Below, one piece after another: positions 1 to 64,000 of a stretch of DNA of 64,000 bases. Within the stretch, counting starts at the first letter, position 1, and each line of letters opens with the position of its first letter. Location of the stretch: positions 1 through 64,000 of IMG/VR virus record IMGVR_UViG_3300045241_000217, one strand, 5' to 3'. Under the pieces are notes generated by a model, which was given only the letters and a program-made list of their open reading frames with translations, did not search any database and had not been told where the DNA came from. This stretch comes from a virus. The position numbers were made by a program, and so were the translations under genes.

Positions 1-289
1 TGCACGTGCACAGCGGTGGGTTCCCGTCCTTGCCGTCGCAGGGCACGTCTCGCGCTCCTCGGTGGTCTACCTCGGTGACCATCATCGGCCTGACCGATCG
101 AGCGAGGAGCGGGTCGCTCGGATAGAGCCCGTCTGGACCGGGTGGCCCTCCGGTGGTCAACCGCGCCTTCTCCCAGACGTCCACCGGGAGCCGTCGCAGC
201 GCAGAGAGCAGCCGCAACACCTCTGGACGCCTGCCAAGCGGGACCTCGTCGAGCACGGCTCGTGTGAGCCTCTCCAATTCGCTGCTCAC
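1..289 (-). CDS. hypothetical protein, 3' end beyond the window
   Basis: The frame opens with GTG at 289 and stays open to the left edge. The GTG overlaps the TGA of the gene at 286..720 (GTGA), the coupling used throughout this block. The visible part begins VSSELERLTRAVLDEVPLG, is mixed helical, and ends in a Cys-containing stretch (VPCDGKDGNPPLCTC). The gene is not recognised. It shows that the leftward operon continues outside the window. Confidence 0.6.
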   Translation of the reverse strand, partial: MSSELERLTRAVLDEVPLGRRPEVLRLLSALRRLPVDVWEKARLTTGGPPGPDGLYPSDPLLARSVRPMMVTEVDHRGARDVPCDGKDGNPPLCTC

Positions 290-720
290 CGCTCACCTCG
301 TACCCGAGCGAGGATGCTCTTGAGGTTGAGCGGCTTGTCGGCGCCGACTGGGTGGTGCCCGTCGTTGTCGCCCGCCACGCACTCGTTCCAGAGGTCCACG
401 CCCGCCACGCGGAACAACGCGCCGAGCGGGTGCGGCTTCGGCGCTCCGCTCATCGCCTTGGCAAGCGGCAGCGCCCGCGTAGCGATGTCGCGCCGCACCG
501 CCTCCATCGCTCTCAGCACTTCCTCCTCGGTGTAGAGGGGAGCGGAAGGGGTGGGCTTCCATCCCAACTCCGACGCGACCTCGACGACCAAGCGCGCAGC
601 CTCGTGGTAGCGGGCTGGGTACGCACGCCCGATCGTGCGCTCCGCTGCGTCGGCGGACGCGGTCAGCGCTTCGAGGTAGCGGCACGCACTAGCGATGTCC
701 TGATCGCTGGGAGTGGTCAT
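286..720 (-). CDS. hypothetical protein (144 aa)
   Basis: The chosen start is ATG 720, which overlaps the stop of the upstream gene by ATGA; the frame is open further upstream but that part has shadow-like composition. The sequence is helical (ASACRYLEALTASADAAERT) with a central LYTEEEVLRAMEAVRRDI segment. Near the C-terminus GVDLWNECVAGDNDGHHPVG could be a metal or substrate loop. No family is recognised. Confidence 0.6.
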   Translation of the reverse strand: MTTPSDQDIASACRYLEALTASADAAERTIGRAYPARYHEAARLVVEVASELGWKPTPSAPLYTEEEVLRAMEAVRRDIATRALPLAKAMSGAPKPHPLGALFRVAGVDLWNECVAGDNDGHHPVGADKPLNLKSILARVRGER

Positions 721-1082
721 GTCGCGATGCCTCCCTTCACGAATCGGCATGAGACGGTCTCTGTGGTCACGCCGTCGAGGCTGAGCGTTTGCAGACCGAG
801 CCGCTTCGCCGCGCGCTCGTACGGCTTGCGCACGCGGAGGCGTTGCTCGTTCCACCAGTCCCATCCGTTGTCGCCATCGTCGAGGATCTTCGTGTCGTCG
901 ATCGGCGGCTCGGGGTGCTCCTCGTCGAACTCCGAGAGCGCATCGGCCATCTTCGTTGCCAGCGTGCGCAGTTCAAGCCTGCGGCGGTGGGCTTCGCGCT
1001 TCGTCCCACACGCGATGATGATTTCCTCGGTCGTCTCATAGAGGCCCACGGAGGCGATGACGAGCCACACGCGACGCATCAC
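717..1082 (-). CDS. hypothetical protein (121 aa)
   Basis: The start is GTG 1082 or ATG 1079; both overlap the TGA of the upstream gene. The protein has a hydrophobic N-terminal strand (RRVWLVIASVGLY), a basic helix with KREAHRRRLELRTLATKMA, and an acidic Trp-rich middle (DDGDNGWDWWNEQRLRVRK). It looks like a small globular phage protein of unknown role, inside a GTGA/ATGA-coupled run. Confidence 0.6.
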   Translation of the reverse strand: MMRRVWLVIASVGLYETTEEIIIACGTKREAHRRRLELRTLATKMADALSEFDEEHPEPPIDDTKILDDGDNGWDWWNEQRLRVRKPYERAAKRLGLQTLSLDGVTTETVSCRFVKGGIAT

Positions 1083-1990
1083 TCGCCTCCCTTCGTACCA
1101 TACTCACGCTCGATCCGGTCCGCGATAGCTTCCACCAACTCGCGACGCGACGCGCATGAGCTGCACCGACACATGAAGCCGTCCACAGGGGTTGCGTCCA
1201 CACCCACTGCGGCCAGGTCGCGGCCGTCCCGCAGCCCTCGCACGATCGACGCCACTACGGTTGAGGTGTCGGCGGGAGCGGGAGGAGGGCCGACCTTCGC
1301 GAACATGTCCGGCGCTGACGTTCCTTCGGCCGCATCGGCGTACACCTTCGCGAATCGAATCGCCCACCACTCGATCGGCGTGAACGGGCTCTTGTGCGTC
1401 TCGCTCGGAGCGGGAGTAGCGGGAGCGGTGGAGAGGGCCCGGATGCGAGCGGCGAGGTCGATGCAGACCAGGCGCTCGATCTCGTTGACGTGGCTCAGAG
1501 AGGCCACCATGTCGTCGATGCCCACGTCTCCCGATGGCGGCATCGCAAGCGCCTTGGTCGCCCTCGCCACTTCCGCGTCGCACACCTTCGCTGCATCTCG
1601 CAGCCCGCGCTCGTACGCCGCTGCCTCTACGCTCGGAGCTACCTGTGTGAGGGCTGGGCGTGGGTGGGTGGCGTCTACAGCGGCGATGATGCTCTCGACC
1701 TCGTTGGCCACCGTCTCGGACGCGAAGTCGGCCCGCACGCCATCGGGGTCCGCGTACCAGCCGCCGCGCTGGCCTTCGTGCATGCGGCCCTCGACGAACG
1801 CGGCCCGCACCAGAGCCCGCTCTCTCTCCACCATGGTTGATGGTGCTGGGTCTGCGTACTCGTGCATCGGCGAGCGGCGGATGATCTCGCGGATGTGCTC
1901 CCGTTCGAGCGAGTGCGGCTGCGCGTCGAGCCACGCGAGGTTCTCGTCGATCATCGCCTCGTAGGCCGCGCGCGTGAGCTTGCTCGTCAT
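1079..1990 (-). CDS. hypothetical protein (303 aa)
   Basis: ATG 1990 was chosen because it overlaps the previous stop (ATGA). The protein is mostly helical. Its C-terminus has a Cys cluster (GFMCRCSSCASRRELVE) that could bind zinc. The segment PFTPIEWWAIRFAKVYADAA is a conserved-looking helix. Similar 'helices plus CxC/CxxC' layouts recur in neighbouring genes. Function is unknown. Confidence 0.6.
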   Translation of the reverse strand: MTSKLTRAAYEAMIDENLAWLDAQPHSLEREHIREIIRRSPMHEYADPAPSTMVERERALVRAAFVEGRMHEGQRGGWYADPDGVRADFASETVANEVESIIAAVDATHPRPALTQVAPSVEAAAYERGLRDAAKVCDAEVARATKALAMPPSGDVGIDDMVASLSHVNEIERLVCIDLAARIRALSTAPATPAPSETHKSPFTPIEWWAIRFAKVYADAAEGTSAPDMFAKVGPPPAPADTSTVVASIVRGLRDGRDLAAVGVDATPVDGFMCRCSSCASRRELVEAIADRIEREYGTKGGE

Positions 1991-2193
1991 TGCGTCTCCT
2001 TCGTAGCGTCGCGTTTGCGAGCGGCTCGACGTTGGGCGGCTTGCTCCTCCGGCGGCGTGGCCGAGTGCGGATAGAGCAGGCCGGTGATGCCCACCTTGAC
2101 GCGCTTGCCGCATCCCTCGCAGGTGACGGTGTAGTGGTTCTCCCAGGTGGCCGCTCGTGGCGTCGGCATCGTGACAGGGCAGCGGTTCTTCAC
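1987..2193 (-). CDS. small zinc-ribbon-like protein (68 aa)
   Basis: GTG 2193 overlaps the TGA of the upstream gene; ATG 2169 is an alternative. It contains HYTVTCEGCGKRVKVGITGL, a CxxC knuckle, followed by a basic, Gln/Arg-rich tail. It is one of about a dozen Cys-pair mini-proteins in this genome. No specific function can be given. Confidence 0.55.
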   Translation of the reverse strand: MKNRCPVTMPTPRAATWENHYTVTCEGCGKRVKVGITGLLYPHSATPPEEQAAQRRAARKRDATKETQ

Positions 2194-2579
2194 TTCGCCG
2201 TCTCCTTCGATGCGTCTAGGGCGGTGAGAGCGTTGAGCAGCGCGCGTTCGGCGTGGCCTCGCGGCGTCAGGTAGAACCGCTCGTCCTCCGTCCACGTGCA
2301 GTCGTTGTAGTCATCGCTCGGTGGGCAGATACGGAACGGTCGCGCCGCCTCTGCCACCGCTTCCAGTGCGCGAAGGCGAGCGAGTAGAGCGGGGAGAGCG
2401 CTGCGCATGGCAATGATGCACGCGACGTCGTTCTTGCCTGCGCCGTCCATCGTCACGACGCCACCGCCGCTGACTGTGATGACGTGTCCGTGCTTCGTAG
2501 CGGCCCACGGTCCCGGCGTCGCCGCCTCCATCAGCCGCTCTAGGTCCGCGATGCGCTCGGGCCAGGTCCTTGTGCTCAC
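2190..2579 (-). CDS. hypothetical protein with EAATPGPW motif (129 aa)
   Basis: The start is GTG 2579, directly downstream of a stem-loop/AGGAAG module. The N-terminus RIADLERLMEAATPGPWAA is a pattern I recall from many phage and prophage hypothetical proteins. It is followed by GGGVVTMDGAGKNDVACIIAMRSALPALLARLRALE and an acidic C-terminal part. The function of this family is not known to me. Confidence 0.65.
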   Translation of the reverse strand: MSTRTWPERIADLERLMEAATPGPWAATKHGHVITVSGGGVVTMDGAGKNDVACIIAMRSALPALLARLRALEAVAEAARPFRICPPSDDYNDCTWTEDERFYLTPRGHAERALLNALTALDASKETAK

Positions 2580-2587
2580 TGGATCCT

Positions 2588-2610
2588 CTTCCTGCCGGCT
2601 CGGTGCCGAC
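2588..2610 (-). promoter_or_regulatory. stem-loop fused to Shine-Dalgarno (module, ACCGA loop)
   Basis: Read on the minus strand: GTCGGC-ACCGA-GCCGGC (one G.U pair), then immediately AGGAAGAGG and GTG 2579. It is a member of a recurring family whose stems differ in sequence but keep base-pairing. Confidence 0.6.
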
Positions 2611-2649
2611 CCTCGTGTGATGCCACGAGAGCGTGAGCGGTCAAGGTGG

Positions 2650-2970
2650 TCATCGCGGCTCGAGCAGCGCCGCGATCTGCCACGGCCGAGGCGTGCGCCG
2701 CTTGCCCGTCTCGTCGTCGTCCATGTCCGTCGCGCGCTGGGGGGCGGGCTCCACGAGCTCGACGCTGATCCCCTCATCGTCGGGCCGGCTCACGATGCAC
2801 AGCATCCCGGGCTCGCGGAGCTGGAAGTCGATCTGCTTCACGCCGTCCACGAGGACCTGGACGCGGATGCGCTTGGCGTTGTCGAGCAGGTCCCCGCTGA
2901 TCGTGTAGTCGCGGCGGGAGAAGTGATCGGGCTCCCACTTCTCTTCCGGCTGCTGCTTGTCGTTCGCCAT
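2650..2970 (-). CDS. hypothetical protein (106 aa)
   Basis: ATG 2970 follows GGAGCG on the minus strand. The protein is hydrophilic with a central beta-rich part (YTISGDLLDNAKRIRVQVLV, then QIDFQLREPGMLCIVSRP) and an acidic DMDDDET tail. It follows the 432-aa gene after 2 bases and is probably cotranscribed with it. Not recognised. Confidence 0.6.
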   Translation of the reverse strand: MANDKQQPEEKWEPDHFSRRDYTISGDLLDNAKRIRVQVLVDGVKQIDFQLREPGMLCIVSRPDDEGISVELVEPAPQRATDMDDDETGKRRTPRPWQIAALLEPR

Positions 2971-2972
2971 GG

Positions 2973-4271
2973 CTACCGTTCGCTCCTGTCGCTGAGCGCG
3001 TCTTCGATGCGTTGGATCTTCTCTTCGGCGAGGCGGGCGCGCTGGAGGAGCGAGCCGCGGTCCTCGCGGACGCGCATGAGCTCGCTGGTCACCTCGCGCA
3101 CCCTGTTGTCCTGCTCGGCCTGCGCGGCTCCGACATCGGCTTCGAGTACGCGCACGCGTGAGCGGAGCTTCTCGACCTCGGCGCGCCACCACGCGAGATC
3201 GGGAACGCGCTGGCCCGCTTCGTCTCGCGAGTCGCGGTCGCGGTTCTTCAGCATCCGCAAGTCCCACTCCCGCTTCAGCGTGCCGTACACGTCCGCGAGG
3301 AACGGGCTCCGCTCCATGTCGGCGAGGAACGTTGGGCCATCGTTCGGGGCCAAGAGCTCCGGCGTGAATGGCTGGTTGTCGCGGATTGCTCGGCCGAGCA
3401 CGTGAGCGAAGGACTCCATCCAAGGCGCTACGTTCAGGTCGCCTTCGGTGCGCCCTTCGATCCACGGGCCCTTCGGTGACTCGGCGATCACGTGGTTGCA
3501 GGAGGTGCAGACCGTCGCGAGGGCGGGCTGCCCCACCACGCCGCGCACCTTCGTCGTCGGGTGAGCGCACCGCGGCTCTGATGCGAGGACCGCTCGGTCG
3601 CTCAGGCTCGCTTGGTACACCACCGACTCGGCGGGGAGCGTGGGCTCGGAGCGTGCGAGGTGGACGCAGCGGAAGGCGTGCTCGCGGGGAGTGAACGCGC
3701 GAAGCGACTCGACGCGACTGGGCTCGGGGGCAGGGCCGTGCTCACCGAGATCGGCTGCGACGATCGCCGCGACCACGCGCTGCGCGGACTGCGTTCGCTG
3801 CGCGAGCTCCTCGTCGGTCTCCCACGACCCGTTCTCGTGACGCATGCGCTCCAGGGGCTCCGATGTCTCCCGCGGCCGGGCGTCGTCGTACGCGGCTTGC
3901 TGGCGCTTCGTGCTCTCGGCCTTCTTCACCGAGTCGAGGAGTGCGGCGAAGAACGCGGTGCCCGGCGAGGCCGACTCGAGCTTCTGGATCCACGCCTCGA
4001 TGGCTTGGACGCGTTCGGCGAGGAGCACGTCGGGCTCGGCTCGCGCTGCGTCATGCCGAGGGCGCTTCGTCCAGTCCGTGGCCTCGTCGAACGCCAGCGG
4101 CTCGAACGCGGGGTCCGAGGTGTGTCTGGAGTGCTTGCGCGCGTACGCATCGAGCATGCGGCCACGAAGATCCACGTCCGACTCGCCAGGGCGTCGTGCT
4201 TCGAACGGCAGGAACATGTCGAGCAGGCGCTTCACCAGCGCGTCGAGTCCCTTCCCGCTCGCGGTGTGCAC
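2973..4271 (-). CDS. hypothetical protein with CxxC and C-terminal coiled coil (432 aa)
   Basis: The first in-frame start is GTG 4271, with no good SD. The same frame has a stop about 80 bases upstream. Helices fill the first 200 residues. A TVCTSCNHVI knuckle lies near residue 260. The last 90 residues form a coiled coil (EVEKLRSRVRVLEADVGAAQ). The upstream frame (4051..4497) overlaps it by about 220 bases, and the two together read like one protein split by a frameshift. Function unknown. Confidence 0.55.
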   Translation of the reverse strand: MHTASGKGLDALVKRLLDMFLPFEARRPGESDVDLRGRMLDAYARKHSRHTSDPAFEPLAFDEATDWTKRPRHDAARAEPDVLLAERVQAIEAWIQKLESASPGTAFFAALLDSVKKAESTKRQQAAYDDARPRETSEPLERMRHENGSWETDEELAQRTQSAQRVVAAIVAADLGEHGPAPEPSRVESLRAFTPREHAFRCVHLARSEPTLPAESVVYQASLSDRAVLASEPRCAHPTTKVRGVVGQPALATVCTSCNHVIAESPKGPWIEGRTEGDLNVAPWMESFAHVLGRAIRDNQPFTPELLAPNDGPTFLADMERSPFLADVYGTLKREWDLRMLKNRDRDSRDEAGQRVPDLAWWRAEVEKLRSRVRVLEADVGAAQAEQDNRVREVTSELMRVREDRGSLLQRARLAEEKIQRIEDALSDRSER

Positions 4272-4497
4272 GTTGGAACTGCGCTGCGTCGTGGGAGGCT
4301 CGCGCGTCGTTCTCGCGCATGAGGCGCTCCATGTAGGGATCCACTTCGCGCGTGACGCTCAGCGCGTTGCCCATGCGGATGGTCACCTTCCCGTTCGATT
4401 CGACGTCCCAGTTGCACTGCCCGGGGCGCCACTCGGCCACCGTTCCCTTGTCGTCGGCGATCGTGACCACCAGCGGGCCCATCGTTCTGCTCGTCAT
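4051..4497 (-). CDS. hypothetical protein; real part probably only the first ~85 residues
   Basis: ATG 4497 follows a stem-loop/AGGAAAGAGG module, so this start is well supported. The first part (MGPLVVTIADDKGTVAEWRP, then NGKVTIRMGNALSVTREV and VDPYMERLMREND) is protein-like. The remaining ~65 codons are Arg/Ala-rich shadow of the 432-aa frame. Either the two genes overlap or a frameshift (natural or an assembly error) near 4271 joins them. Confidence 0.5.
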   Translation of the reverse strand: MTSRTMGPLVVTIADDKGTVAEWRPGQCNWDVESNGKVTIRMGNALSVTREVDPYMERLMRENDARASHDAAQFQRAHREREGTRRAGEAPARHVPAVRSTTPWRVGRGSSWPHARCVRAQALQTHLGPRVRAAGVRRGHGLDEAPSA

Positions 4498-4503
4498 CGG
4501 ATC

Positions 4504-4528
4504 CTCTTTCCTGCCCGCACGAGCGGGC
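4504..4528 (-). promoter_or_regulatory. stem-loop/SD module (6-bp stem, TCGT loop)
   Basis: Minus strand: GCCCGC-TCGT-GCGGGC followed directly by AGGAAAGAGG and ATG 4497. The stem is changed on both sides relative to the module at 2588, and pairing is kept. Confidence 0.6.
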
Positions 4529-4548
4529 GTGAGCGAGTCGTAGCGCGG

Positions 4549-4779
4549 TCAGCGCTCGGTGCCAACGAGGAGAGCGAAGCCGAAGAGCGCTGTGTCCGTG
4601 ACGCCCGTCTTCGCGTAGAGCTTCTCGCCCAGGAAGTGCTTGGCTCGGCAGCGCTCGCACGTGACCCGTCGCAGGCTCCTCGTGCTCTCGCCCAGCACGC
4701 TCGGGAACTCGCCAGGCGGTTCCTCGGTGCACTGCGGTCGCCAATCGCCCAGCGCGTCGAGCACGAGCAGGTGGATCAC
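4549..4779 (-). CDS. small Cys-pair protein (76 aa)
   Basis: GTG 4779 overlaps the upstream TGA. There is a hydrophobic N-terminus (VIHLLVLDALGDW) and a CERCRAKHFLGEKLYAKTG segment that may be a half zinc finger. The C-terminus is hydrophobic (TALFGFALLVGTER). Not recognised. Confidence 0.55.
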   Translation of the reverse strand: MIHLLVLDALGDWRPQCTEEPPGEFPSVLGESTRSLRRVTCERCRAKHFLGEKLYAKTGVTDTALFGFALLVGTER

Positions 4780-4967
4780 GGGCGCTCGCAGATCCACGCG
4801 TCGGTGGGCGAGGCGCTGTGCACGTAGATGACGCGGCCTCCCGACTCGGTGCAGTGCGTGCGCTGCTGGGCGTTTACTGCGCACCGGAACGCGACACCGG
4901 TGGCAGCGACGGCGAGCATGAGGATGATGAACGCCTCGATCGACCCGACGCGGATGTGCACCTTCAT
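4776..4967 (-). CDS. small membrane protein, one TM segment (63 aa)
   Basis: ATG 4967 overlaps the upstream stop (ATGA). Residues ~9-29 (SIEAFIILMLAVAATGVAF) are a clear transmembrane helix, followed by a short Cys-containing external or periplasmic tail (CAVNAQQRTHCTESGG). Small single-span proteins like this occur among phage lysis and exclusion genes, but nothing here decides the role. Confidence 0.6.
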   Translation of the reverse strand: MKVHIRVGSIEAFIILMLAVAATGVAFRCAVNAQQRTHCTESGGRVIYVHSASPTDAWICERP

Positions 4968-5170
4968 GCGGTCCTCGTTCGTAACGGGCAGTCCTCGCGC
5001 TCTTCGCCGTTCTTCACGTAGAGCGGTCCGCCCGTTCGCGTTGGGTGCTCGCACGCTGGCGGGTGCTTCGTGGCGATGGTCCCGTCGGTCTCCGTGAAGC
5101 CAACGCGGTAGTACTTGCACGACACGGCGCACCGCGGGTGCATGTGGAGTTCCACGACGTGCGCGTTCAC
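4964..5170 (-). CDS. small Cys-rich protein (68 aa)
   Basis: GTG 5170 was chosen over GTG 5182 because it gives the usual GTGA overlap with the TGA at 5167. Four cysteines (HPRCAVSCKYY, ACEHP, EDCPL) and several histidines suggest metal binding. Not recognised. Confidence 0.5.
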   Translation of the reverse strand: MNAHVVELHMHPRCAVSCKYYRVGFTETDGTIATKHPPACEHPTRTGGPLYVKNGEEREDCPLRTRTA

Positions 5171-5448
5171 TGGTTCGGCCACGGGAAGCCTCCATCATCG
5201 TCGTCCGTGAGCACCGCTGCCTCTCGGGGTGGCGCCTTGGGCTTGGCGCTCACGCGCACGAAGACGAGCCCTACCTCGTTGTCGGCGAGCTGCACGCACC
5301 CCGCGAGGAGCAGCCCATCCGCGTGGAGTTCGTTCGCCTTGTCGAGCATGCCCTTGAACTGCTTCTTGCTCATCCCGCCCGGCGTGCTGTCCACGATCAG
5401 TCCGCGGATCGGTCGGTCTTCCTTCTTCGCTTCGTCAGACGAGGCCAT
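5167..5448 (-). CDS. hypothetical protein (93 aa)
   Basis: Starts at ATG 5448. A hydrophilic start is followed by RGLIVDSTPGGMSKKQFKGM and an ADGLLLAGCVQLADNEVGLV strand-rich core with an acidic tail ending DDDDGGFPWPNQ. It overlaps the next gene upstream by 14 bases. Not recognised. Confidence 0.6.
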   Translation of the reverse strand: MASSDEAKKEDRPIRGLIVDSTPGGMSKKQFKGMLDKANELHADGLLLAGCVQLADNEVGLVFVRVSAKPKAPPREAAVLTDDDDGGFPWPNQ

Positions 5449-6202
5449 CGTCGTCTCCCTTCTCGGCGGCGTCAGCCTCCGCCTGTTTCTTCTGTCGGTG
5501 CGCGAGGAGTGCCTTCGCGATGATCATCGCATCCTCGTCTGACGGCTCAGCCTCCACGTCGGCGCCGGCCTCGGTGGTGCTCGTGACCGAGGCCTCGACG
5601 ATCGGCGCTTCGTTCTTCGCGTCCTCCTCGACGAGCTTCTCGCTGAACGCCTTCGGGTAGAGCTTGCCCAGCATCCATGCCGGGCCGTGCACGCTGCGCC
5701 CGTCCTTCTCCGCGGCCTCGAGCCTCGCGAGCCAGATCTCGGAGCCCTCTGCGCGCGCTTGGGCAATGGCGGTAGCCACGTCGGGGCGTCGGTACATCGC
5801 GGCCTTGAACGTCTCGTAGTTCACGCCGACGAGATCGGTCGCGAGCCGGATCGGGCGGCCCTTCTTGACCGTCTCGCAGATCGCGTCGAGCACGCCCGGG
5901 TCGTCGTAGTGCACGTAGCCCGTGAGCCTCGCGGGCGGGAGCGGCACCAGCGTGGTCGTGCCAGCCGCTTCTTCCTCGCGCGCGTGCGCAGGTACGCGCG
6001 GAGAGGACGGCGCAGGGAGGAGGGACAGGCTTTTGCTGCCACTCGCTCCGCTCGGCGCTCCGCCTTTGGCTCCCGAGTCCTTCGCTCGGCTGCTCGGACG
6101 TGGCTTCGTTGTAGGCCCGTTGCGCGCTTGCGCTCCGGAGCCGGCCCCCTCCGTGAGGGCTCCTCCCTGTGTGGGCTTGGCCACCTTCAAGGTGTACCAC
6201 AT
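5435..6202 (-). CDS. HTH protein resembling phage terminase small subunit (255 aa)
   Basis: After a low-complexity Ser/Gly/Pro N-terminus (~95 residues) comes a compact helical domain: DAICETVKKGRPIRLATDLV, NYETFKAAMYRRPDVATAI and AWMLGKLYPKAFSEKL. This is the pattern of the HTH domain in terminase small subunits (recognition of the packaging site), where a WxL..xP element follows the helices. The C-terminus is acidic. Its distance from any large-subunit gene (none in the window) leaves open a general DNA-binding role. ATG 6202 overlaps the upstream gene by 16 bases. Confidence 0.5.
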   Translation of the reverse strand: MWYTLKVAKPTQGGALTEGAGSGAQARNGPTTKPRPSSRAKDSGAKGGAPSGASGSKSLSLLPAPSSPRVPAHAREEEAAGTTTLVPLPPARLTGYVHYDDPGVLDAICETVKKGRPIRLATDLVGVNYETFKAAMYRRPDVATAIAQARAEGSEIWLARLEAAEKDGRSVHGPAWMLGKLYPKAFSEKLVEEDAKNEAPIVEASVTSTTEAGADVEAEPSDEDAMIIAKALLAHRQKKQAEADAAEKGDDDGLV

Positions 6203-6483
6203 GCGATGCGCTTGGTGCGCGGGCGGAGGTTGTGGGTCGTTCGGTAGGCGTCTTCGGCTGCTTCGAGTTCGGCGATGGCCTCGGGCTCGTCGGTGTCGCC
6301 CTTGTGGAGTTGAGTGAGGATGTCAGCGAGCTCGGCTTGGTCCTGGGCGATGCGCTTCCGTAGGAGGTTGGTGCGTTCGATGGCCTCGCTCTTTCGGCGA
6401 AGGAAACCGCGTAGGACGGCTGCGGCGCGGTTGTAGCGGGCTTTCGCCTCGGCGCGGGCGGCGATGTCTTCCTCGGGGGTCAT
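6187..6483 (-). CDS. hypothetical coiled-coil protein (98 aa)
   Basis: ATG 6483 gives an ATGA overlap. Nearly all helical and charged (EAIERTNLLRKRIAQDQAEL, then DEPEAIAELEAAEDAY), consistent with a short coiled coil. Not recognised. Confidence 0.6.
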   Translation of the reverse strand: MTPEEDIAARAEAKARYNRAAAVLRGFLRRKSEAIERTNLLRKRIAQDQAELADILTQLHKGDTDEPEAIAELEAAEDAYRTTHNLRPRTKRIACGTP

Positions 6484-6698
6484 CGTTCTCGATCCGGTGC
6501 GAGGGATTCGATGGCTGCCTCGACAGTGCGGCGCGCGGTGCGAACCCGCTCGATCTCGGTCTCCCACACGAGGGGGAGCACCTCCATGCACGAGGCGCAG
6601 ACGTAGCCCAGACCCTCGACCTTCGTGGTGTCCGTGCAGCGGGGCTCCTCGCAGCCTACGCAGCGCTGGGGGCGTTCCTTTGAGCGATCGGCGCTCAT
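6480..6698 (-). CDS. zinc-finger mini-protein (72 aa)
   Basis: ATG 6698 overlaps the stop of the LexA-like gene. Contains CVGCEEPRC followed ~18 residues later by CASC, a plausible two-knuckle zinc site, then a helix (WETEIERVRTARRTVEAAIE). It sits directly downstream of a LexA-like DNA-binding gene and could act with it, but that is inference. Confidence 0.6.
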   Translation of the reverse strand: MSADRSKERPQRCVGCEEPRCTDTTKVEGLGYVCASCMEVLPLVWETEIERVRTARRTVEAAIESLAPDRER

Positions 6699-7132
6699 CG
6701 GGTGATGGTGACGCTGGTGCGCTGACCCGAGGGGGCGACCATCGTGATCAGGGTGGTGCGCTCGTGGGGCGTGAACGTCCATCGGCCGGTGGCGGCATCC
6801 AGGACCTCGACCGATGCGCTGGGGTGTTCTCGGCGCGCTACGACCGCCTGAGCCTCGTTCTCGACGAGGATGAGCGTTGCGTGCGTCGGGGGAGCGGCGG
6901 CTCCTGGGGCGGGCAGGATGCGCAGGGAGCGGCTGAGGAGGCGCTCGCGCGTGATGTACCCCTTTCGGGTCAGGGCTCGGAGGTGGTCGCCGATGCCGTT
7001 CATGCTCGCGACGCCCAGAGCCTTGCCCATGTCGCGCATCGAGGGCGGAAATCCTCGCTCGGCCGTGAAGCGCTCGATCATCGCGAGGAGCTCTCGCTGG
7101 CGTGGGGAGAGCGGTGGGCGGGGGTCGGTCAC
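6695..7132 (-). CDS. LexA-type winged-helix DNA-binding protein without peptidase domain (145 aa)
   Basis: Residues ~7-65 (LSPRQRELLAMIERFTAERG, FPPSMRDMGKALGVASMNG, DHLRALTRKGYI) closely match the N-terminal winged helix of LexA. The following ~80 residues lack the Ser/Lys dyad and AxG cleavage site of the LexA S24 domain. It is therefore a DNA-binding regulator that should not self-cleave. ATG 7132 overlaps the upstream TGA. Confidence 0.75.
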   Translation of the reverse strand: MTDPRPPLSPRQRELLAMIERFTAERGFPPSMRDMGKALGVASMNGIGDHLRALTRKGYITRERLLSRSLRILPAPGAAAPPTHATLILVENEAQAVVARREHPSASVEVLDAATGRWTFTPHERTTLITMVAPSGQRTSVTITR

Positions 7133-7491
7133 TTGCGGGTGCCCACGAAGCGGAAGGGCGTGCCGCCGCTGGTGAGGGTCAGGATCCCGACGAGGGCGCC
7201 TTCACGCACTGGCTCGGGTGCCACCGCTGGCGGCCATGGCCTGCTCGGGTGCGAGGCGCTGGTCAGATCGGTGGCGAATCGGTGCCACGCTCGCCGATCG
7301 ACGGTGACCTCCAGTAGCTCACCACCCTCTTCTCGGATGGCCTCGGCGAGAGCCCGGAGCGCTTCCTCGACCTTGCTGCTCATTGGTCCCCCGGCGTGTA
7401 GCCCATGAGATCCTCGTGCGCGACATGGCTTCGCGCGGTGGCATCGCGTGCACACGATGCCGCCCGGGATCGGGATGTGGTGACAGGTCAT
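7129..7491 (-). CDS. hypothetical protein (120 aa), possibly two genes
   Basis: The frame opens at ATG 7491 (ATGA overlap with the zinc-finger gene) with MTCHHIPIPGGIVCTRCHR, a start common in phage mini-proteins. It continues into a second protein-like part starting MSSKVEEALRALAEAI at 7383, which has GGGGG upstream. In the +1 frame the stretch before 7383 reads SHVAHEDLMGYTPGDQ and stops at the ATG (ATGA). A small gene frameshifted into its neighbour is therefore possible. Confidence 0.45.
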   Translation of the reverse strand: MTCHHIPIPGGIVCTRCHRAKPCRARGSHGLHAGGPMSSKVEEALRALAEAIREEGGELLEVTVDRRAWHRFATDLTSASHPSRPWPPAVAPEPVREGALVGILTLTSGGTPFRFVGTRK

Positions 7492-7655
7492 CGGCAGAGC
7501 CGCACGTTCTCGCGCAGAGCGCGCTTGCTCGAATGCTGGAACGTGAGGCAGAGCGAGCAGACCTTGCGGCCGCACCAGAGGCACGTGGTTCGTCGCGAGC
7601 ACCGCGCGTCGCAGGCCTCGCAGAGCGGCCGCTGGTCGAGCTTGGGCTTCGTCAC
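7488..7655 (-). CDS. zinc-binding mini-protein (55 aa)
   Basis: GTG 7655 overlaps the upstream stop. Six cysteines in CEACDARC and CLWCGRKVCSLC resemble a compact cross-brace finger. No enzyme motif. It probably mediates protein or nucleic-acid contacts. Confidence 0.55.
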   Translation of the reverse strand: MTKPKLDQRPLCEACDARCSRRTTCLWCGRKVCSLCLTFQHSSKRALRENVRLCR

Positions 7656-7870
7656 AGCAGCCGCACGCACCAAAGCTCGATCGTCGTGATGCGCGAGACG
7701 TGATCGTGCACCCCGTACCGAACGCGCGCGACGCGGTAGTGACGCTGCGGGGTGCTGGACGAGCTACCGAAGCACGTGACCTCCTCGCCCACGTGAGGAC
7801 AGACGTCGGCGAAGAAGTTCTCGCAGGCATCCTGCTCGCCGTCCGCGTAGATCACGACGGACATCGTCAC
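7652..7870 (-). CDS. hypothetical protein (72 aa)
   Basis: GTG 7870 (GTGA overlap with recR) or ATG 7864. Short acidic protein: MSVVIYADGEQDACENFFAD, then two Cys/His positions and a beta-rich end (RHYRVARVRYGVHDHV). Not recognised. It is immediately downstream of and coupled to recR. Confidence 0.55.
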   Translation of the reverse strand: MTMSVVIYADGEQDACENFFADVCPHVGEEVTCFGSSSSTPQRHYRVARVRYGVHDHVSRITTIELWCVRLL

Positions 7871-8478
7871 AGCGCGCGCCGTCCCTGCATCGCGCGATCG
7901 ATGGTGATGGGATCTGCGAACTCGAGCTCGTGACCGAAGGACATGCCGGTCGCGATGCGCGTGATGCGCACCTGCTCGCCCTCGGTGCCCTCCGGCTGCC
8001 AGCGGAGTCCCTGCGCCACGTACTGAGCGGTCGCCTCGCCGTCCACAGACGTCGGGAGTGCGAGGATCACCTCTCGCGTCTGCTCGTGGTGCACCCGCGC
8101 GCGCAGTCCCGCGACGTCGATCCGCTCGGGGCCCCACCCGTCGAGCGGCGCGAGAAGAGCGTGGAGCACGTGGTAGCGACCTCGGAACCCGCCGCGCTCG
8201 ATGGCCTCGAGATCGGGGACGCGAGCTACAACGCACAGCGTGTGCGGGTCGCGCTTGGGGTCTCCGCAGATCCGACAGTTGTCACCGTCGATCGCGTAGC
8301 CACGGCAGATCGAACATCGGGTCACGCGGTGGTGCAGATCGCTCAGCGCCGCGCCGATCTCGTTCGAGAGGTCCGGCGCTTCGCCGAGGAGGTGGTGCAC
8401 GTATCTGTGAGCTGTTCGATCTCCGACACCAGGGAGGCGAGCGAGGAGCGTGCACAGTTCGGTGATGGGGTCGCTCAC
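7867..8478 (-). CDS. recR: recombination protein RecR
   Basis: 203 residues, the usual RecR length. A helix-hairpin-helix (LPGVGDRTA, ~15-23) is followed by a four-Cys zinc finger (C55, C58, C68, C71) and a Toprim domain (LCVVARVPDLEAIERGGFRG, ~81-100; EVILALPTSVDGEATAQYV). The C-terminal GMSFGHELEFADPITIDRAM and GRRAL are classical. In bacteria RecR clamps onto DNA with RecF or RecO and helps load RecA; no RecO or RecF is seen here. GTG 8478 overlaps the upstream TGA. Confidence 0.93.
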   Translation of the reverse strand: MSDPITELCTLLARLPGVGDRTAHRYVHHLLGEAPDLSNEIGAALSDLHHRVTRCSICRGYAIDGDNCRICGDPKRDPHTLCVVARVPDLEAIERGGFRGRYHVLHALLAPLDGWGPERIDVAGLRARVHHEQTREVILALPTSVDGEATAQYVAQGLRWQPEGTEGEQVRITRIATGMSFGHELEFADPITIDRAMQGRRAL

Positions 8479-8654
8479 GGCGCCTTGCCGTTCAGGAGCG
8501 TGACCACCGCGTAGAGAGCCACGATCGTCGCAGCCGTTGCCGAGGCCACAGCGAGCCCGACGTGCCCACCCGCGTCGGCCAGCGCGCCTGCGCCGCCTAC
8601 CAGTAGGACCACGAGCACGAGGAGGAATCGGGGAGGCGTGAACAGATCTCGCAT
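8475..8654 (-). CDS. small two-TM membrane protein (59 aa)
   Basis: Two hydrophobic helices (RFLLVLVVLLVGGAGALAD and VGLAVASATAATIVALYAVV) are joined by a short turn. The size and layout would suit a class II-type holin, but no lysis cassette is next to it. It starts at ATG 8654 behind GAAGGAG. Confidence 0.6.
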   Translation of the reverse strand: MRDLFTPPRFLLVLVVLLVGGAGALADAGGHVGLAVASATAATIVALYAVVTLLNGKAP

Positions 8655-8660
8655 CGGGCA

Positions 8661-8679
8661 CTCCTTCGCCGCTGGCGGC
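8661..8679 (-). promoter_or_regulatory. weak stem-loop/SD module
   Basis: Minus strand: GCCG-CCAG-CGGC followed by GAAGGAG and ATG 8654. The stem is only 4 bp; it is included because of its position and the abutting SD. Confidence 0.35.
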
Positions 8680-8701
8680 TTCATCGAATCTCGGAACGGG
8701 C

Positions 8702-8842
8702 TCACGGTCTCTCCGGTGCGGTGGCTACGGCGAGCGCGACGGTGAACGAGAGCACGATCGCCCACCAAGCCTCGCCACGTACGAGCGCGACGATGGCGGT
8801 CATGGTTCCGCATCCGGCCACGAAATGAGTCGCTGCGTTCAC
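8702..8842 (-). CDS. small membrane protein (46 aa)
   Basis: GTG 8842 overlaps the upstream TGA. Hydrophobic throughout (VAGCGTMTAIVALVRGEAWW, AIVLSFTVALAVATAPERP), with space for one or two membrane passes. It lies next to another small membrane protein (8475..8654), so the two may work together. Confidence 0.55.
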   Translation of the reverse strand: MNAATHFVAGCGTMTAIVALVRGEAWWAIVLSFTVALAVATAPERP

Positions 8843-9135
8843 ACCGCGCCTCGCAGCGGACACCACGCCGCGGGCTCGGTGACGATCCGGTCCTCGACGC
8901 TCGGGCGCGTGGTGATGATCTCGGGGTGCCTGCACACGACACCCGCTCGCGAGCCCACAGCGGCGTGGCGGCAGGCGTTCTCGCACTCGGTGATGATGGG
9001 CAGCGTCTTGAGCACGCCGATCGCCTCGTTGCTCGCGTCGCACGTCTCGCACCCCACCTCGGCGTGACGCTTCGGTGGGCACTGGCCTCGACGAAGAGCG
9101 CGCTCCGCCATCGCGATGGCGTCGGCGGGCGTCAC
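8839..9135 (-). CDS. hypothetical Cys-containing protein (98 aa)
   Basis: GTG 9135 (VTPADAIAMAERALRRG) overlaps the stop of the DUF1643 gene. Eight cysteines or histidines (CPPKRH, CETCDASN, CENACRHA, CRHP) suggest metal binding. Not recognised. Confidence 0.55.
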   Translation of the reverse strand: MTPADAIAMAERALRRGQCPPKRHAEVGCETCDASNEAIGVLKTLPIITECENACRHAAVGSRAGVVCRHPEIITTRPSVEDRIVTEPAAWCPLRGAV

Positions 9136-9695
9136 GCTTCCCACCAAGTCTCAAGCGGCGTTGTGTAGGCGATGCGGCTCGGGTGGCGCGGGGAACCGTC
9201 CTTCGTTCGGCCGAGGCAGTACACGCGCTCCACGCACGCGATGCGCAGAAGGTTCTGGAATTCCATCACCTGCGTCGGCGACACGCCGCTACCCCACGCA
9301 GCGATCACGAGAGAGCCGTGCGCATCCTTCGCGAGCCGCAGCGCGTCGAGGATCGCTTCCTCGTTGCGCGGGCCCATCGCGTCGAGGGCGGGCATGGCAC
9401 GCATGACCTCCGAGTCGGTCTCGATGATCGCGTTGAGGTTCACAACGTCCACGAGCCCGAACGGGCGGAAGCACGTGAAGCCTCGGTTCGCGAAGCCCAC
9501 GCACTTCGTGATCGTCATATCGTTCTGGGTCGCACCGGCCTTGCTCGGGTTCAGGCCGCAGAAGAGCACGCGGCGATCGTTGAACCGGAGCGACCTCCAT
9601 AGCCGATACCGGTACCGACGATCCTTCGAGAACGCTGCCCCGTCCACGCCGCGCGCATCGTACTCCCACGAAAGATCCGCTTCGCCATCGATCAC
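9132..9695 (-). CDS. DUF1643 family protein (187 aa)
   Basis: The block YRYRLWRSLRFNDRRVLFCG, LNPSKAGATQNDMTITKC and GFANRGFTCFRPFGLVDVVN is the hallmark of the DUF1643 family, which is frequent in phages and of unknown activity. A second block LVIAAWGSGVSPTQ and the C-terminal HPSRIAYTTPLETW also fit the family. GTG 9695 overlaps the previous TGA. Family assignment is from memory of the motif. Confidence 0.8.
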   Translation of the reverse strand: MIDGEADLSWEYDARGVDGAAFSKDRRYRYRLWRSLRFNDRRVLFCGLNPSKAGATQNDMTITKCVGFANRGFTCFRPFGLVDVVNLNAIIETDSEVMRAMPALDAMGPRNEEAILDALRLAKDAHGSLVIAAWGSGVSPTQVMEFQNLLRIACVERVYCLGRTKDGSPRHPSRIAYTTPLETWWEA

Positions 9696-9874
9696 GCTGG
9701 CCTCGCGATCACTTCCACGCGCATCGGCACCTGCGGCGAGGGCTGCTGGTGCTCGACGATCTTCGCAACGCATCGCCACACGCACGGAGCGCAGATCACG
9801 CCGGGGAACGCGTGCTTGGGCTCGCTCACGATGGTGAGCGGCTTCTCCTCACCACAGAAGTCGCAGCGCTTCAC
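9692..9874 (-). CDS. zinc-ribbon mini-protein (60 aa)
   Basis: GTG 9874 overlaps the TGA of the DUF5131 gene. CDFCGEEKP and, after ~22 residues, CAPCVWRC form a likely zinc ribbon. Not recognised beyond that. Confidence 0.6.
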   Translation of the reverse strand: MKRCDFCGEEKPLTIVSEPKHAFPGVICAPCVWRCVAKIVEHQQPSPQVPMRVEVIARPA

Positions 9875-10980
9875 GTGAGCCTCTCGGCGGGTAGTTGTTG
9901 GAGACGCAGATCCTCCGGCCACTCCATCGGGTCAGATCCCGAGCGGTCGTTGAGGTAACGTGAGAACGAGCCATTCGGGAACTCGTTCGAGCGCGTGTTG
10001 CCGCGATGCGTGATCCGGTCCTCGACCGAGTGTGGCCGTGCCCCCATCTGCTTCATCCAGATCGGCACGCCAGCGTAGAGACACTGCTTGCTGACACTAC
10101 GCGCCCACGCGAGATCGAACGGACGCGCATCGCGACCGCTCTCTCCGCCGCATACGATCCAGTCGAGGTTCCGCGCGTCGTCGCACTGGCGACAGATCGT
10201 CGCGTTCGTGTCGCTCTCCGAGTAGGCGTCCTCGTGCGTGCACGTCAGCCCCATCCAGCGCCCGAAGTCCACGGGGCCATGGGCTGGCTCGTAGCTCACC
10301 CAGATCACCTTCGCGGTGAACTCCAATGCGAGCGGGATGAACGAATCGGCCTCCGCCTGATTCCCGACGCTCACGCCCATGTGCACGTTCGGCAACGGCC
10401 ACGGCCCTCGCGGATCGGCGCCGTGCTTCGTGTGCAGCAGTTCGCCGTCACTGTGGTTCACCTCCCAGCGCAGCGCTTCGGAGAGGCAGTGCAACCGGCC
10501 ACGCGTCGCGCCGTCGAGTTGCTTCTCAGAGATCGCGGCATCCTGCTCTTGCACCCACGCGAAGAAGTCGAGCGCGCGCTGCGGGCGCTTCGTGAGCACA
10601 AGGAACGTGTGGCGCGGCGCTGCCGCCATGATTCCGAAGATCGCGGCGATGTCCTCGAACGGCAACGCCTCGTGGAAGAGATCGGACATGCTGTTCACGA
10701 AGATGCGTCGGGGTCGCTTCCATCGCACCGGGTCGAGCATGTGCGAGTCCACGCGCTGGACCTTGCCGTTCCATCCCAGCGCCAGCGCTGGCCCGTCTGG
10801 CGTGGGCTTCTTCTTCGAGAAGCGCACCAGCCCCTCGTAGGCCAAGCCGGGGCCGCTGAATCGCATCGCGATGGCCTCCGCGTAGCAGTGCCGACACGAC
10901 TCGTTCACGCGAGAGCATCCGCGGATCGGCGACCACGTTTCGTCGCACCACGAGATCCCACCATCACGCTGATCGGCCAC
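9871..10980 (-). CDS. phage Gp37/Gp68-type protein (DUF5131), 369 aa
   Basis: The N-terminus ISWCDETWSPIRGCSRVNES followed by CRHCYAE (C22, C29, C32) is the signature of the phage Gp37/Gp68 or DUF5131 family. Its Cys cluster resembles a radical-SAM-type site. Further family-like parts are RIFVNSMSDLFHEALPFEDI, HTFLVLTKRPQRALDFF and VCGGESGRDARPFDLAWARS. Catalytic activity is not established. It starts at GTG 10980 behind a stem-loop/SD module. Confidence 0.8.
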   Translation of the reverse strand: MADQRDGGISWCDETWSPIRGCSRVNESCRHCYAEAIAMRFSGPGLAYEGLVRFSKKKPTPDGPALALGWNGKVQRVDSHMLDPVRWKRPRRIFVNSMSDLFHEALPFEDIAAIFGIMAAAPRHTFLVLTKRPQRALDFFAWVQEQDAAISEKQLDGATRGRLHCLSEALRWEVNHSDGELLHTKHGADPRGPWPLPNVHMGVSVGNQAEADSFIPLALEFTAKVIWVSYEPAHGPVDFGRWMGLTCTHEDAYSESDTNATICRQCDDARNLDWIVCGGESGRDARPFDLAWARSVSKQCLYAGVPIWMKQMGARPHSVEDRITHRGNTRSNEFPNGSFSRYLNDRSGSDPMEWPEDLRLQQLPAERLT

Positions 10981-10990
10981 CTGCTCCCCG

Positions 10991-11010
10991 TTCCTGCGGC
11001 TCGGTGCCGC
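10991..11010 (-). promoter_or_regulatory. stem-loop/SD module (ACCGA loop)
   Basis: Minus strand: GCGGC-ACCGA-GCCGC, then AGGAACGGGGAGCAG and GTG 10980. Same loop as at 2588 with a different, fully paired stem. Confidence 0.6.
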
Positions 11011-11030
11011 TCGGTGTGTCTGCCATGGAT

Positions 11031-11408
11031 CTACGTGCGCGCAAGATCCGCCTTCGCCTTGAGCGCCTTCCTGCGCGCGATGCCCTGGTGCAGTTGGGCA
11101 GTGAGCCGCGCGCGCCTGGCTTTCTCCTCGGCGGAGAGTGTCCCGGGCGCGTGCCCGTCTCCGCGCTCGAGCATTCGGAGGCGCACCACCGGGGAGCCAT
11201 CCGCCCATAGGCGCGGGTGAGAGCCCGCTGCGTGCTTGGCGCCCACCGAGCACTCGCGGCACGCGCTCCGCTGTAGCCCGTGCGCTGGTCCGTTCTGCGC
11301 GGCGGCTGGACGCTCGGCGGTGGTCTGCGCGAGCTCGTGGCGCTCAACGCACTTGCTCACCTTGAGCGAGCAGGCGAAGGGCTCGCAGCGGAAGAACGGA
11401 AGGGTCAC
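11031..11408 (-). CDS. Cys-rich protein with basic helical tail (125 aa)
   Basis: GTG 11408 overlaps the upstream TGA. Two Cys clusters (FRCEPFACSLKVSKC and SACRECSVGAKH) suggest a zinc site. The C-terminal third is a charged helix (LSAEEKARRARLTAQLHQGI). Such 'CRECSVGxxH' proteins are common in phage accessory regions. Function unknown. Confidence 0.6.
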   Translation of the reverse strand: MTLPFFRCEPFACSLKVSKCVERHELAQTTAERPAAAQNGPAHGLQRSACRECSVGAKHAAGSHPRLWADGSPVVRLRMLERGDGHAPGTLSAEEKARRARLTAQLHQGIARRKALKAKADLART

Positions 11409-12049
11409 GCCCCGCGACCGCTCGCGATGTTCGTGATGCGAGCGAGACGCTCTTCGAGCACCTTGTTGCGTGCGACCCATCGATCGCGATCGGCTGTCAT
11501 CTCGGCGAGCGCGTCGGGCATCGGGCGATCAGCGCCGACCATCCGTCGTAGCTCTTCGACGTTCGCGTCCGGGGGCGTCTCGCCTGCGATGAGCGCATCG
11601 ATCCCGTGGAACACAGGCTCGCGCACGTGCTCGATCGGGACGTCGGGATCCACCGTCTTCCAGTCGGGCCAGTCGCGCGCGAGGTTGGCTTCGTGCTTCT
11701 CGCGCATGGTGCGCACGAACGCCGCGCCGTTGGCGCCCGCGAAGCGAGCTGCGCCGTCCATCGCGATCATCGCCACGTCCACCCACTCGACGAGGTCCTC
11801 GGGCTTCGCTTCGATCTCCAGGAGCTCCTTGCGGATGTGATCCGCCAGCCCCTTCGGTGAGCGGTTGGGTCCGATGACCTTCTTGCTCCACTCGTACTTC
11901 GCATCGAAGAGAGCGGCGAAGGATTCGAGCGCGGCCTCGCCCACCTCTAGGAGCTCGCCGTGCGTCACCTGCGTGACGTAGCGCGCGCCCTTCTTGATGA
12001 GGTCCACCGAGCGCTGGATCGTCGAAAGTCGCTTCTCGTCTGATGCCAC
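11405..12049 (-). CDS. dATP/dGTP pyrophosphohydrolase-like (MazG-related, DUF550) protein (214 aa)
   Basis: Residues ~60-130 (NRSPKGLADHIRKELLEIEA, EDLVEWVDVAMIAMDGAARF and RDWPDW) match the DUF550 dATP/dGTP diphosphohydrolase domain. It carries the E..E and E..D acidic pairs that bind Mg in all-alpha NTP pyrophosphatases. A ~75-residue extension ends in a coiled coil. Likely role: cleansing or shifting purine dNTP pools. Start is GTG 12049 behind GAGGAG. Confidence 0.75.
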   Translation of the reverse strand: MASDEKRLSTIQRSVDLIKKGARYVTQVTHGELLEVGEAALESFAALFDAKYEWSKKVIGPNRSPKGLADHIRKELLEIEAKPEDLVEWVDVAMIAMDGAARFAGANGAAFVRTMREKHEANLARDWPDWKTVDPDVPIEHVREPVFHGIDALIAGETPPDANVEELRRMVGADRPMPDALAEMTADRDRWVARNKVLEERLARITNIASGRGA

Positions 12050-12053
12050 TGCG

Positions 12054-12076
12054 TGCTCCTCTCGGCGATCAGCCGA
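12054..12076 (-). promoter_or_regulatory. stem-loop/SD module overlapping the preceding stop codon
   Basis: Minus strand: TCGGC-TGATC-GCCGA, then GAGGAGCACGCA and GTG 12049. The stop of the HerA-like gene lies in the loop, so ribosomes finishing that gene would open the stem. Confidence 0.5.
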
Positions 12077-13889
12077 ACAACAGGGGTGATGCTCTCACAC
12101 CTTCACGATCGACCGTCACGAGCTTGCGACGTGCGAGGGCCTGCACGTAGGCGTCACGTGTCGATCGCTTGTAGCCCGTGGCGTCGGTGATTGCCTCGCG
12201 AGAGACTGGCCCGATGCCGTTGCGGCCATTCGGATGCGTCAGACTCGTCACGCACTCCAGCACCGCGCGCTCTCCGGCCGGTAGACGTGGCAACCAGTGC
12301 TCACGGAGCGCGTCACCCGTGGGCAGCGGCTCCCATGAGTCCCCCAGCGACGCGCGGCCCGCATCGGTGGCCATGACGCTCGCGCCGATCGTCGTGACGA
12401 GCCCGCGCCGCATGAGCGCCTGGATGTACGCGTCTCTCGTGCTGCGCTTGTAGCCCGTGAGCGCTGTGAGCTGCTGGCGGTCGCAGCCGCCATCGTGCTG
12501 CGCGCACGCCGTGAGGATCGCCTGCTCGCCCTTCGGGATCCCGATAGTCGTCAGTGTGCTCTCGGTGGGCGGTGGGACGCGGCGCGGGCCCGGCTGGGTG
12601 GCGACGAACGTCGGGCCTTTCGCGATCTCCACGTCCACCTCAACATCATCGTCCAGGAGCGAGCGCAGCGTCTTCGCCGTCTCCTCGGCGGTCGTCGAGA
12701 GCCGTGCGATCTGCTTCTCGCGCTCGGCCATCGCGCGCTCGACCTTGTCCATGATGTGGGTCTGCGCGAGCGCGAGCACCTTGTTGATCTCGTCGGCGTC
12801 GAGCGTGGCGATCCCGACGGCGCTGATCTTCACGATGACCTTCATGGCGAGCTCCAATCCCTTGCGTAGTGAGCGAATGGTGGCGGCGTCCTCGGGGAGG
12901 CGTTTCGCTCGCTCCGGTTCCTTCGACGCTGAATGGAGTTGCCGCGCGATCAGCTTCTCCATGTCGGCGATGCGCGCGCGGAGCAGCTTCGGGTCGTTGG
13001 CCTTCGCGCGCTCGATGGTCGCGGTGAGCTTCCCCTTGAGGGCCTCCATGTCGAGCGTGGCGCGCTTCTTCGGCTCCACGCGCCGCTTGCCCGGCTCGGG
13101 TGTCGCGCCGCTGTCGAACGTGCGCCGACGACGCACGCGCACTCTCTCCAGGATCTTGTGGACGGGGATCCACACGTAGGCCTCGCCGTCTTGAAGCGTC
13201 GAGAGGCTCTGCACGACCTCCGTGTGCTGGCTGTCCGCCTGCTCGTCGATCCACTCGCGGATCGCCTTCCGGTCGAGGTTGTGCGCCTGGCGCATCGCGA
13301 TCAGCACCTCGCACTGCGAGAGCACCGACTTGCTGATCGACTGCGCGCGCTGCGCCACGAACACCACGCCGATGCCTCGCCCGCGACCGCGTAGCGCGAG
13401 GTCCTCACACGCACCGAGCAGGCGCGGGTCCACGAAGCGTGAGTCCTGCGGCGCGAACAACGGCGCCTCCTCGATCACCACGAGGACCGACGTGCGCGAC
13501 TTCTGGTAGAGGCGATCGAGGAAGTCGGCGGCGAAGCGCTTCATGGCCCCCTTCCGCATGAGGCTCATGTCGAGCACGACGCTCAGACCGTACTCAAGCA
13601 CGACGTCGGCGAGCTGTTCTCCGCTCTCCTCGTACAGCGGGACGTCGGGGCTGTGCTCGCCACCGAACAGGTAGAACGGGAGTCCGGCGCTCTTGCCGTC
13701 CACGCTCGAGCGGATGCCCCACCACGCGCCCACGGGATCGAGGATCACGACGGGCACGTTCGCGGCGTGCGCCTCCTCGACGATGACGGATGCCGTGCTC
13801 GTCTTGCCGGCGCCTCGGTTGGCGACCACGGCCGTGGCTCGCGTCACAACGTCGAGCGGGATGCGGATGCCGATGTCGAGGGTCTTCAC
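12069..13889 (-). CDS. HerA/FtsK-like ATPase with duplicated C-terminal winged helix (606 aa)
   Basis: Walker A at ~23-31 (ANRGAGKTS), Walker B at ~135-141 (VLVVIEE) and the downstream RGRGRGIGVVFVAQRAQSIS are typical of HerA/VirB4-type DNA-translocating ATPases. A charged linker follows. Two near-identical winged-helix units end the protein, each with GYKRSTRDAYxQAL, at ~455-520 and ~540-606. Such ATPases pump or resect DNA as hexamers. The twin DNA-binding tails suggest site targeting. GTG 13889 overlaps the methyltransferase stop. Confidence 0.75.
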   Translation of the reverse strand: MKTLDIGIRIPLDVVTRATAVVANRGAGKTSTASVIVEEAHAANVPVVILDPVGAWWGIRSSVDGKSAGLPFYLFGGEHSPDVPLYEESGEQLADVVLEYGLSVVLDMSLMRKGAMKRFAADFLDRLYQKSRTSVLVVIEEAPLFAPQDSRFVDPRLLGACEDLALRGRGRGIGVVFVAQRAQSISKSVLSQCEVLIAMRQAHNLDRKAIREWIDEQADSQHTEVVQSLSTLQDGEAYVWIPVHKILERVRVRRRRTFDSGATPEPGKRRVEPKKRATLDMEALKGKLTATIERAKANDPKLLRARIADMEKLIARQLHSASKEPERAKRLPEDAATIRSLRKGLELAMKVIVKISAVGIATLDADEINKVLALAQTHIMDKVERAMAEREKQIARLSTTAEETAKTLRSLLDDDVEVDVEIAKGPTFVATQPGPRRVPPPTESTLTTIGIPKGEQAILTACAQHDGGCDRQQLTALTGYKRSTRDAYIQALMRRGLVTTIGASVMATDAGRASLGDSWEPLPTGDALREHWLPRLPAGERAVLECVTSLTHPNGRNGIGPVSREAITDATGYKRSTRDAYVQALARRKLVTVDREGVRASPLLFG

Positions 13890-14584
13890 CACGAGAGCCT
13901 CCCTTGCCGCAGAGCGGCCTCCACGCCCTGCGGCGTCTGCGACTTGCGCTCGGCGAGCGAGGTGCTCCCGAGGATGAAGTTGCCGGCGATCAGCGGGTGA
14001 CCCCACACGAACCACGCGTACGTGCTGCTGTCAGTCTTTCCGTCGGCGGTGAAGGACGGGCGATCGGGGAGCACGCGCAGCGCTGGGTTGGCGCCCACGC
14101 CGCGAAAGAAGTCCACACGCTCGTCGCTCCCGAGGAACCCGACGCGCAGGAGCATCGCGACCACATCCGAGACCTTCATGCTCGCGCGGATGATCTCCTC
14201 GGCGAGGTTGAAGGGCGGATTCCCGAGCACGAGCCCGAACGTGCGCCCAGCGGCTTCCGCGTCTTCGGCCCACCGTCGGAAGTCCACGCCCTCGTGGTGC
14301 TCGATCAGTGACTCAGGACGCGGATCGGCCAGCGCGTTGCTTCGCAGTTCCACGCCGGTCCACCGCGGCGCCTCGGCCACGGCGGGCTCCCAGTGCGCCG
14401 GATCCTTCGTCCACGACTCGACGGAGCGGATGATGGCGCCGTCTCCGCACGTGGGCTCGAGCGCGGTACGTACGTCGAGCAGCCGGTCGCCGCAGTCGTC
14501 GAGAAGCCGGTGCACCGGCCAGGCGGCCGTTGGATAGTAGTCCTCGTCGCCCCCCTCGTGGCGTCCACGTCCCTTCGCGCTCAT
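13886..14584 (-). CDS. adenine-type DNA methyltransferase (232 aa)
   Basis: Motif I EPTCGDGA at 43-50 (SAM binding) and motif IV NPPF at 122-125 (catalysis at an exocyclic amino group) are clear and correctly ordered. A DYYPTAAWPVHRLLDD segment precedes them. No restriction partner is visible, so it is likely an orphan methyltransferase protecting phage DNA. ATG 14584 follows a stem-loop/SD module; the HerA-like gene is coupled behind it. Confidence 0.8.
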   Translation of the reverse strand: MSAKGRGRHEGGDEDYYPTAAWPVHRLLDDCGDRLLDVRTALEPTCGDGAIIRSVESWTKDPAHWEPAVAEAPRWTGVELRSNALADPRPESLIEHHEGVDFRRWAEDAEAAGRTFGLVLGNPPFNLAEEIIRASMKVSDVVAMLLRVGFLGSDERVDFFRGVGANPALRVLPDRPSFTADGKTDSSTYAWFVWGHPLIAGNFILGSTSLAERKSQTPQGVEAALRQGRLSW

Positions 14585-14591
14585 CTCGATC

Positions 14592-14616
14592 CCTTTCCTG
14601 CCCGCTCCGTGCGGGC
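14592..14616 (-). promoter_or_regulatory. stem-loop/SD module (ACGGA loop)
   Basis: Minus strand: GCCCGC-ACGGA-GCGGGC, then AGGAAAGGG and ATG 14584. Confidence 0.6.
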
Positions 14617-14632
14617 GCGTTCGGTCCCCTGG

Positions 14633-15052
14633 CTACGAGGCGGCGATCTCGGCGGCGCCGTTCGCTGGGGGGACGTCAGACGCATCGGCGCCGATCGCGT
14701 GCTCGAACGCGTGCAGCGCGTGGCGGTGCTCGTGAAACGCCTTCTCGTGCTCGCTCTTCGCGGTGCCGATCTCGCAGCGAAGCTTGTGGGCCACCGCGTC
14801 GTTGCGGACCGCGTCGGCCTCGATCCCGTTGAGCTCCTCGACGGCCGCCACGCGATCGGCGAGCGTCGCGCTCAGGGCCTTCTTGCGAGCCTCCCCGATC
14901 GCGAGCGCCTTCGACGTCTCGTACGTCGTGAGCTCCTCGGCGTCCTTCTCCGCCTTGGCGAGCCGCTCCTTGGCCAAGCCCAGGTTGGCCTCCGCCTCGT
15001 TCAGCGCGTTCGTTGCTCGCAGCCGACGCTTAGCTCGTTCTTCGTGGTCCAT
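14633..15052 (-). CDS. coiled-coil protein (139 aa)
   Basis: ATG 15052 sits behind a stem-loop/SD module. Almost entirely helical heptads (EAEANLGLAKERLAKAEKDA, SKALAIGEARKKALSATLAD, EHEKAFHEHRHALHAFEHAI). Probably an oligomeric coiled coil. No family recognised. Confidence 0.65.
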   Translation of the reverse strand: MDHEERAKRRLRATNALNEAEANLGLAKERLAKAEKDAEELTTYETSKALAIGEARKKALSATLADRVAAVEELNGIEADAVRNDAVAHKLRCEIGTAKSEHEKAFHEHRHALHAFEHAIGADASDVPPANGAAEIAAS

Positions 15053-15060
15053 CTATCGCT

Positions 15061-15084
15061 CTCTTCCTGTCGGCTCCCGCCGAC
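15061..15084 (-). promoter_or_regulatory. stem-loop/SD module (GNRA-type GGGA tetraloop)
   Basis: Minus strand: GTCGGC-GGGA-GCCGAC, then AGGAAGAGAGCGATAG and ATG 15052. Perfect 6-bp stem closed by a GNRA-like tetraloop. Confidence 0.6.
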
Positions 15085-15090
15085 TGTTGC

Positions 15091-15549
15091 TCACGCCAGA
15101 TCGTCGATGAAGGGTCCTGCTCGGCCCATGGACTCCTCGAGGTGCGCCTGAGCCGCTGCGCGCTCTTCGGTCGTACGCGCTTCCCGCTGCTCTCTGACAG
15201 CCGCGACGAGATCGGTGAGCAGTCGCTCGCTCTCGCACGCATCGTCCACGCGATCGCGGAACCACTCCATCACGCGCACGGCGTCCTCGAGCGCGTTGTG
15301 CTCGCGCCGCTCGTGGCTGATGCCGCGCGCCCGGCTCTCGCGAGCTGGGCTACCGAGCGGGAGGGCGTCGAACTCGAGGCAGCGCGCGGCCTTGTGGTCG
15401 CGCATGTTCGTCAGCGACGTGATCACCGTCTTGACGTTCTTCACCACCGGCAGTTCGACCTGCATCTCGGTCTGCGGTTCGCCGTCCATGTCCATCATCC
15501 GTTCCTCGCTCTCGTCGAGCGCCCGGTCGGTGTAGCACTCCGCACTCAC
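15091..15549 (-). CDS. hypothetical protein (152 aa)
   Basis: GTG 15549 gives a protein-like N-terminus (VSAECYTDRALDESEERMMD). ATG 15498 behind GAGGAACGG is an equally plausible start. The body includes ELPVVKNVKTVITSLTNM and helical RREHNALEDAVRVMEWFRD. An 8-codon frame (ATG..TGA) links the upstream stop to GTG 15549 and may pass ribosomes on. Not recognised. Confidence 0.55.
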   Translation of the reverse strand: MSAECYTDRALDESEERMMDMDGEPQTEMQVELPVVKNVKTVITSLTNMRDHKAARCLEFDALPLGSPARESRARGISHERREHNALEDAVRVMEWFRDRVDDACESERLLTDLVAAVREQREARTTEERAAAQAHLEESMGRAGPFIDDLA

Positions 15550-15568
15550 AACGCGCCCGTGATGCTCA

Positions 15569-15817
15569 TCATGGCGTGAGGTCGGGTGCGTCTTCGAGCG
15601 GCGCGAGCGCTTTGATGAGCGCTCGCTCTTCTGCCCAACCGAGATAGGCAAACGCACGCGGTGCGCACACCCGCAGATTCGCGCGCGCAGCCCTCTCGAC
15701 CAAGCGCAGCGCGCGCAGTTCTTCGAGCAGCGCTTCGATGGTGTCGGCGTCGGTCCGGTCACCGTCGTTGTTGCACTCTTCGATGTGCGTGAGGCCCTCG
15801 TGTGTGAAGCGGATCAT
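15569..15817 (-). CDS. hypothetical protein (82 aa)
   Basis: ATG 15817 overlaps the stop of the HNH gene (ATGA). Acidic helix-rich protein: HIEECNNDGDRTDADTIEAL, then LEELRALRLVERAARANLRV. Not recognised. Confidence 0.6.
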   Translation of the reverse strand: MIRFTHEGLTHIEECNNDGDRTDADTIEALLEELRALRLVERAARANLRVCAPRAFAYLGWAEERALIKALAPLEDAPDLTP

Positions 15818-16476
15818 GTGTCCTCCGGTGTCATGGCTCTCCAGCGCTCCTGGAGCGTGGACTGGGCGAGGTAGAACGCGTGCTCGGTGACGAGGCGGGC
15901 GAGCCAGAACGGCGGATCCTCGGAGAGCGCGTGGTCGCGCACGCGCTGCATGAGCATCTCGCACTCGATCTTGCCCTCGTCGTGGAACTGACGGTGGCAC
16001 TTCACGCACACGGGCACCGCGAAGTAGTCCGAGCACCTCTCGCCCATGCCTCGGGGACCGAAGTGATGGGCCTCGCTCGGCTCGTTGCTCTTGCCGCATG
16101 CGCAGCACGGCTGCTCACGCACGAAGGCCAAGTAGTCGTCGTCGCGCGCGAGCGGCGGGGCCTTGAAGTTCGAGACGAGGCGGCGGGCTTCCGCGATCCG
16201 CGCTTCCTTCGGTACCTCGCCCGGCGGGTAGAAGGCTTCGATCGGTACGTCGATCGGGATGCGCTTGGACTTGCGGCGCGGCTTGGGCTCCGGTGCGCGT
16301 GCTCCGCGCTCAGCGTCGTCACGACGTGCGCGACACGCTGCGCACAGGTGGTCGGACGACTCGCGCTCGCGATGGCAGACAGCGCATCCTGGGATCGGTG
16401 GCAGCGGTCCCATGTCACGAGGATTCGCGCCCGTGAGGGAGCGGGGCGCTCGGTCTCTCCATGAGGGGATGCTCAT
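15814..16476 (-). CDS. HNH nuclease-like protein with N-terminal zinc ribbon (220 aa)
   Basis: Residues ~27-48 hold CAVCHRERESSDHLCAAC. The C-terminal half has CCACGKSNEPSEAHHFGP, then CVKCHRQFHDEGK, the HNH/zinc fold seen in phage DUF968- or Ref-like recombination nucleases (His-His, two CxxC pairs, CH..H). It may nick recombination intermediates. ATG 16476 overlaps the ASCH gene stop. It differs from the homing-type HNH proteins in the late region. Confidence 0.7.
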   Translation of the reverse strand: MSIPSWRDRAPRSLTGANPRDMGPLPPIPGCAVCHRERESSDHLCAACRARRDDAERGARAPEPKPRRKSKRIPIDVPIEAFYPPGEVPKEARIAEARRLVSNFKAPPLARDDDYLAFVREQPCCACGKSNEPSEAHHFGPRGMGERCSDYFAVPVCVKCHRQFHDEGKIECEMLMQRVRDHALSEDPPFWLARLVTEHAFYLAQSTLQERWRAMTPEDT

Positions 16477-17249
16477 GGCGCGACCCGTCGAAAGGAGAGC
16501 GCCCACACCCATGGATCGGCGCTCCAAGAGGCGCCTTCGCGCTCGCCGTTGAGCGACTCCCAGAGATTCGCGAACGCCGTCTTCGGGTTCCCGAGGCAGT
16601 GCGTGTGCCCTCGCACCGGATCGAGCTCGACGGGATGCGGCCGCTCGAACGACCACCGCGGCTCGCAGAGGTTGCGGTACGGGTGGTCACTCGTCTCGCT
16701 CGCAAGCTCTCGCGCACCCTCCGCTCGTGCGTCCTCGATCGTGATCTCTTGGAGACGTTGCACGCGCACGTCGGTGATCTCTAGGACCGAGCGCGACATC
16801 CACCGCATGCAGAAGATCGACTGACGGATGCGGCCCCACCAAGCCATCGGCTCGGGAGCCCCCGAGGCCTCGTAGAAGATCGGCGAGCCCACCGGCACCT
16901 CGCGCGGCGGGAGGTGGTCGTACTTCGCGAGCGTGCGCCACGTCTCTTTGACCCACAGTCGGTCGCCCTGGTCGCCGTGCGGGCAGATCACGCCCGGACC
17001 GCTCCCGAGCATCGCGAGCATCTCGGGGGAGACGTTGGGGCCCATGTCCGTGAAGGCCGGCCGGCCGTTGCTGCCGAGCACCATCGAGACGCCGGCGTGG
17101 TTGCGGTTCCAGTCGGGCCACTTGAAGCGCACGACCCTGCGTGTCTGGGTCTTCTCGTCTCTGAGCGTCGCGAGCGCCATCGGTGCGCTCATGAGGATCG
17201 GCTTCTCGGTGATGGGGCCGGCGGCGCCAGCACTCGGCTGCGTGATCAC
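16473..17249 (-). CDS. ASCH-domain phage protein (258 aa)
   Basis: Contains KPILMSAPMALATLRDEKTQ and TRRVV near the N-terminus, DRLWVKETWRTL, ITDVRVQRLQEITIEDARAE and a C-terminal FANLWESLNG with DPWVWALSF. These are the blocks of the ASCH-type proteins common in phages and prophages (a fold related to RNA-binding PUA domains). The biochemical role is not known. GTG 17249 overlaps the upstream TGA. Confidence 0.75.
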   Translation of the reverse strand: MITQPSAGAAGPITEKPILMSAPMALATLRDEKTQTRRVVRFKWPDWNRNHAGVSMVLGSNGRPAFTDMGPNVSPEMLAMLGSGPGVICPHGDQGDRLWVKETWRTLAKYDHLPPREVPVGSPIFYEASGAPEPMAWWGRIRQSIFCMRWMSRSVLEITDVRVQRLQEITIEDARAEGARELASETSDHPYRNLCEPRWSFERPHPVELDPVRGHTHCLGNPKTAFANLWESLNGEREGASWSADPWVWALSFRRVAP

Positions 17250-17683
17250 GACTTGCTCTCCTCAACCAGATCGAGCGCTGCGAGCAGATCGGCAGGCTCG
17301 ATCTTGTACTTCTTCATCATCCGCAGCGGCACGATTCGATCGGCTCGCACGTCGGGGCGCGTCTCGGGCTCCCACTCGCACGCCTTGTACGGGCACGGGT
17401 TGTTGTACGGGAACTCGCGGCAGAGCAGCGGCCGCGTCTCGTAGATCCCGCAGTCGCCGTTCGGCTGGAGCTTCGTGCACGTGTACCAGTGCAGCGATTC
17501 GCCGCTCGTGCGCGACACGATCTCTGGCACCGGCGACTCCACCGACTTGCCGAGATACGTGAAGATCTCTGCGGCCTGGGCGTCGCTGGGAAGGAACCGC
17601 CCCGCGGCCGCTTTCTCCTTCAACGTCTGCGGGTCGTAGGGAAGCGTGAACGCTCGGCAGCAATGCCCGGTGCAGCGACTCAC
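17246..17683 (-). CDS. YkgJ-like Cys-cluster protein (145 aa)
   Basis: Starts VSRCTGHCCRAFTLPYDP. It has YTCTKLQPNGDCGIYETRP and LCREFPYNNPCPYKACEW, i.e. the eight-or-so-cysteine pattern of YkgJ-type zinc/iron-cluster proteins. The family's reaction is not established. GTG 17683 overlaps the previous TGA. Confidence 0.75.
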   Translation of the reverse strand: MSRCTGHCCRAFTLPYDPQTLKEKAAAGRFLPSDAQAAEIFTYLGKSVESPVPEIVSRTSGESLHWYTCTKLQPNGDCGIYETRPLLCREFPYNNPCPYKACEWEPETRPDVRADRIVPLRMMKKYKIEPADLLAALDLVEESKS

Positions 17684-17898
17684 GACCGCACCATCACGCC
17701 GCCCGTGGTGATCCACAGCCGCATCGCGTCCGCCATCGCGTCGAGGCGTCGCCCGTCCGTCTCCGGCACCCGGTACGCCGCCATCGCGACTGGTAGCGCG
17801 TCGGCTAGGGCTTGGCCGTGCTCGGCCTCGATGACCTTCCTGGCTTGCTTGAGGGCCCGGTCGAGCCCGCGCAGCGCCTTCGTGACCTTGGGGCTCAC
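17680..17898 (-). CDS. hypothetical protein (72 aa)
   Basis: GTG 17898 overlaps the upstream stop. Helical: VTKALRGLDRALKQARKVIE and RRLDAMADAMRLWITTGGVM. Not recognised. Confidence 0.6.
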   Translation of the reverse strand: MSPKVTKALRGLDRALKQARKVIEAEHGQALADALPVAMAAYRVPETDGRRLDAMADAMRLWITTGGVMVRS

Positions 17899-18320
17899 GT
17901 GACCACCTCTCGCTTCCGCAGTCCGAACGGGAGCGCCATGCCCTCGGGCAGCACCCACAGGTGGTACATGTTCGCGTCGTCCACGAGCGCGCTCTCAGCC
18001 GGGTAGACCTCGACGGCCACGCGCTCCGCGCCCACGAGCTCGCTCTTGATCCGCTGCATGTCGCGCCACGAGCGGATCGGCTGGTTGTCGTGACGGCGCA
18101 CCATGAGGTTGAGCACCTCGCCCCACTCGCTCGCCTTCGGGTAGCACTGCACGGAGTACACAGCGTTGCGCCATGCGCGATCGAGGCCGTGGATGTTGTA
18201 CGTGTGCCGCTCGTCGGGACCAACGGGGACCTCCTGCCATTCGCCCCACGCTCCGTGTCGCGCAGCCCTGCGCGAGTCGCTGACCGCGGCTCGACGCTGC
18301 GCTCTCGTCGCGGCCTTCAC
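17895..18320 (-). CDS. conserved phage protein (DUF7694-like), 141 aa
   Basis: The block NAVYSVQCYPKASEWGEVLN, LMVRRHDNQPIRSWRDMQRI, ELVGAERVAVEVYPAESALV and DDANMYHLWVLPEGMALPFG is a strongly conserved phage family that I recall as DUF7694. Function unknown. ATG 18320 overlaps the previous stop (ATGA). Confidence 0.75.
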   Translation of the reverse strand: MKAATRAQRRAAVSDSRRAARHGAWGEWQEVPVGPDERHTYNIHGLDRAWRNAVYSVQCYPKASEWGEVLNLMVRRHDNQPIRSWRDMQRIKSELVGAERVAVEVYPAESALVDDANMYHLWVLPEGMALPFGLRKREVVT

Positions 18321-18538
18321 GTGGCCTCCAGGAGCGCTCGCAGCGCGTCACGAAGCTCGATGATCATTTCACCATCTTCCGATTGCGGGATGTGGGCTAC
18401 GACGCGCCCGGCTCGACCACCGCCGTTGGCCGTGATGTGCCCGTCGCGCGAGTCCACCCACGGCGTCTCCGCGTAGGACCACGACTGCGTGGCGGCGAGC
18501 GCGGCCACAGCTCGCTTCTTGGGATCTGCGATGGGCAT
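18317..18538 (-). CDS. hypothetical protein (73 aa)
   Basis: ATG 18538 gives an ATGA overlap. Contains WVDSRDGHITANGGGRAGRV, VAHIPQSEDGEMIIELRDAL. It shares 'DGHITANGGG ... VAHI' with the style of the 2190..2579 protein (GHVITVSGGGVV, VACIIAM), which suggests a distant relation. Function unknown. Confidence 0.6.
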   Translation of the reverse strand: MPIADPKKRAVAALAATQSWSYAETPWVDSRDGHITANGGGRAGRVVAHIPQSEDGEMIIELRDALRALLEAT

Positions 18539-18933
18539 CAGAGCGCTGCCTCGGCTTTGGACGCCGCCTTGAACGCGTCTGCCGCGAGCACCAGGAGCGG
18601 CGCGAGATCGAGCGTGCGCACGTGGTGGCTCGTGTCGTCCTCGTTCTCTTCCTGATGGTCAGAGGTGATGCGGTACTGCATCGCGTTCAGAGCGTGCAAC
18701 GCCACGCTCTCTGGCGAGTCGCCCATGTCTGCGGAGAGCGTGCCGTACATCCCCGTCTCGCCACCGTCGTTGTCGCCGTGGAACTCGATGTTCACGGTGT
18801 ACCGAAGGAACTCACCGTAAGAACGAGCGGCGATCCACGCGGTGATCGTCCACCGCCCCCACGTCATCTCCGCGTCGCCCGCGTCGTTGAGCTTCACCAC
18901 GGGCTCGGAGCCCTCGACCTGCTTCTGATCCAT
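18538..18933 (-). CDS. hypothetical protein (131 aa)
   Basis: ATG 18933 behind a stem-loop/SD module. Beta-rich core (AEMTWGRWTITAWIAARSYG, LRYTVNIEFHGDNDGGETGM) with an acidic, His-containing C-terminal part. Not recognised. Confidence 0.6.
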   Translation of the reverse strand: MDQKQVEGSEPVVKLNDAGDAEMTWGRWTITAWIAARSYGEFLRYTVNIEFHGDNDGGETGMYGTLSADMGDSPESVALHALNAMQYRITSDHQEENEDDTSHHVRTLDLAPLLVLAADAFKAASKAEAAL

Positions 18934-18940
18934 CGGTCCC

Positions 18941-18965
18941 TCTTTCCTGCGCGCTCGGTGCGCGC
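18941..18965 (-). promoter_or_regulatory. stem-loop/SD module (ACCGA loop)
   Basis: Minus strand: GCGCGC-ACCGA-GCGCGC, then AGGAAAGAGGGACCG and ATG 18933. All six stem pairs are retained with a sequence different from its siblings. Confidence 0.6.
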
Positions 18966-18985
18966 GATCGATCTTCGCGCATCAG

Positions 18986-19777
18986 TCAGTCGAGCGCGAC
19001 GCTACGGGCCCGGCGAGCGATTGCCGATCGTCGCCCGTAAAACCGGTTCACCAGCAACACCGGCGACCCGTCCTCGTTCACGATGCTGTGCACGGTGGGC
19101 CCGAGCCACACGAGACTCGGAGCGCTGCCTCCGTGGTCCATGGCTCCTCCCCAGATCACCGCGAGCGGCATCGGGTCTCGTGTCTCGCCAGCCTCGAACG
19201 CGAGCACCGCTTCGCGCACGGCGTCCCAACGCGAGGCGTAGCGGCGCCAGCAATCGTCGCCCGTGCACATCGGTCGCGGATCGGTCGCTTCTCGAGGATC
19301 GACGGTGAGGGGGCCCCACGTCAGCCCGAGCGCCCATCCGTTCGAGCTCTCGGTGCGTTCGACGCGGTGCACGTGGCAGTACTGACGGATCTGCTGCTCG
19401 AACGTGATCGGCGCTTCGGGGTGCCGTGCGTTGTACTCGCGCCACCGGCGGAGCAGCACGAACGCCATCGCGGCGTGCTCGGTGTGGTTCCTCCATCCCG
19501 CTTCGGCGACGTCGCACTGACCGAGTGCGAGACGCGTGCTGTCGTTCCACTCGATCGCGTCGGTCACGACGGGACGCGCGTCGTCGCAGCACGGGCGCTG
19601 GGTCGGTACCTCTTCGATCACAACCGTCTCGGGTCGCACTTCCGCGTCCTGTCCGTGTGCATGGCGCACCGAGCACGTGTTGAGCGCCATCGCGCCGAGG
19701 ATGATGGCCAGGAGCGCCGCGTACGTGCGCAGGGCTGCGGTGTCTTCTCGATCGTCGTCGTTCATCTGGTGTCTCAT
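18986..19777 (-). CDS. membrane-anchored or exported protein (263 aa)
   Basis: ATG 19777 or 19765. An N-terminal hydrophobic helix (~18-36, RTYAALLAIILGAMALNTC) looks like a signal anchor. The outside part has ten or so Cys and a helical block EAGWRNHTEHAAMAFVLLRR, TFEQQIRQYCHVHRVE. The EAGW..H..MAFVLLRR part vaguely recalls SleB-like cell-wall hydrolases, but no further catalytic motif supports that. No other endolysin candidate was found, so this is worth testing as one. Confidence 0.45.
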   Translation of the reverse strand: MRHQMNDDDREDTAALRTYAALLAIILGAMALNTCSVRHAHGQDAEVRPETVVIEEVPTQRPCCDDARPVVTDAIEWNDSTRLALGQCDVAEAGWRNHTEHAAMAFVLLRRWREYNARHPEAPITFEQQIRQYCHVHRVERTESSNGWALGLTWGPLTVDPREATDPRPMCTGDDCWRRYASRWDAVREAVLAFEAGETRDPMPLAVIWGGAMDHGGSAPSLVWLGPTVHSIVNEDGSPVLLVNRFYGRRSAIARRARSVALD

Positions 19778-19790
19778 GCGGGGGAGGTTG

Positions 19791-21041
19791 TCAGGGGTAT
19801 GGGAACGGGGCCACCCAGCGGGAGGCCTCGCGGATGGCGATGCCGATCGGCTCGGCTACAGCTTCAACGACAGCGTTTCCGAGCGCGGCAAGTCGGTCCA
19901 GCCGATCGGGAACCCCATCAACGCTTCCACGAATGACGGGTTCAGGTAGACCGTCGGCGATCCAGGCGTCCCAGCCGGATCGATCGAAGGGTCGCGGTGG
20001 AAAGGCGCGTCGGTCCACTCGCGCAGAGCGCTCGGCAGGTTCGGCCCGCCCGCTCCGCGTTCTTTCCGGTAGCGATCGAGCGTCCCTCTCCGCGCGTCGC
20101 TCGCTCTCGGCGTGGGGAATAGCTGGCTCTCGTCCGCTGCCCTCACGGCGGCTTCCAGCGTCGGGCTCGCGTGTCCGTTCCGGCCCGCTCCCTTCCGGTC
20201 TCGCGCCATCGGCGTCGGCCACGACGGATCCGCCATCGCCAGCCACTCCCGGATCGCGTCGTTGAGCGTCGTCCCCGAGTGCCCCGAGATCATGTACCCG
20301 TGTCTCGCGCTCGCGCTCGCGTCCGTGGCCGTGGCCGTGGGCCAGAGCTTCGCTGCCATCGCCAGAGGCAGCGAAGCTCTGGTCGCGTTCTCCGCCTTCG
20401 TCGCATGCTCCGCTCGTCTCGCCAACCAGCTCGCCGGATCCTCCCCGTCGTTGAAGTTCCCGGCGTTCGGCGTCGGCCAGCACGGTGCGCTCTCGACAGT
20501 CGGCCACGGCACGCTCGAGGTGGACTCGGAATCGGTCGAGTCGTCCTCCGTCTCGATGGGCGACGATGAAGAGGCGGGCTCGGCGGTGCGGTGCGCCCAC
20601 GTCGGACGCGCGGAGATCGAACCACTCCGCATCGCGCCCGAGTGCGGCAAGGTCGGCGAGGACGCCATCGAGACCACGGGTGCGGAGCCCGGGGACGTTC
20701 TCGATGACGACCCACTCGGGATCGAGCTCGGCGATGACGCGTCGGAACTCGGGCCACAGCCACCGAGGGTCATCTGCCCCGCGGCGGGCTCCTGCGACGC
20801 TGACGGGCTGGCAGGGGAACCCCCCGCAGAGGACGTTGATCGCTTCGACTTTCCCACGCTTCACCTCCTGAACCGACCCGAGGAGCCTGGTGCCCGGGAA
20901 CCTGGCGCGCAGCAGGCGCTTGCAGAACGGATCCATCTCAGCCTGGAACGCGATGCGCGTGCCGGGCCCGAGCCCGCGAGCGAGCCCGTTCTCCAGACCC
21001 GCGATGCCGGAGAAGAGCGAGCCGATGACGAAGTTGCTCAC
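19791..21041 (-). CDS. dcm: C5 cytosine DNA methyltransferase (416 aa)
   Basis: Motif I GSLFSGIAG (7-15), motif IV GGFPCQPVS with the catalytic Cys at 77, motif VI ENV (114-116), motif VIII RARLFIVA (154-161) and C-terminal motif X LAALGNAVVEAVAEPIG are all present. The long recognition region (~165-345) is Arg/Gly/Asp-rich. A second open frame runs through it (see 19856..20857). Role: modification of phage DNA, probably against host restriction. GTG 21041 overlaps the upstream TGA. Confidence 0.9.
   Translation of the reverse strand: MSNFVIGSLFSGIAGLENGLARGLGPGTRIAFQAEMDPFCKRLLRARFPGTRLLGSVQEVKRGKVEAINVLCGGFPCQPVSVAGARRGADDPRWLWPEFRRVIAELDPEWVVIENVPGLRTRGLDGVLADLAALGRDAEWFDLRASDVGAPHRRARLFIVAHRDGGRLDRFRVHLERAVADCRERTVLADAERRELQRRGGSGELVGETSGACDEGGERDQSFAASGDGSEALAHGHGHGRERERETRVHDLGALGDDAQRRDPGVAGDGGSVVADADGARPEGSGPERTREPDAGSRREGSGREPAIPHAESERRAERDARSLPERTRSGRAEPAERSARVDRRAFPPRPFDRSGWDAWIADGLPEPVIRGSVDGVPDRLDRLAALGNAVVEAVAEPIGIAIREASRWVAPFPYP
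19856..20857 (-). CDS. second frame inside dcm: WPTP-repeat protein of a known phage family (333 aa)
   Basis: It is read on the same strand as dcm in another frame and is open for 1 kb. It is not random: SPTLPHSGAMRSGSISARPT, then four related repeats (CWPTPNA, LWPTATATD, SWPTPMARD, LFPTPRASD) and the ending LNPSFVEALMGFPIGWTDL. I recall this layout from phage proteins annotated near or as DNA methyltransferases. It may be made by internal initiation (GTG 20857) or by frameshifting from dcm. Expression is unproven. Confidence 0.5.
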   Translation of the reverse strand: MGKSKRSTSSAGGSPASPSASQEPAAGQMTLGGCGPSSDASSPSSIPSGSSSRTSPGSAPVVSMASSPTLPHSGAMRSGSISARPTWAHRTAEPASSSSPIETEDDSTDSESTSSVPWPTVESAPCWPTPNAGNFNDGEDPASWLARRAEHATKAENATRASLPLAMAAKLWPTATATDASASARHGYMISGHSGTTLNDAIREWLAMADPSWPTPMARDRKGAGRNGHASPTLEAAVRAADESQLFPTPRASDARRGTLDRYRKERGAGGPNLPSALREWTDAPFHRDPSIDPAGTPGSPTVYLNPSFVEALMGFPIGWTDLPRSETLSLKL

Positions 21042-21397
21042 GCGCGACGCTTTCGCTTCTTCTTCGGCAACGTGTCCTCGAACCGATGGTGCTGCGGGCC
21101 CACCGTTCGGTAGGTCGAGAAGCGACCGTCCATCGCCATCATGCGGAGCCCGAGGTTGTTCCCCTCGTTGAGCTGATGGAGCACCCATCCCACGCACGGC
21201 TGCTCTTCGCCCACCGGTGACTCGTGGCACGCCATCATCCGCATGGTGCCCCGGCCGAGCCCCTCGAACGATCCTGGGCGAGCCACGGTGCCCTTGAGGT
21301 TCTTGTGCTTCTGCTCGCAGTAGCCACCGGGGATGTCCCGCTCAGGAACCGTGCTCGTCTTCCACGGGCACGCCTTGCACTGAAGGCGCAGCGTCAC
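21038..21397 (-). CDS. DUF6283-like conserved phage protein (119 aa)
   Basis: The blocks CKACPWKTSTVPERDIPGGY, CEQKHKNLKGTV, MMACHES and CVGWVLHQLNEGNNLGLRMM followed by QHHRFEDTLP match the DUF6283 family as I remember it. The cysteines (three pairs) probably bind metal. Function unknown. GTG 21397 overlaps the previous TGA. Confidence 0.8.
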   Translation of the reverse strand: MTLRLQCKACPWKTSTVPERDIPGGYCEQKHKNLKGTVARPGSFEGLGRGTMRMMACHESPVGEEQPCVGWVLHQLNEGNNLGLRMMAMDGRFSTYRTVGPQHHRFEDTLPKKKRKRRA

Positions 21398-21663
21398 AGC
21401 TCCTCCGGCAGTCGCTCGGTTGCCACGTAGCGGGGCTGGATCTCGCCCTCGACCCACACGAGCGAGAGGTCGCCCTTCTGGCGTCCGAGACGCTTCACGC
21501 GCTTCGTGCACCCGTCTCGACCGAGCTGCGCGATCTCCCACCGCGCGCGCTCCGCCTTCTCTCGCAGAGCGGGCGTCCACTCCTCCACGATGCGCTGGTG
21601 CACGGAGCGCGCGATTTCGTGGAGCGCGTCGCTGCCGCACGTGTCGTCTCCGCCCTTGCTCAT
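21394..21663 (-). CDS. hypothetical protein (89 aa)
   Basis: ATG 21663 overlaps the RuvC-like gene stop. Helical N-terminus (ALHEIARSVHQRIVEEWTPA) and a strand-rich, basic C-terminus. Not recognised. Confidence 0.6.
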   Translation of the reverse strand: MSKGGDDTCGSDALHEIARSVHQRIVEEWTPALREKAERARWEIAQLGRDGCTKRVKRLGRQKGDLSLVWVEGEIQPRYVATERLPEEL

Positions 21664-22289
21664 GTGCGTGGCTTCTCGCCCATTGGACTGGTGAGCCACC
21701 AGTCGAGGATCCCGTGCGCGTCGGCCGCTCCCTCTCGATCGTCTGCGCGGGGGATGAGCTTCATCTGGGCGCCGACGCGGCGGTTCGCGATGGCGACCGA
21801 GGCCGCCTTCAAGTCCTCGCGCTTGGGCTGCGCCGAGAACCCGAGGCGCTCGATCTCGCTGGCGAGCGAGTGCGACTGCCACACCGGCGGGTGCGCGTAG
21901 ACGACGAGGAGCCCGCCGCCCATGCAGCCCGCAAGCAACCCAGTGAAGAGTCCCGCTTGCCGCGCCGCGACCATGGAGCTCGCTGCCTTCGCTGCGATCA
22001 TCTGCGGCGTGAGGTACGGCGCGGCCGATGGTGCGTACTGCGCCTCAACCACGAGCACACTGACCCGCGCCTCGCGGCAGAGCGTGACGCCCACCGCGAG
22101 CCCGCCTCGCCGTTCGTCGCCGAGTGGGTGGAGCAGGCACGGCTTGTTGACGGCTTGGATCGCGAGCGCCCCGTTCTTGCCAGGATCGAGCGTGGCGCAT
22201 CCGCGTCCGCTCAGACGCCAGTGCTCGCGCGCGGCGTGCACGGCCTTCTGTGCCCCGCGCAGACGGCCCCAGGTGAGCTCGGTGAACAT
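21660..22289 (-). CDS. RuvC-like nuclease, putative Holliday junction resolvase (209 aa)
   Basis: RNase H-fold motifs are visible: first Asp in CATLDPGKNGALAI (D35), Glu in VSVLVVEAQ (E82) and a C-terminal Asp pair in DREGAADAHGI (~D184, D190). These match the D-E-D-D layout of RuvC-type resolvases found in phages. It probably resolves recombination or packaging junctions. ATG 22289 overlaps the XRE stop by one base. Confidence 0.7.
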   Translation of the reverse strand: MFTELTWGRLRGAQKAVHAAREHWRLSGRGCATLDPGKNGALAIQAVNKPCLLHPLGDERRGGLAVGVTLCREARVSVLVVEAQYAPSAAPYLTPQMIAAKAASSMVAARQAGLFTGLLAGCMGGGLLVVYAHPPVWQSHSLASEIERLGFSAQPKREDLKAASVAIANRRVGAQMKLIPRADDREGAADAHGILDWWLTSPMGEKPRT

Positions 22290-22555
22290 CAGGCCACGCC
22301 CCAGCGAGACTCGACCCGCGCGAGCACGCGCTCACGCTCACGCCTCCCGTACGCCTCTCGCAGGACCCTCGGATCCATCTTCACCGCAGCCGCGATGCGC
22401 ATCGCGAGATCGGGGGACGGATCCTTGATGCCGTCTTCGATGCGACCGAAGGCGACGTCCGAGCACTTCGCGGCGCGCGCGACGTGAGCACGCAGCATCC
22501 CGCGCGCTACCCTCGCGCTGCGAATGAGGTCCTCGGGATCGATGTGTCCCTCCAT
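22289..22555 (-). CDS. XRE-type helix-turn-helix regulator (88 aa)
   Basis: Residues ~10-65 (LIRSARVARGMLRAHVARAA, KCSDVAFGRIEDGIKDPSPD, LAMRIAAAVKMDPRVLREAY) form a Cro/C1-type five-helix HTH. It is short with no C-terminal domain. It heads the replication genes' neighbour cluster and has its own stem-loop/SD module at ATG 22555. Confidence 0.8.
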   Translation of the reverse strand: MEGHIDPEDLIRSARVARGMLRAHVARAAKCSDVAFGRIEDGIKDPSPDLAMRIAAAVKMDPRVLREAYGRRERERVLARVESRWGVA

Positions 22556-22563
22556 CTCCGTGT

Positions 22564-22589
22564 CTCCTTCCTGCCGGCTCGGTGCCGAC
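22564..22589 (-). promoter_or_regulatory. stem-loop/SD module (ACCGA loop)
   Basis: Minus strand: GTCGGC-ACCGA-GCCGGC, then AGGAAGGAGACACGGAG and ATG 22555. Confidence 0.6.
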
Positions 22590-22621
22590 GCCCACTTCGT
22601 ACACCAGCGTGATCGGTCGCG

Positions 22622-24034
22622 CTACTTCTTCTTGCCCTTGCCGTACCCACCCACCGCGTATCCGGGCGCGTCTGCGTCGGTGGGATCCGGCGCTCCGTAC
22701 TCGTCATCGCTCTCTTCCTCGAGCACGCCGGTGTGGGAGCGGCGCACGAGCGTGAAGCGCCTGCCGGTGGTGACGCGCTTCACCTTCGCGATCTTGCAGT
22801 ACGCGGTGTCGCTCTTCTTCTCCGCCGGCCACACGAGCAGGATGCACTGCGAGCGCTCTTCGATCGTCCCGCTCTCCTTGAGGTCCTGCACACGCGGCTC
22901 GGCCTGCTTCGCGCCGTCGCGCGAGATCTGCGAGGCGAGCACGAGCGCCTGCTCGAGCATCGAGCCCTCGACGATGACCTCGTCGAGGATGCTGTCGATC
23001 GCGTCGCGCCGATCCTTGTGTCGCTCTCTCGGTCGGACCACCTGGAGGTAGTCGAGCATCGTCACGCGCGTGCGGTGGCGTCGGGCCATCGCGCGCATCG
23101 CGATCAGCACATCGTCGAGTTTCCGGCTCTTCACGTGCGCGAAGAAGATCGGCAGGCCCTCATGCTCTGCTGCGGCGCGCAGCGCGAGCTCGTGATCGGC
23201 TGCGGTGGCCTGGCCCTTCCAGAACTTCGCCGGGTTCGCGGTCGGCCGGTCTGGGTCACCACTCAGTGCGAGCGCGTACTTCTTGTCCGCCCCGAGCTCC
23301 CCGATCCACTTCCCACCGAAGTCCTGCTCGGGGTCCTCGACGCTCACTATGCCGACGGGGATGCCGCGGCGCCCGAGGGAGAGCGCCGACATGCACATCA
23401 CGCTCGTCTTGCCGCTTCCGGTGGCCGCGCCGATGGTCGTCACGGAGCCGGGGTACGGCCTCCACATCTGATCGACCGTCGGGATCCCGAGCATGACGCT
23501 GCGGTCGCGCTCGGTGCCCATGTCCTGGTACTCGCGCAGCGTGCTGTCCACGACCTCCTTGAAGGTCAGGACGCGAACGGTGCTCGGGTCGTACGCGCTC
23601 CCGATGGTGGCGCACAGCGTGCGAGCCGCGTCCGTGTGCGTCGCGTTGCACTCCTGGATGATCCGCTGGGCATGATCGCGACGTCGGCGAAGCTCGGCCA
23701 GTTCCTGGATGCGCGCAGCGAGCACGTACGCCGTCCGCACGTTCGGCACGTGGTTGGTGAGCGCGAGCAGCGCCTCGTCCCCGCCAGCTCGCCGAAGACT
23801 GTCCGTGCGGGAGAGCTCCACACGGATCGTGACGGTGTCGATCGGCACGCGCGCTCGACGCAGCGTGTGCATCGCGTTCACGATCAGCCCGTGCCCCATC
23901 GAGTAGAAGTCGTCGGCCGGAACGGGGGCCACCTCGAGCGAGTGCTCGTCCATGAGCACGCACGCGAGCCAGGTCTGCTCCGCCTCGATATCCGCGCAGG
24001 GCTCGACGTCCCTACGCGGTCGCCGATCGTTCAA
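22622..24034 (-). CDS. dnaB: replicative DNA helicase DnaB (470 aa)
   Basis: N-terminal DnaB domain (DIEAEQTWLACVLMDEHSLE, HVPNVRTAYVLAARIQELAE) and RecA-type helicase core: Walker A GAATGSGKTS at ~202-211, VSVEDP, Walker B VTMLDYLQVV at ~327-336, ASQISRDGAKQAEPRVQDLK with SGTIEERSQ. It unwinds DNA at the phage fork. The start is inferred as TTG 24034 because it overlaps the upstream TGA and fits the family N-terminus; an upstream ATG/GTG would add shadow-like residues. Confidence 0.9.
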   Translation of the reverse strand: MNDRRPRRDVEPCADIEAEQTWLACVLMDEHSLEVAPVPADDFYSMGHGLIVNAMHTLRRARVPIDTVTIRVELSRTDSLRRAGGDEALLALTNHVPNVRTAYVLAARIQELAELRRRRDHAQRIIQECNATHTDAARTLCATIGSAYDPSTVRVLTFKEVVDSTLREYQDMGTERDRSVMLGIPTVDQMWRPYPGSVTTIGAATGSGKTSVMCMSALSLGRRGIPVGIVSVEDPEQDFGGKWIGELGADKKYALALSGDPDRPTANPAKFWKGQATAADHELALRAAAEHEGLPIFFAHVKSRKLDDVLIAMRAMARRHRTRVTMLDYLQVVRPRERHKDRRDAIDSILDEVIVEGSMLEQALVLASQISRDGAKQAEPRVQDLKESGTIEERSQCILLVWPAEKKSDTAYCKIAKVKRVTTGRRFTLVRRSHTGVLEEESDDEYGAPDPTDADAPGYAVGGYGKGKKK

Positions 24035-24681
24035 GCGCCGCTCCGCTTGGCCCACTCGCGCTCGTAGCGCTCCGCTCCCACGTCCACGAACAGGTTCCAC
24101 TTCCGCGCGTACTCGCCACCGAGGTGGCCCTGGTCCCCGTGCTGCCGCGGGTCGTAGTCGTCACTCTTCGCGCGCGCGCCACCGATGACGGGCGGAGCGC
24201 CAGCGTTGTCCGCGAAGCGCTCGACGTTCTCACCGTTGCGGAAGATGAGCGTCAGATCGTCGTGCCGCTTCCCCATGTGCCGCGGGTCCATGCCCATGTT
24301 GAACGCCGTGCGGCTACACCCGACGATGGCCGAGCGGAGCACTGGCGGGGAGTATCCATCGCGGAGGCGGTCCACGATGACCTTGCGCCGACCTGGAGTG
24401 AAGATCGCGTCGGGGTGGTCCATCGTGGTGCGCCAGAAGTCGAAGAGCGCGCCGACCTGATCCTGCGGCACCTGCGGCTTCTCCCTCTTCGTCTTCTTCG
24501 CCTTGGGAGCCACCGGCACGCCTCCGTTGAGGTGTGTCTCGATGCGGTCGGCGATGCGTCGTAGCCGAGCTACCAGTGCCTTGCCCGTTACGGTCGGGTC
24601 CAGGGCAGCCGTGAGGGCCTCGCTGATGGCTCGAGCTATCTCGACGCGACCGAGCGGCTTGGGCTTCTGCTCGTCGGTCAC
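24031..24681 (-). CDS. DnaD-like replication protein, putative helicase loader (216 aa)
   Basis: A helical N-terminus and Lys-rich linker lead to a C-terminal domain RRKVIVDRLRDGYSPPVLRS, FNMGMDPRHMGKRHDDLTLI and FRNGENVERFAD. This resembles the conserved C-terminal domain of phage replisome organisers and DnaD-like loaders, including the closing 'xxxLxLIFRN..ExF' pattern. It is coupled to dnaB downstream. GTG 24681 is preceded by a 10-base gap. Confidence 0.6.
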   Translation of the reverse strand: MTDEQKPKPLGRVEIARAISEALTAALDPTVTGKALVARLRRIADRIETHLNGGVPVAPKAKKTKREKPQVPQDQVGALFDFWRTTMDHPDAIFTPGRRKVIVDRLRDGYSPPVLRSAIVGCSRTAFNMGMDPRHMGKRHDDLTLIFRNGENVERFADNAGAPPVIGGARAKSDDYDPRQHGDQGHLGGEYARKWNLFVDVGAERYEREWAKRSGA

Positions 24682-24691
24682 TGGTGCGCGC

Positions 24692-25273
24692 TCAGTCGTC
24701 GGAGTCGTCGTCCAGCCCGGGCAGTGAAGGCTGCTTCGCCTCCTCGATCGCGCGGTCGAAACGCTCGGCAGCCTGCTTCTTGGCCTTCTTGGCCTTCGCG
24801 CGCTTCTCCGCGCCGTCGGAGATCGCCGCCTGGAGCTCGGCGTACTTGGTGACCACCTTGTCCAACTTCTTGGACTTCGCTCCGTTGTCCTCGATGCCGA
24901 CCGTCTCTCCGATGACCGCCTCGAACGACCCCTTGGCGTCCTTGATCTCCTCGGCGGTGCGCTTGCCGACGTTGGAGGCGTTCGCGGTCGCCTTGGTGAG
25001 ACCATCGTACCGAGAAATGATCCGGTCAGCGACCTCGCGAGCGTCCAGCGCTCCGCTCTTGAGCGCCTTGCGGACGGCGTCTTCTTTCTTCGCGTGGTTC
25101 TTGTCCGTGGCCTTCTTCTCGTCGGCCTTGCTCGCCTTCGGCGCCTTCTCGGGCTTGGGCTTCGCTGCCTTCGGCGTCTTGCCCGCGGCGAGCTTCTTCC
25201 GCTTCTCCTTCGCCCACTCGGCCTGTCGCTTCTTCTTCTGCGCGTGCTGCTCGGGGGTCATCGTCTTCGACAT
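24692..25273 (-). CDS. Lys/Ala-rich protein (193 aa)
   Basis: ATG 25273 behind GAAAGGTGG. The first half is strongly basic (KKRQAEWAKEKRKKLAAGKT; PKASKADEKKATDKNH). The second half is helical with an acidic end (LPGLDDDSDD), a motif that could bind a sliding clamp or SSB-like partner. It lies between replication and recombination genes, so a DNA-binding accessory role is inferred only. Confidence 0.6.
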   Translation of the reverse strand: MSKTMTPEQHAQKKKRQAEWAKEKRKKLAAGKTPKAAKPKPEKAPKASKADEKKATDKNHAKKEDAVRKALKSGALDAREVADRIISRYDGLTKATANASNVGKRTAEEIKDAKGSFEAVIGETVGIEDNGAKSKKLDKVVTKYAELQAAISDGAEKRAKAKKAKKQAAERFDRAIEEAKQPSLPGLDDDSDD

Positions 25274-25303
25274 CGCTTCCACCTTTCTTGGTTCTCGTGC
25301 GTC

Positions 25304-25322
25304 ATCGGGCAACCGGCCCGAT
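25304..25322 (-). other. hairpin between the ATPase and Lys-rich genes
   Basis: Perfect 7-bp stem ATCGGGC with loop CGGTT and GCCCGAT, ending 30 bases before ATG 25273 without an abutting SD or T-run. It could be a variant of the stem-loop modules or an mRNA-processing structure. Confidence 0.4.
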
Positions 25323-25330
25323 CGCGTCAT

Positions 25331-26227
25331 CTACTTGATGCCAGCCCACGAGAGCGCCTCGGCTGCCACGAGGCCCAGGCTCTCCGCTTTCGTCTCGAAC
25401 TGCTCACGGAGCTCGGCCACTTTCGCGTCGTCGGCCTTCGCGATCCGCGACACGTTCGACTCGCACCAGTGCTTCACGTGCTCGACGCTCTTGCAGTCGG
25501 CCAAGCGCGACGGGGGGCGTTCCACGCCATCGTTGAGCCACGCCACGATCTGTTCGCCGAGTCGCTCTCCGGGTCGCTCGATCGTGACGCCGTCGAGTGC
25601 ATCAAACCGCGTCTTCGTCACCCGTGCGAAGTGCGCGAGGTCCATCTCCATGAAGACGTCGAACTCGAACTCCATGCCCTCGCGCTGGACTGGGGCCATG
25701 CCGAGTCGCTCGACCTGGTTCTTGCCCTTCTCGTCCTTCGTCATCGCGTACTCCTGCTTGGAGCGCATCGTGACGATCAGGTGGCCAGGGTAGTCGAGTA
25801 GCGCGTCCACGAGCTTCGTCTGTACGGGCGTGAGGTGCTTCCACGCCCCGAACTCGTTCCGGAGATCCATCGCGTCCTTCTGTTCGAGCAGCCCTCCCTG
25901 CCCTGCCCAGAACGGGGAGAGCGAGTCCACGATCAACGCGTCCAGCCCCGCCTTGCCCGCTTGGATCAGGAACGCTGTGAGCCGCTTCGGGTCATACGGC
26001 GGATCGATTACCTCGTGGAAGAACGGAGTGCCGTCAGCGCCGCACGCCACCTTCGCATAGAGGGCTGCCTTCCTGCGCTCGGTGTCGAGTAGCCCGATCT
26101 TCCCGTTGGGACCCACGACTCCGCGCGCGATGCGTAGAGCGCTCATGGTCTTGCCAGCTCCGCCGGGGCCGCTGATGGCGATGCGTGCCGGGAGCTTTTC
26201 CTTGATCGCAGGTGTCTCGAACATCAC
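25331..26227 (-). CDS. RecA-fold ATPase (Sak4-like), 298 aa
   Basis: Walker A GPGGAGKT at 20-27, KIGLLDTERRKAALYA, Walker B ALIVDS at 97-102, and a long C-terminal part. This is the common phage 'nucleotide-binding AAA' family with a RecA core. Some members (Sak4) assist single-strand annealing and recombination. The gene sits next to replication genes, which fits. ATG 26227 directly follows the upstream stop. Confidence 0.7.
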   Translation of the reverse strand: MMFETPAIKEKLPARIAISGPGGAGKTMSALRIARGVVGPNGKIGLLDTERRKAALYAKVACGADGTPFFHEVIDPPYDPKRLTAFLIQAGKAGLDALIVDSLSPFWAGQGGLLEQKDAMDLRNEFGAWKHLTPVQTKLVDALLDYPGHLIVTMRSKQEYAMTKDEKGKNQVERLGMAPVQREGMEFEFDVFMEMDLAHFARVTKTRFDALDGVTIERPGERLGEQIVAWLNDGVERPPSRLADCKSVEHVKHWCESNVSRIAKADDAKVAELREQFETKAESLGLVAAEALSWAGIK

Positions 26228-26425
26228 TCACCGTCCTTGCGCATCGGCGCTACATCGTGACCATTCGGGATCGAGCGCGAGCGTCTTGGCCATCGCTTCC
26301 CACTCGCTCTGGAGCATGGCGAGCGCGCCTGTGTAGGCGTGCGTGACGTTCTTCTGCGCTCCGACGTGGAGCGTGACGTTCACGTGTGCTCCTTGCAGTA
26401 CCGGGCGCCACCTGAAATGCGTCAC
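26228..26425 (-). CDS. hypothetical protein (65 aa)
   Basis: GTG 26425 overlaps the upstream TGA; a later GTG (VNVTLHVGAQ) is possible. Contains VTHAYTGALAMLQSEWEAMA. Not recognised. Confidence 0.5.
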   Translation of the reverse strand: MTHFRWRPVLQGAHVNVTLHVGAQKNVTHAYTGALAMLQSEWEAMAKTLALDPEWSRCSADAQGR

Positions 26426-26898
26426 TGGCCGTCCTCTGGCGGGAACAGCTCCGCGGCTCTGCTCAGATCCCGCCTCCATGTCCCGAGCCAGTCGGTGTCG
26501 TGCAGCACGTCGTGCGTAGCGAGCCGCACGCGCAGTTCGTCCACCGACAGTTCAGCCCGCGGCTTCTCGCGCAGGGCTCGAGCCTCGCGCACCGCTTCGT
26601 TCTGCTCCGCGCGCGTCTTCTCGCTCCCGATGCGGCGTACGAAGATGCCCGAGGCCGGGAGGTGCTCGCTGTGCTCCATGGCCTCGATGATGCGAGCGGG
26701 GTGCAGGAGCGCGAGGCCGGTCTGGAGATCGCCGCGACCCGCCCACGAGAGCTCCATGCGAATGAGTGAGCGCAGTTTCGTGTCTGGATCGACGTGCTGG
26801 TGATCGATCCCGTACGCGAGGCTCGCGCGGCGCGTCTCGTGCCGCACGTGCGGCAGCGTGGCGGGGTTGAGCGGGCGTCGTACTCCGGCTCGTTGCAT
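26422..26898 (-). CDS. hypothetical protein (158 aa)
   Basis: ATG 26898 behind a stem-loop/SD module. Basic N-terminus (MQRAGVRRPLNPATLPHVRH), then a helical body (RSLIRMELSWAGRGDLQTGL, TRAEQNEAVREARALREKPR). Not recognised. Confidence 0.6.
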   Translation of the reverse strand: MQRAGVRRPLNPATLPHVRHETRRASLAYGIDHQHVDPDTKLRSLIRMELSWAGRGDLQTGLALLHPARIIEAMEHSEHLPASGIFVRRIGSEKTRAEQNEAVREARALREKPRAELSVDELRVRLATHDVLHDTDWLGTWRRDLSRAAELFPPEDGQ

Positions 26899-26905
26899 CC
26901 TCGAC

Positions 26906-26932
26906 TCTTCTTCCTGCCGGCTCACTGCCGAC
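26906..26932 (-). promoter_or_regulatory. stem-loop/SD module (AGTGA loop)
   Basis: Minus strand: GTCGGC-AGTGA-GCCGGC, then AGGAAGAAGAGTCGAGG and ATG 26898. Confidence 0.6.
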
Positions 26933-26969
26933 TCGACGTGTCTACACGCGCATCGACGCGCGTGCAAGT

Positions 26970-27176
26970 TCAGATCGGCGCGTCGTGCACCAGATCGTCC
27001 CAGGAGACGATGGTCTCGTACTTCGGCGGGTGCTGTCTGTCCGCCTCCTCCACCCTCGCCGTGCGCTGGTCGGCTCCGCTCACTCCGCGCACCACGACGC
27101 GCTCGCCAGCCCATCCGGGCGGAGCTGTGTTGCGGCACACGTAGGTCTTGCCGATCTCGGGTGCGTTCGCCGGCAT
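26970..27176 (-). CDS. hypothetical protein (68 aa)
   Basis: ATG 27176 overlaps the upstream TGA. Small beta-rich protein (GKTYVCRNTAPPGWAGERVV, PPKYETIVSWDDLVHDAP) resembling a small SH3-like barrel. Not recognised. Confidence 0.6.
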   Translation of the reverse strand: MPANAPEIGKTYVCRNTAPPGWAGERVVVRGVSGADQRTARVEEADRQHPPKYETIVSWDDLVHDAPI

Positions 27177-27745
27177 CAGCGCGACAGACCCACGGCGGAG
27201 CGCAGCGACTCGACGAACTTGCCCGCGATGATGCCATCCACCTGCGCCTTGAGCGCCTCGCGGACTTTCGTCATCTCGGCCGCGAGGTCCTTCTGCACGA
27301 ACTCGTCCACGATCTTCTTCGCGATCTTCTGGACGTACGTGGACTTGTCGCTGCTGTATCCGTCGTTCATCGGCGCGATGAAGAGGTTGAGCACGAACGA
27401 GGAGAGCGTGCGCTTGCCGACCGCACGGCCGTACTCGTCGGTCTGCTGCCAGCCCTCTTCGATGATGCGCCGCACCTCGTTCTCGATGGGCTCGCAGGCC
27501 ACGCCCTTCGCGGCGTCCTGTACCACCGTGAACGCCACCGCGGTGATCTGGTTGTCGATCTCGCGCTTCAGGTCGTAGCGCATGCTGTTGAACGCCATCT
27601 CGGCCACGCGCTCGTGGAGCCACTTCCGATCGAGCTCCAGCACCAGCGGGCCCTTCGCCTGCTCGCTCTCAGGGAGCGGCTGCGGAGGATCCGGGTTGCG
27701 GTCGAGGATGTGCGAGTCGTCTTCGGGAACTTCCGGGAATCCCAT
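27176..27745 (-). CDS. hypothetical protein (189 aa)
   Basis: ATG 27745 follows a stem-loop/SD module. Charged helical protein: LVLELDRKWLHERVAEMAFN, RYDLKREIDNQITAVAFTVV, YVQKIAKKIVDEFVQKDLAA. A family of unknown function; possibly an oligomeric accessory protein. Confidence 0.6.
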   Translation of the reverse strand: MGFPEVPEDDSHILDRNPDPPQPLPESEQAKGPLVLELDRKWLHERVAEMAFNSMRYDLKREIDNQITAVAFTVVQDAAKGVACEPIENEVRRIIEEGWQQTDEYGRAVGKRTLSSFVLNLFIAPMNDGYSSDKSTYVQKIAKKIVDEFVQKDLAAEMTKVREALKAQVDGIIAGKFVESLRSAVGLSR

Positions 27746-27753
27746 CGTATCCT

Positions 27754-27777
27754 GTTCTTCCTGCGGTCGTGCTCCGC
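27754..27777 (-). promoter_or_regulatory. stem-loop/SD module (short 4-bp stem)
   Basis: Minus strand: GCGG-AGCACGA-CCGC, then AGGAAGAACAGGATACG and ATG 27745. Confidence 0.45.
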
Positions 27778-27838
27778 GTGGGGCGTGCGAGCGTGCATCA
27801 CGAGGCGACGCGCTCACCAGCCCCACGCGAGGCGCGAG

Positions 27839-28129
27839 CTACTGCTCGTCCCTCTCGCTCTCTCGCTCCTGGTCCTTCTCCTCGGCTTGGAAGATGAGCG
27901 CTTGCTGCTCGTCGTCCGAGAGCAGCGCGGGGAGGACGGGCACGTCGGTGACCGCTCCCGTCTCTTCGTCGGTGACCGAGCGCCATGCCTTTTTGATGTC
28001 GCAGTCCGGTCCCTCGGCTGGGCTCTCGCGGGTCTCGCGCAGCCACCGGCCGCTGACCTCGACGAGTGCGTGCACGGTGTTGCCCAGGATCGAGACGTCG
28101 TAGGTGCGAGGGGCGTAGCGCTGGTTCAT
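27839..28129 (-). CDS. hypothetical protein (96 aa)
   Basis: ATG 28129 overlaps the upstream TGA. N-terminal strands (RTYDVSILGNTVHALVEVSG) and an acidic, Gln/Glu-rich tail (QALIFQAEEKDQERESERDE). Not recognised. Confidence 0.6.
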   Translation of the reverse strand: MNQRYAPRTYDVSILGNTVHALVEVSGRWLRETRESPAEGPDCDIKKAWRSVTDEETGAVTDVPVLPALLSDDEQQALIFQAEEKDQERESERDEQ

Positions 28130-28542
28130 CGTCGTCTTCCTGCGATGGCTTGGCTGAGGATGCGGTCGCACGCTCCCATCATCGCGTCGATCGTTGCCTC
28201 TGCGTCGAGCGCTCGGGTCTCTCGGTTCTCGGGATCGGCTTGCGTGATCCCGAAGTTGCGCAGGAGACGCTGGTCCTGCGAGGCCGATAGCCAGTGCGCG
28301 AGCTCGTGGCGCATCGACTCGGTGGGAAGCATCGGCGCCGTGAGCGGCGGTAGGCCGGGGGTGCGGTAGCCCTCCGAGGTGGGCTTCGCGACTTTCCACG
28401 TCCCGTAGCCGTCGTAGTAGTACGAGACCCCGTCGTCCTCCATCCAATCCTCGCGCGGAACGGACGCGTAGCCGGCCCATTCGATCCGCAGCCCGAGCGA
28501 GAGCCAGGCCTCGCAGAGCACCCATCGTCGTGTGTCGATCAT
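28126..28542 (-). CDS. small protein with HExxH motif (138 aa)
   Basis: HELAHWLSAS at residues 79-88 carries the zinc-protease motif HExxH (H79, E80, H83), the form seen in ImmA/IrrE-type peptidases. A third ligand is not obvious. N-terminal part is aromatic (YYYDGYGTWKVAKPTSEGYR), C-terminal part helical. An ImmA-like or structural metal-site protein are both possible. ATG 28542 gives an ATGA overlap. Confidence 0.55.
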   Translation of the reverse strand: MIDTRRWVLCEAWLSLGLRIEWAGYASVPREDWMEDDGVSYYYDGYGTWKVAKPTSEGYRTPGLPPLTAPMLPTESMRHELAHWLSASQDQRLLRNFGITQADPENRETRALDAEATIDAMMGACDRILSQAIAGRRR

Positions 28543-28760
28543 CGCGGCACCAGCGAGAGCGCCTTGAGGAGCTTGTGCTTGGTGCATCCACAGACGACGT
28601 GGCCGCAGACGAGCCGATCGGCCTCCTGCTTGACCGTGACGCCAAACGCTCGCCACGCGCGCAGTTCTGCGAGCACGGTCCGCACGTCCTTCGCGGCAAC
28701 ATCCACCGTTCCCACGTCGGCGCAGACCGCGCGCTCCAGATCGAGCATCGCTTGGCTCAC
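28539..28760 (-). CDS. hypothetical Cys-containing protein (73 aa)
   Basis: GTG 28760 overlaps the upstream TGA. Helix AKDVRTVLAELRAWRAFG, then ADRLVCGHVVCGCTKHKLLK, a compact C/H cluster that may bind zinc. Not recognised. Confidence 0.55.
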   Translation of the reverse strand: MSQAMLDLERAVCADVGTVDVAAKDVRTVLAELRAWRAFGVTVKQEADRLVCGHVVCGCTKHKLLKALSLVPR

Positions 28761-29041
28761 GTCGGTCCCCACCCGAACACGTGAAACACCAGCGCCACGC
28801 CGCGCATGTGCACGGTCCCGAGGAAGTGCGTGGCCGTCACGTGGTTGCTCACCGGGTGGCCGGTACCGTGGATCCAGAACCGACGCGGCTCCATCTCCTG
28901 CGACTCGACGAGCGCCCACGCGAAGATCTCGCCGTTCTGCTCGCCTACGCTGAGCACGCGCGCGTTGCGTGGCATCTGCACCACGACGCCCTTCTCGTCG
29001 TCCTTGGGGAACGGGATCGCGTACTTGTAGATCGTCCTCAC
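28757..29041 (-). CDS. conserved phage protein (DUF7352-like), 94 aa
   Basis: The sequence TIYKYAIPFPKDDEKGVVVQ, MPRNARVLSVGEQNGEIFAW, RRFWIHGTGHPVSNHVTATH and FLGTVHMRGVALVFHVF matches a widespread phage family I recall as DUF7352. Beta-rich, function unknown. GTG 29041 overlaps the previous TGA. Confidence 0.75.
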   Translation of the reverse strand: MRTIYKYAIPFPKDDEKGVVVQMPRNARVLSVGEQNGEIFAWALVESQEMEPRRFWIHGTGHPVSNHVTATHFLGTVHMRGVALVFHVFGWGPT

Positions 29042-29253
29042 CGGAACCTCGCGATGGCGGCGGCGGCCGCGTCCGGGATGCTTCCGCGCTCGCACGTCAG
29101 GGACGCTCGGTCGTCTTCTCCACGACCTTCACCGTGCGCTGGCTCCCGTGGCCCGATCTCTCGCGCAGCTCGCGCGACGTTGGCTTCGGTGGGTGGGAGG
29201 CGTCGAGCGAGGAGCCACTCGGCGCAGCGTTCGGCGAGCGTAGCGAGGCTCAT
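29038..29253 (-). CDS. hypothetical protein (71 aa)
   Basis: ATG 29253 overlaps the upstream stop. Helical start (LATLAERCAEWLLARRLPPT) followed by a charged tail. Not recognised. Confidence 0.55.
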   Translation of the reverse strand: MSLATLAERCAEWLLARRLPPTEANVARAAREIGPREPAHGEGRGEDDRASLTCERGSIPDAAAAAIARFR

Positions 29254-29606
29254 GGCGTCCTTGGCGAGAGCTCGTTGTGGCCGAGCATCCATCCGAGCAC
29301 GCGCAGAACGCGCAGGACGGTCTCGCCCTTCGTGGGAGCGGCTCCATCAGGCCAGTCGTTGCCGTACTGCGGCACGTACTCCTTGGCGTACTTCGGGAGC
29401 CACTCGAAAACGGCGGCGTCGTGGCTTCGCTTCTCCTCGCCCAGCGCGCGCTCCCGCTCGCTCTCTTGCCACGAGCGCAGGTCTTCGACTGCGGCTGCGG
29501 CGATCTGTCGCGCGCGTACACGAGCGTCGCTGTAGTGGATCGAACGCGCGCCCATCTCGGCTGCGTACACCTCGATCCAGAGCTTCGTTTCGGCATCGAG
29601 GCTCAC
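29250..29606 (-). CDS. hypothetical protein (118 aa)
   Basis: GTG 29606 overlaps the metzincin-like gene stop. Helical (LWIEVYAAEMGARSIHYSDA, RARQIAAAAVEDLRSWQESE) and an end rich in Leu and Gly. Not recognised. Confidence 0.6.
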   Translation of the reverse strand: MSLDAETKLWIEVYAAEMGARSIHYSDARVRARQIAAAAVEDLRSWQESERERALGEEKRSHDAAVFEWLPKYAKEYVPQYGNDWPDGAAPTKGETVLRVLRVLGWMLGHNELSPRTP

Positions 29607-30346
29607 GGCGTCCTCGGCTTGCCGCTGGCTGCGATGGCGATCTGCCGCTCGTAGTACGTGCGCTGTCGCTTGAGCTTGCCGAGCGCGGTCTGCGCCCGCT
29701 TGAGCTTGGTGGACCACCGCGCCTGCTTGGCGAGCACGCCCGCGAGCTTCTTCTCTCGCTCGCGGTCCTTGCTGGCCTCGCGCTCCTCGGGGCTGGGCTC
29801 TGCCTGGATCGGGATGGTGAACGTTGCGTCGGCGATGCCGTACACCTCGCGCACGGCATCGCCGCTGCTCTTGGTCTCGTGCATCACCGCGTGCGGGAAG
29901 TGCTCGTGTCGGAGTCCGAAGAGGTGCCATGTCTCATGGCGAGCGAGCCACACGAACGCGGAGATATCGGCTCCGTGGATCGTCATGCGGAGATGGCGGC
30001 CGCTGTAGGAGGCGCGACCGGTCCCGCTATCGATCGCCCAGTGCTCCGCGTGCTCCTTCGCCGCATCGACTCCGCGCGCCGTGGACGCCTTCTCCGCGTG
30101 TGCGAGCCACCCGGAGACGCCCGCCTCCGTCTCACGCGTCAGGTCGCGGCGCGTCTGACGCACCCACACGTCGCAGTTGGCGAGGATCTCCGCGGCGCGT
30201 CGGTCCACCGCGTCGGTGTGCCACGAGCGCGGGTGCTCACCTCGCTCGGCCAACGCGCGCAGCGTGGCCTGCACCTCGCGCACCACGCGGCGAAGCCAGT
30301 GCCGTAGCTCCGCGGTCTCGAAGTCGGTCGTGTTCCGGATCTTCAT
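29603..30346 (-). CDS. metzincin-like zinc protease motif protein (247 aa)
   Basis: HETWHLFGLRHEHF at residues 137-150 fits the extended zinc-binding signature HExxHxxGxxH (H137, E138, H141, G144, H147). It is preceded by a buried helix (ISAFVWLA) and followed by a Met (AVMHE) where metzincins place the Met-turn. C-terminal 80 residues are a basic coiled coil. No signal peptide. Intracellular substrate unknown. ATG 30346 follows a stem-loop/SD module. Confidence 0.6.
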   Translation of the reverse strand: MKIRNTTDFETAELRHWLRRVVREVQATLRALAERGEHPRSWHTDAVDRRAAEILANCDVWVRQTRRDLTRETEAGVSGWLAHAEKASTARGVDAAKEHAEHWAIDSGTGRASYSGRHLRMTIHGADISAFVWLARHETWHLFGLRHEHFPHAVMHETKSSGDAVREVYGIADATFTIPIQAEPSPEEREASKDREREKKLAGVLAKQARWSTKLKRAQTALGKLKRQRTYYERQIAIAASGKPRTP

Positions 30347-30353
30347 CGTCGCT

Positions 30354-30380
30354 TCTCTTCCTGCCCGTCTAGGTGCGGGC
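30354..30380 (-). promoter_or_regulatory. stem-loop/SD module (bulged stem, ACCTA loop)
   Basis: Minus strand: GCCCGC-ACCTA-GACGGGC with one bulged A, then AGGAAGAGAAGCGACG and ATG 30346. Confidence 0.5.
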
Positions 30381-30397
30381 GCCCCGTCAGTCGTGTC

Positions 30398-30640
30398 CTA
30401 CCAGCACTCCCGCTCGCCCAGCCAGATCATCGCGTCGAGCACGGAGCGCCCACGTCCGATCCAAGTGATGGGCAGCGGCTCCCCGCCGTGGTTGTACGGA
30501 TGGCCCTCGATGGTGCCTGGCACCGCGATGGTCACGATGCGCGAGCGGTACCACGAGCGGATCTTCGTGCCGCTCGCCACGGTCTCGTCGATCAGCCGCT
30601 GAGCGTCGGCGATCGCTTCGTCCACGTAGGTGCGGCTCAC
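30398..30640 (-). CDS. hypothetical protein (80 aa)
   Basis: GTG 30640 overlaps the previous TGA. YVDEAIADAQRLIDETVASG, then strands WYRSRIVTIAVPGTIEGHPY and a Trp-rich end. Not recognised. Confidence 0.6.
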   Translation of the reverse strand: MSRTYVDEAIADAQRLIDETVASGTKIRSWYRSRIVTIAVPGTIEGHPYNHGGEPLPITWIGRGRSVLDAMIWLGERECW

Positions 30641-30855
30641 GACGCATCCTCGCAGCTCTCTCCGTCCGCCTCGCGCGCAGCGATCCGCCGCTCCGCCTCT
30701 CGGTGCTCTGCCTTGGTGCATGCGCGCCCGATCGCGATGGCCTGCCCGAGATCGCGACGTGCGGCGCGCAGCGCCCGTTCCGCGCGCTTCATTCGCAGAT
30801 AGGCGTTCACCTGAGCGGCGGCCGCTTCTCCGTTCGTGGGGTGCGTCCGGCTCAC
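30637..30855 (-). CDS. hypothetical protein (72 aa)
   Basis: GTG 30855 overlaps the upstream TGA. One long charged helix (QVNAYLRMKRAERALRAARR, AEHREAERRIAAREAD). Not recognised. Confidence 0.55.
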   Translation of the reverse strand: MSRTHPTNGEAAAAQVNAYLRMKRAERALRAARRDLGQAIAIGRACTKAEHREAERRIAAREADGESCEDAS

Positions 30856-31208
30856 GACTCGCTCGCTCGCAGCGCTCGCTGCATGAGTAGATCCGCCAGC
30901 GGGTCGTCACCGTCGAGGCGCGCGAGGTTCGCTGCGTTGAGCCACACGATCCCAGGCGCGTTGGCAGGTTGGTTGCTCAGGTGCTCACTGAGCACCGACT
31001 TGCGAGCGGCGTTCGCTGCGGCTTCCGACGCGTGCGTGATGGCCAGCGCGATCGAGAGAGCGATGGCGTCCCCCGTGCCCTCGATCTCGGCAGGCGTGCC
31101 GCTGAGTGCGTCGCTCACGAGGAGGCCGCCTGCGTCACCCAAGAGGCGACCGATGGTCTCGCGCACCTTGCGCCTGTGCTTCTGCTCCATGGTCTCTCCG
31201 TGGCTCAC
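30852..31208 (-). CDS. hypothetical protein (118 aa)
   Basis: GTG 31208 overlaps the upstream TGA; ATG 31190 behind GGAGA is an alternative. Helical body (AIALSIALAITHASEAAANA) of moderate hydrophobicity. Not recognised. Confidence 0.55.
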   Translation of the reverse strand: MSHGETMEQKHRRKVRETIGRLLGDAGGLLVSDALSGTPAEIEGTGDAIALSIALAITHASEAAANAARKSVLSEHLSNQPANAPGIVWLNAANLARLDGDDPLADLLMQRALRASES

Positions 31209-31423
31209 GACGCGCTCCTGAGTGAGGGATGGGCGAGATCTCCGCGCATGAGGGCCAGCACGGCGTCGTCCAAGCGGCGCGAGACCTGAGCACGGTCCCA
31301 GAGCGCGATCTGGCGCGCGTGGAACTCCTCGTGCGTGATGCGCTTGGCGTACATGTCTTCGACGTTCGCCGCGATCGCGGCGCGAATCTCGGCGGCCTGC
31401 TCGGGGATGGTCTTGCGGGCCAT
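31205..31423 (-). CDS. hypothetical protein (72 aa)
   Basis: ATG 31423, three bases after the upstream stop. Helical (PEQAAEIRAAIAANVEDMYA, THEEFHARQIALWDRAQVSR). Not recognised. Confidence 0.55.
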   Translation of the reverse strand: MARKTIPEQAAEIRAAIAANVEDMYAKRITHEEFHARQIALWDRAQVSRRLDDAVLALMRGDLAHPSLRSAS

Positions 31424-31426
31424 GGC

Positions 31427-31693
31427 TCAGGCGCCCCTGCGGCTCGCGAGGAACGCCTGCTGCGACGCGCGGACGACCTCGGCGCGGAGCGCCATGTCGC
31501 GCATGCCCTTCCAGCCCGCGTAATGCGTCTGCACCGCGACGAGGATCGAGCCACCGTAGTTGAAGACGGCCGATCGGCCGCTCTCCATCTTGGCCTTGAT
31601 GTCGGCGAAGCCCTGGGGGCACGCCATGTAGTCGGCCGGGCCCGTGACCGAGCCGTCCATCGCGATCGAGAAGGAACCAACCACGTTCGCCAT
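31427..31693 (-). CDS. hypothetical protein (88 aa), first gene of the leftward early block
   Basis: ATG 31693 behind a stem-loop/SD module. Strand-rich N-terminus (NVVGSFSIAMDGSVTGPADY) and SAVFNYGGSILVAVQTHYAG. It is the most promoter-proximal gene of the compact leftward block. Not recognised. Confidence 0.6.
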   Translation of the reverse strand: MANVVGSFSIAMDGSVTGPADYMACPQGFADIKAKMESGRSAVFNYGGSILVAVQTHYAGWKGMRDMALRAEVVRASQQAFLASRRGA

Positions 31694-31696
31694 CTT

Positions 31697-31727
31697 CCTA
31701 CCCTGCTCCTGCCCGCTCGTTGCGGAC
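31697..31727 (-). promoter_or_regulatory. stem-loop/SD module (AACGA loop)
   Basis: Minus strand: GTCCGC-AACGA-GCGGGC, then AGGAGCAGGGTAGGAAG and ATG 31693. Confidence 0.6.
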
Positions 31728-32001
31728 ACAGCCCTTGGAGCATGCGTCGTGCCACGCACATCGACGTGTGCGGGCGTCGCGATTTGCGGGCTTTCTTGAC
31801 CGACCACTGCGCAAACCGCTGAACGGTTCGTGCGAGCTTGGCGCGCTCCTGTGGTCGATGGTTCGCGCGACGCGCTGTCGCGGTCCACGCTGCGACCGTT
31901 GCTCGCGCGTTCAGCGGTCGGTGCGGATCGTCCGAGGATCACGCGGTGGTGAGCACGAGGCGCGGGCCTTGCTCTCTCGGTCACCAAGAAAGAAGGTTCG
32001 C
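31728..32001. other. divergent non-coding region upstream of the early block and the lipoprotein gene
   Basis: No credible gene. It holds an inverted repeat (CCGCTGAACG at 31816-31825 and CGTTCAGCGG at 31908-31917) and a local hairpin AACCG-CTGAA-CGGTT. It must contain the promoter for the leftward block and possibly one for the lipoprotein gene. The repeats are candidate operator sites. No clear -35/-10 pair was identified. Confidence 0.45.
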
Positions 32002-32214
32002 ATGCGCTCTCTCCTCGCTCTCTCTCTCCTCTCGCTCTCCTCTGTCGCTGGCTGCGGCACCGCGGTCGCCGTCCCTCCGACGGACGCGAACATCTGCGTC
32101 ACGTTCGGCGATGGCGGGTACACGACCGATGTCGGTCAGCCGTGGGCCGGTCTGCCGCGCGTGGATGGATGCTGGGAGGCGTACATCCCGCCTCCCATCC
32201 GCAACGATGATTGA
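32002..32214 (+). CDS. small lipoprotein (70 aa)
   Basis: ATG 32002 behind AAGAAGG. The start MRSLLALSLLSLSSVAGC is a signal peptide with lipobox SVAGC (Cys 18), so it should be lipidated after cleavage. The mature part is short with three more Cys positions and a Pro-rich end (YIPPPIRNDD). Candidates are an outer-membrane spanin (Rz1-like) or a superinfection-exclusion lipoprotein. It is alone on the plus strand and converges with the tail spike gene. Confidence 0.7.
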   Translation: MRSLLALSLLSLSSVAGCGTAVAVPPTDANICVTFGDGGYTTDVGQPWAGLPRVDGCWEAYIPPPIRNDD

Positions 32215-32220
32215 GCTCGC

Positions 32221-34953
32221 TCAGGTGTATCCGCCGCCACCGAGGAACGTGTTGAGCGAGTAGACGGCGCCGCCCGCGTCGGGGCCTCCGCCGTTCGGGT
32301 ACGTGATGTCCGTGGCGGCACCGCCAGCGCTTCCCCAGCCGCGGCCGCCAACCGCGGCTGTGCGGTGGATGTTGCCCGCGTTGCACACGTTGCCGACGAC
32401 GCAGAATCCGGCGGTGTCCATCTTCACGGCGTCCACGACGGCGCCGAAGGTGAAGTTGCAGTTCGTCACGCTCGCCTGCGGGACGGTGGTGAGATCGAAG
32501 CCCTGGCCGAGCACATCGCTGTTCACGACGATGCACGCGTTGAACACCACGATCGCTTCGCCACCGTCTGGCATCGCGCAGAAGCCGCCGTTGCGCTTGA
32601 AGATGCAGCCGGTGAACGTGCACTCGGTGCCGTAGCGGACGCATCGCGCGTTGTTCGTGCCGCGCGCCCACCCGTGGAACGTGCAGTTGGAGACGTTGAT
32701 CTCCTCGCAGTTGTTCTCGCGCAACGCGTACATGCCGGCCGCGAAGGCTGCGAGCGATGTTTCGGTCGCATCCGTCTTATAGCCGGACAGCGTGCAGTCG
32801 TTGACCGTGCAGTCGCGGACGGCCTGCAAGAGGATGCAGCGCAGATCGTTGATGCCCGAATCGTTCCAGTTGCCGCAATTGACGCCCGAGATCTTGCCGC
32901 GCTGGAGCGTCCCGCTGTCGCCCTTGACCCACAGCCCGTAGCAGAAGCGAGCGGCGACACCGTTGTCGCCACAGCCCTCGATGGTCATCCCGTCCACCTT
33001 GAAGCCCACGGGCACCACGAGCTGGCAGCAACCCGCGTCCACGCTGGTCATGCTGTAGGTCTGCTCGGTGATCTGGATGTCGAACGCGGGGTGCGCGCTC
33101 GAACCGATGATCTGGATTCCCCAGCCCACACCGTTCGCTCCTCCGAAGATGCCGGCGCCCGGTGCGTGCGCGCCGGTAGTGGCGGTGCTCCACGTGCAGC
33201 CCTTCACCCGCCAGCCGCGGGGGGCGTAGTTCGTGTTGTAGACGTAGCCGATGAGTCCGCCCTCGTCGCCGTGCACCGCGCCAGTGACGTTCTCCAGGCA
33301 GAGCTTGCTGGCGGAGGCCGCGTCGATCAGCCCGTGCGAGGTGGCTGACGTGTAGATGGTGGTGCCGCGCGCCTCGAGATCGCAGTCGCGGATCGTGAAG
33401 CCGTTCACCATGTCGGGGGTGACGGCAGTCCCAGCGGTGTCGGCGTGCAACACGATCTGCGCGCTCTTCATCCTCGTGCTCTCGATGAGCCCGAACTCGC
33501 GCACGATAGGGATCGCGGAGCCTGTGCCCGACTCGTAGAACTGCGTGCGGCCGCGGATATCGCAGCCGACGATGCGCACCTTGTTCGCCGTGTTTGAGCT
33601 CAGCATGTAGCCCGCTGCGACGTCGGGGTCCGCGCTGGTCTGCAAGATCTGGCAGTGCTGGGCGCGGATGAAGCCGTTCACGACGAAGCCGTTGCGGCCG
33701 CCGGCCGTGGTGCCGATCCATCCGATGTCGAGGCTGTCGAGTACGAGCCCACCAGCGACGTCGGGCCCGAGCGCGATGGCCGACTCGCCCACGCCGAGCG
33801 CGGCACCGTCGATCGTGATCTTCGGTCGTCCGTTCGATCCAGAGTTCAGTTGCCCGTGCGCGATGCCGGCTCGGATGCGGATCACCAGCGACTTGGCCAC
33901 GCCACTGCCGATCGCCTTCTGCCCACTGATGACGAAGCCGTTCCCGCCGGGATCGCCGTGCACGATGATGTCCACGTTGGTCGGGCGGTTTGCGGCCGCC
34001 ATGCCAGCGAGCAGCGCGAGGCATTGGTCGAGACCCGTAGCGCCGTTGAAGTCGCCGACCGTCGCGACGCCATCGCCGACGGTGTACGTGACAGTGTCCA
34101 CCGTGCGGAGGCTCTTCGTGGTGCCGGCGGTGAGCGCTCCGGCCGGGTCGTAGGGCCGGTACGGGCGCGAGAACCAGTCGTACTGGAGCGTGTCGCTCGG
34201 GCCCTTGAGATCCTGCACCTGGCGCATCAGCGCGCGGAGCGCCGGGTAGATCTCGTTAAGCCCGTTCGCGGCGCGATCGGTCGAGCGCGAGAAGTCGGGG
34301 ACGCCCGTGGCGGTCGTCTGCGCGGCCTTCTGGAAGGGCGCTGCTCCTTCGAGTACGAACGTCCGCGCGTCGGTGATATTGCCAGCCACGATCGTGGCTC
34401 CGCCCCACATGACGCTCGCTAGCGTGATCCACTCGGCGCTCGGTGCGCCTGAGAGGCGAAGCTCGAGCGTGGGGAGCGTGCGTGTGTTGGTGGCCGTCAC
34501 GTCCTCGCTCAGCGTGCCCTCGTCCCAGAACGCGCGGTTGTCGCTCGACCCGTCCACGTACACGAAGCGCATCTGCACCGTGTACGTGCCGGGCGGCTGC
34601 GCCGTGAAGTCGAGCGAGTAGGTGGCGTTGCCCTCGAGCGTCCCGTCCTGCCCGTCACCGCCCATGAGCTGACCGAAGTCGATGCGGCCCAGGTTCTCTG
34701 CGCCGATCGCAAACCCCAGTGGAGCTCCACCGCCCGGGTTGAGGCGCACGCGGATGGTTGCGTCGGGAACGGCCTGCGGCTCGACCTTGAAGCCGCGCAC
34801 GACGTAGTTCGTCCACTGCGCGGCTACCACGGCGTCTGGCCCGAGCAGGAGGCCGCGCACGTGGCGTCGGAAGTCGGACAGCACGAGCTCGGTGAGCTGC
34901 GTCATGTCCGAGAGGTCCACGCGTTCCTCGGCCGAGAAGTGAACCTTTTCCAT
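32221..34953 (-). CDS. tail spike / fibre protein with beta-helix (910 aa)
   Basis: The N-terminal ~300 residues look like a virion-anchoring region (SDMTQLTELVLSDFRRHVRG). From ~330 onward short strand-turn repeats (VRIVGCDIRGRTQFY, FTIRDCDLEARGTTIYTSAT, ITEQTYSMTSVDAGC, EINVSNCTFHGWARG) are typical of a right-handed beta-helix receptor-binding spike. Cys stacking is unusual. SD GGAG precedes ATG 34953, and a TACTCT promoter-like box lies at 34981-34986. Confidence 0.7.
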   Translation of the reverse strand: MEKVHFSAEERVDLSDMTQLTELVLSDFRRHVRGLLLGPDAVVAAQWTNYVVRGFKVEPQAVPDATIRVRLNPGGGAPLGFAIGAENLGRIDFGQLMGGDGQDGTLEGNATYSLDFTAQPPGTYTVQMRFVYVDGSSDNRAFWDEGTLSEDVTATNTRTLPTLELRLSGAPSAEWITLASVMWGGATIVAGNITDARTFVLEGAAPFQKAAQTTATGVPDFSRSTDRAANGLNEIYPALRALMRQVQDLKGPSDTLQYDWFSRPYRPYDPAGALTAGTTKSLRTVDTVTYTVGDGVATVGDFNGATGLDQCLALLAGMAAANRPTNVDIIVHGDPGGNGFVISGQKAIGSGVAKSLVIRIRAGIAHGQLNSGSNGRPKITIDGAALGVGESAIALGPDVAGGLVLDSLDIGWIGTTAGGRNGFVVNGFIRAQHCQILQTSADPDVAAGYMLSSNTANKVRIVGCDIRGRTQFYESGTGSAIPIVREFGLIESTRMKSAQIVLHADTAGTAVTPDMVNGFTIRDCDLEARGTTIYTSATSHGLIDAASASKLCLENVTGAVHGDEGGLIGYVYNTNYAPRGWRVKGCTWSTATTGAHAPGAGIFGGANGVGWGIQIIGSSAHPAFDIQITEQTYSMTSVDAGCCQLVVPVGFKVDGMTIEGCGDNGVAARFCYGLWVKGDSGTLQRGKISGVNCGNWNDSGINDLRCILLQAVRDCTVNDCTLSGYKTDATETSLAAFAAGMYALRENNCEEINVSNCTFHGWARGTNNARCVRYGTECTFTGCIFKRNGGFCAMPDGGEAIVVFNACIVVNSDVLGQGFDLTTVPQASVTNCNFTFGAVVDAVKMDTAGFCVVGNVCNAGNIHRTAAVGGRGWGSAGGAATDITYPNGGGPDAGGAVYSLNTFLGGGGYT

Positions 34954-34980
34954 CAGCGGTCTCCTTCGATCACGGGGCCG

Positions 34981-34986
34981 AGAGTA
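34981..34986 (-). promoter_or_regulatory. late promoter-like box TACTCT
   Basis: Minus strand context GCGCTACTCTCGGC, nearly identical to the box at 61362. The predicted RNA would start about 20 bases before ATG 34953 and include its SD. Confidence 0.5.
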
Positions 34987-34992
34987 GCGCGC

Positions 34993-36093
34993 TCAGGCCG
35001 AGCGCGTGCTGATCACGACGCGGATGCCAGCCGCTCGGATCTGGTCGAGCAGGCAGCGCGCCGCGCGCCCCGTGTCGCTCAGGTAGGCCCAGCGTCGGTG
35101 CTCGTCGAGCGGCTGAACGACCGTCTCGTCCAGCGCGAGGTAGTGCGCGTGGTGCTGCGTGTAGTCCACGAGGACCGCCGTGCCGATCGCGCCCGGGCTC
35201 GAGCCCAGAGTGATGGTCGAGCCCACGTACGACCCGCCACCAGCGTAGAAGTTCGTGAAGCCCGTTCGGTAGCCCCTGCGCGTCAGCGGCGTGTCGAGCA
35301 CCACGCGCAGTACGCCCACGGGGCTCACGCCCAGCGGCGGGAACGTCGTGACCACGGTCGTCAGGCCGGTCGTCAGTTGCTGCTCTCCGCCGTTGAGCAC
35401 GAAGCGGCCGCGGATGTCGGTCGCGAGCGGGACCACGATCTCCACGTAGACGGTGAAGGGCGTGGTGCTCGTGCGCGTCCAAACGCGGAAGTTGCCGGCG
35501 CCGAGGAGCGCGGTGAGCGCCTGCTTGAACGCGTCGAGCGGCTGCTTGGGCAGGTACGCCACGCCCTTGATGACCGAGCGGAGTTGCTCGTACGTCATGC
35601 CCGGGCAGCGGTGCAGGCCCAGGTTGCGCGCGATGATGTCGAGGTCCGAGCCGATCGCGAAGTTCACGAGGAAGCCGCGACGCAGGAGATCCAGCGCGCT
35701 CGTGTTCCCCGAGATGTCGATCACCAGCGTGCCCGCCGGGTGCGTGGCTGCGACCGTGTTGCTCACGCCGCGCACGAGCGTCGTGAACTGGAACGGGAAG
35801 CGCGAACGCCGAGTCGCGACCGTGATGATCTCGCCGCCCACGAGCAGGCGCGCGTTGCCCGCCTGTGTCGGGTCCACCTCGTGATCCACGTACTCGCCGA
35901 AGCCGATGGTGGATTCGACGAGGATGCCGCTCACGTCGTCCACCGGCAGATCGGCGGTGAGGCGGGTGACGGCACGGCCGCCGATGCGGTCGTCCTCCTT
36001 GAAGATGGCGTCGAAGGCCGCGCGCAGCGGCTTGCCGCGCTTGCTGGCCGTCAGTGCGCCGGGGGGATCCGGCTGGTCTGCTGCGATCGGCAT
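34993..36093 (-). CDS. baseplate or fibre-associated structural protein (366 aa)
   Basis: ATG 36093. It contains SGILVESTIGFGEYVDHEVD, EIITVATRRSRFPFQFTTLV and GMTYEQLRSVIKGVAYLPKQ, PLDAFKQALTALLGAGNFRV. The layout and its place between baseplate and spike genes suggest a baseplate periphery protein. No exact family recognised. Confidence 0.55.
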   Translation of the reverse strand: MPIAADQPDPPGALTASKRGKPLRAAFDAIFKEDDRIGGRAVTRLTADLPVDDVSGILVESTIGFGEYVDHEVDPTQAGNARLLVGGEIITVATRRSRFPFQFTTLVRGVSNTVAATHPAGTLVIDISGNTSALDLLRRGFLVNFAIGSDLDIIARNLGLHRCPGMTYEQLRSVIKGVAYLPKQPLDAFKQALTALLGAGNFRVWTRTSTTPFTVYVEIVVPLATDIRGRFVLNGGEQQLTTGLTTVVTTFPPLGVSPVGVLRVVLDTPLTRRGYRTGFTNFYAGGGSYVGSTITLGSSPGAIGTAVLVDYTQHHAHYLALDETVVQPLDEHRRWAYLSDTGRAARCLLDQIRAAGIRVVISTRSA

Positions 36094-36097
36094 CGGG

Positions 36098-36589
36098 TCA
36101 GCCCGTCCTGAGCTCGCGCGTGCCGGTCGCCCACTGCGGAGCGAGCTTCGCGCGCGCGCTGACGATCTTGTAGTCGTAGGCGAAGGACCGAGCTGCGATC
36201 GCGTTCTCGAGCACGGAGCTCGTGCCTCCATCGGTGGAGAGACGCACGTGGTACAGGCCGCGCGTGAGGGCCGGCGCTCCGAAGTACACGCGACTGCTCG
36301 TCACGTCGTACCGCGTCTGCGCCACGTAGCCCATGACGGGCTTGCCGTCCTCGTCCACGACCACGATCGGTGTGCCGATGGGTCCGGCGAGGATCTCGAC
36401 GGTCACGCTCACGTCGAAGCCAGAGCCGAGCGCGAGACACACGGTGCCGCCAAGCTCATCCACCACCGCGGGGCCGGTGTTCTCCGCGAGCGGACCAGGA
36501 AACGACTGGATGGCGGCGAGCGCCGGTACCGGGAGTGCCCCGCCCGTGCCCCACGGCGTGAGTCCCCATGGCCCGATGCCCCAGGTCAC
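36098..36589 (-). CDS. tail/baseplate structural protein (163 aa)
   Basis: GTG 36589 overlaps the upstream TGA. The Gly/Trp-rich start (TWGIGPWGLTPWGTGGALPV) is a type seen in phage tail proteins. An Ig-like beta domain follows (GFDVSVTVEILAGPIGTPIV, GLYHVRLSTDGGTSSVLENA). Probably decorates the baseplate or a fibre. Confidence 0.55.
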   Translation of the reverse strand: MTWGIGPWGLTPWGTGGALPVPALAAIQSFPGPLAENTGPAVVDELGGTVCLALGSGFDVSVTVEILAGPIGTPIVVVDEDGKPVMGYVAQTRYDVTSSRVYFGAPALTRGLYHVRLSTDGGTSSVLENAIAARSFAYDYKIVSARAKLAPQWATGTRELRTG

Positions 36590-37773
36590 GTCAGATCCAT
36601 CGGATGGCGCAGCACCTCGAGCGAGTCGAGATCGAACGTGGCGGCCGTAGTACCGGCCGTGCCGTAGAAGGCGAATCCGAGCGTGTCGAGCGTGAGCGCG
36701 TTCCAGGCAGAGCCCTGCGCGGTCATGCCGCCATCAGCATCCCAGGCCGCGCGATTCACGCCGCCGCCATTCGGAACCGGTGGGTAGCCGGCTGTAGATG
36801 GTCCGACGCATCGGTGCTGGATGTTCCACTCGACCGGCGCCCCGTTGTGGAACTGTCGAATCTCCGACTCGAAGATGGTTGATGTCTTCGTCGTCGTTGC
36901 CTCGAATACGCCGCCGCTCGGCCCGAACTGCGGTGAGCCGTTGCTCGCGGTCGCCACGCCAGCTGCGACTTGAATCTCGCCGCCGTTGCCGCCGCTGAGC
37001 TTGGCCTGCTGGCTCATGCCGAAGAACGCAGCGCCGATGCCTTTCGCGACGTTGAACGCAGGCCCCATCGAGTACCACTCTGGCTGCGTGCCGGTGAAGC
37101 CGCGAACGCGGAAGCGGAAGATGCAGCGGCGGACGTGTGCGGTGGCCGCGAGCGAGAGGTCGTTGATGAAGATCCATGTCTGAAGCGCGCCGGTGAGCTT
37201 CGTTCCGAACGTCACGCGCAGCACGGGGCCGTCTGCCGCTTGCACCACCGAAAGCGCGGTTGCGCCGCCGCCGATCGCGTCTTTGCCGACGGTGAACTGC
37301 GTCGCGGTAGCCTCGTCCCATCGCCACAGGACCGGACTCGGTCGCGGAGTCGCGACGTACGTCTGAAGCTGACGCAGCGCGTGCTCGACGCTGGTGGCCC
37401 ATCCGCGCGAGCCTCGTTCGCTGGTCTCACCTACGCCCGGGATCTGCCAGTCGTACGGCGTCGCGAAGGCGATGCCGATGAGCTGCTGGTCCTGGTCGTC
37501 GAGGATCGTCGCGCCCGCGTCCGTGTACGTCTGGAGGAGCAGCACGTACGCGCCCGCGACGTCTGGCGTGAGGTGCGGCGTAGCCGACGTCGTGCTCGTG
37601 AGCGCCGCACTCGAGCCGATGGGTCGGTCGAGGAGCGTCCAGCGCCACGCGGCGACGCCCGTGTTGTCGAAGTTCGAGAGCGCGAACACCGTCGCGAGGA
37701 ACGTGGAGTCGCGCTCGACCGTGCCGTGTGTGACGACGGGAACGTGGTCGGTGATCACGATCGAGGCGGTCAT
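36586..37773 (-). CDS. tail structural protein with PKD-like and lectin-like parts (395 aa)
   Basis: Residues ~20-75 (NTGVAAWRWTLLDRPIGSSA, TPHLTPDVAGAYVLLLQTYT) look like a PKD/Ig repeat. QIPGVGETSERGSRGWATSV forms a linker and the rest is a beta-sandwich resembling a concanavalin-type fold. Probably binds surface glycans. A TACGCT box places the predicted transcript start at ATG 37773 itself; no SD is visible. Confidence 0.55.
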   Translation of the reverse strand: MTASIVITDHVPVVTHGTVERDSTFLATVFALSNFDNTGVAAWRWTLLDRPIGSSAALTSTTSATPHLTPDVAGAYVLLLQTYTDAGATILDDQDQQLIGIAFATPYDWQIPGVGETSERGSRGWATSVEHALRQLQTYVATPRPSPVLWRWDEATATQFTVGKDAIGGGATALSVVQAADGPVLRVTFGTKLTGALQTWIFINDLSLAATAHVRRCIFRFRVRGFTGTQPEWYSMGPAFNVAKGIGAAFFGMSQQAKLSGGNGGEIQVAAGVATASNGSPQFGPSGGVFEATTTKTSTIFESEIRQFHNGAPVEWNIQHRCVGPSTAGYPPVPNGGGVNRAAWDADGGMTAQGSAWNALTLDTLGFAFYGTAGTTAATFDLDSLEVLRHPMDLT

Positions 37774-37780
37774 GGTCCCG

Positions 37781-37786
37781 AGCGTA
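37781..37786 (-). promoter_or_regulatory. late promoter-like box TACGCT, leaderless geometry
   Basis: Minus strand GAGGTACGCTCGGGACC directly followed by ATG 37773 (7 bases between box and ATG). The same 17 bases recur at 39652-39668. Confidence 0.5.
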
Positions 37787-37795
37787 CCTCGCTTC

Positions 37796-39208
37796 TCAGG
37801 TCAGGTGGATCGAGGCTGCGATGATGCGGGCGACGCCGTTGTCGAGGATGATCTGGTTCGTGGGTGGCGAGGATCCGCTCAAGTCGGTCAGTTTGAAATC
37901 TTCCATTCCGCTCACGTTCATCGCGACCTCGTAGATCTTCGCGACGAGCACGTCGGCGCCGATGTCGAGCGTGTTGATGTAGTCCTGGATCGCGCTGGCG
38001 ACCGCCGCGAGCACGGTCGTAGGGACGAAGCCCTCGAGCACCGAGCACTGCGCGGTGACCGACTGGTACTGCGTCTGCGGCGCAAGGACGCGCGCCTGGA
38101 TGCCGGCCGCGACCACGCCGGGCGTCCGGATCGCGTCGGCCGGGTCGCCATCGAGCACGCGCTGCGTCTCGGCGATTAGCCCAACGTAAAACCTGTAGTT
38201 CGCGCGCGCGGAGTTCGTGGCTGCGAGCCCGGTGGGGTACGACGCGGCCGAGAGTTCGATCTGTCCGTTCCCTGGATTGAGTTCGTAGTCCACGTGCCGA
38301 ACCTGTGTCACGTACCCGGCACCCGTGTTGATCTGGAGCACGAAGCTCCCGTCATCGCGGATCGGGATCTCGCTCACGAACAGATCGCGCTCGCCGCCCA
38401 GCGCCGAGAGCAGGAACGTGTCGGGGGCGCCGATGAACGTCGAGTCGTAGGTCTCGACCGCGCCGGTGCCGTCGTCGATGTAGACCTGGATGATCCCCGT
38501 GGGCAGGGTGCTCTCGACCACGTGCGCGAAGAGTACGCGTTGCCCGTTCGCGAGCATCACGTTGTTGGCGAACGCCTTGATCGCCGTGACGGTGCCGCGC
38601 GAGATCGCCTGCACGAAGGCTTTGATGCGCGCGAGGAAGCCCTGATCGCTCTCGCGGTCGAAGCCAGTCACGACGTCGCTCGGATTCGTGACCGTCGTGA
38701 CGCCCGCGATGCGGGTCACCATCTGGTTGATGGCGCCGGCGATCTGGTTCCCGCGCGCGCCCGCAATGGTGGCCACGACGGGGATCGGTCCGCTCGTCGT
38801 GTTGCCGTTCAGGATCGAGCCGGCGCTCGTCGTGCGGTAGCGGACCTGCCCCTTGCTGTCCGTGGCGCCGACGATGGTGCCGACCGGGATCGGGATGAGA
38901 CCCACGGTCCCAGGGCGCGAGAACACCTCGGTGGTCGTCGCGTACATCGAGGGGTAGCGCTTGATGATCGCGGGGAGCACCTCGGCCGCGCGCTCGTCGA
39001 GATCCGATCCCTGGCACTGGTCGAGCGACTGGAGGGATTTCAGACGTGCCATCTGCACGTACTGCTCGGCGTCCTCGTTCGTGGCCGCCATGAGCAAGTG
39101 GAACACCGCGCCGTTGCGGACGATGCGCACGAGCCGTGAGCGCGCCACCACGCGGGCCAACATCTCCCGGGCGATCTGAACCCTATTGCGCGGTGCGAAG
39201 AGCGCCAC
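37796..39208 (-). CDS. baseplate protein, gpJ-like (470 aa)
   Basis: The sequence SLDQCQGSDLDERAAEVLPA, SGPIPVVATIAGARGNQIAG, GVTTVTNPSDVVTGFDRESD, FLARIKAFVQAISRGTVTAI is the pattern of baseplate J / T4 gp6-type wedge proteins ('ALNFTGGTDAEDDETLRxR' region). It builds the baseplate ring around the hub. Start GTG 39208, with a 3-base gap to the upstream stop. Confidence 0.8.
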   Translation of the reverse strand: MALFAPRNRVQIAREMLARVVARSRLVRIVRNGAVFHLLMAATNEDAEQYVQMARLKSLQSLDQCQGSDLDERAAEVLPAIIKRYPSMYATTTEVFSRPGTVGLIPIPVGTIVGATDSKGQVRYRTTSAGSILNGNTTSGPIPVVATIAGARGNQIAGAINQMVTRIAGVTTVTNPSDVVTGFDRESDQGFLARIKAFVQAISRGTVTAIKAFANNVMLANGQRVLFAHVVESTLPTGIIQVYIDDGTGAVETYDSTFIGAPDTFLLSALGGERDLFVSEIPIRDDGSFVLQINTGAGYVTQVRHVDYELNPGNGQIELSAASYPTGLAATNSARANYRFYVGLIAETQRVLDGDPADAIRTPGVVAAGIQARVLAPQTQYQSVTAQCSVLEGFVPTTVLAAVASAIQDYINTLDIGADVLVAKIYEVAMNVSGMEDFKLTDLSGSSPPTNQIILDNGVARIIAASIHLT

Positions 39209-39211
39209 GGG

Positions 39212-39640
39212 TCAGCCCTCGGCGCCGGCTGCCTGCTGCTCTGGCTCCGCTGCTTGTCGGCGGAGCGTCACGACGAGCATGTCCGAGTCGGTCTCCGCGG
39301 GCGTGACGGTGAGGTCCCACCGGAAGCCGGCGAGCGCGTCGCCCACGCGCTGGTCGATCACGAGCGTAACCTCGTCGCGCGCGAGCCGCCCGTCCTGGTC
39401 GAGCATCTGCGCGCCCGCCGCGTGCATCGTGAGCGTGATGCCCAGGCGCTGCTGGTTCTTGTACGCCTCGGCGAGCTGCTGATAGCTCTCTCCGAGCGCG
39501 AGGTACTTCGCGTACGCCACCTCGAGCAGGTCCACGATCTGCGCGCGGCTCTTGTCCTTGAGCTTCTGGCGCAGGGTGGGCTTCGCGGCCTCCGCTCGTC
39601 CCGTCAGGCGCTCGCTCAACTCGATGATCTTGCCCACGGG
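39212..39640 (-). CDS. baseplate-associated protein (142 aa)
   Basis: GTG 39640 behind CCGGAGG. Helical N-terminus (IELSERLTGRAEAAKPTLRQ, ALGESYQQLAEAYKNQQRLG) and a C-terminal beta part (DLTVTPAETDSDMLVVTLRR). Sits between gpJ-like and LysM proteins; its exact role is unknown. Confidence 0.55.
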   Translation of the reverse strand, partial: PVGKIIELSERLTGRAEAAKPTLRQKLKDKSRAQIVDLLEVAYAKYLALGESYQQLAEAYKNQQRLGITLTMHAAGAQMLDQDGRLARDEVTLVIDQRVGDALAGFRWDLTVTPAETDSDMLVVTLRRQAAEPEQQAAGAEG

Positions 39641-39658
39641 GCCTCCGGTGTGGTCCCG

Positions 39659-39664
39659 AGCGTA
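39659..39664 (-). promoter_or_regulatory. late promoter-like box TACGCT
   Basis: Minus strand GAGGTACGCTCGGGACC, identical over 17 bases to the box region at 37774-37790. Here a short leader with SD GGAGG precedes GTG 39640. The box overlaps the last codon of the upstream gene. Confidence 0.5.
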
Positions 39665-39666
39665 CC

Positions 39667-41466
39667 TCACGCCCCGCTGGACGCGCTACCGAACGGCAGG
39701 ACGAACGGCGCGCCAGCGCGAGAGCCTCCGACGATGGGGGTGATCTCCTGCTGGAGCACGTCCCCATCGAGCACCACGCTCGAGCTCGCGATCCCGGTCA
39801 CTCTCGGGTCGGCCATGAGCGCCTCGCGCAGGGTGAGGCTCGCGAGTAGCACGTGCTGGATCGTGCCCTTCACGCCCACGTTGCGGCGGATGCCGATGTC
39901 CGCGAGCTCTGGGACCATCTCGGTGCCGCGCTCGATGCCCACGGTGATCTCCGTGCCCTGCACGACGTTCTGGATCCCGCCCACGAGCGCGAGGTCGTCG
40001 AGCGTCGAGTTCTCGACGAGATCGAACGTGCCGCTCGCCGCGTAGAGGCGCTGGTCGATCGCGAGATCCACGCCGAAGATCGCTTCGTCAGCCGTCAGGT
40101 AGTCCTGCGGGCCCGCGCCGAGCGCGCCGGTGCCAGTGGCCGGGACGATCAGCGTGTCGCCCACCTTCGCGTAGCCGGGTCCTCCGCCGGGCACGATGTA
40201 CGGCGCCACGAGGCTGTTGAGGATGATCACGGCCTCGACGCTCACGCCGGCGCGGATCGCGATGCTCTCGATGGTGTCGGTCCGTTGCACCGTGACGCTC
40301 GAGAAGCCGCCGCCCGTCGGGATGTCGAGCCCCGCGATCGCGTTGGTCCCGCCCGCGACGTTGCGCACGCGCGAGCCGATGGTCGCGCCACCGGGCCCGG
40401 GTGTGCCCGACGTTCCGCTCTGCGACACGTCGCTCTGCGTGACGCTCCGCTCGCCCGAGAAACGGTCGGCGACCGTGCTCGCCTGCTGGGCGAACAGTTG
40501 CCCGTTCTGCGCGATCTGATCGATGGCCGCGCTGAGACGCCGGAGCGTGCGTGCACCCTCCGTGTCGCCCATGGCCGGCACCGCGGCGCCGAATCCGATC
40601 ATGTCGTCCTCGGCTACGTCGATCGCGTCGGCCACCTGCGTCGCGAGCTGGCCAGGGTACGCGATGGCGGAGGTGGCGCCGCTCACGAAGCCGCCGACCG
40701 CGTTGATCATCTGCGAGGCCTGGATGATCACGGTGCTGATGTTCGCGACCTTGCGCTTGTACGTCGCGAGGTTCGCGGTCACCTCCGCGATCGCCGCACG
40801 CGCGTCGTTGAACGCGCCGACGACGGTGCCGAGCGCGTTGTCGATGCCCGACGCTCGGTCGGTCGAGGTGTCCTGCTGCAACGCGGAGGCGAGCACCTCG
40901 TTCGTCGCGCTCATCGTGATGCGGTACTCGTGATGCGTCCGCGTCTTGGCCGAGTCGCGCGGCGTCTCGAACATCTTGGGGATCACCACGAAGTGGTCGT
41001 CGTCGCGGAGCGCGTGAAAGAGCATGCGCAGGGTCGCGCTGCGGGCCGGGTCCTTCTTGGCTGCCGAGTAGGCGCGGAAGAAGTTCCGCAGATCGTTGAA
41101 GTGCTTCGTCCCGCTCTGCGCGCGCCCGAAGCCCTGCGCTCCACGGAAGCCGGTCGCCGTCTTGTTGCTCATGCCGAACGTGCCGCTCAGCGTGACCTCG
41201 CGGACGATGATCCCGTTCTCCTCGCTGACGACGTTGTTGTCCTCCCCCGGGGTGATCTGCGCTTGGAACGGCTCGCTCAGCGAATACTGGACCGGGTTGA
41301 GCACGAACACGAAGACGGGCGGCAGGCCGTCCGGCGCCTCGCCCGTGCGCGTATCGACCATCTCGAGCACGAAGCCCTGGCGGAACGCCGCGGTGAGCTC
41401 GCTGATGGTCGCGCCCGAGCCGTCGGGACCACGGAGTTGGAAGGGCGGCACGCCCCAGCCTACCAC
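39667..41466 (-). CDS. LysM baseplate hub / tail protein (599 aa)
   Basis: The N-terminal region (FVFVLNPVQYSLSEPFQAQI, VREVTLSGTFGMSNKTATGF) resembles the phage circularisation/XkdP-type tail proteins. A LysM-like unit (VQRTDTIESIAIRAGVSVEA, VIILNSLVAPYI, VGDTLIVP) lies at ~415-470. The C-terminal ~130 residues recall gp53-type baseplate proteins. Start is GTG 41466 or a GTG 15 bases later. Confidence 0.65.
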   Translation of the reverse strand: MVGWGVPPFQLRGPDGSGATISELTAAFRQGFVLEMVDTRTGEAPDGLPPVFVFVLNPVQYSLSEPFQAQITPGEDNNVVSEENGIIVREVTLSGTFGMSNKTATGFRGAQGFGRAQSGTKHFNDLRNFFRAYSAAKKDPARSATLRMLFHALRDDDHFVVIPKMFETPRDSAKTRTHHEYRITMSATNEVLASALQQDTSTDRASGIDNALGTVVGAFNDARAAIAEVTANLATYKRKVANISTVIIQASQMINAVGGFVSGATSAIAYPGQLATQVADAIDVAEDDMIGFGAAVPAMGDTEGARTLRRLSAAIDQIAQNGQLFAQQASTVADRFSGERSVTQSDVSQSGTSGTPGPGGATIGSRVRNVAGGTNAIAGLDIPTGGGFSSVTVQRTDTIESIAIRAGVSVEAVIILNSLVAPYIVPGGGPGYAKVGDTLIVPATGTGALGAGPQDYLTADEAIFGVDLAIDQRLYAASGTFDLVENSTLDDLALVGGIQNVVQGTEITVGIERGTEMVPELADIGIRRNVGVKGTIQHVLLASLTLREALMADPRVTGIASSSVVLDGDVLQQEITPIVGGSRAGAPFVLPFGSASSGA

Positions 41467-41489
41467 CGGTCCGAGATCTCGGATCCTAA

Positions 41490-41510
41490 GCGCGTGGTCG
41501 GGCTTTAGCC
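41490..41510 (-). terminator. hairpin at the end of the 41505..41618 frame
   Basis: Perfect 7-bp stem GTCGGGC-TAAA-GCCCGAC on the minus strand, with no T-run. It contains the TAA of the tiny frame 41505..41618. It may stabilise a 3' end or slow RNA polymerase. Confidence 0.35.
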
Positions 41511-41618
41511 CGACGCCCCCGCGGCGAGCGGACCACGGTCGGTGGGTGGCGTAGAGGGCGGTGAGCTCGTCTCGATCGCAACCAGGGGGCCCCGACCGGC
41601 TCGCGCATCGGTCGGCAT
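41505..41618 (-). CDS. possible tiny gene (37 aa)
   Basis: ATG 41618 follows CCAGGACGGAACGAG behind a small palindrome. The product MPTDARAGRGPLVAIETSS and a Pro/Thr-rich tail end at a TAA inside a hairpin. No homology can be argued; codon content is not clearly coding. Confidence 0.25.
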   Translation of the reverse strand: MPTDARAGRGPLVAIETSSPPSTPPTDRGPLAAGASG

Positions 41619-41893
41619 CTCGTTCCGTCCTGGGATCCCAAGCTCACGCCAGGGGCAGGTCCATTCGCTGGCGCGTCGTCCGCGCTCCGTGCCCCGCGCC
41701 GAGATCCACCCTCGTGGACGCAGCGCGAGCCGGCTGGAGACCGGGCCCCGCAGAGCCAGGTCGGGCGAGAGCCCTACGATCCCGCAAGGACCGTTCGGCG
41801 AACATGGACCGCATCGACGCATCGACGCAAGGACGAAGTGAGGCGCGGGACCAACGGGGCCTGTTGCGACGGGGTGAAATACGACGGAACGCG
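41619..41893. other. long spacer with no gene recognised
   Basis: Open frames here are fragmentary and Arg-rich on both strands. Several local inverted repeats are visible, but no tRNA T-arm, promoter or repeat array could be supported. Confidence 0.3.
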
Positions 41894-41924
41894 AAACGCC
41901 CGGCTCTTGCGGTGCCGGGCGTTC
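41894..41924 (-). terminator. strong hairpin terminator after the spike gene
   Basis: 10-bp GC-rich stem AACGCCCGGC with loop ACCGCAAGA and GCCGGGCGTT, followed by TTTC on the minus strand. It lies 90 bases past the stop of the gpV-like gene and would also fold on the plus strand. Confidence 0.6.
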
Positions 41925-42013
41925 TTGCGGTCGTCCGCGTTTCGAGGGGGCTCGTGCGTCCGACCCGATAACCCTGGCCCACGAGGGCCGGAAACACAAG
42001 CCCGTAGCTATGG

Positions 42014-43060
42014 CTACGACTTCTTGGTCTTCGCGAGATCCGAGAGCGCATTGTCGAGCGAGGTCTTGGCCGTCGAGATCGCTTGCTGGAGCGTCTGGTA
42101 GTTGATCAGCGTGAGCGCCGGCTTTGGGAACGGCGCGGCGAGCATCACCGACTGGACGAGTCCGGAGAACGTGTCGATCGCATCGAGCACGGTCTTGAGC
42201 GCGCTCACCTGGTCGTCGCCGAGCGGGATGCGCTGGCCTGCGTTCTTGCCGAGGTCCACGCGGAGCTGGCTCCCTTCCTTGAACACCTGGACGACGTCCT
42301 CGTCGTTGCCCATCGCGATCGTGAGCCGCTGCGTGTCCTTCACGCGAACGCGCACCTGCCCGCTCGAGGCGCTCGCGTCCTCGGTCGCGATGTCGGAGTA
42401 CGCGCCCACCGTGTCGATCAGGAAGTCGCCCTGCTCGTTGATGCGCACCTCGCACCCGTAGTGGTGCGTGTAGAACTCGTCGCGCCGAGGGTTTCCGCGC
42501 GAGTCGTGCTCTCCCTCGCGCCAGCCATCACCCTCGCGAAGGACGCGGTTCGTTCGCTCATGCGAGAGCGCGCCGACGATGACCGGGAAGTTCGGGTTGG
42601 CCTCCATGAAGTCCACGGCCACCATGTCACCGTCCACGTCGCCGAGTGACGTGGACTGGTCGAGCACGGTGCCGCGGCGCGAGATCGTGCCGGTGAGGTT
42701 GAGCGGTGGCGCCTCCGGAGCTCCGCTGGGCGGTGGGTTGCCGCTGGAGGTCACGACGCGGGTGCTCGCGCGCGGCACCCACAGGTCGTGCACGTTGTTC
42801 ACGCCGTGCTGGCGTTGGAGCACGGGCACCGCGTGCAGCATGATCTGCGTGCGCACGAGCAGGACGTCGCACTCGACACACCGCCCGCGCAGGTTGCCGT
42901 CCTCGCCCACGACGCGGCTGTTCACGACCACGGCGCGGAACGGCGCCTCGGTGGGGTTCAGACGCGAGCGGCGCGAGCCACGCGGCCGCGCATCGATCCC
43001 GGACTGCACCACGACGCCCCCGCGCACGGCGGTGGGTCGGTATCGGTCCTGGTCGCTCAT
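42014..43060 (-). CDS. baseplate spike protein, gpV-like (348 aa)
   Basis: An OB-fold region (SLGDVDGDMVAVDFMEANPN, FPVIVGALSHERTNR) is the signature of gpV/gp5-type central spike proteins, which pierce the cell envelope under the tail tube. The C-terminal region is a repetitive triple-helix-like segment and a coiled coil. ATG 43060 overlaps the hub gene stop (ATGA). Confidence 0.75.
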   Translation of the reverse strand: MSDQDRYRPTAVRGGVVVQSGIDARPRGSRRSRLNPTEAPFRAVVVNSRVVGEDGNLRGRCVECDVLLVRTQIMLHAVPVLQRQHGVNNVHDLWVPRASTRVVTSSGNPPPSGAPEAPPLNLTGTISRRGTVLDQSTSLGDVDGDMVAVDFMEANPNFPVIVGALSHERTNRVLREGDGWREGEHDSRGNPRRDEFYTHHYGCEVRINEQGDFLIDTVGAYSDIATEDASASSGQVRVRVKDTQRLTIAMGNDEDVVQVFKEGSQLRVDLGKNAGQRIPLGDDQVSALKTVLDAIDTFSGLVQSVMLAAPFPKPALTLINYQTLQQAISTAKTSLDNALSDLAKTKKS

Positions 43061-45015
43061 GGTCCTGCTCCGGTGAGACCCTCGATCGGATCGGTGTCAT
43101 TCCCCTCGGGGATGTTGATGTCCTGGCCGCGATCGAGGCGACCTTGGTCGAGCATCGGAGCTCCGGGGTCGGTGCTCGTCGCGTTGCCGCTCGGGATCTG
43201 CGAGGAGTCGCCCACCGCCGGGTCCGTGTCGTCGAGCGTGGTCACGGGCGAGTCGGGATCCGGATTGAGCCCGTCGTCGTTCCCGTCGCGCTCCACCTCG
43301 AGCGTACCGCCGCCGGCCACCGTAAAGTCGGCGCCCTCGGTCTCGCCCAGTCGGTCCTGCCGGTGCGTGAAGCCCTCCACCTGCGCCTGCGTGGGAGCGC
43401 AGTACGCGCGTCCCGCCGCGAGGTTGCCGATCAGTTCGTCGGTCGCCGACTGCGTCTCGCCATCCGCAGACGTGCCGGTGATGCAGAGCTCGGCCGCCGT
43501 GCCTGCGCCGGGCCGGTCGTAGGTCGCGTACACCTGCGCGAGGAGGTCCTCGTCGTCGTACTCGCCGCGCGTGACGGTGAGCGTGGTCTTGCCCGAGCCT
43601 GGGAACGCGTACGCGTGGGCCACGTTCTCGACGTAGTAGGTGATGACGCCCTCGGCCCGCCGCTCCTTCACGCGCGAGCCGATGCGGATCTCGGGGAAGA
43701 TGCGGTTCGTTTCCAGCGTGCCGCTGAGCTGCATCGGCGCCGGCGCGTACCAGTCGTGCACCTTCTTGAGCCACGACGCGCAGAGGCGGACGAAGTTGTA
43801 GAGCTCGGTCGAGTCGGCGCTCGCGAGCGGGATGTAGCGCGTGTTGAGCAGGTAGCGACGCACGCCGTGCTTCGCGATCGAGTCGTTGTTCCAGATCGGG
43901 ATGTTGCCCGGGCGCCCGTACTCCACGCCGTCGATCCCCTGCTGGAGGATGTTCGCGACGCCGTAGCCATCGGCGCCCAGTCCCTCGGGCTGGAAGAGCC
44001 AGTAGTTGAAGCGCGTCGCGGCACCACCCTTCGCGATCGCGCGGTGGCGCACGTCTCCGATCTCGAGCGTGTGCGTGGGGAGCGAGTTCCACTTCGAGCG
44101 CGACGTCGAGCGCCGGTCGTCGCTGCGCGTCGGGAACGGTCGCTCGCGCAGGTACACCTTGGGCACCATGTCGCGCAGGACGTTCGCGCCGAGCGCGCGC
44201 GCGCTGAACGCCGTCTGCGGAGCGAGGTCTATCCAGAACTCGTTCATGACGCCGTTGCTGTACTCCTGGAGCGAGTCCCAGAGCTTGCCGCCCGTCTGAT
44301 CGACGGAGAAGAGTTGCGGCGCGAGCGTTCGGCCGTTGACCAGATCGGTCATGTTGTCGATGCCGCGCACTCGCCCGTCGGACCCGAGGAGCTCCTCGTA
44401 GAACGAGCCACCGCCTAGACCGGGCGGGAGCATCCACTGCGCGGCCGCCGCTCCACTGTTGCCAACCCACTCCTCGAGCAGGATGCGGACGAAGTGCGCC
44501 GGGGTGCCGTTGAGGTTGTCCACCCACGCGCGCGTGAGCGCCGACTGCGAGCGCATGCCGTCGTTCGGCTGCCCAAGCAGGTTCACCCACAGTTCGGTCG
44601 TCTCGAGGATCTTGCCGACGTCGCGACCGGTGATCGTGTAGACCTCGACGCGCTTGCCCATCTCGACGCGCTCGGTCGCCTCACTGATCGAATCGATCAT
44701 CCCGCGCACGGTGTCGATCACCTGACCGTCCACCTGCACTTTGATCTTCACCCACACGTCCTCGGGGTCGGACCACAGATCACGGAGCGCGCTGCGAGCA
44801 GCGAGCGTCGGCGTCTTCTTGAACGTCAGCGACCACGTGCCAGACGCGGACCCGAAGCCCTTGTTGCTCGAGAATCCGACCACGGTGCCGAAGTCGCGGT
44901 GACTCTGGACGGGATCGGTGATCGAGAGGCCGTTGCGCGCGTCGGTGAAGAACGCGACGAGGACACGCGTGTGCGTGCTCGCCTCGTACGTGACGCGCGT
45001 TGCCTCGTGCGCCAT
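43057..45015 (-). CDS. baseplate hub protein (652 aa)
   Basis: N-terminal SNKGFGSASGTWSLTFKKTP and VWVKIKVQVDGQVIDTVRGM, ITGRDVGKILETTELWVN resemble the gpD/gp27-type hub domain that seats the spike at the tube end. Long C-terminal tail is acidic and Asp-rich (DGLNPDPDSPVTTLDDTDPA). Gene order tape measure - hub - spike supports this. ATG 45015. Confidence 0.7.
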   Translation of the reverse strand: MAHEATRVTYEASTHTRVLVAFFTDARNGLSITDPVQSHRDFGTVVGFSSNKGFGSASGTWSLTFKKTPTLAARSALRDLWSDPEDVWVKIKVQVDGQVIDTVRGMIDSISEATERVEMGKRVEVYTITGRDVGKILETTELWVNLLGQPNDGMRSQSALTRAWVDNLNGTPAHFVRILLEEWVGNSGAAAAQWMLPPGLGGGSFYEELLGSDGRVRGIDNMTDLVNGRTLAPQLFSVDQTGGKLWDSLQEYSNGVMNEFWIDLAPQTAFSARALGANVLRDMVPKVYLRERPFPTRSDDRRSTSRSKWNSLPTHTLEIGDVRHRAIAKGGAATRFNYWLFQPEGLGADGYGVANILQQGIDGVEYGRPGNIPIWNNDSIAKHGVRRYLLNTRYIPLASADSTELYNFVRLCASWLKKVHDWYAPAPMQLSGTLETNRIFPEIRIGSRVKERRAEGVITYYVENVAHAYAFPGSGKTTLTVTRGEYDDEDLLAQVYATYDRPGAGTAAELCITGTSADGETQSATDELIGNLAAGRAYCAPTQAQVEGFTHRQDRLGETEGADFTVAGGGTLEVERDGNDDGLNPDPDSPVTTLDDTDPAVGDSSQIPSGNATSTDPGAPMLDQGRLDRGQDINIPEGNDTDPIEGLTGAGP

Positions 45016-45020
45016 CGCTG

Positions 45021-46922
45021 TCAGCCGGTCGCCACGCCACCGTCAGCGGCCTCGCCCAGCCGGCCAGCCGCGTCGGCCGCCTGGTGGAGCAGCCGCTGGA
45101 GATCGAGCGCCGCATGCGGGCCGCTCTCGTAGTGCTGCGACGGCGCGTCACCGCTTCGGCGAGCGGCCGCACGGTCCGCTGGCGAGAGCACCGACGTCGG
45201 CGTCTGTCCCTCGCGCGTGCCGTCGGGGAGGCGAGCGCCGAACATCGCGTCAGCCGCCTCATCGGCTGCCGATCGCATGGTGTCGATCGGATGCGCCAAC
45301 GTGCTCAATGGCGTCGCGCCTCCGCCGCCCGCTCCACCGCCCGGGGGCGTGATGCCGAGGAACTGGAACACGCCGTTCATGAGCGTCCCGAGGTTCTCGA
45401 CGAGGTAGGCCGCGACGCGTTCGATCTGCGGGAGCAGAGCGGCCACCTGGTCCATCTCGGTGTTCCGGATCGACTGGTAGCTGCTCGCGAGGCTCTGGCC
45501 CACGCCCGCGCTGCGGTTGCGGTACGCAGCCTCGGCCGAGCCCACTGACGCTGCGCCGCGTGCGCCACGCCCGCGCCTGCTCAGGAAGTCGGAGCCCTCC
45601 TGCGTTCCCACGCCCCCGTGCAACTGCGACGCGTCGCCGCCCTCCAGCGCATCGATGTCGGTCTCGGTCAGTTGCTGGCCGGTGAGTTCGGGCCCGAGCG
45701 ATCGGATGAGCTGTCGGATGGACTCGCGGTTGCCGCCGCCCGCGGTGCGCAGTTGCCGCACGGCGTTCTCCATCACCTGGTCGGGTGTCTCTTGCAGACG
45801 GCGCATCGCGTCCGAGTACGTGACGCCCCGCTGCCCGTAGCCAGCGGCTTGGAGCGCGACGATCGACGAGACGTTCCCGCTCGGCCGGAAGTGCCTGAGG
45901 TTCGACGTCGCGGAGCCCGCGAGGCTCATCGCGCGCTCGCCGCCGAGACCCATGCGCCCGAGCCCCTGCACGAGCTGCTCGATCGACTCCGCCGAGAGAT
46001 CGGCGCCCTCCATGCGCGCGCTGTCGAGCGAGGAACTCAGGGCCTCCACGTACTCTGGGAGGCGAGCCTCTCGCACGCCGGCCACCATGCCGGCGGTGAT
46101 GGCATGCTGGATCAGCCGCGTCGGATTGTCGGCGTGTCCGCCGGACGTTGTCTGCGCGCGCAGGAGCCCCGCTCCGTTGATGCCCGCGCCGAACTGCGCT
46201 TCGAGCAGCGTCCCCTGCGTGCGCGGATCGAGCTCTTCACCCGTCATACCCGCACCCTGCGCGAAGGCACCGTACTGCGTGGCAGCCTGCCCAGCGTCGA
46301 GCCCGTAGCGTCCGTACCGACCGCTCGTGCGACCACCGCTGCCCAACGCGCCGTACGCGGCCGCACGAGCCTGCTCCTGCGCGACGTACTGCTGATAGTG
46401 CTGCCCGGCCGCGCCCATCGCCCCGCCGAGCACGCCGCCTACGACGGGGATGGAGCTCACCGCCGACTGATAGAACCCGCCCTGGCCTAGCTGGCTGAAG
46501 AGCCCGCCCGCCGTGCTGCCGAGCCGCGAGGCCATCGGGTTCCCGCCGCCACCGCCAGCGGGACCGCCGCCGCGGTTGCCGAGCAGCCGGGTCAGATCCC
46601 GGACGGCCGCAGCCATGTCATTGGCGCCCCCGAACGGTGGCCCGCCGCCTCCGCCACGCGGCCCACCCTGTGGCTGGTTGCTGGGCGGGAAGAACGAGCC
46701 TCCGAAGTGCCCGCCGCCTCCACCGCGCCCGCCCATCGTCTGCTCGAGCCGGCCCGCCGCCTTGGTCAGCGCCTCGATGTGGCGAGCGCTGCGTTCGAGC
46801 GAGCGCTCGAACGCCTGGAGCATCTTCTCGTCGAACGCGCGGTGCAAAGTCGCGTCGAGGCCCTTCAGCGCGCGGTCGTCCACGCTGTACTGAAGGGTCG
46901 TCTTGATCTTCTGATCCGTCAT
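45021..46922 (-). CDS. tail length tape measure protein (633 aa)
   Basis: Long, mostly helical, with a Gly-rich N-terminal region (GGRGGGGGHFGGSFFPPSNQ), a hydrophobic patch (AVSSIPVVGGVLGGAMGAAG) and many repeats of small residues. Position between chaperones and hub is canonical. It fixes tail length and enters the cell ahead of the DNA. A TACGCT box sits 9 bases before ATG 46922 with no SD. Confidence 0.75.
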   Translation of the reverse strand: MTDQKIKTTLQYSVDDRALKGLDATLHRAFDEKMLQAFERSLERSARHIEALTKAAGRLEQTMGGRGGGGGHFGGSFFPPSNQPQGGPRGGGGGPPFGGANDMAAAVRDLTRLLGNRGGGPAGGGGGNPMASRLGSTAGGLFSQLGQGGFYQSAVSSIPVVGGVLGGAMGAAGQHYQQYVAQEQARAAAYGALGSGGRTSGRYGRYGLDAGQAATQYGAFAQGAGMTGEELDPRTQGTLLEAQFGAGINGAGLLRAQTTSGGHADNPTRLIQHAITAGMVAGVREARLPEYVEALSSSLDSARMEGADLSAESIEQLVQGLGRMGLGGERAMSLAGSATSNLRHFRPSGNVSSIVALQAAGYGQRGVTYSDAMRRLQETPDQVMENAVRQLRTAGGGNRESIRQLIRSLGPELTGQQLTETDIDALEGGDASQLHGGVGTQEGSDFLSRRGRGARGAASVGSAEAAYRNRSAGVGQSLASSYQSIRNTEMDQVAALLPQIERVAAYLVENLGTLMNGVFQFLGITPPGGGAGGGGATPLSTLAHPIDTMRSAADEAADAMFGARLPDGTREGQTPTSVLSPADRAAARRSGDAPSQHYESGPHAALDLQRLLHQAADAAGRLGEAADGGVATG

Positions 46923-47107
46923 CGCGCTCAGAGCGTAGCGCGTTCCTTGCCCGCGCCGTTGCTCGTGCTACCTGTCGATCGTCTGTCCCGCCCCAAGGGG
47001 TTCTACACGGTGCTCCTACACCCGATCGATCCGATGCGCGCATGCCTACGACCCCAAGGTCGCGGGACAGACCTTGCTCGCGTCGGATCGATCAGTTGGA
47101 GGCGCCC
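46923..47107. promoter_or_regulatory. divergent control region with nested inverted repeats
   Basis: Between tape measure (leftward) and the 47108 gene (rightward). Two perfect 11-base inverted repeats are nested: GTCTGTCCCGC at 46981-46991 with GCGGGACAGAC at 47062-47072, and GATCGATCCGA at 47024-47034 with TCGGATCGATC at 47083-47093. CCCCAAGGGG (46991-47000) adds a palindrome. They could be operators or form a cruciform/RNA hairpin before the plus gene. Confidence 0.55.
46932..46937 (-). promoter_or_regulatory. late promoter-like box TACGCT, leaderless geometry
   Basis: Minus strand GCGCTACGCTCTGAGCGCG then ATG 46922 (9 bases between). Flanks match the other boxes. Confidence 0.5.
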
Positions 47108-47734
47108 ATGTTGCGCATCGAAGTCGAGATCGAAGGCCGTACCCCGCTGCTGATGAATCGCATGTCGCCCGAGGCCCTGGAGGGCCTGCGGACGAAAGCG
47201 AAGGCCCCGAAGTCCAAGACCCAAGCGTCGCAGACACCCCGCGAGCAAGCTGAGGCTCACGTCTACAAGCGCACGGACGGCGCGCCGTACTTGCCGGTAG
47301 AGAATCTGCTCTCGTGCCTGATCGCAGCGGGCGTGTTCATCCGACTCGACGGCAAGCGTCAGATGAGCACAGGCAAGAGCACGACAGTGCCTGGACTGTT
47401 CGAGATCGAGGAATCGTGGCTCCCGCTCGTCACGCCATCGGAGAACGGTGCGCGCCCACCGCTCACGTGGGATCCCGACATTCGCCAGGGCCGCAATCCG
47501 AACGGCGGGGAGGCGGTGTGCATCGTGCGGCCGCGCTTCGATCGTTGGGCAGCCTCGCTCACGATCTGCATCGACACCGAGCAGATCGACGAGGCGAAGA
47601 TTCGCGATCTCTTCGACATCGCCGGCAAGCGCATCGGGCTCGGTGACTTCCGCCCGTCGCGCAAGGGTATCTTCGGCAAGTTCAACGTGGCCCGCTGGGA
47701 ACGCCTCGACGCGATCTCTCAAGCCGCGGAGTAG
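47108..47734 (+). CDS. conserved phage protein of unknown function, RAMP-like loop (208 aa)
   Basis: ATG 47108 behind TTGGAGG. Characteristic segments: IEVEIEGRTPLLMNRMSPEA, GAPYLPVENLLSCLIAAGVF, IRQGRNPNGGEAVCIVRPRF and RIGLGDFRPSRKGIFGKFNV. I recall this family from many phages and prophages without a known function. The Gly-rich GLGDFRPSRKGIFGKF loop near the C-terminus resembles the loop of RAMP (Cas7/Cas5-type) RNA-binding folds; that link is a guess. Confidence 0.7.
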   Translation: MLRIEVEIEGRTPLLMNRMSPEALEGLRTKAKAPKSKTQASQTPREQAEAHVYKRTDGAPYLPVENLLSCLIAAGVFIRLDGKRQMSTGKSTTVPGLFEIEESWLPLVTPSENGARPPLTWDPDIRQGRNPNGGEAVCIVRPRFDRWAASLTICIDTEQIDEAKIRDLFDIAGKRIGLGDFRPSRKGIFGKFNVARWERLDAISQAAE

Positions 47735-47870
47735 TTTACTCCCGGGCTGTGAATGGCTCGGCAGCGCAGCGTTCTGCTCTGTACCGCTTGCCTACGCTCG
47801 GCAGGGTTTCGTGTGGCCTGCGCCGCGGCGCTCCGCATGGTCTGGTGCGGCACTGCAACGCAACGCAAGG

Positions 47871-47938
47871 GCCCCGTGATGGGGATGGTTCGCTCCGAGC
47901 ATTGGGCTCGTTGCCGGTTTCGAGGACCGGACGGGGCA
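47871..47938 (+). tRNA. tRNA-like element, degenerate or atypical
   Basis: Seven-base acceptor pairing (GCCCCGT with ACGGGGC), a D-arm-like GGGG-ATGGTTCG-CTCC containing the GG pair, a short anticodon-like arm (CGAG-CATTGGG-CTCG) and a textbook T-arm CCGGT-TTCGAGG-ACCGG. The anticodon stem is short, position 33 is not T and no CCA is encoded. It may therefore be a decayed tRNA or a tRNA mimic. Confidence 0.35.
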
Positions 47939-48094
47939 TCACGGAAGGAGTGTGGTGCGAGGTAGCGCGGTGTTCCGCAGCGCAGCGCCGGGTCGGGCGG
48001 GGTCGCGCACCGCTAGGTTCTGTAGCGCTCTGCGACGTGTCGCGGGGTAAGGCGACCCATCGCTCTGCTCTCCAAGGAGCCCTGGTGGCTGGTG

Positions 48095-48139
48095 GCTACG
48101 AGAGTCGGTCTCTCGGCGGGTTCGATGCCCGCTCGTAGC
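48095..48139 (+). ncRNA. 45-nt tRNA-like minihelix
   Basis: GCTACGA pairs with TCGTAGC around a 5-bp arm with a 7-base loop and a canonical T-arm GCGGG-TTCGATG-CCCGC. The size excludes a normal tRNA (no room for D and anticodon arms together). Confidence 0.35.
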
Positions 48140-48241
48140 GTCTCGCGAGGTCGTGCTGGGCGAGGCGCGGCACTGGGCTGTGCGGTGACGTTCAGCGGTG
48201 CGCGGTACGGTGATGCAATCCAAGGGGCCCTGCGGCCAACA

Positions 48242-48778
48242 TCACCGATCGCCACGCGGGAGGGATCCGAGCAGAGCGCCGACGCGCTCTGCGCCAGGGC
48301 GAGGCGCTTCTTCCGGCTCGTCCTCGTCGGTCATCGCGAAACGAAGAGGCGGCTTGCTGGGATCGGTCTCGGAAAGCTCGAGGGCGTCCCACTCGGCGTC
48401 GCCCGTGAGGTGCGGTGCGTCGGCGAAGGCTCGCCCCTCCTCCGTGTTGTTCACGCGGAAGCGCCCACCCGACACCGGAGCCGGGAGCGTCTCTCCATCC
48501 ATCGTCACCTGCGCCGGTGCCTCGCGAACATCTCGACGAGGCGTCTGCTGCGGTCGGTTCTTGGACCGCACGCGCTCTAGGGCGTCGAGCCCGTAGACCT
48601 GCTCAAGCGCCTCCCTCATCGTCACCTGCGAGAGTCTCTCGTCGCTTGGAGGGAGGCGGAACCTTTCGGCCCACAGGAGCTTCACCACCTCCAGCGGGGG
48701 CATCGTCCGTTCCTCGAACGCCTTCGCCAGCATCTCCGGTGAGCGCGTCCCCGAAACGAAATCGAGCCTCGTGTTCAC
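48242..48778 (-). CDS. tail assembly chaperone, second reading frame (178 aa)
   Basis: It begins at GTG 48778 inside the end of the first chaperone frame and continues for 0.5 kb. SPEMLAKAFEERTMPPLEVV, LLWAERFRLPPSDERLSQVT, MREALEQVYGLDALERV form a helical domain. Its place between tail tube and tape measure, and its out-of-frame overlap with the upstream gene, match chaperone pairs made by programmed frameshifting. It could equally be separately initiated. Confidence 0.6.
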   Translation of the reverse strand: MNTRLDFVSGTRSPEMLAKAFEERTMPPLEVVKLLWAERFRLPPSDERLSQVTMREALEQVYGLDALERVRSKNRPQQTPRRDVREAPAQVTMDGETLPAPVSGGRFRVNNTEEGRAFADAPHLTGDAEWDALELSETDPSKPPLRFAMTDEDEPEEAPRPGAERVGALLGSLPRGDR

Positions 48779-49157
48779 GGCACCTCCCGAACAACGAGAA
48801 GTAGGGCGTCATGTCGTACGAATGTTCTCCGTCCGGCGCATACCAGTCGGGCCTCGGGAACTCCTTGGAGAAGCGAATGGCCACGCTGAGGTACGTGAGC
48901 GCCTCGACCTTCCGCCCGCCCAACTGATCGAACGAGGCGCCGTCGGGGAGGATGTTGGCGCGGAGTTGTGTGATGCGCGTCTCTTCCGCGATGCTCGGGA
49001 CCTTGTAGTGGAAGCGGCCCACGTACTTGCGGCCGCGCTCTCCCACGACGTCGAGATCGATCATCTTGATCGGCGACACGTCCTCGTCCGCGTCCGTCTT
49101 TTTCTTCTCGCCCCGCGCTTGGAGCTCGCGCTCCGCATCTTCGATGGTGCTCGCCAT
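48603..49157 (-). CDS. tail assembly chaperone, first reading frame (184 aa)
   Basis: ATG 49157 behind a stem-loop/SD module. The first ~135 residues (SPIKMIDLDVVGERGRKYVG, RFHYKVPSIAEETRITQLRA, KVEALTYLSVAIRFSKEFPR) are well formed. The remaining ~50 are shadow-like, where the +1 frame carries the 48242..48778 product. This is the arrangement of G/GT tail chaperones that wrap the tape measure. Confidence 0.65.
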   Translation of the reverse strand: MASTIEDAERELQARGEKKKTDADEDVSPIKMIDLDVVGERGRKYVGRFHYKVPSIAEETRITQLRANILPDGASFDQLGGRKVEALTYLSVAIRFSKEFPRPDWYAPDGEHSYDMTPYFSLFGRCREHEARFRFGDALTGDAGEGVRGTDDAPAGGGEAPVGRKVPPPSKRRETLAGDDEGGA

Positions 49158-49161
49158 GCTC

Positions 49162-49186
49162 GTCTCCCTGTCAGCCCCGTGCCGAC
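49162..49186 (-). promoter_or_regulatory. stem-loop/SD module (ACGGG loop)
   Basis: Minus strand: GTCGGC-ACGGG-GCTGAC (one G.U), then AGGGAGACGAGC and ATG 49157. Confidence 0.5.
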
Positions 49187-49243
49187 GTCAAGGCGTACCA
49201 CGTACTGGCGCCGAGAGCCGAGCGCGCTAAACCATCGACGCGC

Positions 49244-49261
49244 GCACGAGCGTGCAGGAGG
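49244..49261 (+). promoter_or_regulatory. stem-loop/SD module on the plus strand
   Basis: GCAC-GAGC-GTGC followed directly by AGGAGGAACGA and GTG 49267. Short stem, same architecture as the minus-strand modules. Confidence 0.4.
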
Positions 49262-49266
49262 AACGA

Positions 49267-49584
49267 GTGAACGATCTAGAGCGTGTCGCCCGCACGATCG
49301 CCGGGCTCTACAACAACGCGCGGGGCCCTGGCGTCTTCGGTCTCTTCGACACGAAGAAGATGTCGAGCGGTGAGGCGGTGTCGCTCGCGCGCAAGGCGAT
49401 GGCCTCGTCGAACGGGATCTACTTCGACTATCACAACGCGCGCGTGATGAAGGTTCGGGTCCGCGCCGACGGATCCGGGGAGGACGGCGATCTCTACGAT
49501 CGCGACAACGGCCACGGGGCCTACCGTCGCGCGATCGAGCAAGGCCTCGCCGATGCGGCGTACGACTTCACGGGCATCACGTGA
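49267..49584 (+). CDS. hypothetical protein (105 aa), first gene of a plus-strand cassette
   Basis: GTG 49267 behind AGGAGG. LERVARTIAGLYNNARGPGV, FGLFDTKKMSSGEAVSLARK, ASSNGIYFDYHNARVMKVRV. Small alpha/beta protein, not recognised. Heads a five-gene run of overlapping small genes on the strand opposite to the tail operon. Confidence 0.65.
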   Translation: MNDLERVARTIAGLYNNARGPGVFGLFDTKKMSSGEAVSLARKAMASSNGIYFDYHNARVMKVRVRADGSGEDGDLYDRDNGHGAYRRAIEQGLADAAYDFTGIT

Positions 49585-49787
49585 GCACCTGGAACGAGCC
49601 GCTCGACGAGCCACCGGAGCCCGACGCGTGGTCGGCGCACTCCGAATCGCAGTCGAACGCGTACGCCGCGACGCACCGCCGCACGCAGTGGGGGTGGCAC
49701 GGCGGAGTGACGCAAGGATGGGGGCGGCGCGCGGCGCGAGCGGGAGGCTTCAAGCGCAAGGCGCGTCGCCGCTTGGTGTCGCGGTGA
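49581..49787 (+). CDS. hypothetical protein (68 aa)
   Basis: GTG 49581 overlaps the upstream TGA. Acidic start (STWNEPLDEPPEPDAW), Trp/Gly-rich middle and a basic end (RRAARAGGFKRKARRRLVSR). Not recognised. Confidence 0.5.
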   Translation: MSTWNEPLDEPPEPDAWSAHSESQSNAYAATHRRTQWGWHGGVTQGWGRRAARAGGFKRKARRRLVSR

Positions 49788-50020
49788 GCCTCGTGCATTA
49801 CGCCCCTGCCGTCTCGCACGGCCAACTCCGCGATGGTCGCCACGTCGTTGTGGCGGTCACCCGATGCCGTCTCGTGGACGCTGCCCACGAGCACTTCAAC
49901 CGCGAGGAGCCCTCGCGCGCGACGTGCGCCGAGTGTCGGCACCACGACGGCTCGCTCGATCCGAACCTGTGGCGCGTGCACGTGACGATCGAGGGGATGC
50001 CCATGGGAGGTGGACGATGA
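49784..50020 (+). CDS. small Cys/His protein (78 aa)
   Basis: GTG 49784 overlaps the upstream TGA. VTRCRLVDAAHEHF and ATCAECRHHDGSLDPNLWRV hold a Cys/His set that may bind zinc. Not recognised. Confidence 0.55.
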   Translation: MSLVHYAPAVSHGQLRDGRHVVVAVTRCRLVDAAHEHFNREEPSRATCAECRHHDGSLDPNLWRVHVTIEGMPMGGGR

Positions 50021-50331
50021 AGGACGACGAGAAGAGCGGGCAGACCGCGATGGACTTCGACGGCGGAACGATCGAGCCCGCGCTCGACGCACCACGCTTG
50101 GGCGCGCTGCTCACTGCGGTGCGGGACCTCATGCACGACGGGCGGTGGCGCACGTTCGCCGAGATCCAGTCCTCGATCGGGATGGGCAGCGAGGGTGGGA
50201 TCAGCGCGCGGCTGCGCGACCTGCGCAAGGAGCGATTCGGGAGCCACACGGTCGAGCGCCGACGTCGGGGCGTGCCGAGCGACGGTCTCTTCGAGTACCG
50301 GCTCAAGCCGCTTCCCGAGACAGCGGGGTGA
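50017..50331 (+). CDS. winged-helix protein (104 aa)
   Basis: ATG 50017 overlaps the upstream TGA and follows GGAGG. LLTAVRDLMHDGRWRTFAEI, GGISARLRDLRKERFGSHTV, RGVPSDGLFEYRLKPLPE form a winged helix of a type common in phage accessory regions (helix - 'SARLRDLRK' recognition helix - wing). Probably DNA-binding and perhaps a local regulator. Confidence 0.7.
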   Translation: MKDDEKSGQTAMDFDGGTIEPALDAPRLGALLTAVRDLMHDGRWRTFAEIQSSIGMGSEGGISARLRDLRKERFGSHTVERRRRGVPSDGLFEYRLKPLPETAG

Positions 50332-50657
50332 GCGGCGAGGCGCTCGCCATCGCTCGCCTCAAGGCGAGGTGCTCCTCGCTCAGCAAGGTCATCGCGGATC
50401 TCACCGCGAAGCTCTCGGTGGCCGAGCGAGCTCTCGCCGAGCGAGACGCACAGCCCGGACTGTCCGTGGACCGCACCGAGTGGGCTCGTCTCGTCGAGGT
50501 GGACCGCATGGCCGAGGAGTACGTCGCGCAGGCCGACAAGCGATGCGAGGTGCTCCGGCGCATCGTACGCACGCGGAACGAGGAGATCGCCTCGCTCAAG
50601 GAGCAGCTACGTGGGGCGGGTGTGGCCGTCGAGCAGGACGGCCCGCTCACCGACTGA
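50328..50657 (+). CDS. coiled-coil protein (109 aa)
   Basis: GTG 50328 overlaps the upstream TGA. Heptads run through LSKVIADLTAKLSVAERALA and KRCEVLRRIVRTRNEEIASL. It ends 3 bases before the convergent tail tube gene. Not recognised. Confidence 0.6.
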   Translation: MSGEALAIARLKARCSSLSKVIADLTAKLSVAERALAERDAQPGLSVDRTEWARLVEVDRMAEEYVAQADKRCEVLRRIVRTRNEEIASLKEQLRGAGVAVEQDGPLTD

Positions 50658-50660
50658 TCG

Positions 50661-51101
50661 CTAGCTGACTTCGCTCTCGTCCAGGATGGCGATGCAGTTG
50701 AACTCGAGGTCCGTGAGCACGATGCCGCGCGCACCGGTCTGGATCTGGTAGCTCACGCACTTCACCCGCTGGATGGTCGCGAGCAGAATCCCCGTCGTCG
50801 GGTCCTCCACCGTGCCCGTCATCTCACCGCGGGTGAGGATGTCGCGCAGACGCGGGAAGATGACGATGCCGTCCCGGTTCTTCACGCTGTTGCCGATGAC
50901 GCGGCACATCTGCGCGCTGAAGCTCGCGTCGTAGTCGATCGGCACGTTCTCGGCTGCCTCGAACTGGTCGAGGGGCTTCACGGGCGCGTGCTCGATGCGC
51001 TCGCCGTAGTTGCAGTTCATGGCCAGCGCGACCTTCACGCCGTCGAGGGAGAGCCGCGTGCGGGCGCCGGACTGGATCAGATTGCGGAAGGGGTTGGCCA
51101 T
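50661..51101 (-). CDS. tail tube protein (146 aa)
   Basis: NPFRNLIQSGARTRLSLDGV, PLDQFEAAENVPIDYDASFS, FPRLRDILTRGEMTGTVEDP, IVLTDLEFNCIAILDE fit the tube/core proteins that follow the sheath gene in contractile-tailed phages (gp19-type). Order sheath - tube - chaperones - tape measure is canonical. ATG 51101; the homing endonuclease lies between sheath and tube. Confidence 0.75.
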   Translation of the reverse strand: MANPFRNLIQSGARTRLSLDGVKVALAMNCNYGERIEHAPVKPLDQFEAAENVPIDYDASFSAQMCRVIGNSVKNRDGIVIFPRLRDILTRGEMTGTVEDPTTGILLATIQRVKCVSYQIQTGARGIVLTDLEFNCIAILDESEVS

Positions 51102-51116
51102 GGCAGTTCTTCTCTC

Positions 51117-51710
51117 TCAGGCCGCAGCCTTGTCCTGGGCCTTGCGAACACGGGCGTACAGCGTGAAGTAGTTGATCCCCGTCGCGACCGACGCGTCCTT
51201 GATGGATGCGTACGTGACTCCTTCGAGTGTCACGGGGACCTTCGGTTTCCCGGAGCGGCGTTTCTCTGGCGACAGTGCAACACGCGGCTCCTGCCGAAGC
51301 ACCCTGAGTCGGTGGTCGAGTGTGTTGTGATGGATGCCCGTCTCGGCAGACCAGTCCGCGATCGTCATTCGGCGACCGTCGTGCTCAACCCACACATTCC
51401 GCCGCGTGTTTCGTTTGTTCTGGGCCCTGGTGGCCCACCGAACGTTGCCAGGCTCGTAGCCCTTGCTGTTGTCGATGCGGTCGATCTCGTGAAGTGGACT
51501 TGGGCGCTTGCCCACCTCTGCGACGAAGGACGCTGGATCGACGAGCCATCCTTGGTGCACATCGATCCCGCGTCCGCCGTAATCCTTGAAGGAAGGATGG
51601 CTTGCCTGCCGGCAGCGATTGGTGATGTAGCGGAGCACGCGATACTCCACTGTCCGTGAGAGGCCGTGCCTCCGGATCGGTCGGCCAAGCGTGTCGAGTC
51701 GCTCGCTCAC
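51117..51710 (-). CDS. homing-endonuclease-like protein (197 aa)
   Basis: GTG 51710 overlaps the sheath TGA. CRQASHPSFKDYGGRGIDVH, FVAEVGKRPSPLHEIDRIDN and SKGYEPGNVRWATRAQNKRN are the signature of a phage HNH/AP2-type endonuclease family. The rest (WSAETGIHHNTLDHRL; IKDASVATGINYFTLYARV) contains two putative DNA-recognition helices. It is a likely mobile insertion between sheath and tube genes. Confidence 0.7.
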   Translation of the reverse strand: MSERLDTLGRPIRRHGLSRTVEYRVLRYITNRCRQASHPSFKDYGGRGIDVHQGWLVDPASFVAEVGKRPSPLHEIDRIDNSKGYEPGNVRWATRAQNKRNTRRNVWVEHDGRRMTIADWSAETGIHHNTLDHRLRVLRQEPRVALSPEKRRSGKPKVPVTLEGVTYASIKDASVATGINYFTLYARVRKAQDKAAA

Positions 51711-53974
51711 GCCGCTGCCCGAGCAATGAACAAGTGGGCCGTCACCAAGATGAACGAAATAGGCGTCACGGGTGCCCACTCGACGCTGACCGGGAACGCG
51801 TCGCCGATCTGCTCGATGACCAGCGTCTCGGGGCGGTACGAGAACAGGATGCCGTCGAGCACGAGCTCCTCGAGCACACCGAGCGCGAGGCTCTTGAGCA
51901 CGCCGACGCTGCCACGGATGCCCGCAGTGCCGACCTTGCGCTCCATGCGGCGCCGGAACTCGAAGATCGCCGTGTCGTCGGCGGCGTTCGCGCTCACCTC
52001 GCCGAACACCACGTTGTCGTCCTGCGTGTAGGTGGTGATCGAGCGGATCCAGCGGATGCCGATGCCGTCCACCTTCTCGGCGATCATGAGACCCGCACGG
52101 ATGAGCGAGTCCTGGTCGTTCTCGACGTCCCACGTACTGTCGTTGCGGATGTCGAGCACGTTGATGAGCTTGTGCGTCAGCGGCTCGCCCACCGGAGCGC
52201 CGGCCTGCTGACCCGCCGCGATCGCGTCGAACATGTAGGGCGGGTACCAGGTGGCCTCGCCCGTGAGGGGGTCGAAGCGCTGGCACTCCTGGGCCACGCC
52301 CGAGAGGTGGCGCGTGTTGAGCGCCTGGAGCTGCGTGCGAATGTTCGCCTGCGTCTCACCCGTGCCATCCACCTTGCCGAACGCGACGTAGCCGTTGGCC
52401 TCGCTGCGGCCCTGGCCGGCGCGCCATACGAGGTGCGTGCGGAGGAGCGCCTCGATGGCGGGGTCGCGCGAGAGCACCACGATCTGCGTGACGCGGCGCT
52501 TCTTGAGCAGGTCGAGCGCGGCCTGCCACTGGTTGATCGTGACCACGCCCTCGATGCCGCCCGAGAGGTACACGTCGCTCGCGGTGTTGGCCGGCACGAG
52601 CGAGGCGCCGGCGTGTCGCGCCGCGCGCACCATCGCCGAGCCGTTGTTGAGAGCCTCGATGAAGCGCTCGAGATCGTCGGAGAACGTGGCGGTCGTGAGG
52701 AGCGAGACGGCCGTCGAGTAGTCGAGGGTCGAGACGAGTTCGGTACCGGCATCCACCGCGAGCGCCGTGGCGGTGAAGCCCGCGAGCGCGTTGAGGCGAT
52801 CGACGAGCCGCTGCACGGTCTTGAACGTGGCGGTGGCTGCGCTCACCGCGCGAGCCGCGACGGTGATGGTGCGCGCACCGGCGATGTCGCCCAGGCACAG
52901 CACGCTCAGCGTGCGGAAGTTGTCCGCGCTCACGACGGGCGTGGTGCCGGCCGTCATGTCGAAGCGGTCGCCGATGATCGCGCCGGTCGTGCTGAGTCCG
53001 AACACCGCGACGTCGTTGGCGGCGTTCACGTCGATCGACACGGCGATGGTCGTGTCGGCCACCGGCGAGTTCGTGAGGAGCACCACGCCGCGCGTGAGAA
53101 CCGCGGGGGCGAGCGAGAAGAGCGTCGTGGGGATCACGCTGTCGGTGACCAGCACGGTGCCCACGGCCGCCGCGCTCATCACGGTGCCGAGCACCTTGCT
53201 GAAGGACTGCGTTCCCTGCACGGGCGTGACGCCGTTCAGCACCTTGGTCTCGCTCACGGGGGTCGTGCCCGAGAGCCCGTAGACCGTGACGCTCTGCGTG
53301 GTGTCGCCCGCGTTGCTCGAGACGTAGCGGAGCGCGCCGGGCGCCGGGATGTTGGCGGTGCGCTGAGCCACCAGGCCGGTGGCGGTCTTCGTCGCGTCCA
53401 CGATGAAGGCCGTGCTCGTCACGCGTGCGAGAGCCGTCGTGTAGCCGCCGGTGCTCGGGGTGTAGAGCGCGCTGAACGCGGGGAGCCCGCCCACATCGTC
53501 GAACGTCTCGACGACGTCCTCGAAGGTGATGGTGATGAGCTTGCCGCGGTCGGTGCCGGCAGCGACCGACAGGTTGATCTGCGAGGTGAAGAGCCCGTAG
53601 TCCACGCTCGTGAGATCCACCGAGGGTGCCGCGAGCGCGTCGGCGAGCGTCGCGATGCTCTGCGTGGCCGGGTTCACCTTCACCGGCACGATCATCTGCG
53701 CGCCACCCGGCACGGCCTCGTCGAGAGACGGGTCGAACGCGAAGAGCGAAGCCGTGCGCAGGTCGCCCGAGCGGTACTGCTTCTGCGCCTTCTGCGGGTT
53801 CGAGAGATCGTAGGTCTTGTCCACCGTGAGGGGGACGCCGCCCTCGGCGGTGCCGACGAGCGCCACGATGCCGGTGCTGGAGATGCTCGTGCTCTGGAGC
53901 TGCGAGGCGTCGATGACCGAGTACGCACCGGGGACGACGATGTTGCGGCCGCCGAAGTACACGCTGGAGGGCAT
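51707..53974 (-). CDS. contractile tail sheath protein (755 aa)
   Basis: Start PSSVYFGGRNIVVPGAYSVI is typical. The C-terminus (LDGILFSYRPETLVIEQIGD, AFPVSVEWAPVTPISFILVT) matches the conserved sheath C-terminal domain. A long variable insertion (~150-420) forms outer domains. It contracts around the tube to drive injection. ATG 53974 is preceded by a module-like hairpin and an upstream terminator, so it has its own expression unit. Confidence 0.88.
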   Translation of the reverse strand: MPSSVYFGGRNIVVPGAYSVIDASQLQSTSISSTGIVALVGTAEGGVPLTVDKTYDLSNPQKAQKQYRSGDLRTASLFAFDPSLDEAVPGGAQMIVPVKVNPATQSIATLADALAAPSVDLTSVDYGLFTSQINLSVAAGTDRGKLITITFEDVVETFDDVGGLPAFSALYTPSTGGYTTALARVTSTAFIVDATKTATGLVAQRTANIPAPGALRYVSSNAGDTTQSVTVYGLSGTTPVSETKVLNGVTPVQGTQSFSKVLGTVMSAAAVGTVLVTDSVIPTTLFSLAPAVLTRGVVLLTNSPVADTTIAVSIDVNAANDVAVFGLSTTGAIIGDRFDMTAGTTPVVSADNFRTLSVLCLGDIAGARTITVAARAVSAATATFKTVQRLVDRLNALAGFTATALAVDAGTELVSTLDYSTAVSLLTTATFSDDLERFIEALNNGSAMVRAARHAGASLVPANTASDVYLSGGIEGVVTINQWQAALDLLKKRRVTQIVVLSRDPAIEALLRTHLVWRAGQGRSEANGYVAFGKVDGTGETQANIRTQLQALNTRHLSGVAQECQRFDPLTGEATWYPPYMFDAIAAGQQAGAPVGEPLTHKLINVLDIRNDSTWDVENDQDSLIRAGLMIAEKVDGIGIRWIRSITTYTQDDNVVFGEVSANAADDTAIFEFRRRMERKVGTAGIRGSVGVLKSLALGVLEELVLDGILFSYRPETLVIEQIGDAFPVSVEWAPVTPISFILVTAHLFIARAAA

Positions 53975-53980
53975 CGCGAT

Positions 53981-54001
53981 GGTTCCTTCTGGCCCCCAGA
54001 A
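53981..54001 (-). promoter_or_regulatory. stem-loop/SD module before the sheath gene
   Basis: Minus strand: TTCTGG-GGG-CCAGAA, then GGAACCATCGCG and ATG 53974. AT-richer stem, same abutting SD. Confidence 0.45.
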
Positions 54002-54004
54002 ACG

Positions 54005-54037
54005 AAAAAGGCGCCCCGGCTTTCGCCGAGAGCGCCT
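54005..54037 (-). terminator. intrinsic terminator upstream of the sheath gene
   Basis: Minus strand stem GGCGCTCTCGGC / GCCGGGGCGCC around a GAAA loop, followed by TTTTT. It would stop leftward transcripts from the neck genes just before the sheath. Confidence 0.75.
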
Positions 54038-54131
54038 CAGTGCCCACGATCGTGAGCGGGCCTACGTGACCAGACTTTGCGCCGTGCGGGGCGGTACGGT
54101 CAAGCCACGCGCTCGCGTGCTACGAATAGGT

Positions 54132-54163
54132 CGGCCCGCGACGCTATCAACGTCAGCGGGCCG
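54132..54163. other. 12-bp hairpin of unknown role
   Basis: CGGCCCGCGACG - CTATCAA - CGTC(A)GCGGGCCG folds with one bulged A. It lies between the terminator and the plus-strand HNH gene, with no T-run. It could be an insertion-site remnant or the leader structure of the HNH mRNA. Confidence 0.5.
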
Positions 54164-54195
54164 CGCCCCATAGCCTCCTCGAAAGGCTCCGAGAC

Positions 54196-54732
54196 ATGTC
54201 GAAAGTAGCACGCCGAATCGCGGCGACACACCTTGCCGATCGTCTGTGGGCAAAGGTCGATCGCGACGGTCCGCTTCACCCTCGGCTCGGCACGCGGTGC
54301 TGGCTATGGCGTGGTGGGATTACGCGTGGTCACGGCGGGCGTGGGTATGGACAGGTGCGCGTCCCCAACGAGGGGTCTACTGGACCATCGCGGATGCTCG
54401 CCCATCGGCTCGCTTGGATCTTGACGAACGGCGACCCGCCCACCGACAAGCCCAACGTCCTGCATCGCTGCGACAACCGCGCGTGCTGCAATCCGGACCA
54501 CCTTTTCGTGGGAACGCAGAAGCAAAATATTCACGACGCCGTTGGCAAGAGCAGACACCCGCACGGAGCGACGCACGGCATGGTGCGACTGACGGAGGAA
54601 CTGGTGCGCGCGGTCTTTTCGGCGATCGGAACGGACACGGAGATCGGACTTCGCTTCGGAATCTCCAGGACACACGCAAGCCAGATCCGACTGGGCAAGA
54701 GGTGGCGTCACCTCGGATTGGTGTCGGCCTAA
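54196..54732 (+). CDS. HNH homing endonuclease (178 aa)
   Basis: An HNH core is visible: HRLAWILTNGDPPTDKPNVL, HRCDNRACCNPDHLFVGTQK (His, Asn, CC, His). The C-terminal HTH (VFSAIGTDTEIGLRFGISRT, HASQIRLGKRW) should choose the target site. It closely resembles the HNH genes at 59695 and 63365, consistent with spread within this genome. ATG 54196; it converges with 54729..55034. Confidence 0.85.
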   Translation: MSKVARRIAATHLADRLWAKVDRDGPLHPRLGTRCWLWRGGITRGHGGRGYGQVRVPNEGSTGPSRMLAHRLAWILTNGDPPTDKPNVLHRCDNRACCNPDHLFVGTQKQNIHDAVGKSRHPHGATHGMVRLTEELVRAVFSAIGTDTEIGLRFGISRTHASQIRLGKRWRHLGLVSA

Positions 54733-55034
54733 GCGTCGAGGCTGCGCGCGATCCGGCGGAGCACGCGTGCGGCGACCCTGCGCGTCGCCATGAGCGCCAG
54801 GCGAGGGAGGCTTGCGTCGGCCGCTTCACGCACCGCGTCTCGCCGCTCCTCCTTGCGAAGCCACGCGGTCTGGTTCGCCACCGGGCAGTGCGAGAGGTGC
54901 AGGCCGATGCCGCCGCACTCCTCGCAGAAGCTGATGGGCGTCGGGTCGTGCGAGACGGGCGGAGGCGGCGGGATGATCCCCAGGGGATCCCCGTCGAGCA
55001 TGTCGAACTCGGAGTCCGTCGGCTCCCCGTTCAT
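54729..55034 (-). CDS. small protein with zinc knuckle (101 aa)
   Basis: ATG 55034 overlaps the upstream TGA. Pro-rich stretch, then SFCEECGGIGLHLSHCPVAN (CxxC..C), then a charged helix. Lies in the neck-gene cluster; role unknown. Confidence 0.55.
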   Translation of the reverse strand: MNGEPTDSEFDMLDGDPLGIIPPPPPVSHDPTPISFCEECGGIGLHLSHCPVANQTAWLRKEERRDAVREAADASLPRLALMATRRVAARVLRRIARSLDA

Positions 55035-55366
55035 CGCTCGACGAGCATGAAGGCCGCGAGCTCGGCCTTCCATCCCGCGGCGGTGAGCTTGCGCGTCACG
55101 CCCTTGAGCTTCTCGCAGTGCACGAACGCCGCGACCGTGGCCTCCTTGCGGTGGGCGAACGCGCGCTCGACCGTGATCTCCGGCTCGGTGCTGGGGTGCT
55201 CGGTGACCGGCGGTGCGTCGTCCGCTTCGGGCGGAGCGGGGAGCGTGGGCGCCAGGCTCGGGCTCGCAGGCTCGTCGAGCACCGGCGTGCCGATGGTCTC
55301 CGGCTCGGTCGTGTCGGAATCAGTCGTCATCGTCGTTGGTCGCTTGGTCGCCATGCACCCGAGCAT
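55031..55366 (-). CDS. hypothetical protein (111 aa)
   Basis: ATG 55366 was chosen because GGAGG lies 5 bases upstream, although this overlaps the previous gene by 47 bases. ATG 55330 is the alternative. Pro/Thr/Glu-rich first half, then a helical end (EATVAAFVHCEKLKGVTRKL). Not recognised. Confidence 0.55.
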   Translation of the reverse strand: MLGCMATKRPTTMTTDSDTTEPETIGTPVLDEPASPSLAPTLPAPPEADDAPPVTEHPSTEPEITVERAFAHRKEATVAAFVHCEKLKGVTRKLTAAGWKAELAAFMLVER

Positions 55367-56150
55367 GAACGCCTCCGCGGAGACCGTCCACCACCACGTC
55401 GTCGGAGTAGATGCCGCCCAGGACGAGACGATCGGCCGACCGGTACGTCTGGAGGATCGGCACCGTCTGCATGACCTTGCCGCGCACGGTGAGTTGCCGA
55501 ACGAACGCGAGATCCGGTAGCTGATACTCCGACGGGTTCAGCTCCGCTCCCGAGAACGCGATGTCAGAGATCCCGGAGCGCTCGAGATAGCCGCGGGCGC
55601 CCACGAGGCAGAGCTTCGCGAAGTGGTAGAGGTACAGGCACTGGTCAGGGTTCTCGGCGAGCGTCATCACGCTCCACGTGCAGTCCCAGATCCCGCCCTC
55701 GTAGATCGCATCCTCGCCGCCGGGCGGGCGCTCGCCGTGCTGCGTCTCGTGCACGTACCTGCCGATCGGGGTCTCGCCCTCGCCCTCCTCGGCGAGCGTG
55801 ATCGAGAAGATGGGCCAACTGTTCGCCGTCCTCGGGTACCCCAGGACGACTTTCGGCTGCGTCTCCTGGAAGTCCTTCACCCACGAGTCGCGCTCGCTGG
55901 TGTCGGCGATCGATGGATCGAAGAAGTGCGAGAAGAAGCGAACGCACTCCGACACGTTCGCCTTCGCGCTGAGCCGATCGATCTCCGAGAGCAGCACGGC
56001 GCGGAGCAGTCGCTCGGGGAGCACGATGGCCGTCTTGAGCTCGGCGCTCTGCGGACCGTCCACGAAGCCCTCGAAGCGAGGATCGGTCGCGCCCTCAGTG
56101 CCGCCCAGGTTGCGCTGGAGACGTCTCTTGCGCGAGGGCACGGTCGTCAT
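55320..56150 (-). CDS. virion-associated protein (276 aa)
   Basis: ATG 56150 gives an ATGA overlap. AIVLPERLLRAVLLSEIDRL, ECVRFFSHFFDPSIADTSER, VVLGYPRTANSWPIFSITLA, NPSEYQLPDLAFVRQLTVRG. Position in the neck cluster suggests a tail-completion or connector role. No exact family recognised. Confidence 0.55.
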   Translation of the reverse strand: MTTVPSRKRRLQRNLGGTEGATDPRFEGFVDGPQSAELKTAIVLPERLLRAVLLSEIDRLSAKANVSECVRFFSHFFDPSIADTSERDSWVKDFQETQPKVVLGYPRTANSWPIFSITLAEEGEGETPIGRYVHETQHGERPPGGEDAIYEGGIWDCTWSVMTLAENPDQCLYLYHFAKLCLVGARGYLERSGISDIAFSGAELNPSEYQLPDLAFVRQLTVRGKVMQTVPILQTYRSADRLVLGGIYSDDVVVDGLRGGVHARVHGDQATNDDDD

Positions 56151-56656
56151 CGGTAGTCGCCTCGCGAACGGAGGATCGTGTCGCGAGCGAGGCATGAGGC
56201 GCACGTGCGGTCCTTCGGGGTCGCGCACGAGCACGGAGCCATGGCTCTGTTCTTCACACCCTTGAAGTTCATCGTCGCCAGCACGTCATCCGCCGCAGCG
56301 AACGCGAGTGCCTGACACGCGCCGCAGATCGGGAAGCACGAGCCGCCGCATTCCGCGAGAGCCGTCTCACGGTCGCGCATCTGCTGCGGCGAGAGCAGCT
56401 CGGTGCGCGGTGGTCGCGGGTTCTCCATGTCGTGCTTGAGCAGACGCAGCCCGCGCTCGAACGTCTCGGGCGTGAGCGGCGGACTCGACGCGTAGCGGTG
56501 GCCGTCGGTGTGGAGCGTGGTCTCGATCCCGCTGAGGGTGGCGTCCACGCTCTTGCACACGGCCTCGATCTGCCGGTCGCGCTCGTGCGGCGTGTTGCTC
56601 CCCACCAGCAAGAGAGCCCGGCCCGTCTTGGTAACGCGCACGCCCTTGGTCTTCAT
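56147..56656 (-). CDS. Cys-rich protein in the neck cluster (169 aa)
   Basis: ATG 56656 overlaps the upstream TGA. The C-terminal half holds two Cys clusters (CGGSCFPICGACQ and CSCATPKDRTCASC), a likely double zinc site. N-terminal half is mixed. Function unknown. Confidence 0.6.
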   Translation of the reverse strand: MKTKGVRVTKTGRALLLVGSNTPHERDRQIEAVCKSVDATLSGIETTLHTDGHRYASSPPLTPETFERGLRLLKHDMENPRPPRTELLSPQQMRDRETALAECGGSCFPICGACQALAFAAADDVLATMNFKGVKNRAMAPCSCATPKDRTCASCLARDTILRSRGDYR

Positions 56657-57441
56657 CGCGATCCTCCCTGCGACATCTGGATGAGCTCCATCGCGATCTT
56701 CTCCATCCGCTTCTGCGTCTCTTGCGCGAGGTGTCTCGCTTGGATCCCGGGGTGCTGCCACGCTCGAGCGTCGGAGCGTAGCGAGATCCGGCGGAACGTG
56801 TGATAGCCGCTCGTCTTGAGCCCGCGCGCGGTCGGCTGCGCCTTGCGGATCATGCCCTCGTAGATGGAGGCGGTGTGCCAGTCCTTCACCTTCGTGTTGA
56901 GGATCGCCTTGGCCTCGGCGCCCATCTTCATCCCCGGGTGCAGACGCTGCCCCCACACGGTCGTCCCCAGCCCCGAGCCAGCCACAGCCGCCCCTGGACG
57001 CGTCACGGTGGGAGCCAGGCGCTTGGCGACGTTGGCGATGGCCGTGGGCATGGCGGGGCCCACGTTGCGCCCTCCGGTGCCGGGGGTGCCGTGCCGGAAG
57101 GGGACCGTCACGTACGGGCCGTTCTTGCCGTACTTCACGGCGTTCCCGGTGAGCATCCAGAGGCGCATGTCGCCGCCCGCCCAGCCCTGCTCGACCATGT
57201 TCGGGACACGGCCCTGGAGCGTGATGCTCACCACGCCGTCGCCCGACTCGGGAGGCTGGAGGCCCGCGACGTAGTCTCGCGAGCTGCTCTTGAGCTTCTC
57301 GAGCGCGAGCGAGCGCCAGGTCGCGAAGGCGGCCGCCCCCACCCCGCGGAGCACGCGCTGGCGGTCGGCGCTCTGCGGGAGCGCGGCGAGGAGCCCGGCT
57401 CGCAGCGGGGTGAGGTTCACGCTGATGAGCTTCGCTCCCAC
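56653..57441 (-). CDS. structural protein of the neck cluster (262 aa)
   Basis: GTG 57441 lies 6 bases after a TAGGCT box, predicting a leaderless mRNA. FRHGTPGTGGRNVGPAMPTA, KRLAPTVTRPGAAVAGSGLG, YHTFRRISLRSDARAWQHPG, IQARHLAQETQKRMEKIAME. Probably a tail-completion or minor structural protein. Not recognised. Confidence 0.55.
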   Translation of the reverse strand: MGAKLISVNLTPLRAGLLAALPQSADRQRVLRGVGAAAFATWRSLALEKLKSSSRDYVAGLQPPESGDGVVSITLQGRVPNMVEQGWAGGDMRLWMLTGNAVKYGKNGPYVTVPFRHGTPGTGGRNVGPAMPTAIANVAKRLAPTVTRPGAAVAGSGLGTTVWGQRLHPGMKMGAEAKAILNTKVKDWHTASIYEGMIRKAQPTARGLKTSGYHTFRRISLRSDARAWQHPGIQARHLAQETQKRMEKIAMELIQMSQGGSR

Positions 57442-57447
57442 CGAGAG

Positions 57448-57453
57448 AGCCTA
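57448..57453 (-). promoter_or_regulatory. late promoter-like box TAGGCT, leaderless geometry
   Basis: Minus strand GCGCTAGGCTCTCTCG then GTG 57441 (6 bases between). Confidence 0.5.
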
Positions 57454-57487
57454 GCGCATCGGCGCCCCGCGCTTCATGTTGCGCTCG

Positions 57488-57508
57488 TTGGCCAGAGCCA
57501 GCAGGAAG
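57488..57508 (+). promoter_or_regulatory. stem-loop/SD module on the plus strand
   Basis: TTGGC-CAGA-GCCAG (one wobble pair), then C and AGGAAG in front of ATG 57514. Confidence 0.45.
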
Positions 57509-57513
57509 ATGAG

Positions 57514-58638
57514 ATGACGATGCTGGTGTTGCCTGAGCAGCTACGCGACCTGCCGCTGATCCTGAGCGTGAGCGGCGGGAAGGACTCGACCGCGATGATG
57601 CTCGCGGTGCGCGAGGCCGGTCTCCCGTTCCGAGCGGTGTTCGCTGACACCGGGTGGGAGGCGCCAGAGACGTACGCGTACCTGGATGTGCTGCGAGCGC
57701 ACATCGGACCGATCGATGTTGTTCGAGCGCTCCCACCCGTGGCTCTCGAACTGTGCATGGAGGTGACACAGTTCAGCGACGGTTCGTTGGTGCACTACGT
57801 TCCGCACGTCGAGACGCCGATCGTTCCAGTGTGCTTCGCCGATCTGTTCCACTGCTCTTCTGCGATGGCTGAACGCATCGCAGTGTATGCGCGGTTCGCC
57901 TCGCGGACGCAGCGCTGGTGCACCCGCGAACTGAAGTTGGAACCGCTTCACGCGTACCACCGCTCGCAGTCAGGCCTTCCACCGTGCGCATTGCCTCGAC
58001 CCAAGAAGCGCGATCCCGAAGCGGACGACGAGGATGCCGAGGAAATCGAGCCTGAGATCGACGCGACGCTCGATCACGCGGTGCACACGGTATCCGTGAC
58101 CGGAGTCCGCCGCGACGAGAGCGAGAAGCGCAAGGACGCGAAGGAGATCGAGGACGACGTTGCGTGGGGCGGATGGGCATGGCGTCCGCTGGTTGCGTGG
58201 GCCGTCGCCGACATCATCGGGCTGCACCATCGCCACGACGTGCCGGTCAACGTGCTCTACCAGCGCGGCCATGATCGAGTCGGATGCTACCCGTGCATCA
58301 ACGCGACGAAGTCCGATCTGACCCTCGTCGCACGCCACGCACCTTGGCGCATCGAGCAACTGCGAGCGTTGGAAGCGCGAGCGACCGAGCTGCGACTCAA
58401 GCGCAATGCGGAGTGGGTCCCCACCGCCAAGAGGCCGCTGCGCTACAAGAACCCCAAGGCCACGTTCTTCCAAGGTCGCGATGCTGGTCTGACGGGTGTT
58501 GCGCCGGGGATCGACGAGGTGGTGTCGTGGGCACGAACCTCTCGCGGCGGGCGACAGTTGCCGCTGCTCGTCGAGCCGCCCGACGGAGGTTGTTTCCGGT
58601 GGGGCTTCTGCGATCCACCGAGCAAGGAGACGCCGTGA
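57514..58638 (+). CDS. PAPS-reductase-type PP-loop protein (374 aa)
   Basis: PP-loop SGGKDS at 20-25, FADTGWEAPETYAYLDVL at ~43-60, RWCTRELKLEPL at ~134-145 and a late GCYPCINATKSDL with a CxxC. These are the marks of the phage PAPS-reductase / DndC-like N-type ATP pyrophosphatase group. It probably activates a substrate with ATP for sulfur or base modification; no Dnd or sulfur-relay partners are seen here. ATG 57514 (or 57520). An acidic insertion (~155-180) separates the two halves. Confidence 0.8.
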   Translation: MTMLVLPEQLRDLPLILSVSGGKDSTAMMLAVREAGLPFRAVFADTGWEAPETYAYLDVLRAHIGPIDVVRALPPVALELCMEVTQFSDGSLVHYVPHVETPIVPVCFADLFHCSSAMAERIAVYARFASRTQRWCTRELKLEPLHAYHRSQSGLPPCALPRPKKRDPEADDEDAEEIEPEIDATLDHAVHTVSVTGVRRDESEKRKDAKEIEDDVAWGGWAWRPLVAWAVADIIGLHHRHDVPVNVLYQRGHDRVGCYPCINATKSDLTLVARHAPWRIEQLRALEARATELRLKRNAEWVPTAKRPLRYKNPKATFFQGRDAGLTGVAPGIDEVVSWARTSRGGRQLPLLVEPPDGGCFRWGFCDPPSKETP

Positions 58639-58745
58639 CGCCCGAGAACGCCATCGGTTACGCGCTTGCCGCTCTCCTCGCGGCGTGTGCTCTGTGCGTG
58701 GCCCTCGGTGCCACCGCCGAGTTCCTCGAACGCATCGCGCAGTAG
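58635..58745 (+). CDS. single-span membrane mini-protein (36 aa)
   Basis: GTG 58635 overlaps the PAPS-like gene stop (GTGA) and has AAGGAG six bases upstream. Product VTPENAIGYALAALLAACAL continues hydrophobic and ends FLERIAQ. One TM helix. It converges with 58747..59685, one base apart. Role unknown. Confidence 0.55.
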   Translation: MTPENAIGYALAALLAACALCVALGATAEFLERIAQ

Positions 58746-58746
58746 C

Positions 58747-59685
58747 TCACCTCTCGGGGAGCTTGGCCGCCACGCCCAGCGGCACCGGTACGAGCGGGTC
58801 GAACGTCGGCGTCATGTTCGTGCCCTCATCGGTGAGCCACATGAGCTTCGCCTTGCTCGACACGGGCAGCGAGATCGATCGCGACTTGATCCCCGCCGGC
58901 GTCTTGCGTCCGCTCATGTCGTCGCGCGTGACGTGCGTCCAGGAGGTCACGAGGTACACGGGATGGAAGTCGTAGTGGACGCTGAGCGAGCTCCCCTCGG
59001 GCACGAACGCGTCGCCGGTGGCCGTCCACTCGATCCAGCCCTCGGGACTGATGGCGAAGTGCGTGCCCTCCTCAAGCACCTCGACGGTGTCCTTGCCGGG
59101 GCAGACGAAGAGCATCTTGGCGACGTGCACGATCCGGAAGCGCGCGCTGTCCACGAGGCGCGCGGCGGGGAGCGTCTGCCGCCGGCCACGTCGGTTTCCC
59201 TTCTTGAGCGTCTCGGTGAAGGGGATCACCGGGTCGATCAGTTCGAGCGAGTCGAGGAAGCCCATGCGGAACTGCGGCTCGACGGTGACCTGCACCTCGC
59301 CGCTCTGCCACAGGCTCATTCGCTCGTAGAGCGTCGTGCGCTTGTCGAACTGCATCATCGTCGCCGAGATCACATGCGGGTCTACGTAGATGAGGCCGCT
59401 GCCACCGCAGTAGGAGCACCCGAGCTTGCTCTGCTCGGTCTCGTCGGTCTGGCGTGGGCAGATCATCGCCTTGCGCCAGATCACGTTCTTGCCGTGCTGG
59501 CGCACGAGCTTGATGAACTCCTCCTCGTGGAAGCTCGCGCGCGTCTTGGTGATCGGGAACTGGTCGCCCTCGGTCGTGAGCTTGCTGCCCACGGTCGGAG
59601 GCACCTCGTTCTGCACCTTGCGCGCGACGTCGAGAGTCGGAGTGGGCGCCTTGATCTTCTTGCGGTCGCCGGGCGGGATGGCCAT
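58747..59685 (-). CDS. neck/adaptor-type structural protein with zinc knuckle (312 aa)
   Basis: SFHEEEFIKLVRQHGKNVIW, RKAMICPRQTDETEQSKLGC followed by SYCGGSGLIYVDP (C..C..C pattern) is a layout I recall from virion adaptor proteins of other phages. The remainder is beta-rich (MLFVCPGKDTVEVLEEGTHF). A TAGACT box 6 bases before ATG 59685 overlaps the stop of the HNH gene. Confidence 0.6.
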   Translation of the reverse strand: MAIPPGDRKKIKAPTPTLDVARKVQNEVPPTVGSKLTTEGDQFPITKTRASFHEEEFIKLVRQHGKNVIWRKAMICPRQTDETEQSKLGCSYCGGSGLIYVDPHVISATMMQFDKRTTLYERMSLWQSGEVQVTVEPQFRMGFLDSLELIDPVIPFTETLKKGNRRGRRQTLPAARLVDSARFRIVHVAKMLFVCPGKDTVEVLEEGTHFAISPEGWIEWTATGDAFVPEGSSLSVHYDFHPVYLVTSWTHVTRDDMSGRKTPAGIKSRSISLPVSSKAKLMWLTDEGTNMTPTFDPLVPVPLGVAAKLPER

Positions 59686-59691
59686 GCGGCG

Positions 59692-59697
59692 AGTCTA
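59692..59697 (-). promoter_or_regulatory. promoter-like box TAGACT, leaderless geometry
   Basis: Minus strand GGCGTAGACTCGCCGC then ATG 59685. It contains the TAG stop of the HNH gene; the match to the other boxes is weaker. Confidence 0.35.
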
Positions 59698-60222
59698 CGC
59701 CGAGAGGGCCGCGGCCGGCTCCTCGCGCCATGTGATGCCGCGCGTGATCTGCGAGACGGTCGGCTGAGAGATCTCGAACTCGTCGGCGAGCTCCATCTGG
59801 GTGGCCCCGTCAGCGTACCGAGCGCGAAGTGTGCGCACGCGTTCCCAGGTCATCACGGCGAGGTGCTGGCGCTCGCCGGTCGCGGTGCGACGGGACGCGA
59901 TGCAGTGCTCCATGTTCTGCTTCTGCGTGCCGGCGACGAGATGGCGCGGGTTGCAGCACGGCCGGTTGTTGCACGTGTGCATCACCAGTTTTCGCGCGGG
60001 GACGCGGCCCTTGAAGATCCGGTACGCCGCCACGTGCGCGCCTACGTTCCGCAGTTCTCCGCCAGACCCATCATCCCAAGCGAAACTACCGTAGCCGCGC
60101 TTGCCACCGTTCAGCGGCTCGACATAGCCACGGAACGGCCAGCACGCCGATGCGCCGCCTGAGCGATCGAGCTTCTCGACGAAGCGAGCGCGGTTCGTTC
60201 GTCTGTCTCGGCGTGCGGGCAT
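59695..60222 (-). CDS. HNH homing endonuclease with C-terminal HTH (175 aa)
   Basis: HVAAYRIFKGRVPARKLVMH, TCNNRPCCNPRHLVAGTQKQ carry the HNH core. TQMELADEFEISQPTVSQIT is a helix-turn-helix. It sits between two structural genes, like the HNH gene at 54196. ATG 60222. Confidence 0.85.
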   Translation of the reverse strand: MPARRDRRTNRARFVEKLDRSGGASACWPFRGYVEPLNGGKRGYGSFAWDDGSGGELRNVGAHVAAYRIFKGRVPARKLVMHTCNNRPCCNPRHLVAGTQKQNMEHCIASRRTATGERQHLAVMTWERVRTLRARYADGATQMELADEFEISQPTVSQITRGITWREEPAAALSA

Positions 60223-60249
60223 TTGCGGATACTACAACACGTCCCCCGT

Positions 60250-61356
60250 TCACGCTGCCGTCCCACGGACCCCTTTGAAGTACGCGCGCAGCGACTTGAT
60301 CTTCGCGTGGATCTGATCGCGGTAATCTTTGATTCTCGCGCCGTACCCCGTAAACTCAGGACTGCTCGTCGTATTTACGGATTGGCTGATCCCGTCGAGG
60401 CTCAGGCTCAGGCTCGCGATGCCGGCGCCGCCGAGCATGTCGCCAAAGATGTTGAGCGGGCCCATCGAGGCGCCCATGCCTATCACCTCGATGATGTCGC
60501 GCGGACATTGGCCGCGCCCGAAGCCCGCCGTGTACGTCACGTGGAAGAGTTGCGGCAGCGACTCCATCCCGTAGCCGAGCGCGGGGAGGAAGCTACCGCC
60601 GGCGCCGACGACGAAGTTGCTGATCGTTCCGGCCGTCGCGACGATCTGGAGGTGTCCGTGGGTCTTGTCGAGCCGGAACCACTCAGTCGGGAACGTCACA
60701 ACGGTCTGGCCGCTCGGGTACTGGATCGTGAAGTCGTCCACCGAGATCACGGGGTAGTTGTCGAGTTGGAGGAAGCAGAACTCGTTGTAGTCGTCGCGGT
60801 GGTAGTCGTGGTCCTCGCTGAACTGCGTCGGCAGGATCGCGATGTCCAGATCGGTCTCGAGCCCGCGGATGGCCGCGAGGATGTAGTGCTGGAAGGTCGA
60901 GTCCTTCATCCGCTGGTTCTGATCGTTGGTGAGGTCCACGCCGAAGAAGTAGCGGTCGATCAAGTCCTCTACCGAGAGCAGCCCCCGCAGCGCCAGGCCG
61001 GCACCGACGATGGGCTCGCTCGGCTCGCTGAGCGGGTCCTCGTCGAACTTGGGGTCCGTGTTCATGTAGCGGGTGCGGTAGAGGAAGGCCGCGTCGCCCC
61101 GTCGGTCGATCATCCGGTACGTCTGCTTGTCCGCGGAGAGTGCTGGGCGCTGGTCGGGCGAGGTGATCTCGTGCCAGGTGAGCCCGACGTCGTCCGAGCG
61201 CTCGAGCACGGCGCGGTTGAAGCCCGCCCCGATGACGTCGGCGATGCCGGTGTCCGTGATGTCCACCGTGATCACGGTGCCGATGCGGCCGCTCTCGATG
61301 GCTGGGCTGGTCGCGTTCTCGACGGGGAGGATGAGCTGGTGCCGGTCGTTCGCCAT
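60250..61356 (-). CDS. head-tail connector / virion structural protein (368 aa)
   Basis: The middle (LSVEDLIDRYFFGVDLTNDQ, DYNEFCFLQLDNYPVISVDD, FTIQYPSGQTVVTFPTEWFR) and the end (SLSLDGISQSVNTTSSPEFT, YGARIKDYRDQIHAKIKSLR) resemble connector/adaptor proteins I know from other large phages. A TACTCT box lies 5 bases before ATG 61356, which lacks an SD. Confidence 0.6.
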   Translation of the reverse strand: MANDRHQLILPVENATSPAIESGRIGTVITVDITDTGIADVIGAGFNRAVLERSDDVGLTWHEITSPDQRPALSADKQTYRMIDRRGDAAFLYRTRYMNTDPKFDEDPLSEPSEPIVGAGLALRGLLSVEDLIDRYFFGVDLTNDQNQRMKDSTFQHYILAAIRGLETDLDIAILPTQFSEDHDYHRDDYNEFCFLQLDNYPVISVDDFTIQYPSGQTVVTFPTEWFRLDKTHGHLQIVATAGTISNFVVGAGGSFLPALGYGMESLPQLFHVTYTAGFGRGQCPRDIIEVIGMGASMGPLNIFGDMLGGAGIASLSLSLDGISQSVNTTSSPEFTGYGARIKDYRDQIHAKIKSLRAYFKGVRGTAA

Positions 61357-61361
61357 GCCCG

Positions 61362-61367
61362 AGAGTA
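61362..61367 (-). promoter_or_regulatory. late promoter-like box TACTCT, leaderless geometry
   Basis: Minus strand GCGCTACTCTCGGGC then ATG 61356 (5 bases between). Confidence 0.5.
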
Positions 61368-61399
61368 GCGCGACCGGGGGCGCGTGATATCCCTGGTGG

Positions 61400-61421
61400 G
61401 CGACACGAGTCGCAGGAACGG
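61400..61421 (+). promoter_or_regulatory. stem-loop/SD module on the plus strand
   Basis: GCGAC-ACGA-GTCGC, then AGGAACGG and ATG 61422. Perfect 5-bp stem. Confidence 0.55.
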
Positions 61422-61613
61422 ATGGGTTCGATGGACGACTGGTTCGACAAGATCGGAGAAGCCGAGGATCGCGGCAACGACTGGACGGTCAGGTGCCGTG
61501 TCGCGTTCGGCGTGAGCAGCGTCGCTCGTTCCGCCGGCAGGTGGGTCACCGGCAAGGGTCGCTCGTTCGGCGAGGCTCTCGCCAACGCGCACGCAGAAGC
61601 GAGGTCGCGGTGA
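61422..61613 (+). CDS. hypothetical protein (63 aa)
   Basis: ATG 61422 (or 61431). WFDKIGEAEDRGNDWTVRCR, SAGRWVTGKGRSFGEALANA. The end 'GRSFGEALANAHAEA' is a type seen in small phage proteins. Not recognised. Confidence 0.6.
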   Translation: MGSMDDWFDKIGEAEDRGNDWTVRCRVAFGVSSVARSAGRWVTGKGRSFGEALANAHAEARSR

Positions 61614-61954
61614 GCGACACCGTTCACGCGGGCAAGACCTACCGGCGCCTCATGGCGCGCGTCACCGAGGAGGCTCGGGTCCGGATGGAGGACCACGGGC
61701 TGATCCTCGTGACGCTCGGGTTCCAGCACGAGACGGGCTCGCAAGAGATCGCGCCGTGCTTCTCGCCGAAGCGGCAGAACGAGCTCGCGGCCGCGATGCA
61801 CGTATTCCTCCGGCTCCGCGCGTTCCCGAAGGGGTGGACGGGCTACGTGCTCCAAGAGGACGGTCTGATCCGCGGGCTCGAAGCGCTGGAGCTCGACGGC
61901 AGCAAGATCGTGATGCTCCACGACATGATCCTGGAGTGCGAGGCGTTGCCGTGA
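61610..61954 (+). CDS. hypothetical protein (114 aa)
   Basis: GTG 61610 overlaps the upstream TGA. Alpha/beta protein: RMEDHGLILVTLGFQHETGS, RQNELAAAMHVFLRLRAFPK, GLEALELDGSKIVMLHDMIL. Not recognised. Confidence 0.6.
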   Translation: MSDTVHAGKTYRRLMARVTEEARVRMEDHGLILVTLGFQHETGSQEIAPCFSPKRQNELAAAMHVFLRLRAFPKGWTGYVLQEDGLIRGLEALELDGSKIVMLHDMILECEALP

Positions 61955-62613
61955 CGCACCGAGGCCTGCACCACGCACCACCACCCCCCGCGTTCGAGGC
62001 TGCGATGAACTCGGCGCGAGAGTCCGACGCCACCGCAAAGGAGCACCGGATGCTCGCCGAGCGCGCGACGTTCGCCGCATCCATCCGCTCAACGGGCGGC
62101 GAGTGCCAGTGCGACGAGTACGGGATCTTCCGGCTCACGCTCCGCGACGGGCGCGTCTTCCGCCGCATCGGCATGCACGGGTGGGGTGGGATCTTTCGCC
62201 GACCACGACCGCGCGAACCGATGCGTCGGTCTCGGTCAGCGTGGCCGGGCGAAGGTGCGATCCACTCTTGGGATCGATCGCGATCATCCGGAGCATCACG
62301 ACGACACCGCCACAAGGCTCGCGTAGACGAAGACGCCTTCCACGCGCACGAGTTTGGCGGTGCCCTTGCGGATGAGAGCGCGGACGGCGCGCTTCTGTTC
62401 GGGCTCGCCGAAGTTCGCCGCGATCCCCTGATCCGCTGCGCACCGAAGAACCGCCAACACCTGCTTCGTCATCATCGCCTCTCGTCTCCTGCCCGCTCAG
62501 TGCGGACGAGACGATGCTTTGCAGCGTGCATGCCACCCCAGGATCTTGCGGAGATCTGCGAGAGCACGCGACCGATGCTCGACGGTGGTTCACGCGCCAA
62601 CGCGTCGCGCTGA
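61951..62613 (+). CDS. hypothetical protein; C-terminal part doubtful (220 aa as open)
   Basis: GTG 61951 overlaps the upstream TGA. The first ~85 residues are protein-like (KEHRMLAERATFAASIRSTG, CQCDEYGIFRLTLRDGRVFR, GMHGWGGIFRRPRP). Beyond ~62200 the frame reads as the antisense of the genes at 62135 and 62296. The true end may be lost to a frameshift or the genes may overlap tail to tail. Confidence 0.45.
   Translation: MTHRGLHHAPPPPAFEAAMNSARESDATAKEHRMLAERATFAASIRSTGGECQCDEYGIFRLTLRDGRVFRRIGMHGWGGIFRRPRPREPMRRSRSAWPGEGAIHSWDRSRSSGASRRHRHKARVDEDAFHAHEFGGALADESADGALLFGLAEVRRDPLIRCAPKNRQHLLRHHRLSSPARSVRTRRCFAACMPPQDLAEICESTRPMLDGGSRANASR
62135..62299 (-). CDS. hypothetical protein (54 aa)
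   Basis: GTG 62299 or ATG 62296, overlapping the upstream TGA. MLRMIAIDPKSGSHLRPATL, TETDASVRAVVVGERSHP, ending CRCGGRRARRGA. It overlaps the convergent plus-strand frame. Confidence 0.45.
   Translation of the reverse strand: MMLRMIAIDPKSGSHLRPATLTETDASVRAVVVGERSHPTRACRCGGRRARRGA
62296..62475 (-). CDS. small winged-helix-like protein (59 aa)
   Basis: ATG 62475 (a second ATG follows) behind a stem-loop/SD module. KQVLAVLRCAADQGIAANFG, EQKRAVRALIRKGTAKLVRV look like a short helix-turn-strand unit. Not recognised. Confidence 0.55.
   Translation of the reverse strand: MMTKQVLAVLRCAADQGIAANFGEPEQKRAVRALIRKGTAKLVRVEGVFVYASLVAVSS
62484..62507 (-). promoter_or_regulatory. stem-loop/SD module (ACTGA loop)
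   Basis: Minus strand: GTCCGC-ACTGA-GCGGGC, then AGGAGACGAGAGGCG and ATG 62475. Confidence 0.6.
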
Positions 62614-62792
62614 TGCCGCGTTCAGGACGACGTGTCGCAGTGGTCCGAGGTGTAGAGAGAGCGAGCGAAGCACCTTTCGGGTCGGGCAACCGTTTCCGGC
62701 TTCTACGTCCATCAGGACCTAGCCCGCTCCATCGCACGCTCTCTGCACCCCTCGGACGAGGTGTTCGGCCGTGAGGAGGAGAGCCTAGCCGA
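62508..62792. other. intergenic stretch with one promoter-like box
   Basis: No gene recognised. At 62782-62787 the minus strand reads CGGCTAGGCTCTCC, matching the late boxes, and would give a ~300-base leader before ATG 62475. Confidence 0.35.
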
Positions 62793-63368
62793 TCACGCGA
62801 CGTCGGACACGGGGATGAGCGGTAGCTGCGCCTTGCTCACGAGCTTGGCCGCGCGCCGCTCGCGCTTCTCCTGCTCTTCGCGCCGGAGGCGCTCACTGAA
62901 CGATTCCCAGATCCCCAGTGTGGGATCGAAGAACGAACCGCACTCGTGGCGCCGGCACGCACTCTGGAGCATGAGGCGCTCGCATCGCATCGCGTGCACG
63001 TCGAGCTCGCGCTCGGGCGCGACCCTCACCACCGCCACGATGTCTCGCGGGTGCGCCTCGAGGAACCCGCACCACTCCGGGATGTCCCGGATGCCGAGCA
63101 GGCCAGCGGGCGCGAGGTAGTAGCGCTGCTCGCCCATGCCGCTGCTCGGGCTGGCCATCCACGGCTTCTTGCGGTCGGCTCGGAAGTCGGCCCGCGAGAC
63201 CTTGGCCTCGATGACGGTCGAGCGCCCCTCGCGCCAGCCGATGACGTCCGGCTGCTCGCCCGCGTTCGTCACCATCTCGGCGAAGACGAGCCCGCACGGT
63301 CCGCCCTGCTCGTACCGGCGCCTGCGGAGCCACCGCACGCCGAGCTGCACGAGGAGCGCGTGGTTCAC
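62793..63368 (-). CDS. PD-(D/E)XK nuclease family protein (191 aa)
   Basis: GTG 63368 overlaps the HNH gene stop. E31, D41 (GEQPDVIGW) and E54-A-K56 (TVIEAKVSRADF) form the catalytic PD-(D/E)XK set, as in MmcB-like or VRR-type repair nucleases. The C-terminus has Cys/His (CRRHECG) and a basic coiled tail. Probably processes phage DNA or defends against competing DNA. Confidence 0.7.
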   Translation of the reverse strand: MNHALLVQLGVRWLRRRRYEQGGPCGLVFAEMVTNAGEQPDVIGWREGRSTVIEAKVSRADFRADRKKPWMASPSSGMGEQRYYLAPAGLLGIRDIPEWCGFLEAHPRDIVAVVRVAPERELDVHAMRCERLMLQSACRRHECGSFFDPTLGIWESFSERLRREEQEKRERRAAKLVSKAQLPLIPVSDVA

Positions 63369-63817
63369 GGATGAAGATCTCCGCGGGACCACGGGTTGTC
63401 CTCCGTCGAGAACTGCTTGCGACCACGGCCCTTCTTGATCATGTCTCGCGAGTTGTCAGCAGCCGTTCCCGCGAACAGGTGATCCGGGTTGCAGCACGGC
63501 GGGTTGTCGCACTTGTGCAGGACGAAGGGCTTGTCCGCTGGGACGCGGCCATGGACGAGGATCCACGCGAGACGATGCGCCTGCTGCAAGCGTCGGCCGT
63601 CCCAGGCGCGACCGTACTCGTGTCCAACGCGTGGGTCGCGATCGCCGGTCCACAGCCAGCACGGCGTTCCCAGCGTCGAATGGTTCGGCCCGCCCTTGTC
63701 GACCTTCGACCAGAAACGCTCCGCCGTCGTGAGTCTCGACGTCCGGCCGACGCACGGATGACATCTAACTCCCCAGCACGGGGTAGCGCACGAAACGCAC
63801 GGTGACAGCTTCGCCAT
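63365..63817 (-). CDS. HNH homing endonuclease with N-terminal zinc finger (150 aa)
   Basis: CVSCATPCWGVRCHPC at the start, then HRLAWILVHGRVPADKPFVL and HKCDNPPCCNPDHLFAGTAA (HNH). Its end is shorter than the related proteins at 54196 and 59695 and lacks their HTH. ATG 63817. Confidence 0.85.
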   Translation of the reverse strand: MAKLSPCVSCATPCWGVRCHPCVGRTSRLTTAERFWSKVDKGGPNHSTLGTPCWLWTGDRDPRVGHEYGRAWDGRRLQQAHRLAWILVHGRVPADKPFVLHKCDNPPCCNPDHLFAGTAADNSRDMIKKGRGRKQFSTEDNPWSRGDLHP

Positions 63818-64000
63818 CTACGCGACCTGATGCGTTCGGAGTCGTTCCGCGAAATCGGCCAGAACCGGCTCCATCGCGGGCGTGAGAAAGTTGTTCGCCC
63901 AGCCGATCATCGCGTGCACGGGCTCCCCCTCGTTGATGAACTCGGCCAGGTGCGCGGTGAGCTCCCCGGTCGTCTTGCTGCGGAACCCGCCCGCGCCGTC
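63818..64000 (-). CDS. partial gene at the right edge (last 60 residues)
   Basis: An open frame enters from the edge and ends at TAG 63818-63820: FRSKTTGELTAHLAEFINEG, ANNFLTPAMEPVLADFAERL, RTHQVA. Directly upstream of the HNH gene. It may be a further structural gene; too little is visible to name it. Confidence 0.55.
   Translation of the reverse strand, partial: DGAGGFRSKTTGELTAHLAEFINEGEPVHAMIGWANNFLTPAMEPVLADFAERLRTHQVA

Follow-up and report, generated by a model that had tools for sequence, protein, structure and literature searches.

A predicted two-polypeptide cytosine-5 DNA methyltransferase in a phage, with its second subunit apparently nested in the gene of the first

We analysed a window of 64,000 nucleotides, part of a 109,170-base virus record, and its cytosine methyltransferase locus very probably encodes a two-polypeptide cytosine-5 DNA methyltransferase, whose beta subunit is predicted to be nested in the gene of the alpha subunit. 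Frame 0 would give alpha, with the SAM-binding and catalytic domain (motifs I-VIII, PCQ and ENV), a low-complexity linker and motif X. Inside the alpha gene, a ribosome initiating at a separate Shine-Dalgarno (SD) sequence and GTG would read the +1 frame and make beta, consisting of an N-terminal part, a variable region of PTP repeats in place of a target-recognition domain, and motif IX. The two chains may then assemble into the active enzyme, alpha binding SAM and catalysing, beta contributing motif IX and probably the recognition of the target, and the likely job of the enzyme would be methylation of phage DNA against host restriction.

The two overlapping reading frames and their motifs

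A preliminary description had pointed to a second same-strand frame, open for 333 codons inside dcm. Both open reading frames were recovered, on the minus strand and with an offset of +1, and the pair is laid out as follows.

19791-21041, minus strand: alpha (dcm), predicted large subunit of a C5-cytosine DNA methyltransferase, 416 aa, GTG start at 21041, motifs I-VIII and X
19856-20857, minus strand: beta, nested open reading frame, 333 aa, +1 frame of alpha, GTG start at 20857, PTP repeats and putative motif IX
20861-20869, minus strand: Shine-Dalgarno sequence AGGAGGTGA of beta, last base 3 nt from the GTG; AGGAGG ends 6 nt before the GTG

The beta GTG is the exact beginning of the open frame, and AGGAGGTGA lies just upstream of it. 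A DUF6283 gene stands upstream of alpha and overlaps its start by ~4 nt, and farther upstream are genes for an HTH protein, a DnaB-like helicase and an AAA_24 protein. Among the scanned neighbours of the methyltransferase gene we saw no restriction endonuclease, and therefore we take the enzyme to be probably an orphan phage methyltransferase. An antisense open reading frame of 333 codons (window 20112-21113, plus strand) also spans the locus and looks like a GC-rich chance frame. Elsewhere in the window, at 17246-18223 on the minus strand, an open reading frame carries a CxxCxxCC putative metal-chelating domain (PF03692, E 6e-06).

Alpha has the features of a C5-cytosine DNA methyltransferase (PF00145), namely motifs I-VIII with the catalytic PCQ and ENV, as identified from PF00145, alignment to M.HhaI and Foldseek. 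The PF00145 match (E 8.6e-34) was confined to residues 6-169, residues 4-410 matched phrog_363 (E 5.9e-66), and the N-domain of the alpha model (pLDDT above 90) retrieved M.HaeIII (5e-13) and also M.HhaI with Foldseek. The motifs were located as listed.

20982-21029, minus strand: alpha motif I (VIGSLFSGIAGLENGL), aligned to M.HhaI
20808-20825, minus strand: alpha motif IV, GGFPCQ, with catalytic Cys77 (M.HhaI alignment)
20688-20702, minus strand: alpha motif VI, ENV (M.HhaI alignment)
20568-20597, minus strand: alpha motif VIII, GAPHRRARLF (M.HhaI alignment)
19890-19919, minus strand: alpha pre-X element DGVPDRLDRL, on the same nucleotides as putative beta motif IX
19866-19892, minus strand: alpha motif X, LAALGNAVV (residues 384-392), pLDDT above 90

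Motif X is GNAVVP-like, yet EAV stands after GNAVV instead of PQV; the window alpha reads LGNAVVEAV, and nearly all relatives read LGNAVVPQV. Motif IX is absent from alpha, whose frame reads DGVPDRLDRL at that place. The DNA of the beta PTP-repeat region, read in the alpha frame, yields low-complexity sequence rich in VADA/R/E, with pLDDT below 50.

All the motifs that had been quoted for the second frame, namely SPTLPHSGAMRSG, four WPTP-like repeats and LNPSFVEALMGFPIGWTDL, were present in beta.

20621-20659, minus strand: beta SPTLPHSGAMRSG, where alpha reads DLAALGRDAEW; relatives show a constrained choice of synonymous codons (GGG, GAT)
20096-20482, minus strand: beta PTP-repeat region, four repeats
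20462-20482, minus strand: beta repeat CWPTPNA
20321-20347, minus strand: beta repeat LWPTATATD
20198-20224, minus strand: beta repeat SWPTPMARD
20096-20122, minus strand: beta repeat LFPTPRASD
19889-19948, minus strand: putative beta motif IX (YLNPSFVEALMGFPIGWTDL), from its pattern, the order in fused relatives and a weak profile match

The C-terminal motif LNPSFVEALMGFPIGWTDL sits within 19889-19948. We read LNPSFVEALMGFPIGW of beta as a putative C5-methyltransferase motif IX because it resembles the textbook motif, stands in the corresponding order in fused relatives, and is backed by a weak profile match of an independent beta to PF00145 positions 270-322 (E 0.2). The profile search that had been proposed for the second frame matched beta residues 170-324 to phrog_1008, annotated as 'DNA methyltransferase' (E 2.4e-24). 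When solved structures were searched with short stretches of motif IX and with the beta profile, the matches were all weak and unrelated; AlphaFold modelled beta alone at low confidence (pLDDT 55), and neither a confident fold nor an annotated domain was obtained for it. As read from the sequence, the division of motifs is I-VIII and X on alpha and IX on beta, and the target-recognition region seems, unexpectedly, to be coded by beta.

Coding signals and selection in the second frame

Synonymous shuffling of the window gene left the +1 frame open over alpha residues 57-384 in 19 of 2000 cases (~1%). When codon usage was scored by the phage's other genes, the +1 frame reached +0.25 against -0.23 for frame 0 over alpha residues 161-360, and over the first 56 residues frame 0 scored 0.88 and the +1 frame -1.01; in 202 stretches of the phage's ordinary genes (leave-one-out), there was no case of the +1 frame standing above frame 0. 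The leave-one-out version was used after an initial codon-usage null was dropped for taking in open reading frames with a wrong-frame GC3 pattern. GC at the third position in the overlap was 0.84 for the nested frame, and alpha's own third position dropped from 0.92 to 0.67.

Viral contigs were searched with a DNA pattern for MGFPIGWTDL, and 119 stretches were returned. The catalytic domain was covered in 112 loci, always in the same relative frame as in the window; frame 0 continued past motif IX in 108 of these and ended early in 4. Stops were counted in 98 diverse viral homologues among these loci, with synonymous shuffles as the expectation. The interruption in relatives that the preliminary description had named as evidence against a second gene did not appear: over alpha residues 131-380, where the search pattern partly dictates the last ten codons, 0 stops were observed in the +1 frame vs ~250 expected. 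Stops in this frame were as frequent as expected in the first 60 residues, fell over 61-130 and were back after 381, and in the +2 frame observed and expected numbers were about equal throughout. In the GYDAEW stretch of relatives, the frame-0 Gly codon was nearly always GGG and TAC-GAC was seen once, indicating that S-G-(T/M)-(M/T)-R is kept in the +1 frame.

We calculated pN/pS from a few close pairs (viral loci L030, L032 and L101; phages Diva and Xenia), none including the window itself, and in the variable region the viral loci gave 0.06-0.08 for beta and 2.5-5.5 for alpha, with 0.05-0.16 at the alpha N-terminus. More distant pairs gave 0.43-0.48 for beta and ~1.1 for alpha in this region. 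Between the Paenibacillus phages Diva and Xenia, the variable region held 8, 1 and 0 differences at nested codon positions 3, 1 and 2, and pN/pS was 0.08 for beta and 0.94 for alpha, with 0.18 at the alpha-only 3′ end. We used close pairs aligned on beta, and phage groups, in place of position-specific substitution counts on gappy nucleotide alignments, which came mostly from spurious pairs. The comparison shows purifying selection in the nested frame only across the variable region and constraint on both frames at the overlap ends, so that dual coding is uneven along the overlap. The earlier claim that both frames are meaningful over 1 kb thus agrees with the ends and is not borne out in the variable region, and the comparison of the two frames that had been suggested found beta conserved there and alpha not. 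Alpha across the variable region looks like a passenger, and its structure model agrees with the selection pattern, residues 1-163 and the motif X helix having pLDDT above 90 and residues 213-357 below 50.

Initiation of beta, its layout in relatives and the competing explanations

The SD of the window beta is an 8-nt match. Among the 98 homologues, an SD of at least 6 nt preceded a +1 start at residues 40-100 in 31 genes, vs 12.4 ± 3.2 expected, and the same test in the +2 frame gave 4 of 98 genes vs 8.6 expected. The upstream boundary of the +1 frame in relatives ranged mostly from before residue 0 to residue 85, and to 129 in three divergent ones. Because beta begins with a start codon behind a strong SD, and relatives have more of these sites than expected, independent initiation is favoured: a nested gene with initiation of its own is a likelier account of beta than a frame-switched product. 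Judged from these sequence signals, the second frame is a real, selected coding sequence, a gene with its own start signals.

Samples drawn without regard to the +1 frame, the best 80 alpha homologues in viral contigs and the best 80 in bacterial genomes, were classified by script. The viral sample held 57 nested, 9 split-like and 7 canonical single-frame genes, the bacterial sample 41, 7 and 10, and the rest were unclear. No +1 stop lay in the overlap in 56 of 66 testable viral genes (46 stops in all vs 230 expected, mostly in canonical genes) and in 41 of 62 testable bacterial genes (43 vs 99.5 expected). Among the closest relatives sampled, the share with the nested layout ran from about half to more than two thirds; these fractions describe the best matches to the window alpha and not all C5-methyltransferases. 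As a tblastn query against phages, P0002 gave no match, and as a pattern query it gave one locus only; homologues were recovered with the motif pattern and a mid-GC beta query instead.

Depositors had annotated the nested gene in the Paenibacillus phages Diva (DIVA_50, 'g49 internal gene'), Tadhana, Bloom and Leyra, and only alpha in Xenia; no phage-wide description of nested methyltransferase genes was found in the literature searched. In a phage from Manatee Spring (L132, MW202476.1 49267-52728), the alpha N-domain is 54% identical to that of the window, and the locus is annotated only as hypothetical proteins, one starting inside alpha. Split genes with overlapping halves occur in DarthPhader (gp21/gp22), Phlei (64/63) and Camerico (38/39), and separate halves in Streptomyces phage Samy (49/50); in DarthPhader and Phlei motif X is on the second chain. 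Standalone phage members of the second-frame family, which the preliminary description had mentioned, do exist, as SAMYPH_50 of Samy, gp22 of DarthPhader and phrog_1008 attest. The free-standing beta gene of Samy (phrog_1008; L130, 1480-2229), downstream of a separate alpha, is a useful natural control. In the fused genes ShiLan gp70, prophiGD91-2 gp27 and L005, the catalytic domain is followed by the PTP region, the MGWP motif and motif X in one frame; the PTP and MGWP region is likewise in frame with the catalytic domain in L004. In the fused single-chain relatives L003 (1995-3164) and L005 (~1800-4000), a nested N-terminal peptide, TWPxSGMTRxG..LLPTP, is still read in the +1 frame where the catalytic domain is encoded, and the PTP repeats then go on in frame 0; this looks like the outcome of an indel that joined an ancestral nested gene to the host gene. 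These fusions are the best evidence that the two parts work together, and beta occurs together with alpha in the loci where upstream sequence was covered.

The fused relatives bear on two other explanations. That the nested frame encodes a genuine protein of unrelated function, for example a regulator or an anti-restriction protein, would suit a beta without confident fold or annotated domain. We consider this quite unlikely, since the region is fused in frame with the methyltransferase catalytic domain in relatives, motif IX falls on beta exactly where alpha lacks one, beta accompanies alpha wherever the upstream part was covered, and phrog_1008 is annotated as a DNA methyltransferase. Instead of a different protein with its own function, the second frame probably encodes the second subunit of the methyltransferase, carrying motif IX as in the motif split of M.EcoHK31I. 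ShiLan gp70, L004 and L005 also have in one frame exactly the composition of a frame-switched product, in which ribosomes would begin on alpha and shift +1, fusing the catalytic domain to the PTP/motif IX region. However, beta has an SD and a start codon at its 5′ end, enriched over shuffles, and independent starts would be expected to give the observed spread of the upstream +1 boundary. Moreover, the window and other nested genes keep motif X in frame 0, so that such a fusion would be without it, and beta is a separate coding sequence in Samy, DarthPhader and the Paenibacillus phages. We therefore give frame switching a very small probability: where dual coding or a frame-switched product sharing the Dcm N-terminus had been proposed, the second coding sequence stands and the frame-switched product is made unlikely by the SD and start evidence.

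A chance open frame in a GC-rich gene, its motifs being by-products of conserved alpha motifs, is hardly credible. The +1 frame of the window gene does stay open in ~1% of synonymous shuffles, and MGFPIGW is partly forced by GVPNRVDRL and WPTP by VADA, but this partial forcing does not explain the stops, the codon choice, the SD sites or the substitution pattern. The frame is open to the same degree in relatives with a GC content of 37-50%. The choice among synonymous codons, the pattern of substitutions, the SD sites and the codon usage all track the nested frame, and the region is found alone in its own frame elsewhere.

Beyond the nested beta subunit that we prefer, a wider reading can be offered tentatively, as something possible. 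In this family target recognition may lie wholly on beta, and the alpha middle (~150-200 residues) may be a disordered passenger, open only so that the ribosome reaches motif X. Beta motif IX and alpha GVPxRxDRL would share 27-30 nt in many members, and C5-methyltransferases of phages and prophages would commonly have this layout, most of them being recorded as a single gene. Just half an enzyme may be described in many of the 'DNA cytosine methyltransferase' entries for phages and prophages, the half evolving like a specificity determinant often being missing from the annotation. This bears on the prediction of methylation specificity, on the expression of such enzymes, and on the origin and persistence of overlapping genes; among natural relatives the same enzyme occurs in nested, split and fused form.

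Comparison with known methyltransferases

The small subunit of M.EcoHK31I, according to what Lee et al. reportedly described in 1995, is likewise coded in an overlapping alternative frame; the window beta overlaps alpha in the +1 frame with AGGAGGTGA and GTG. Compared by their motifs, the two enzymes have the same partition: alpha of M.EcoHK31I carries motifs I-VIII and X and the small polypeptide motif IX alone (PMC3404938), and alpha of the window is without motif IX. They differ in that the predicted target-recognition domain of M.EcoHK31I is assigned to the large subunit, whereas the variable region of the window family evolves in the beta frame, alpha there being predicted disordered and without amino-acid constraint in the pairs tested, and beta being modelled at pLDDT 55. 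Unlike M.EcoHK31I, the window gene had no restriction endonuclease noticed beside it.

M.AquI has motifs I-VIII on one chain and IX-X on the other (PMC3404938). Two chains with motif IX on the second are common to M.AquI and the window pair, but motif X is also on the second chain of M.AquI and on alpha in the window, and the M.AquI type of split matches DarthPhader, Phlei, L010, L021, L022 and L026 instead. The single-chain mycobacteriophage methyltransferases (ShiLan gp70, prophiGD91-2 gp27) have a homologous PTP-repeat and EWMMGWPxGW region; unlike the window pair, they are one polypeptide, in which a single frame holds the catalytic domain together with motifs IX and X. The pair of the Paenibacillus larvae phages (DIVA_49/DIVA_50; Tadhana, Bloom, Leyra) shares with the window a +1 nested beta, PTP repeats and LNPDWVECLMGFPIGWTD, and its beta has an SD of its own, GGGAGGT. 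In these phages alpha extends ~160 nt beyond beta and motifs IX and X share no nucleotides, whereas in the window the same bases encode both the putative beta motif IX and the alpha pre-X motif.
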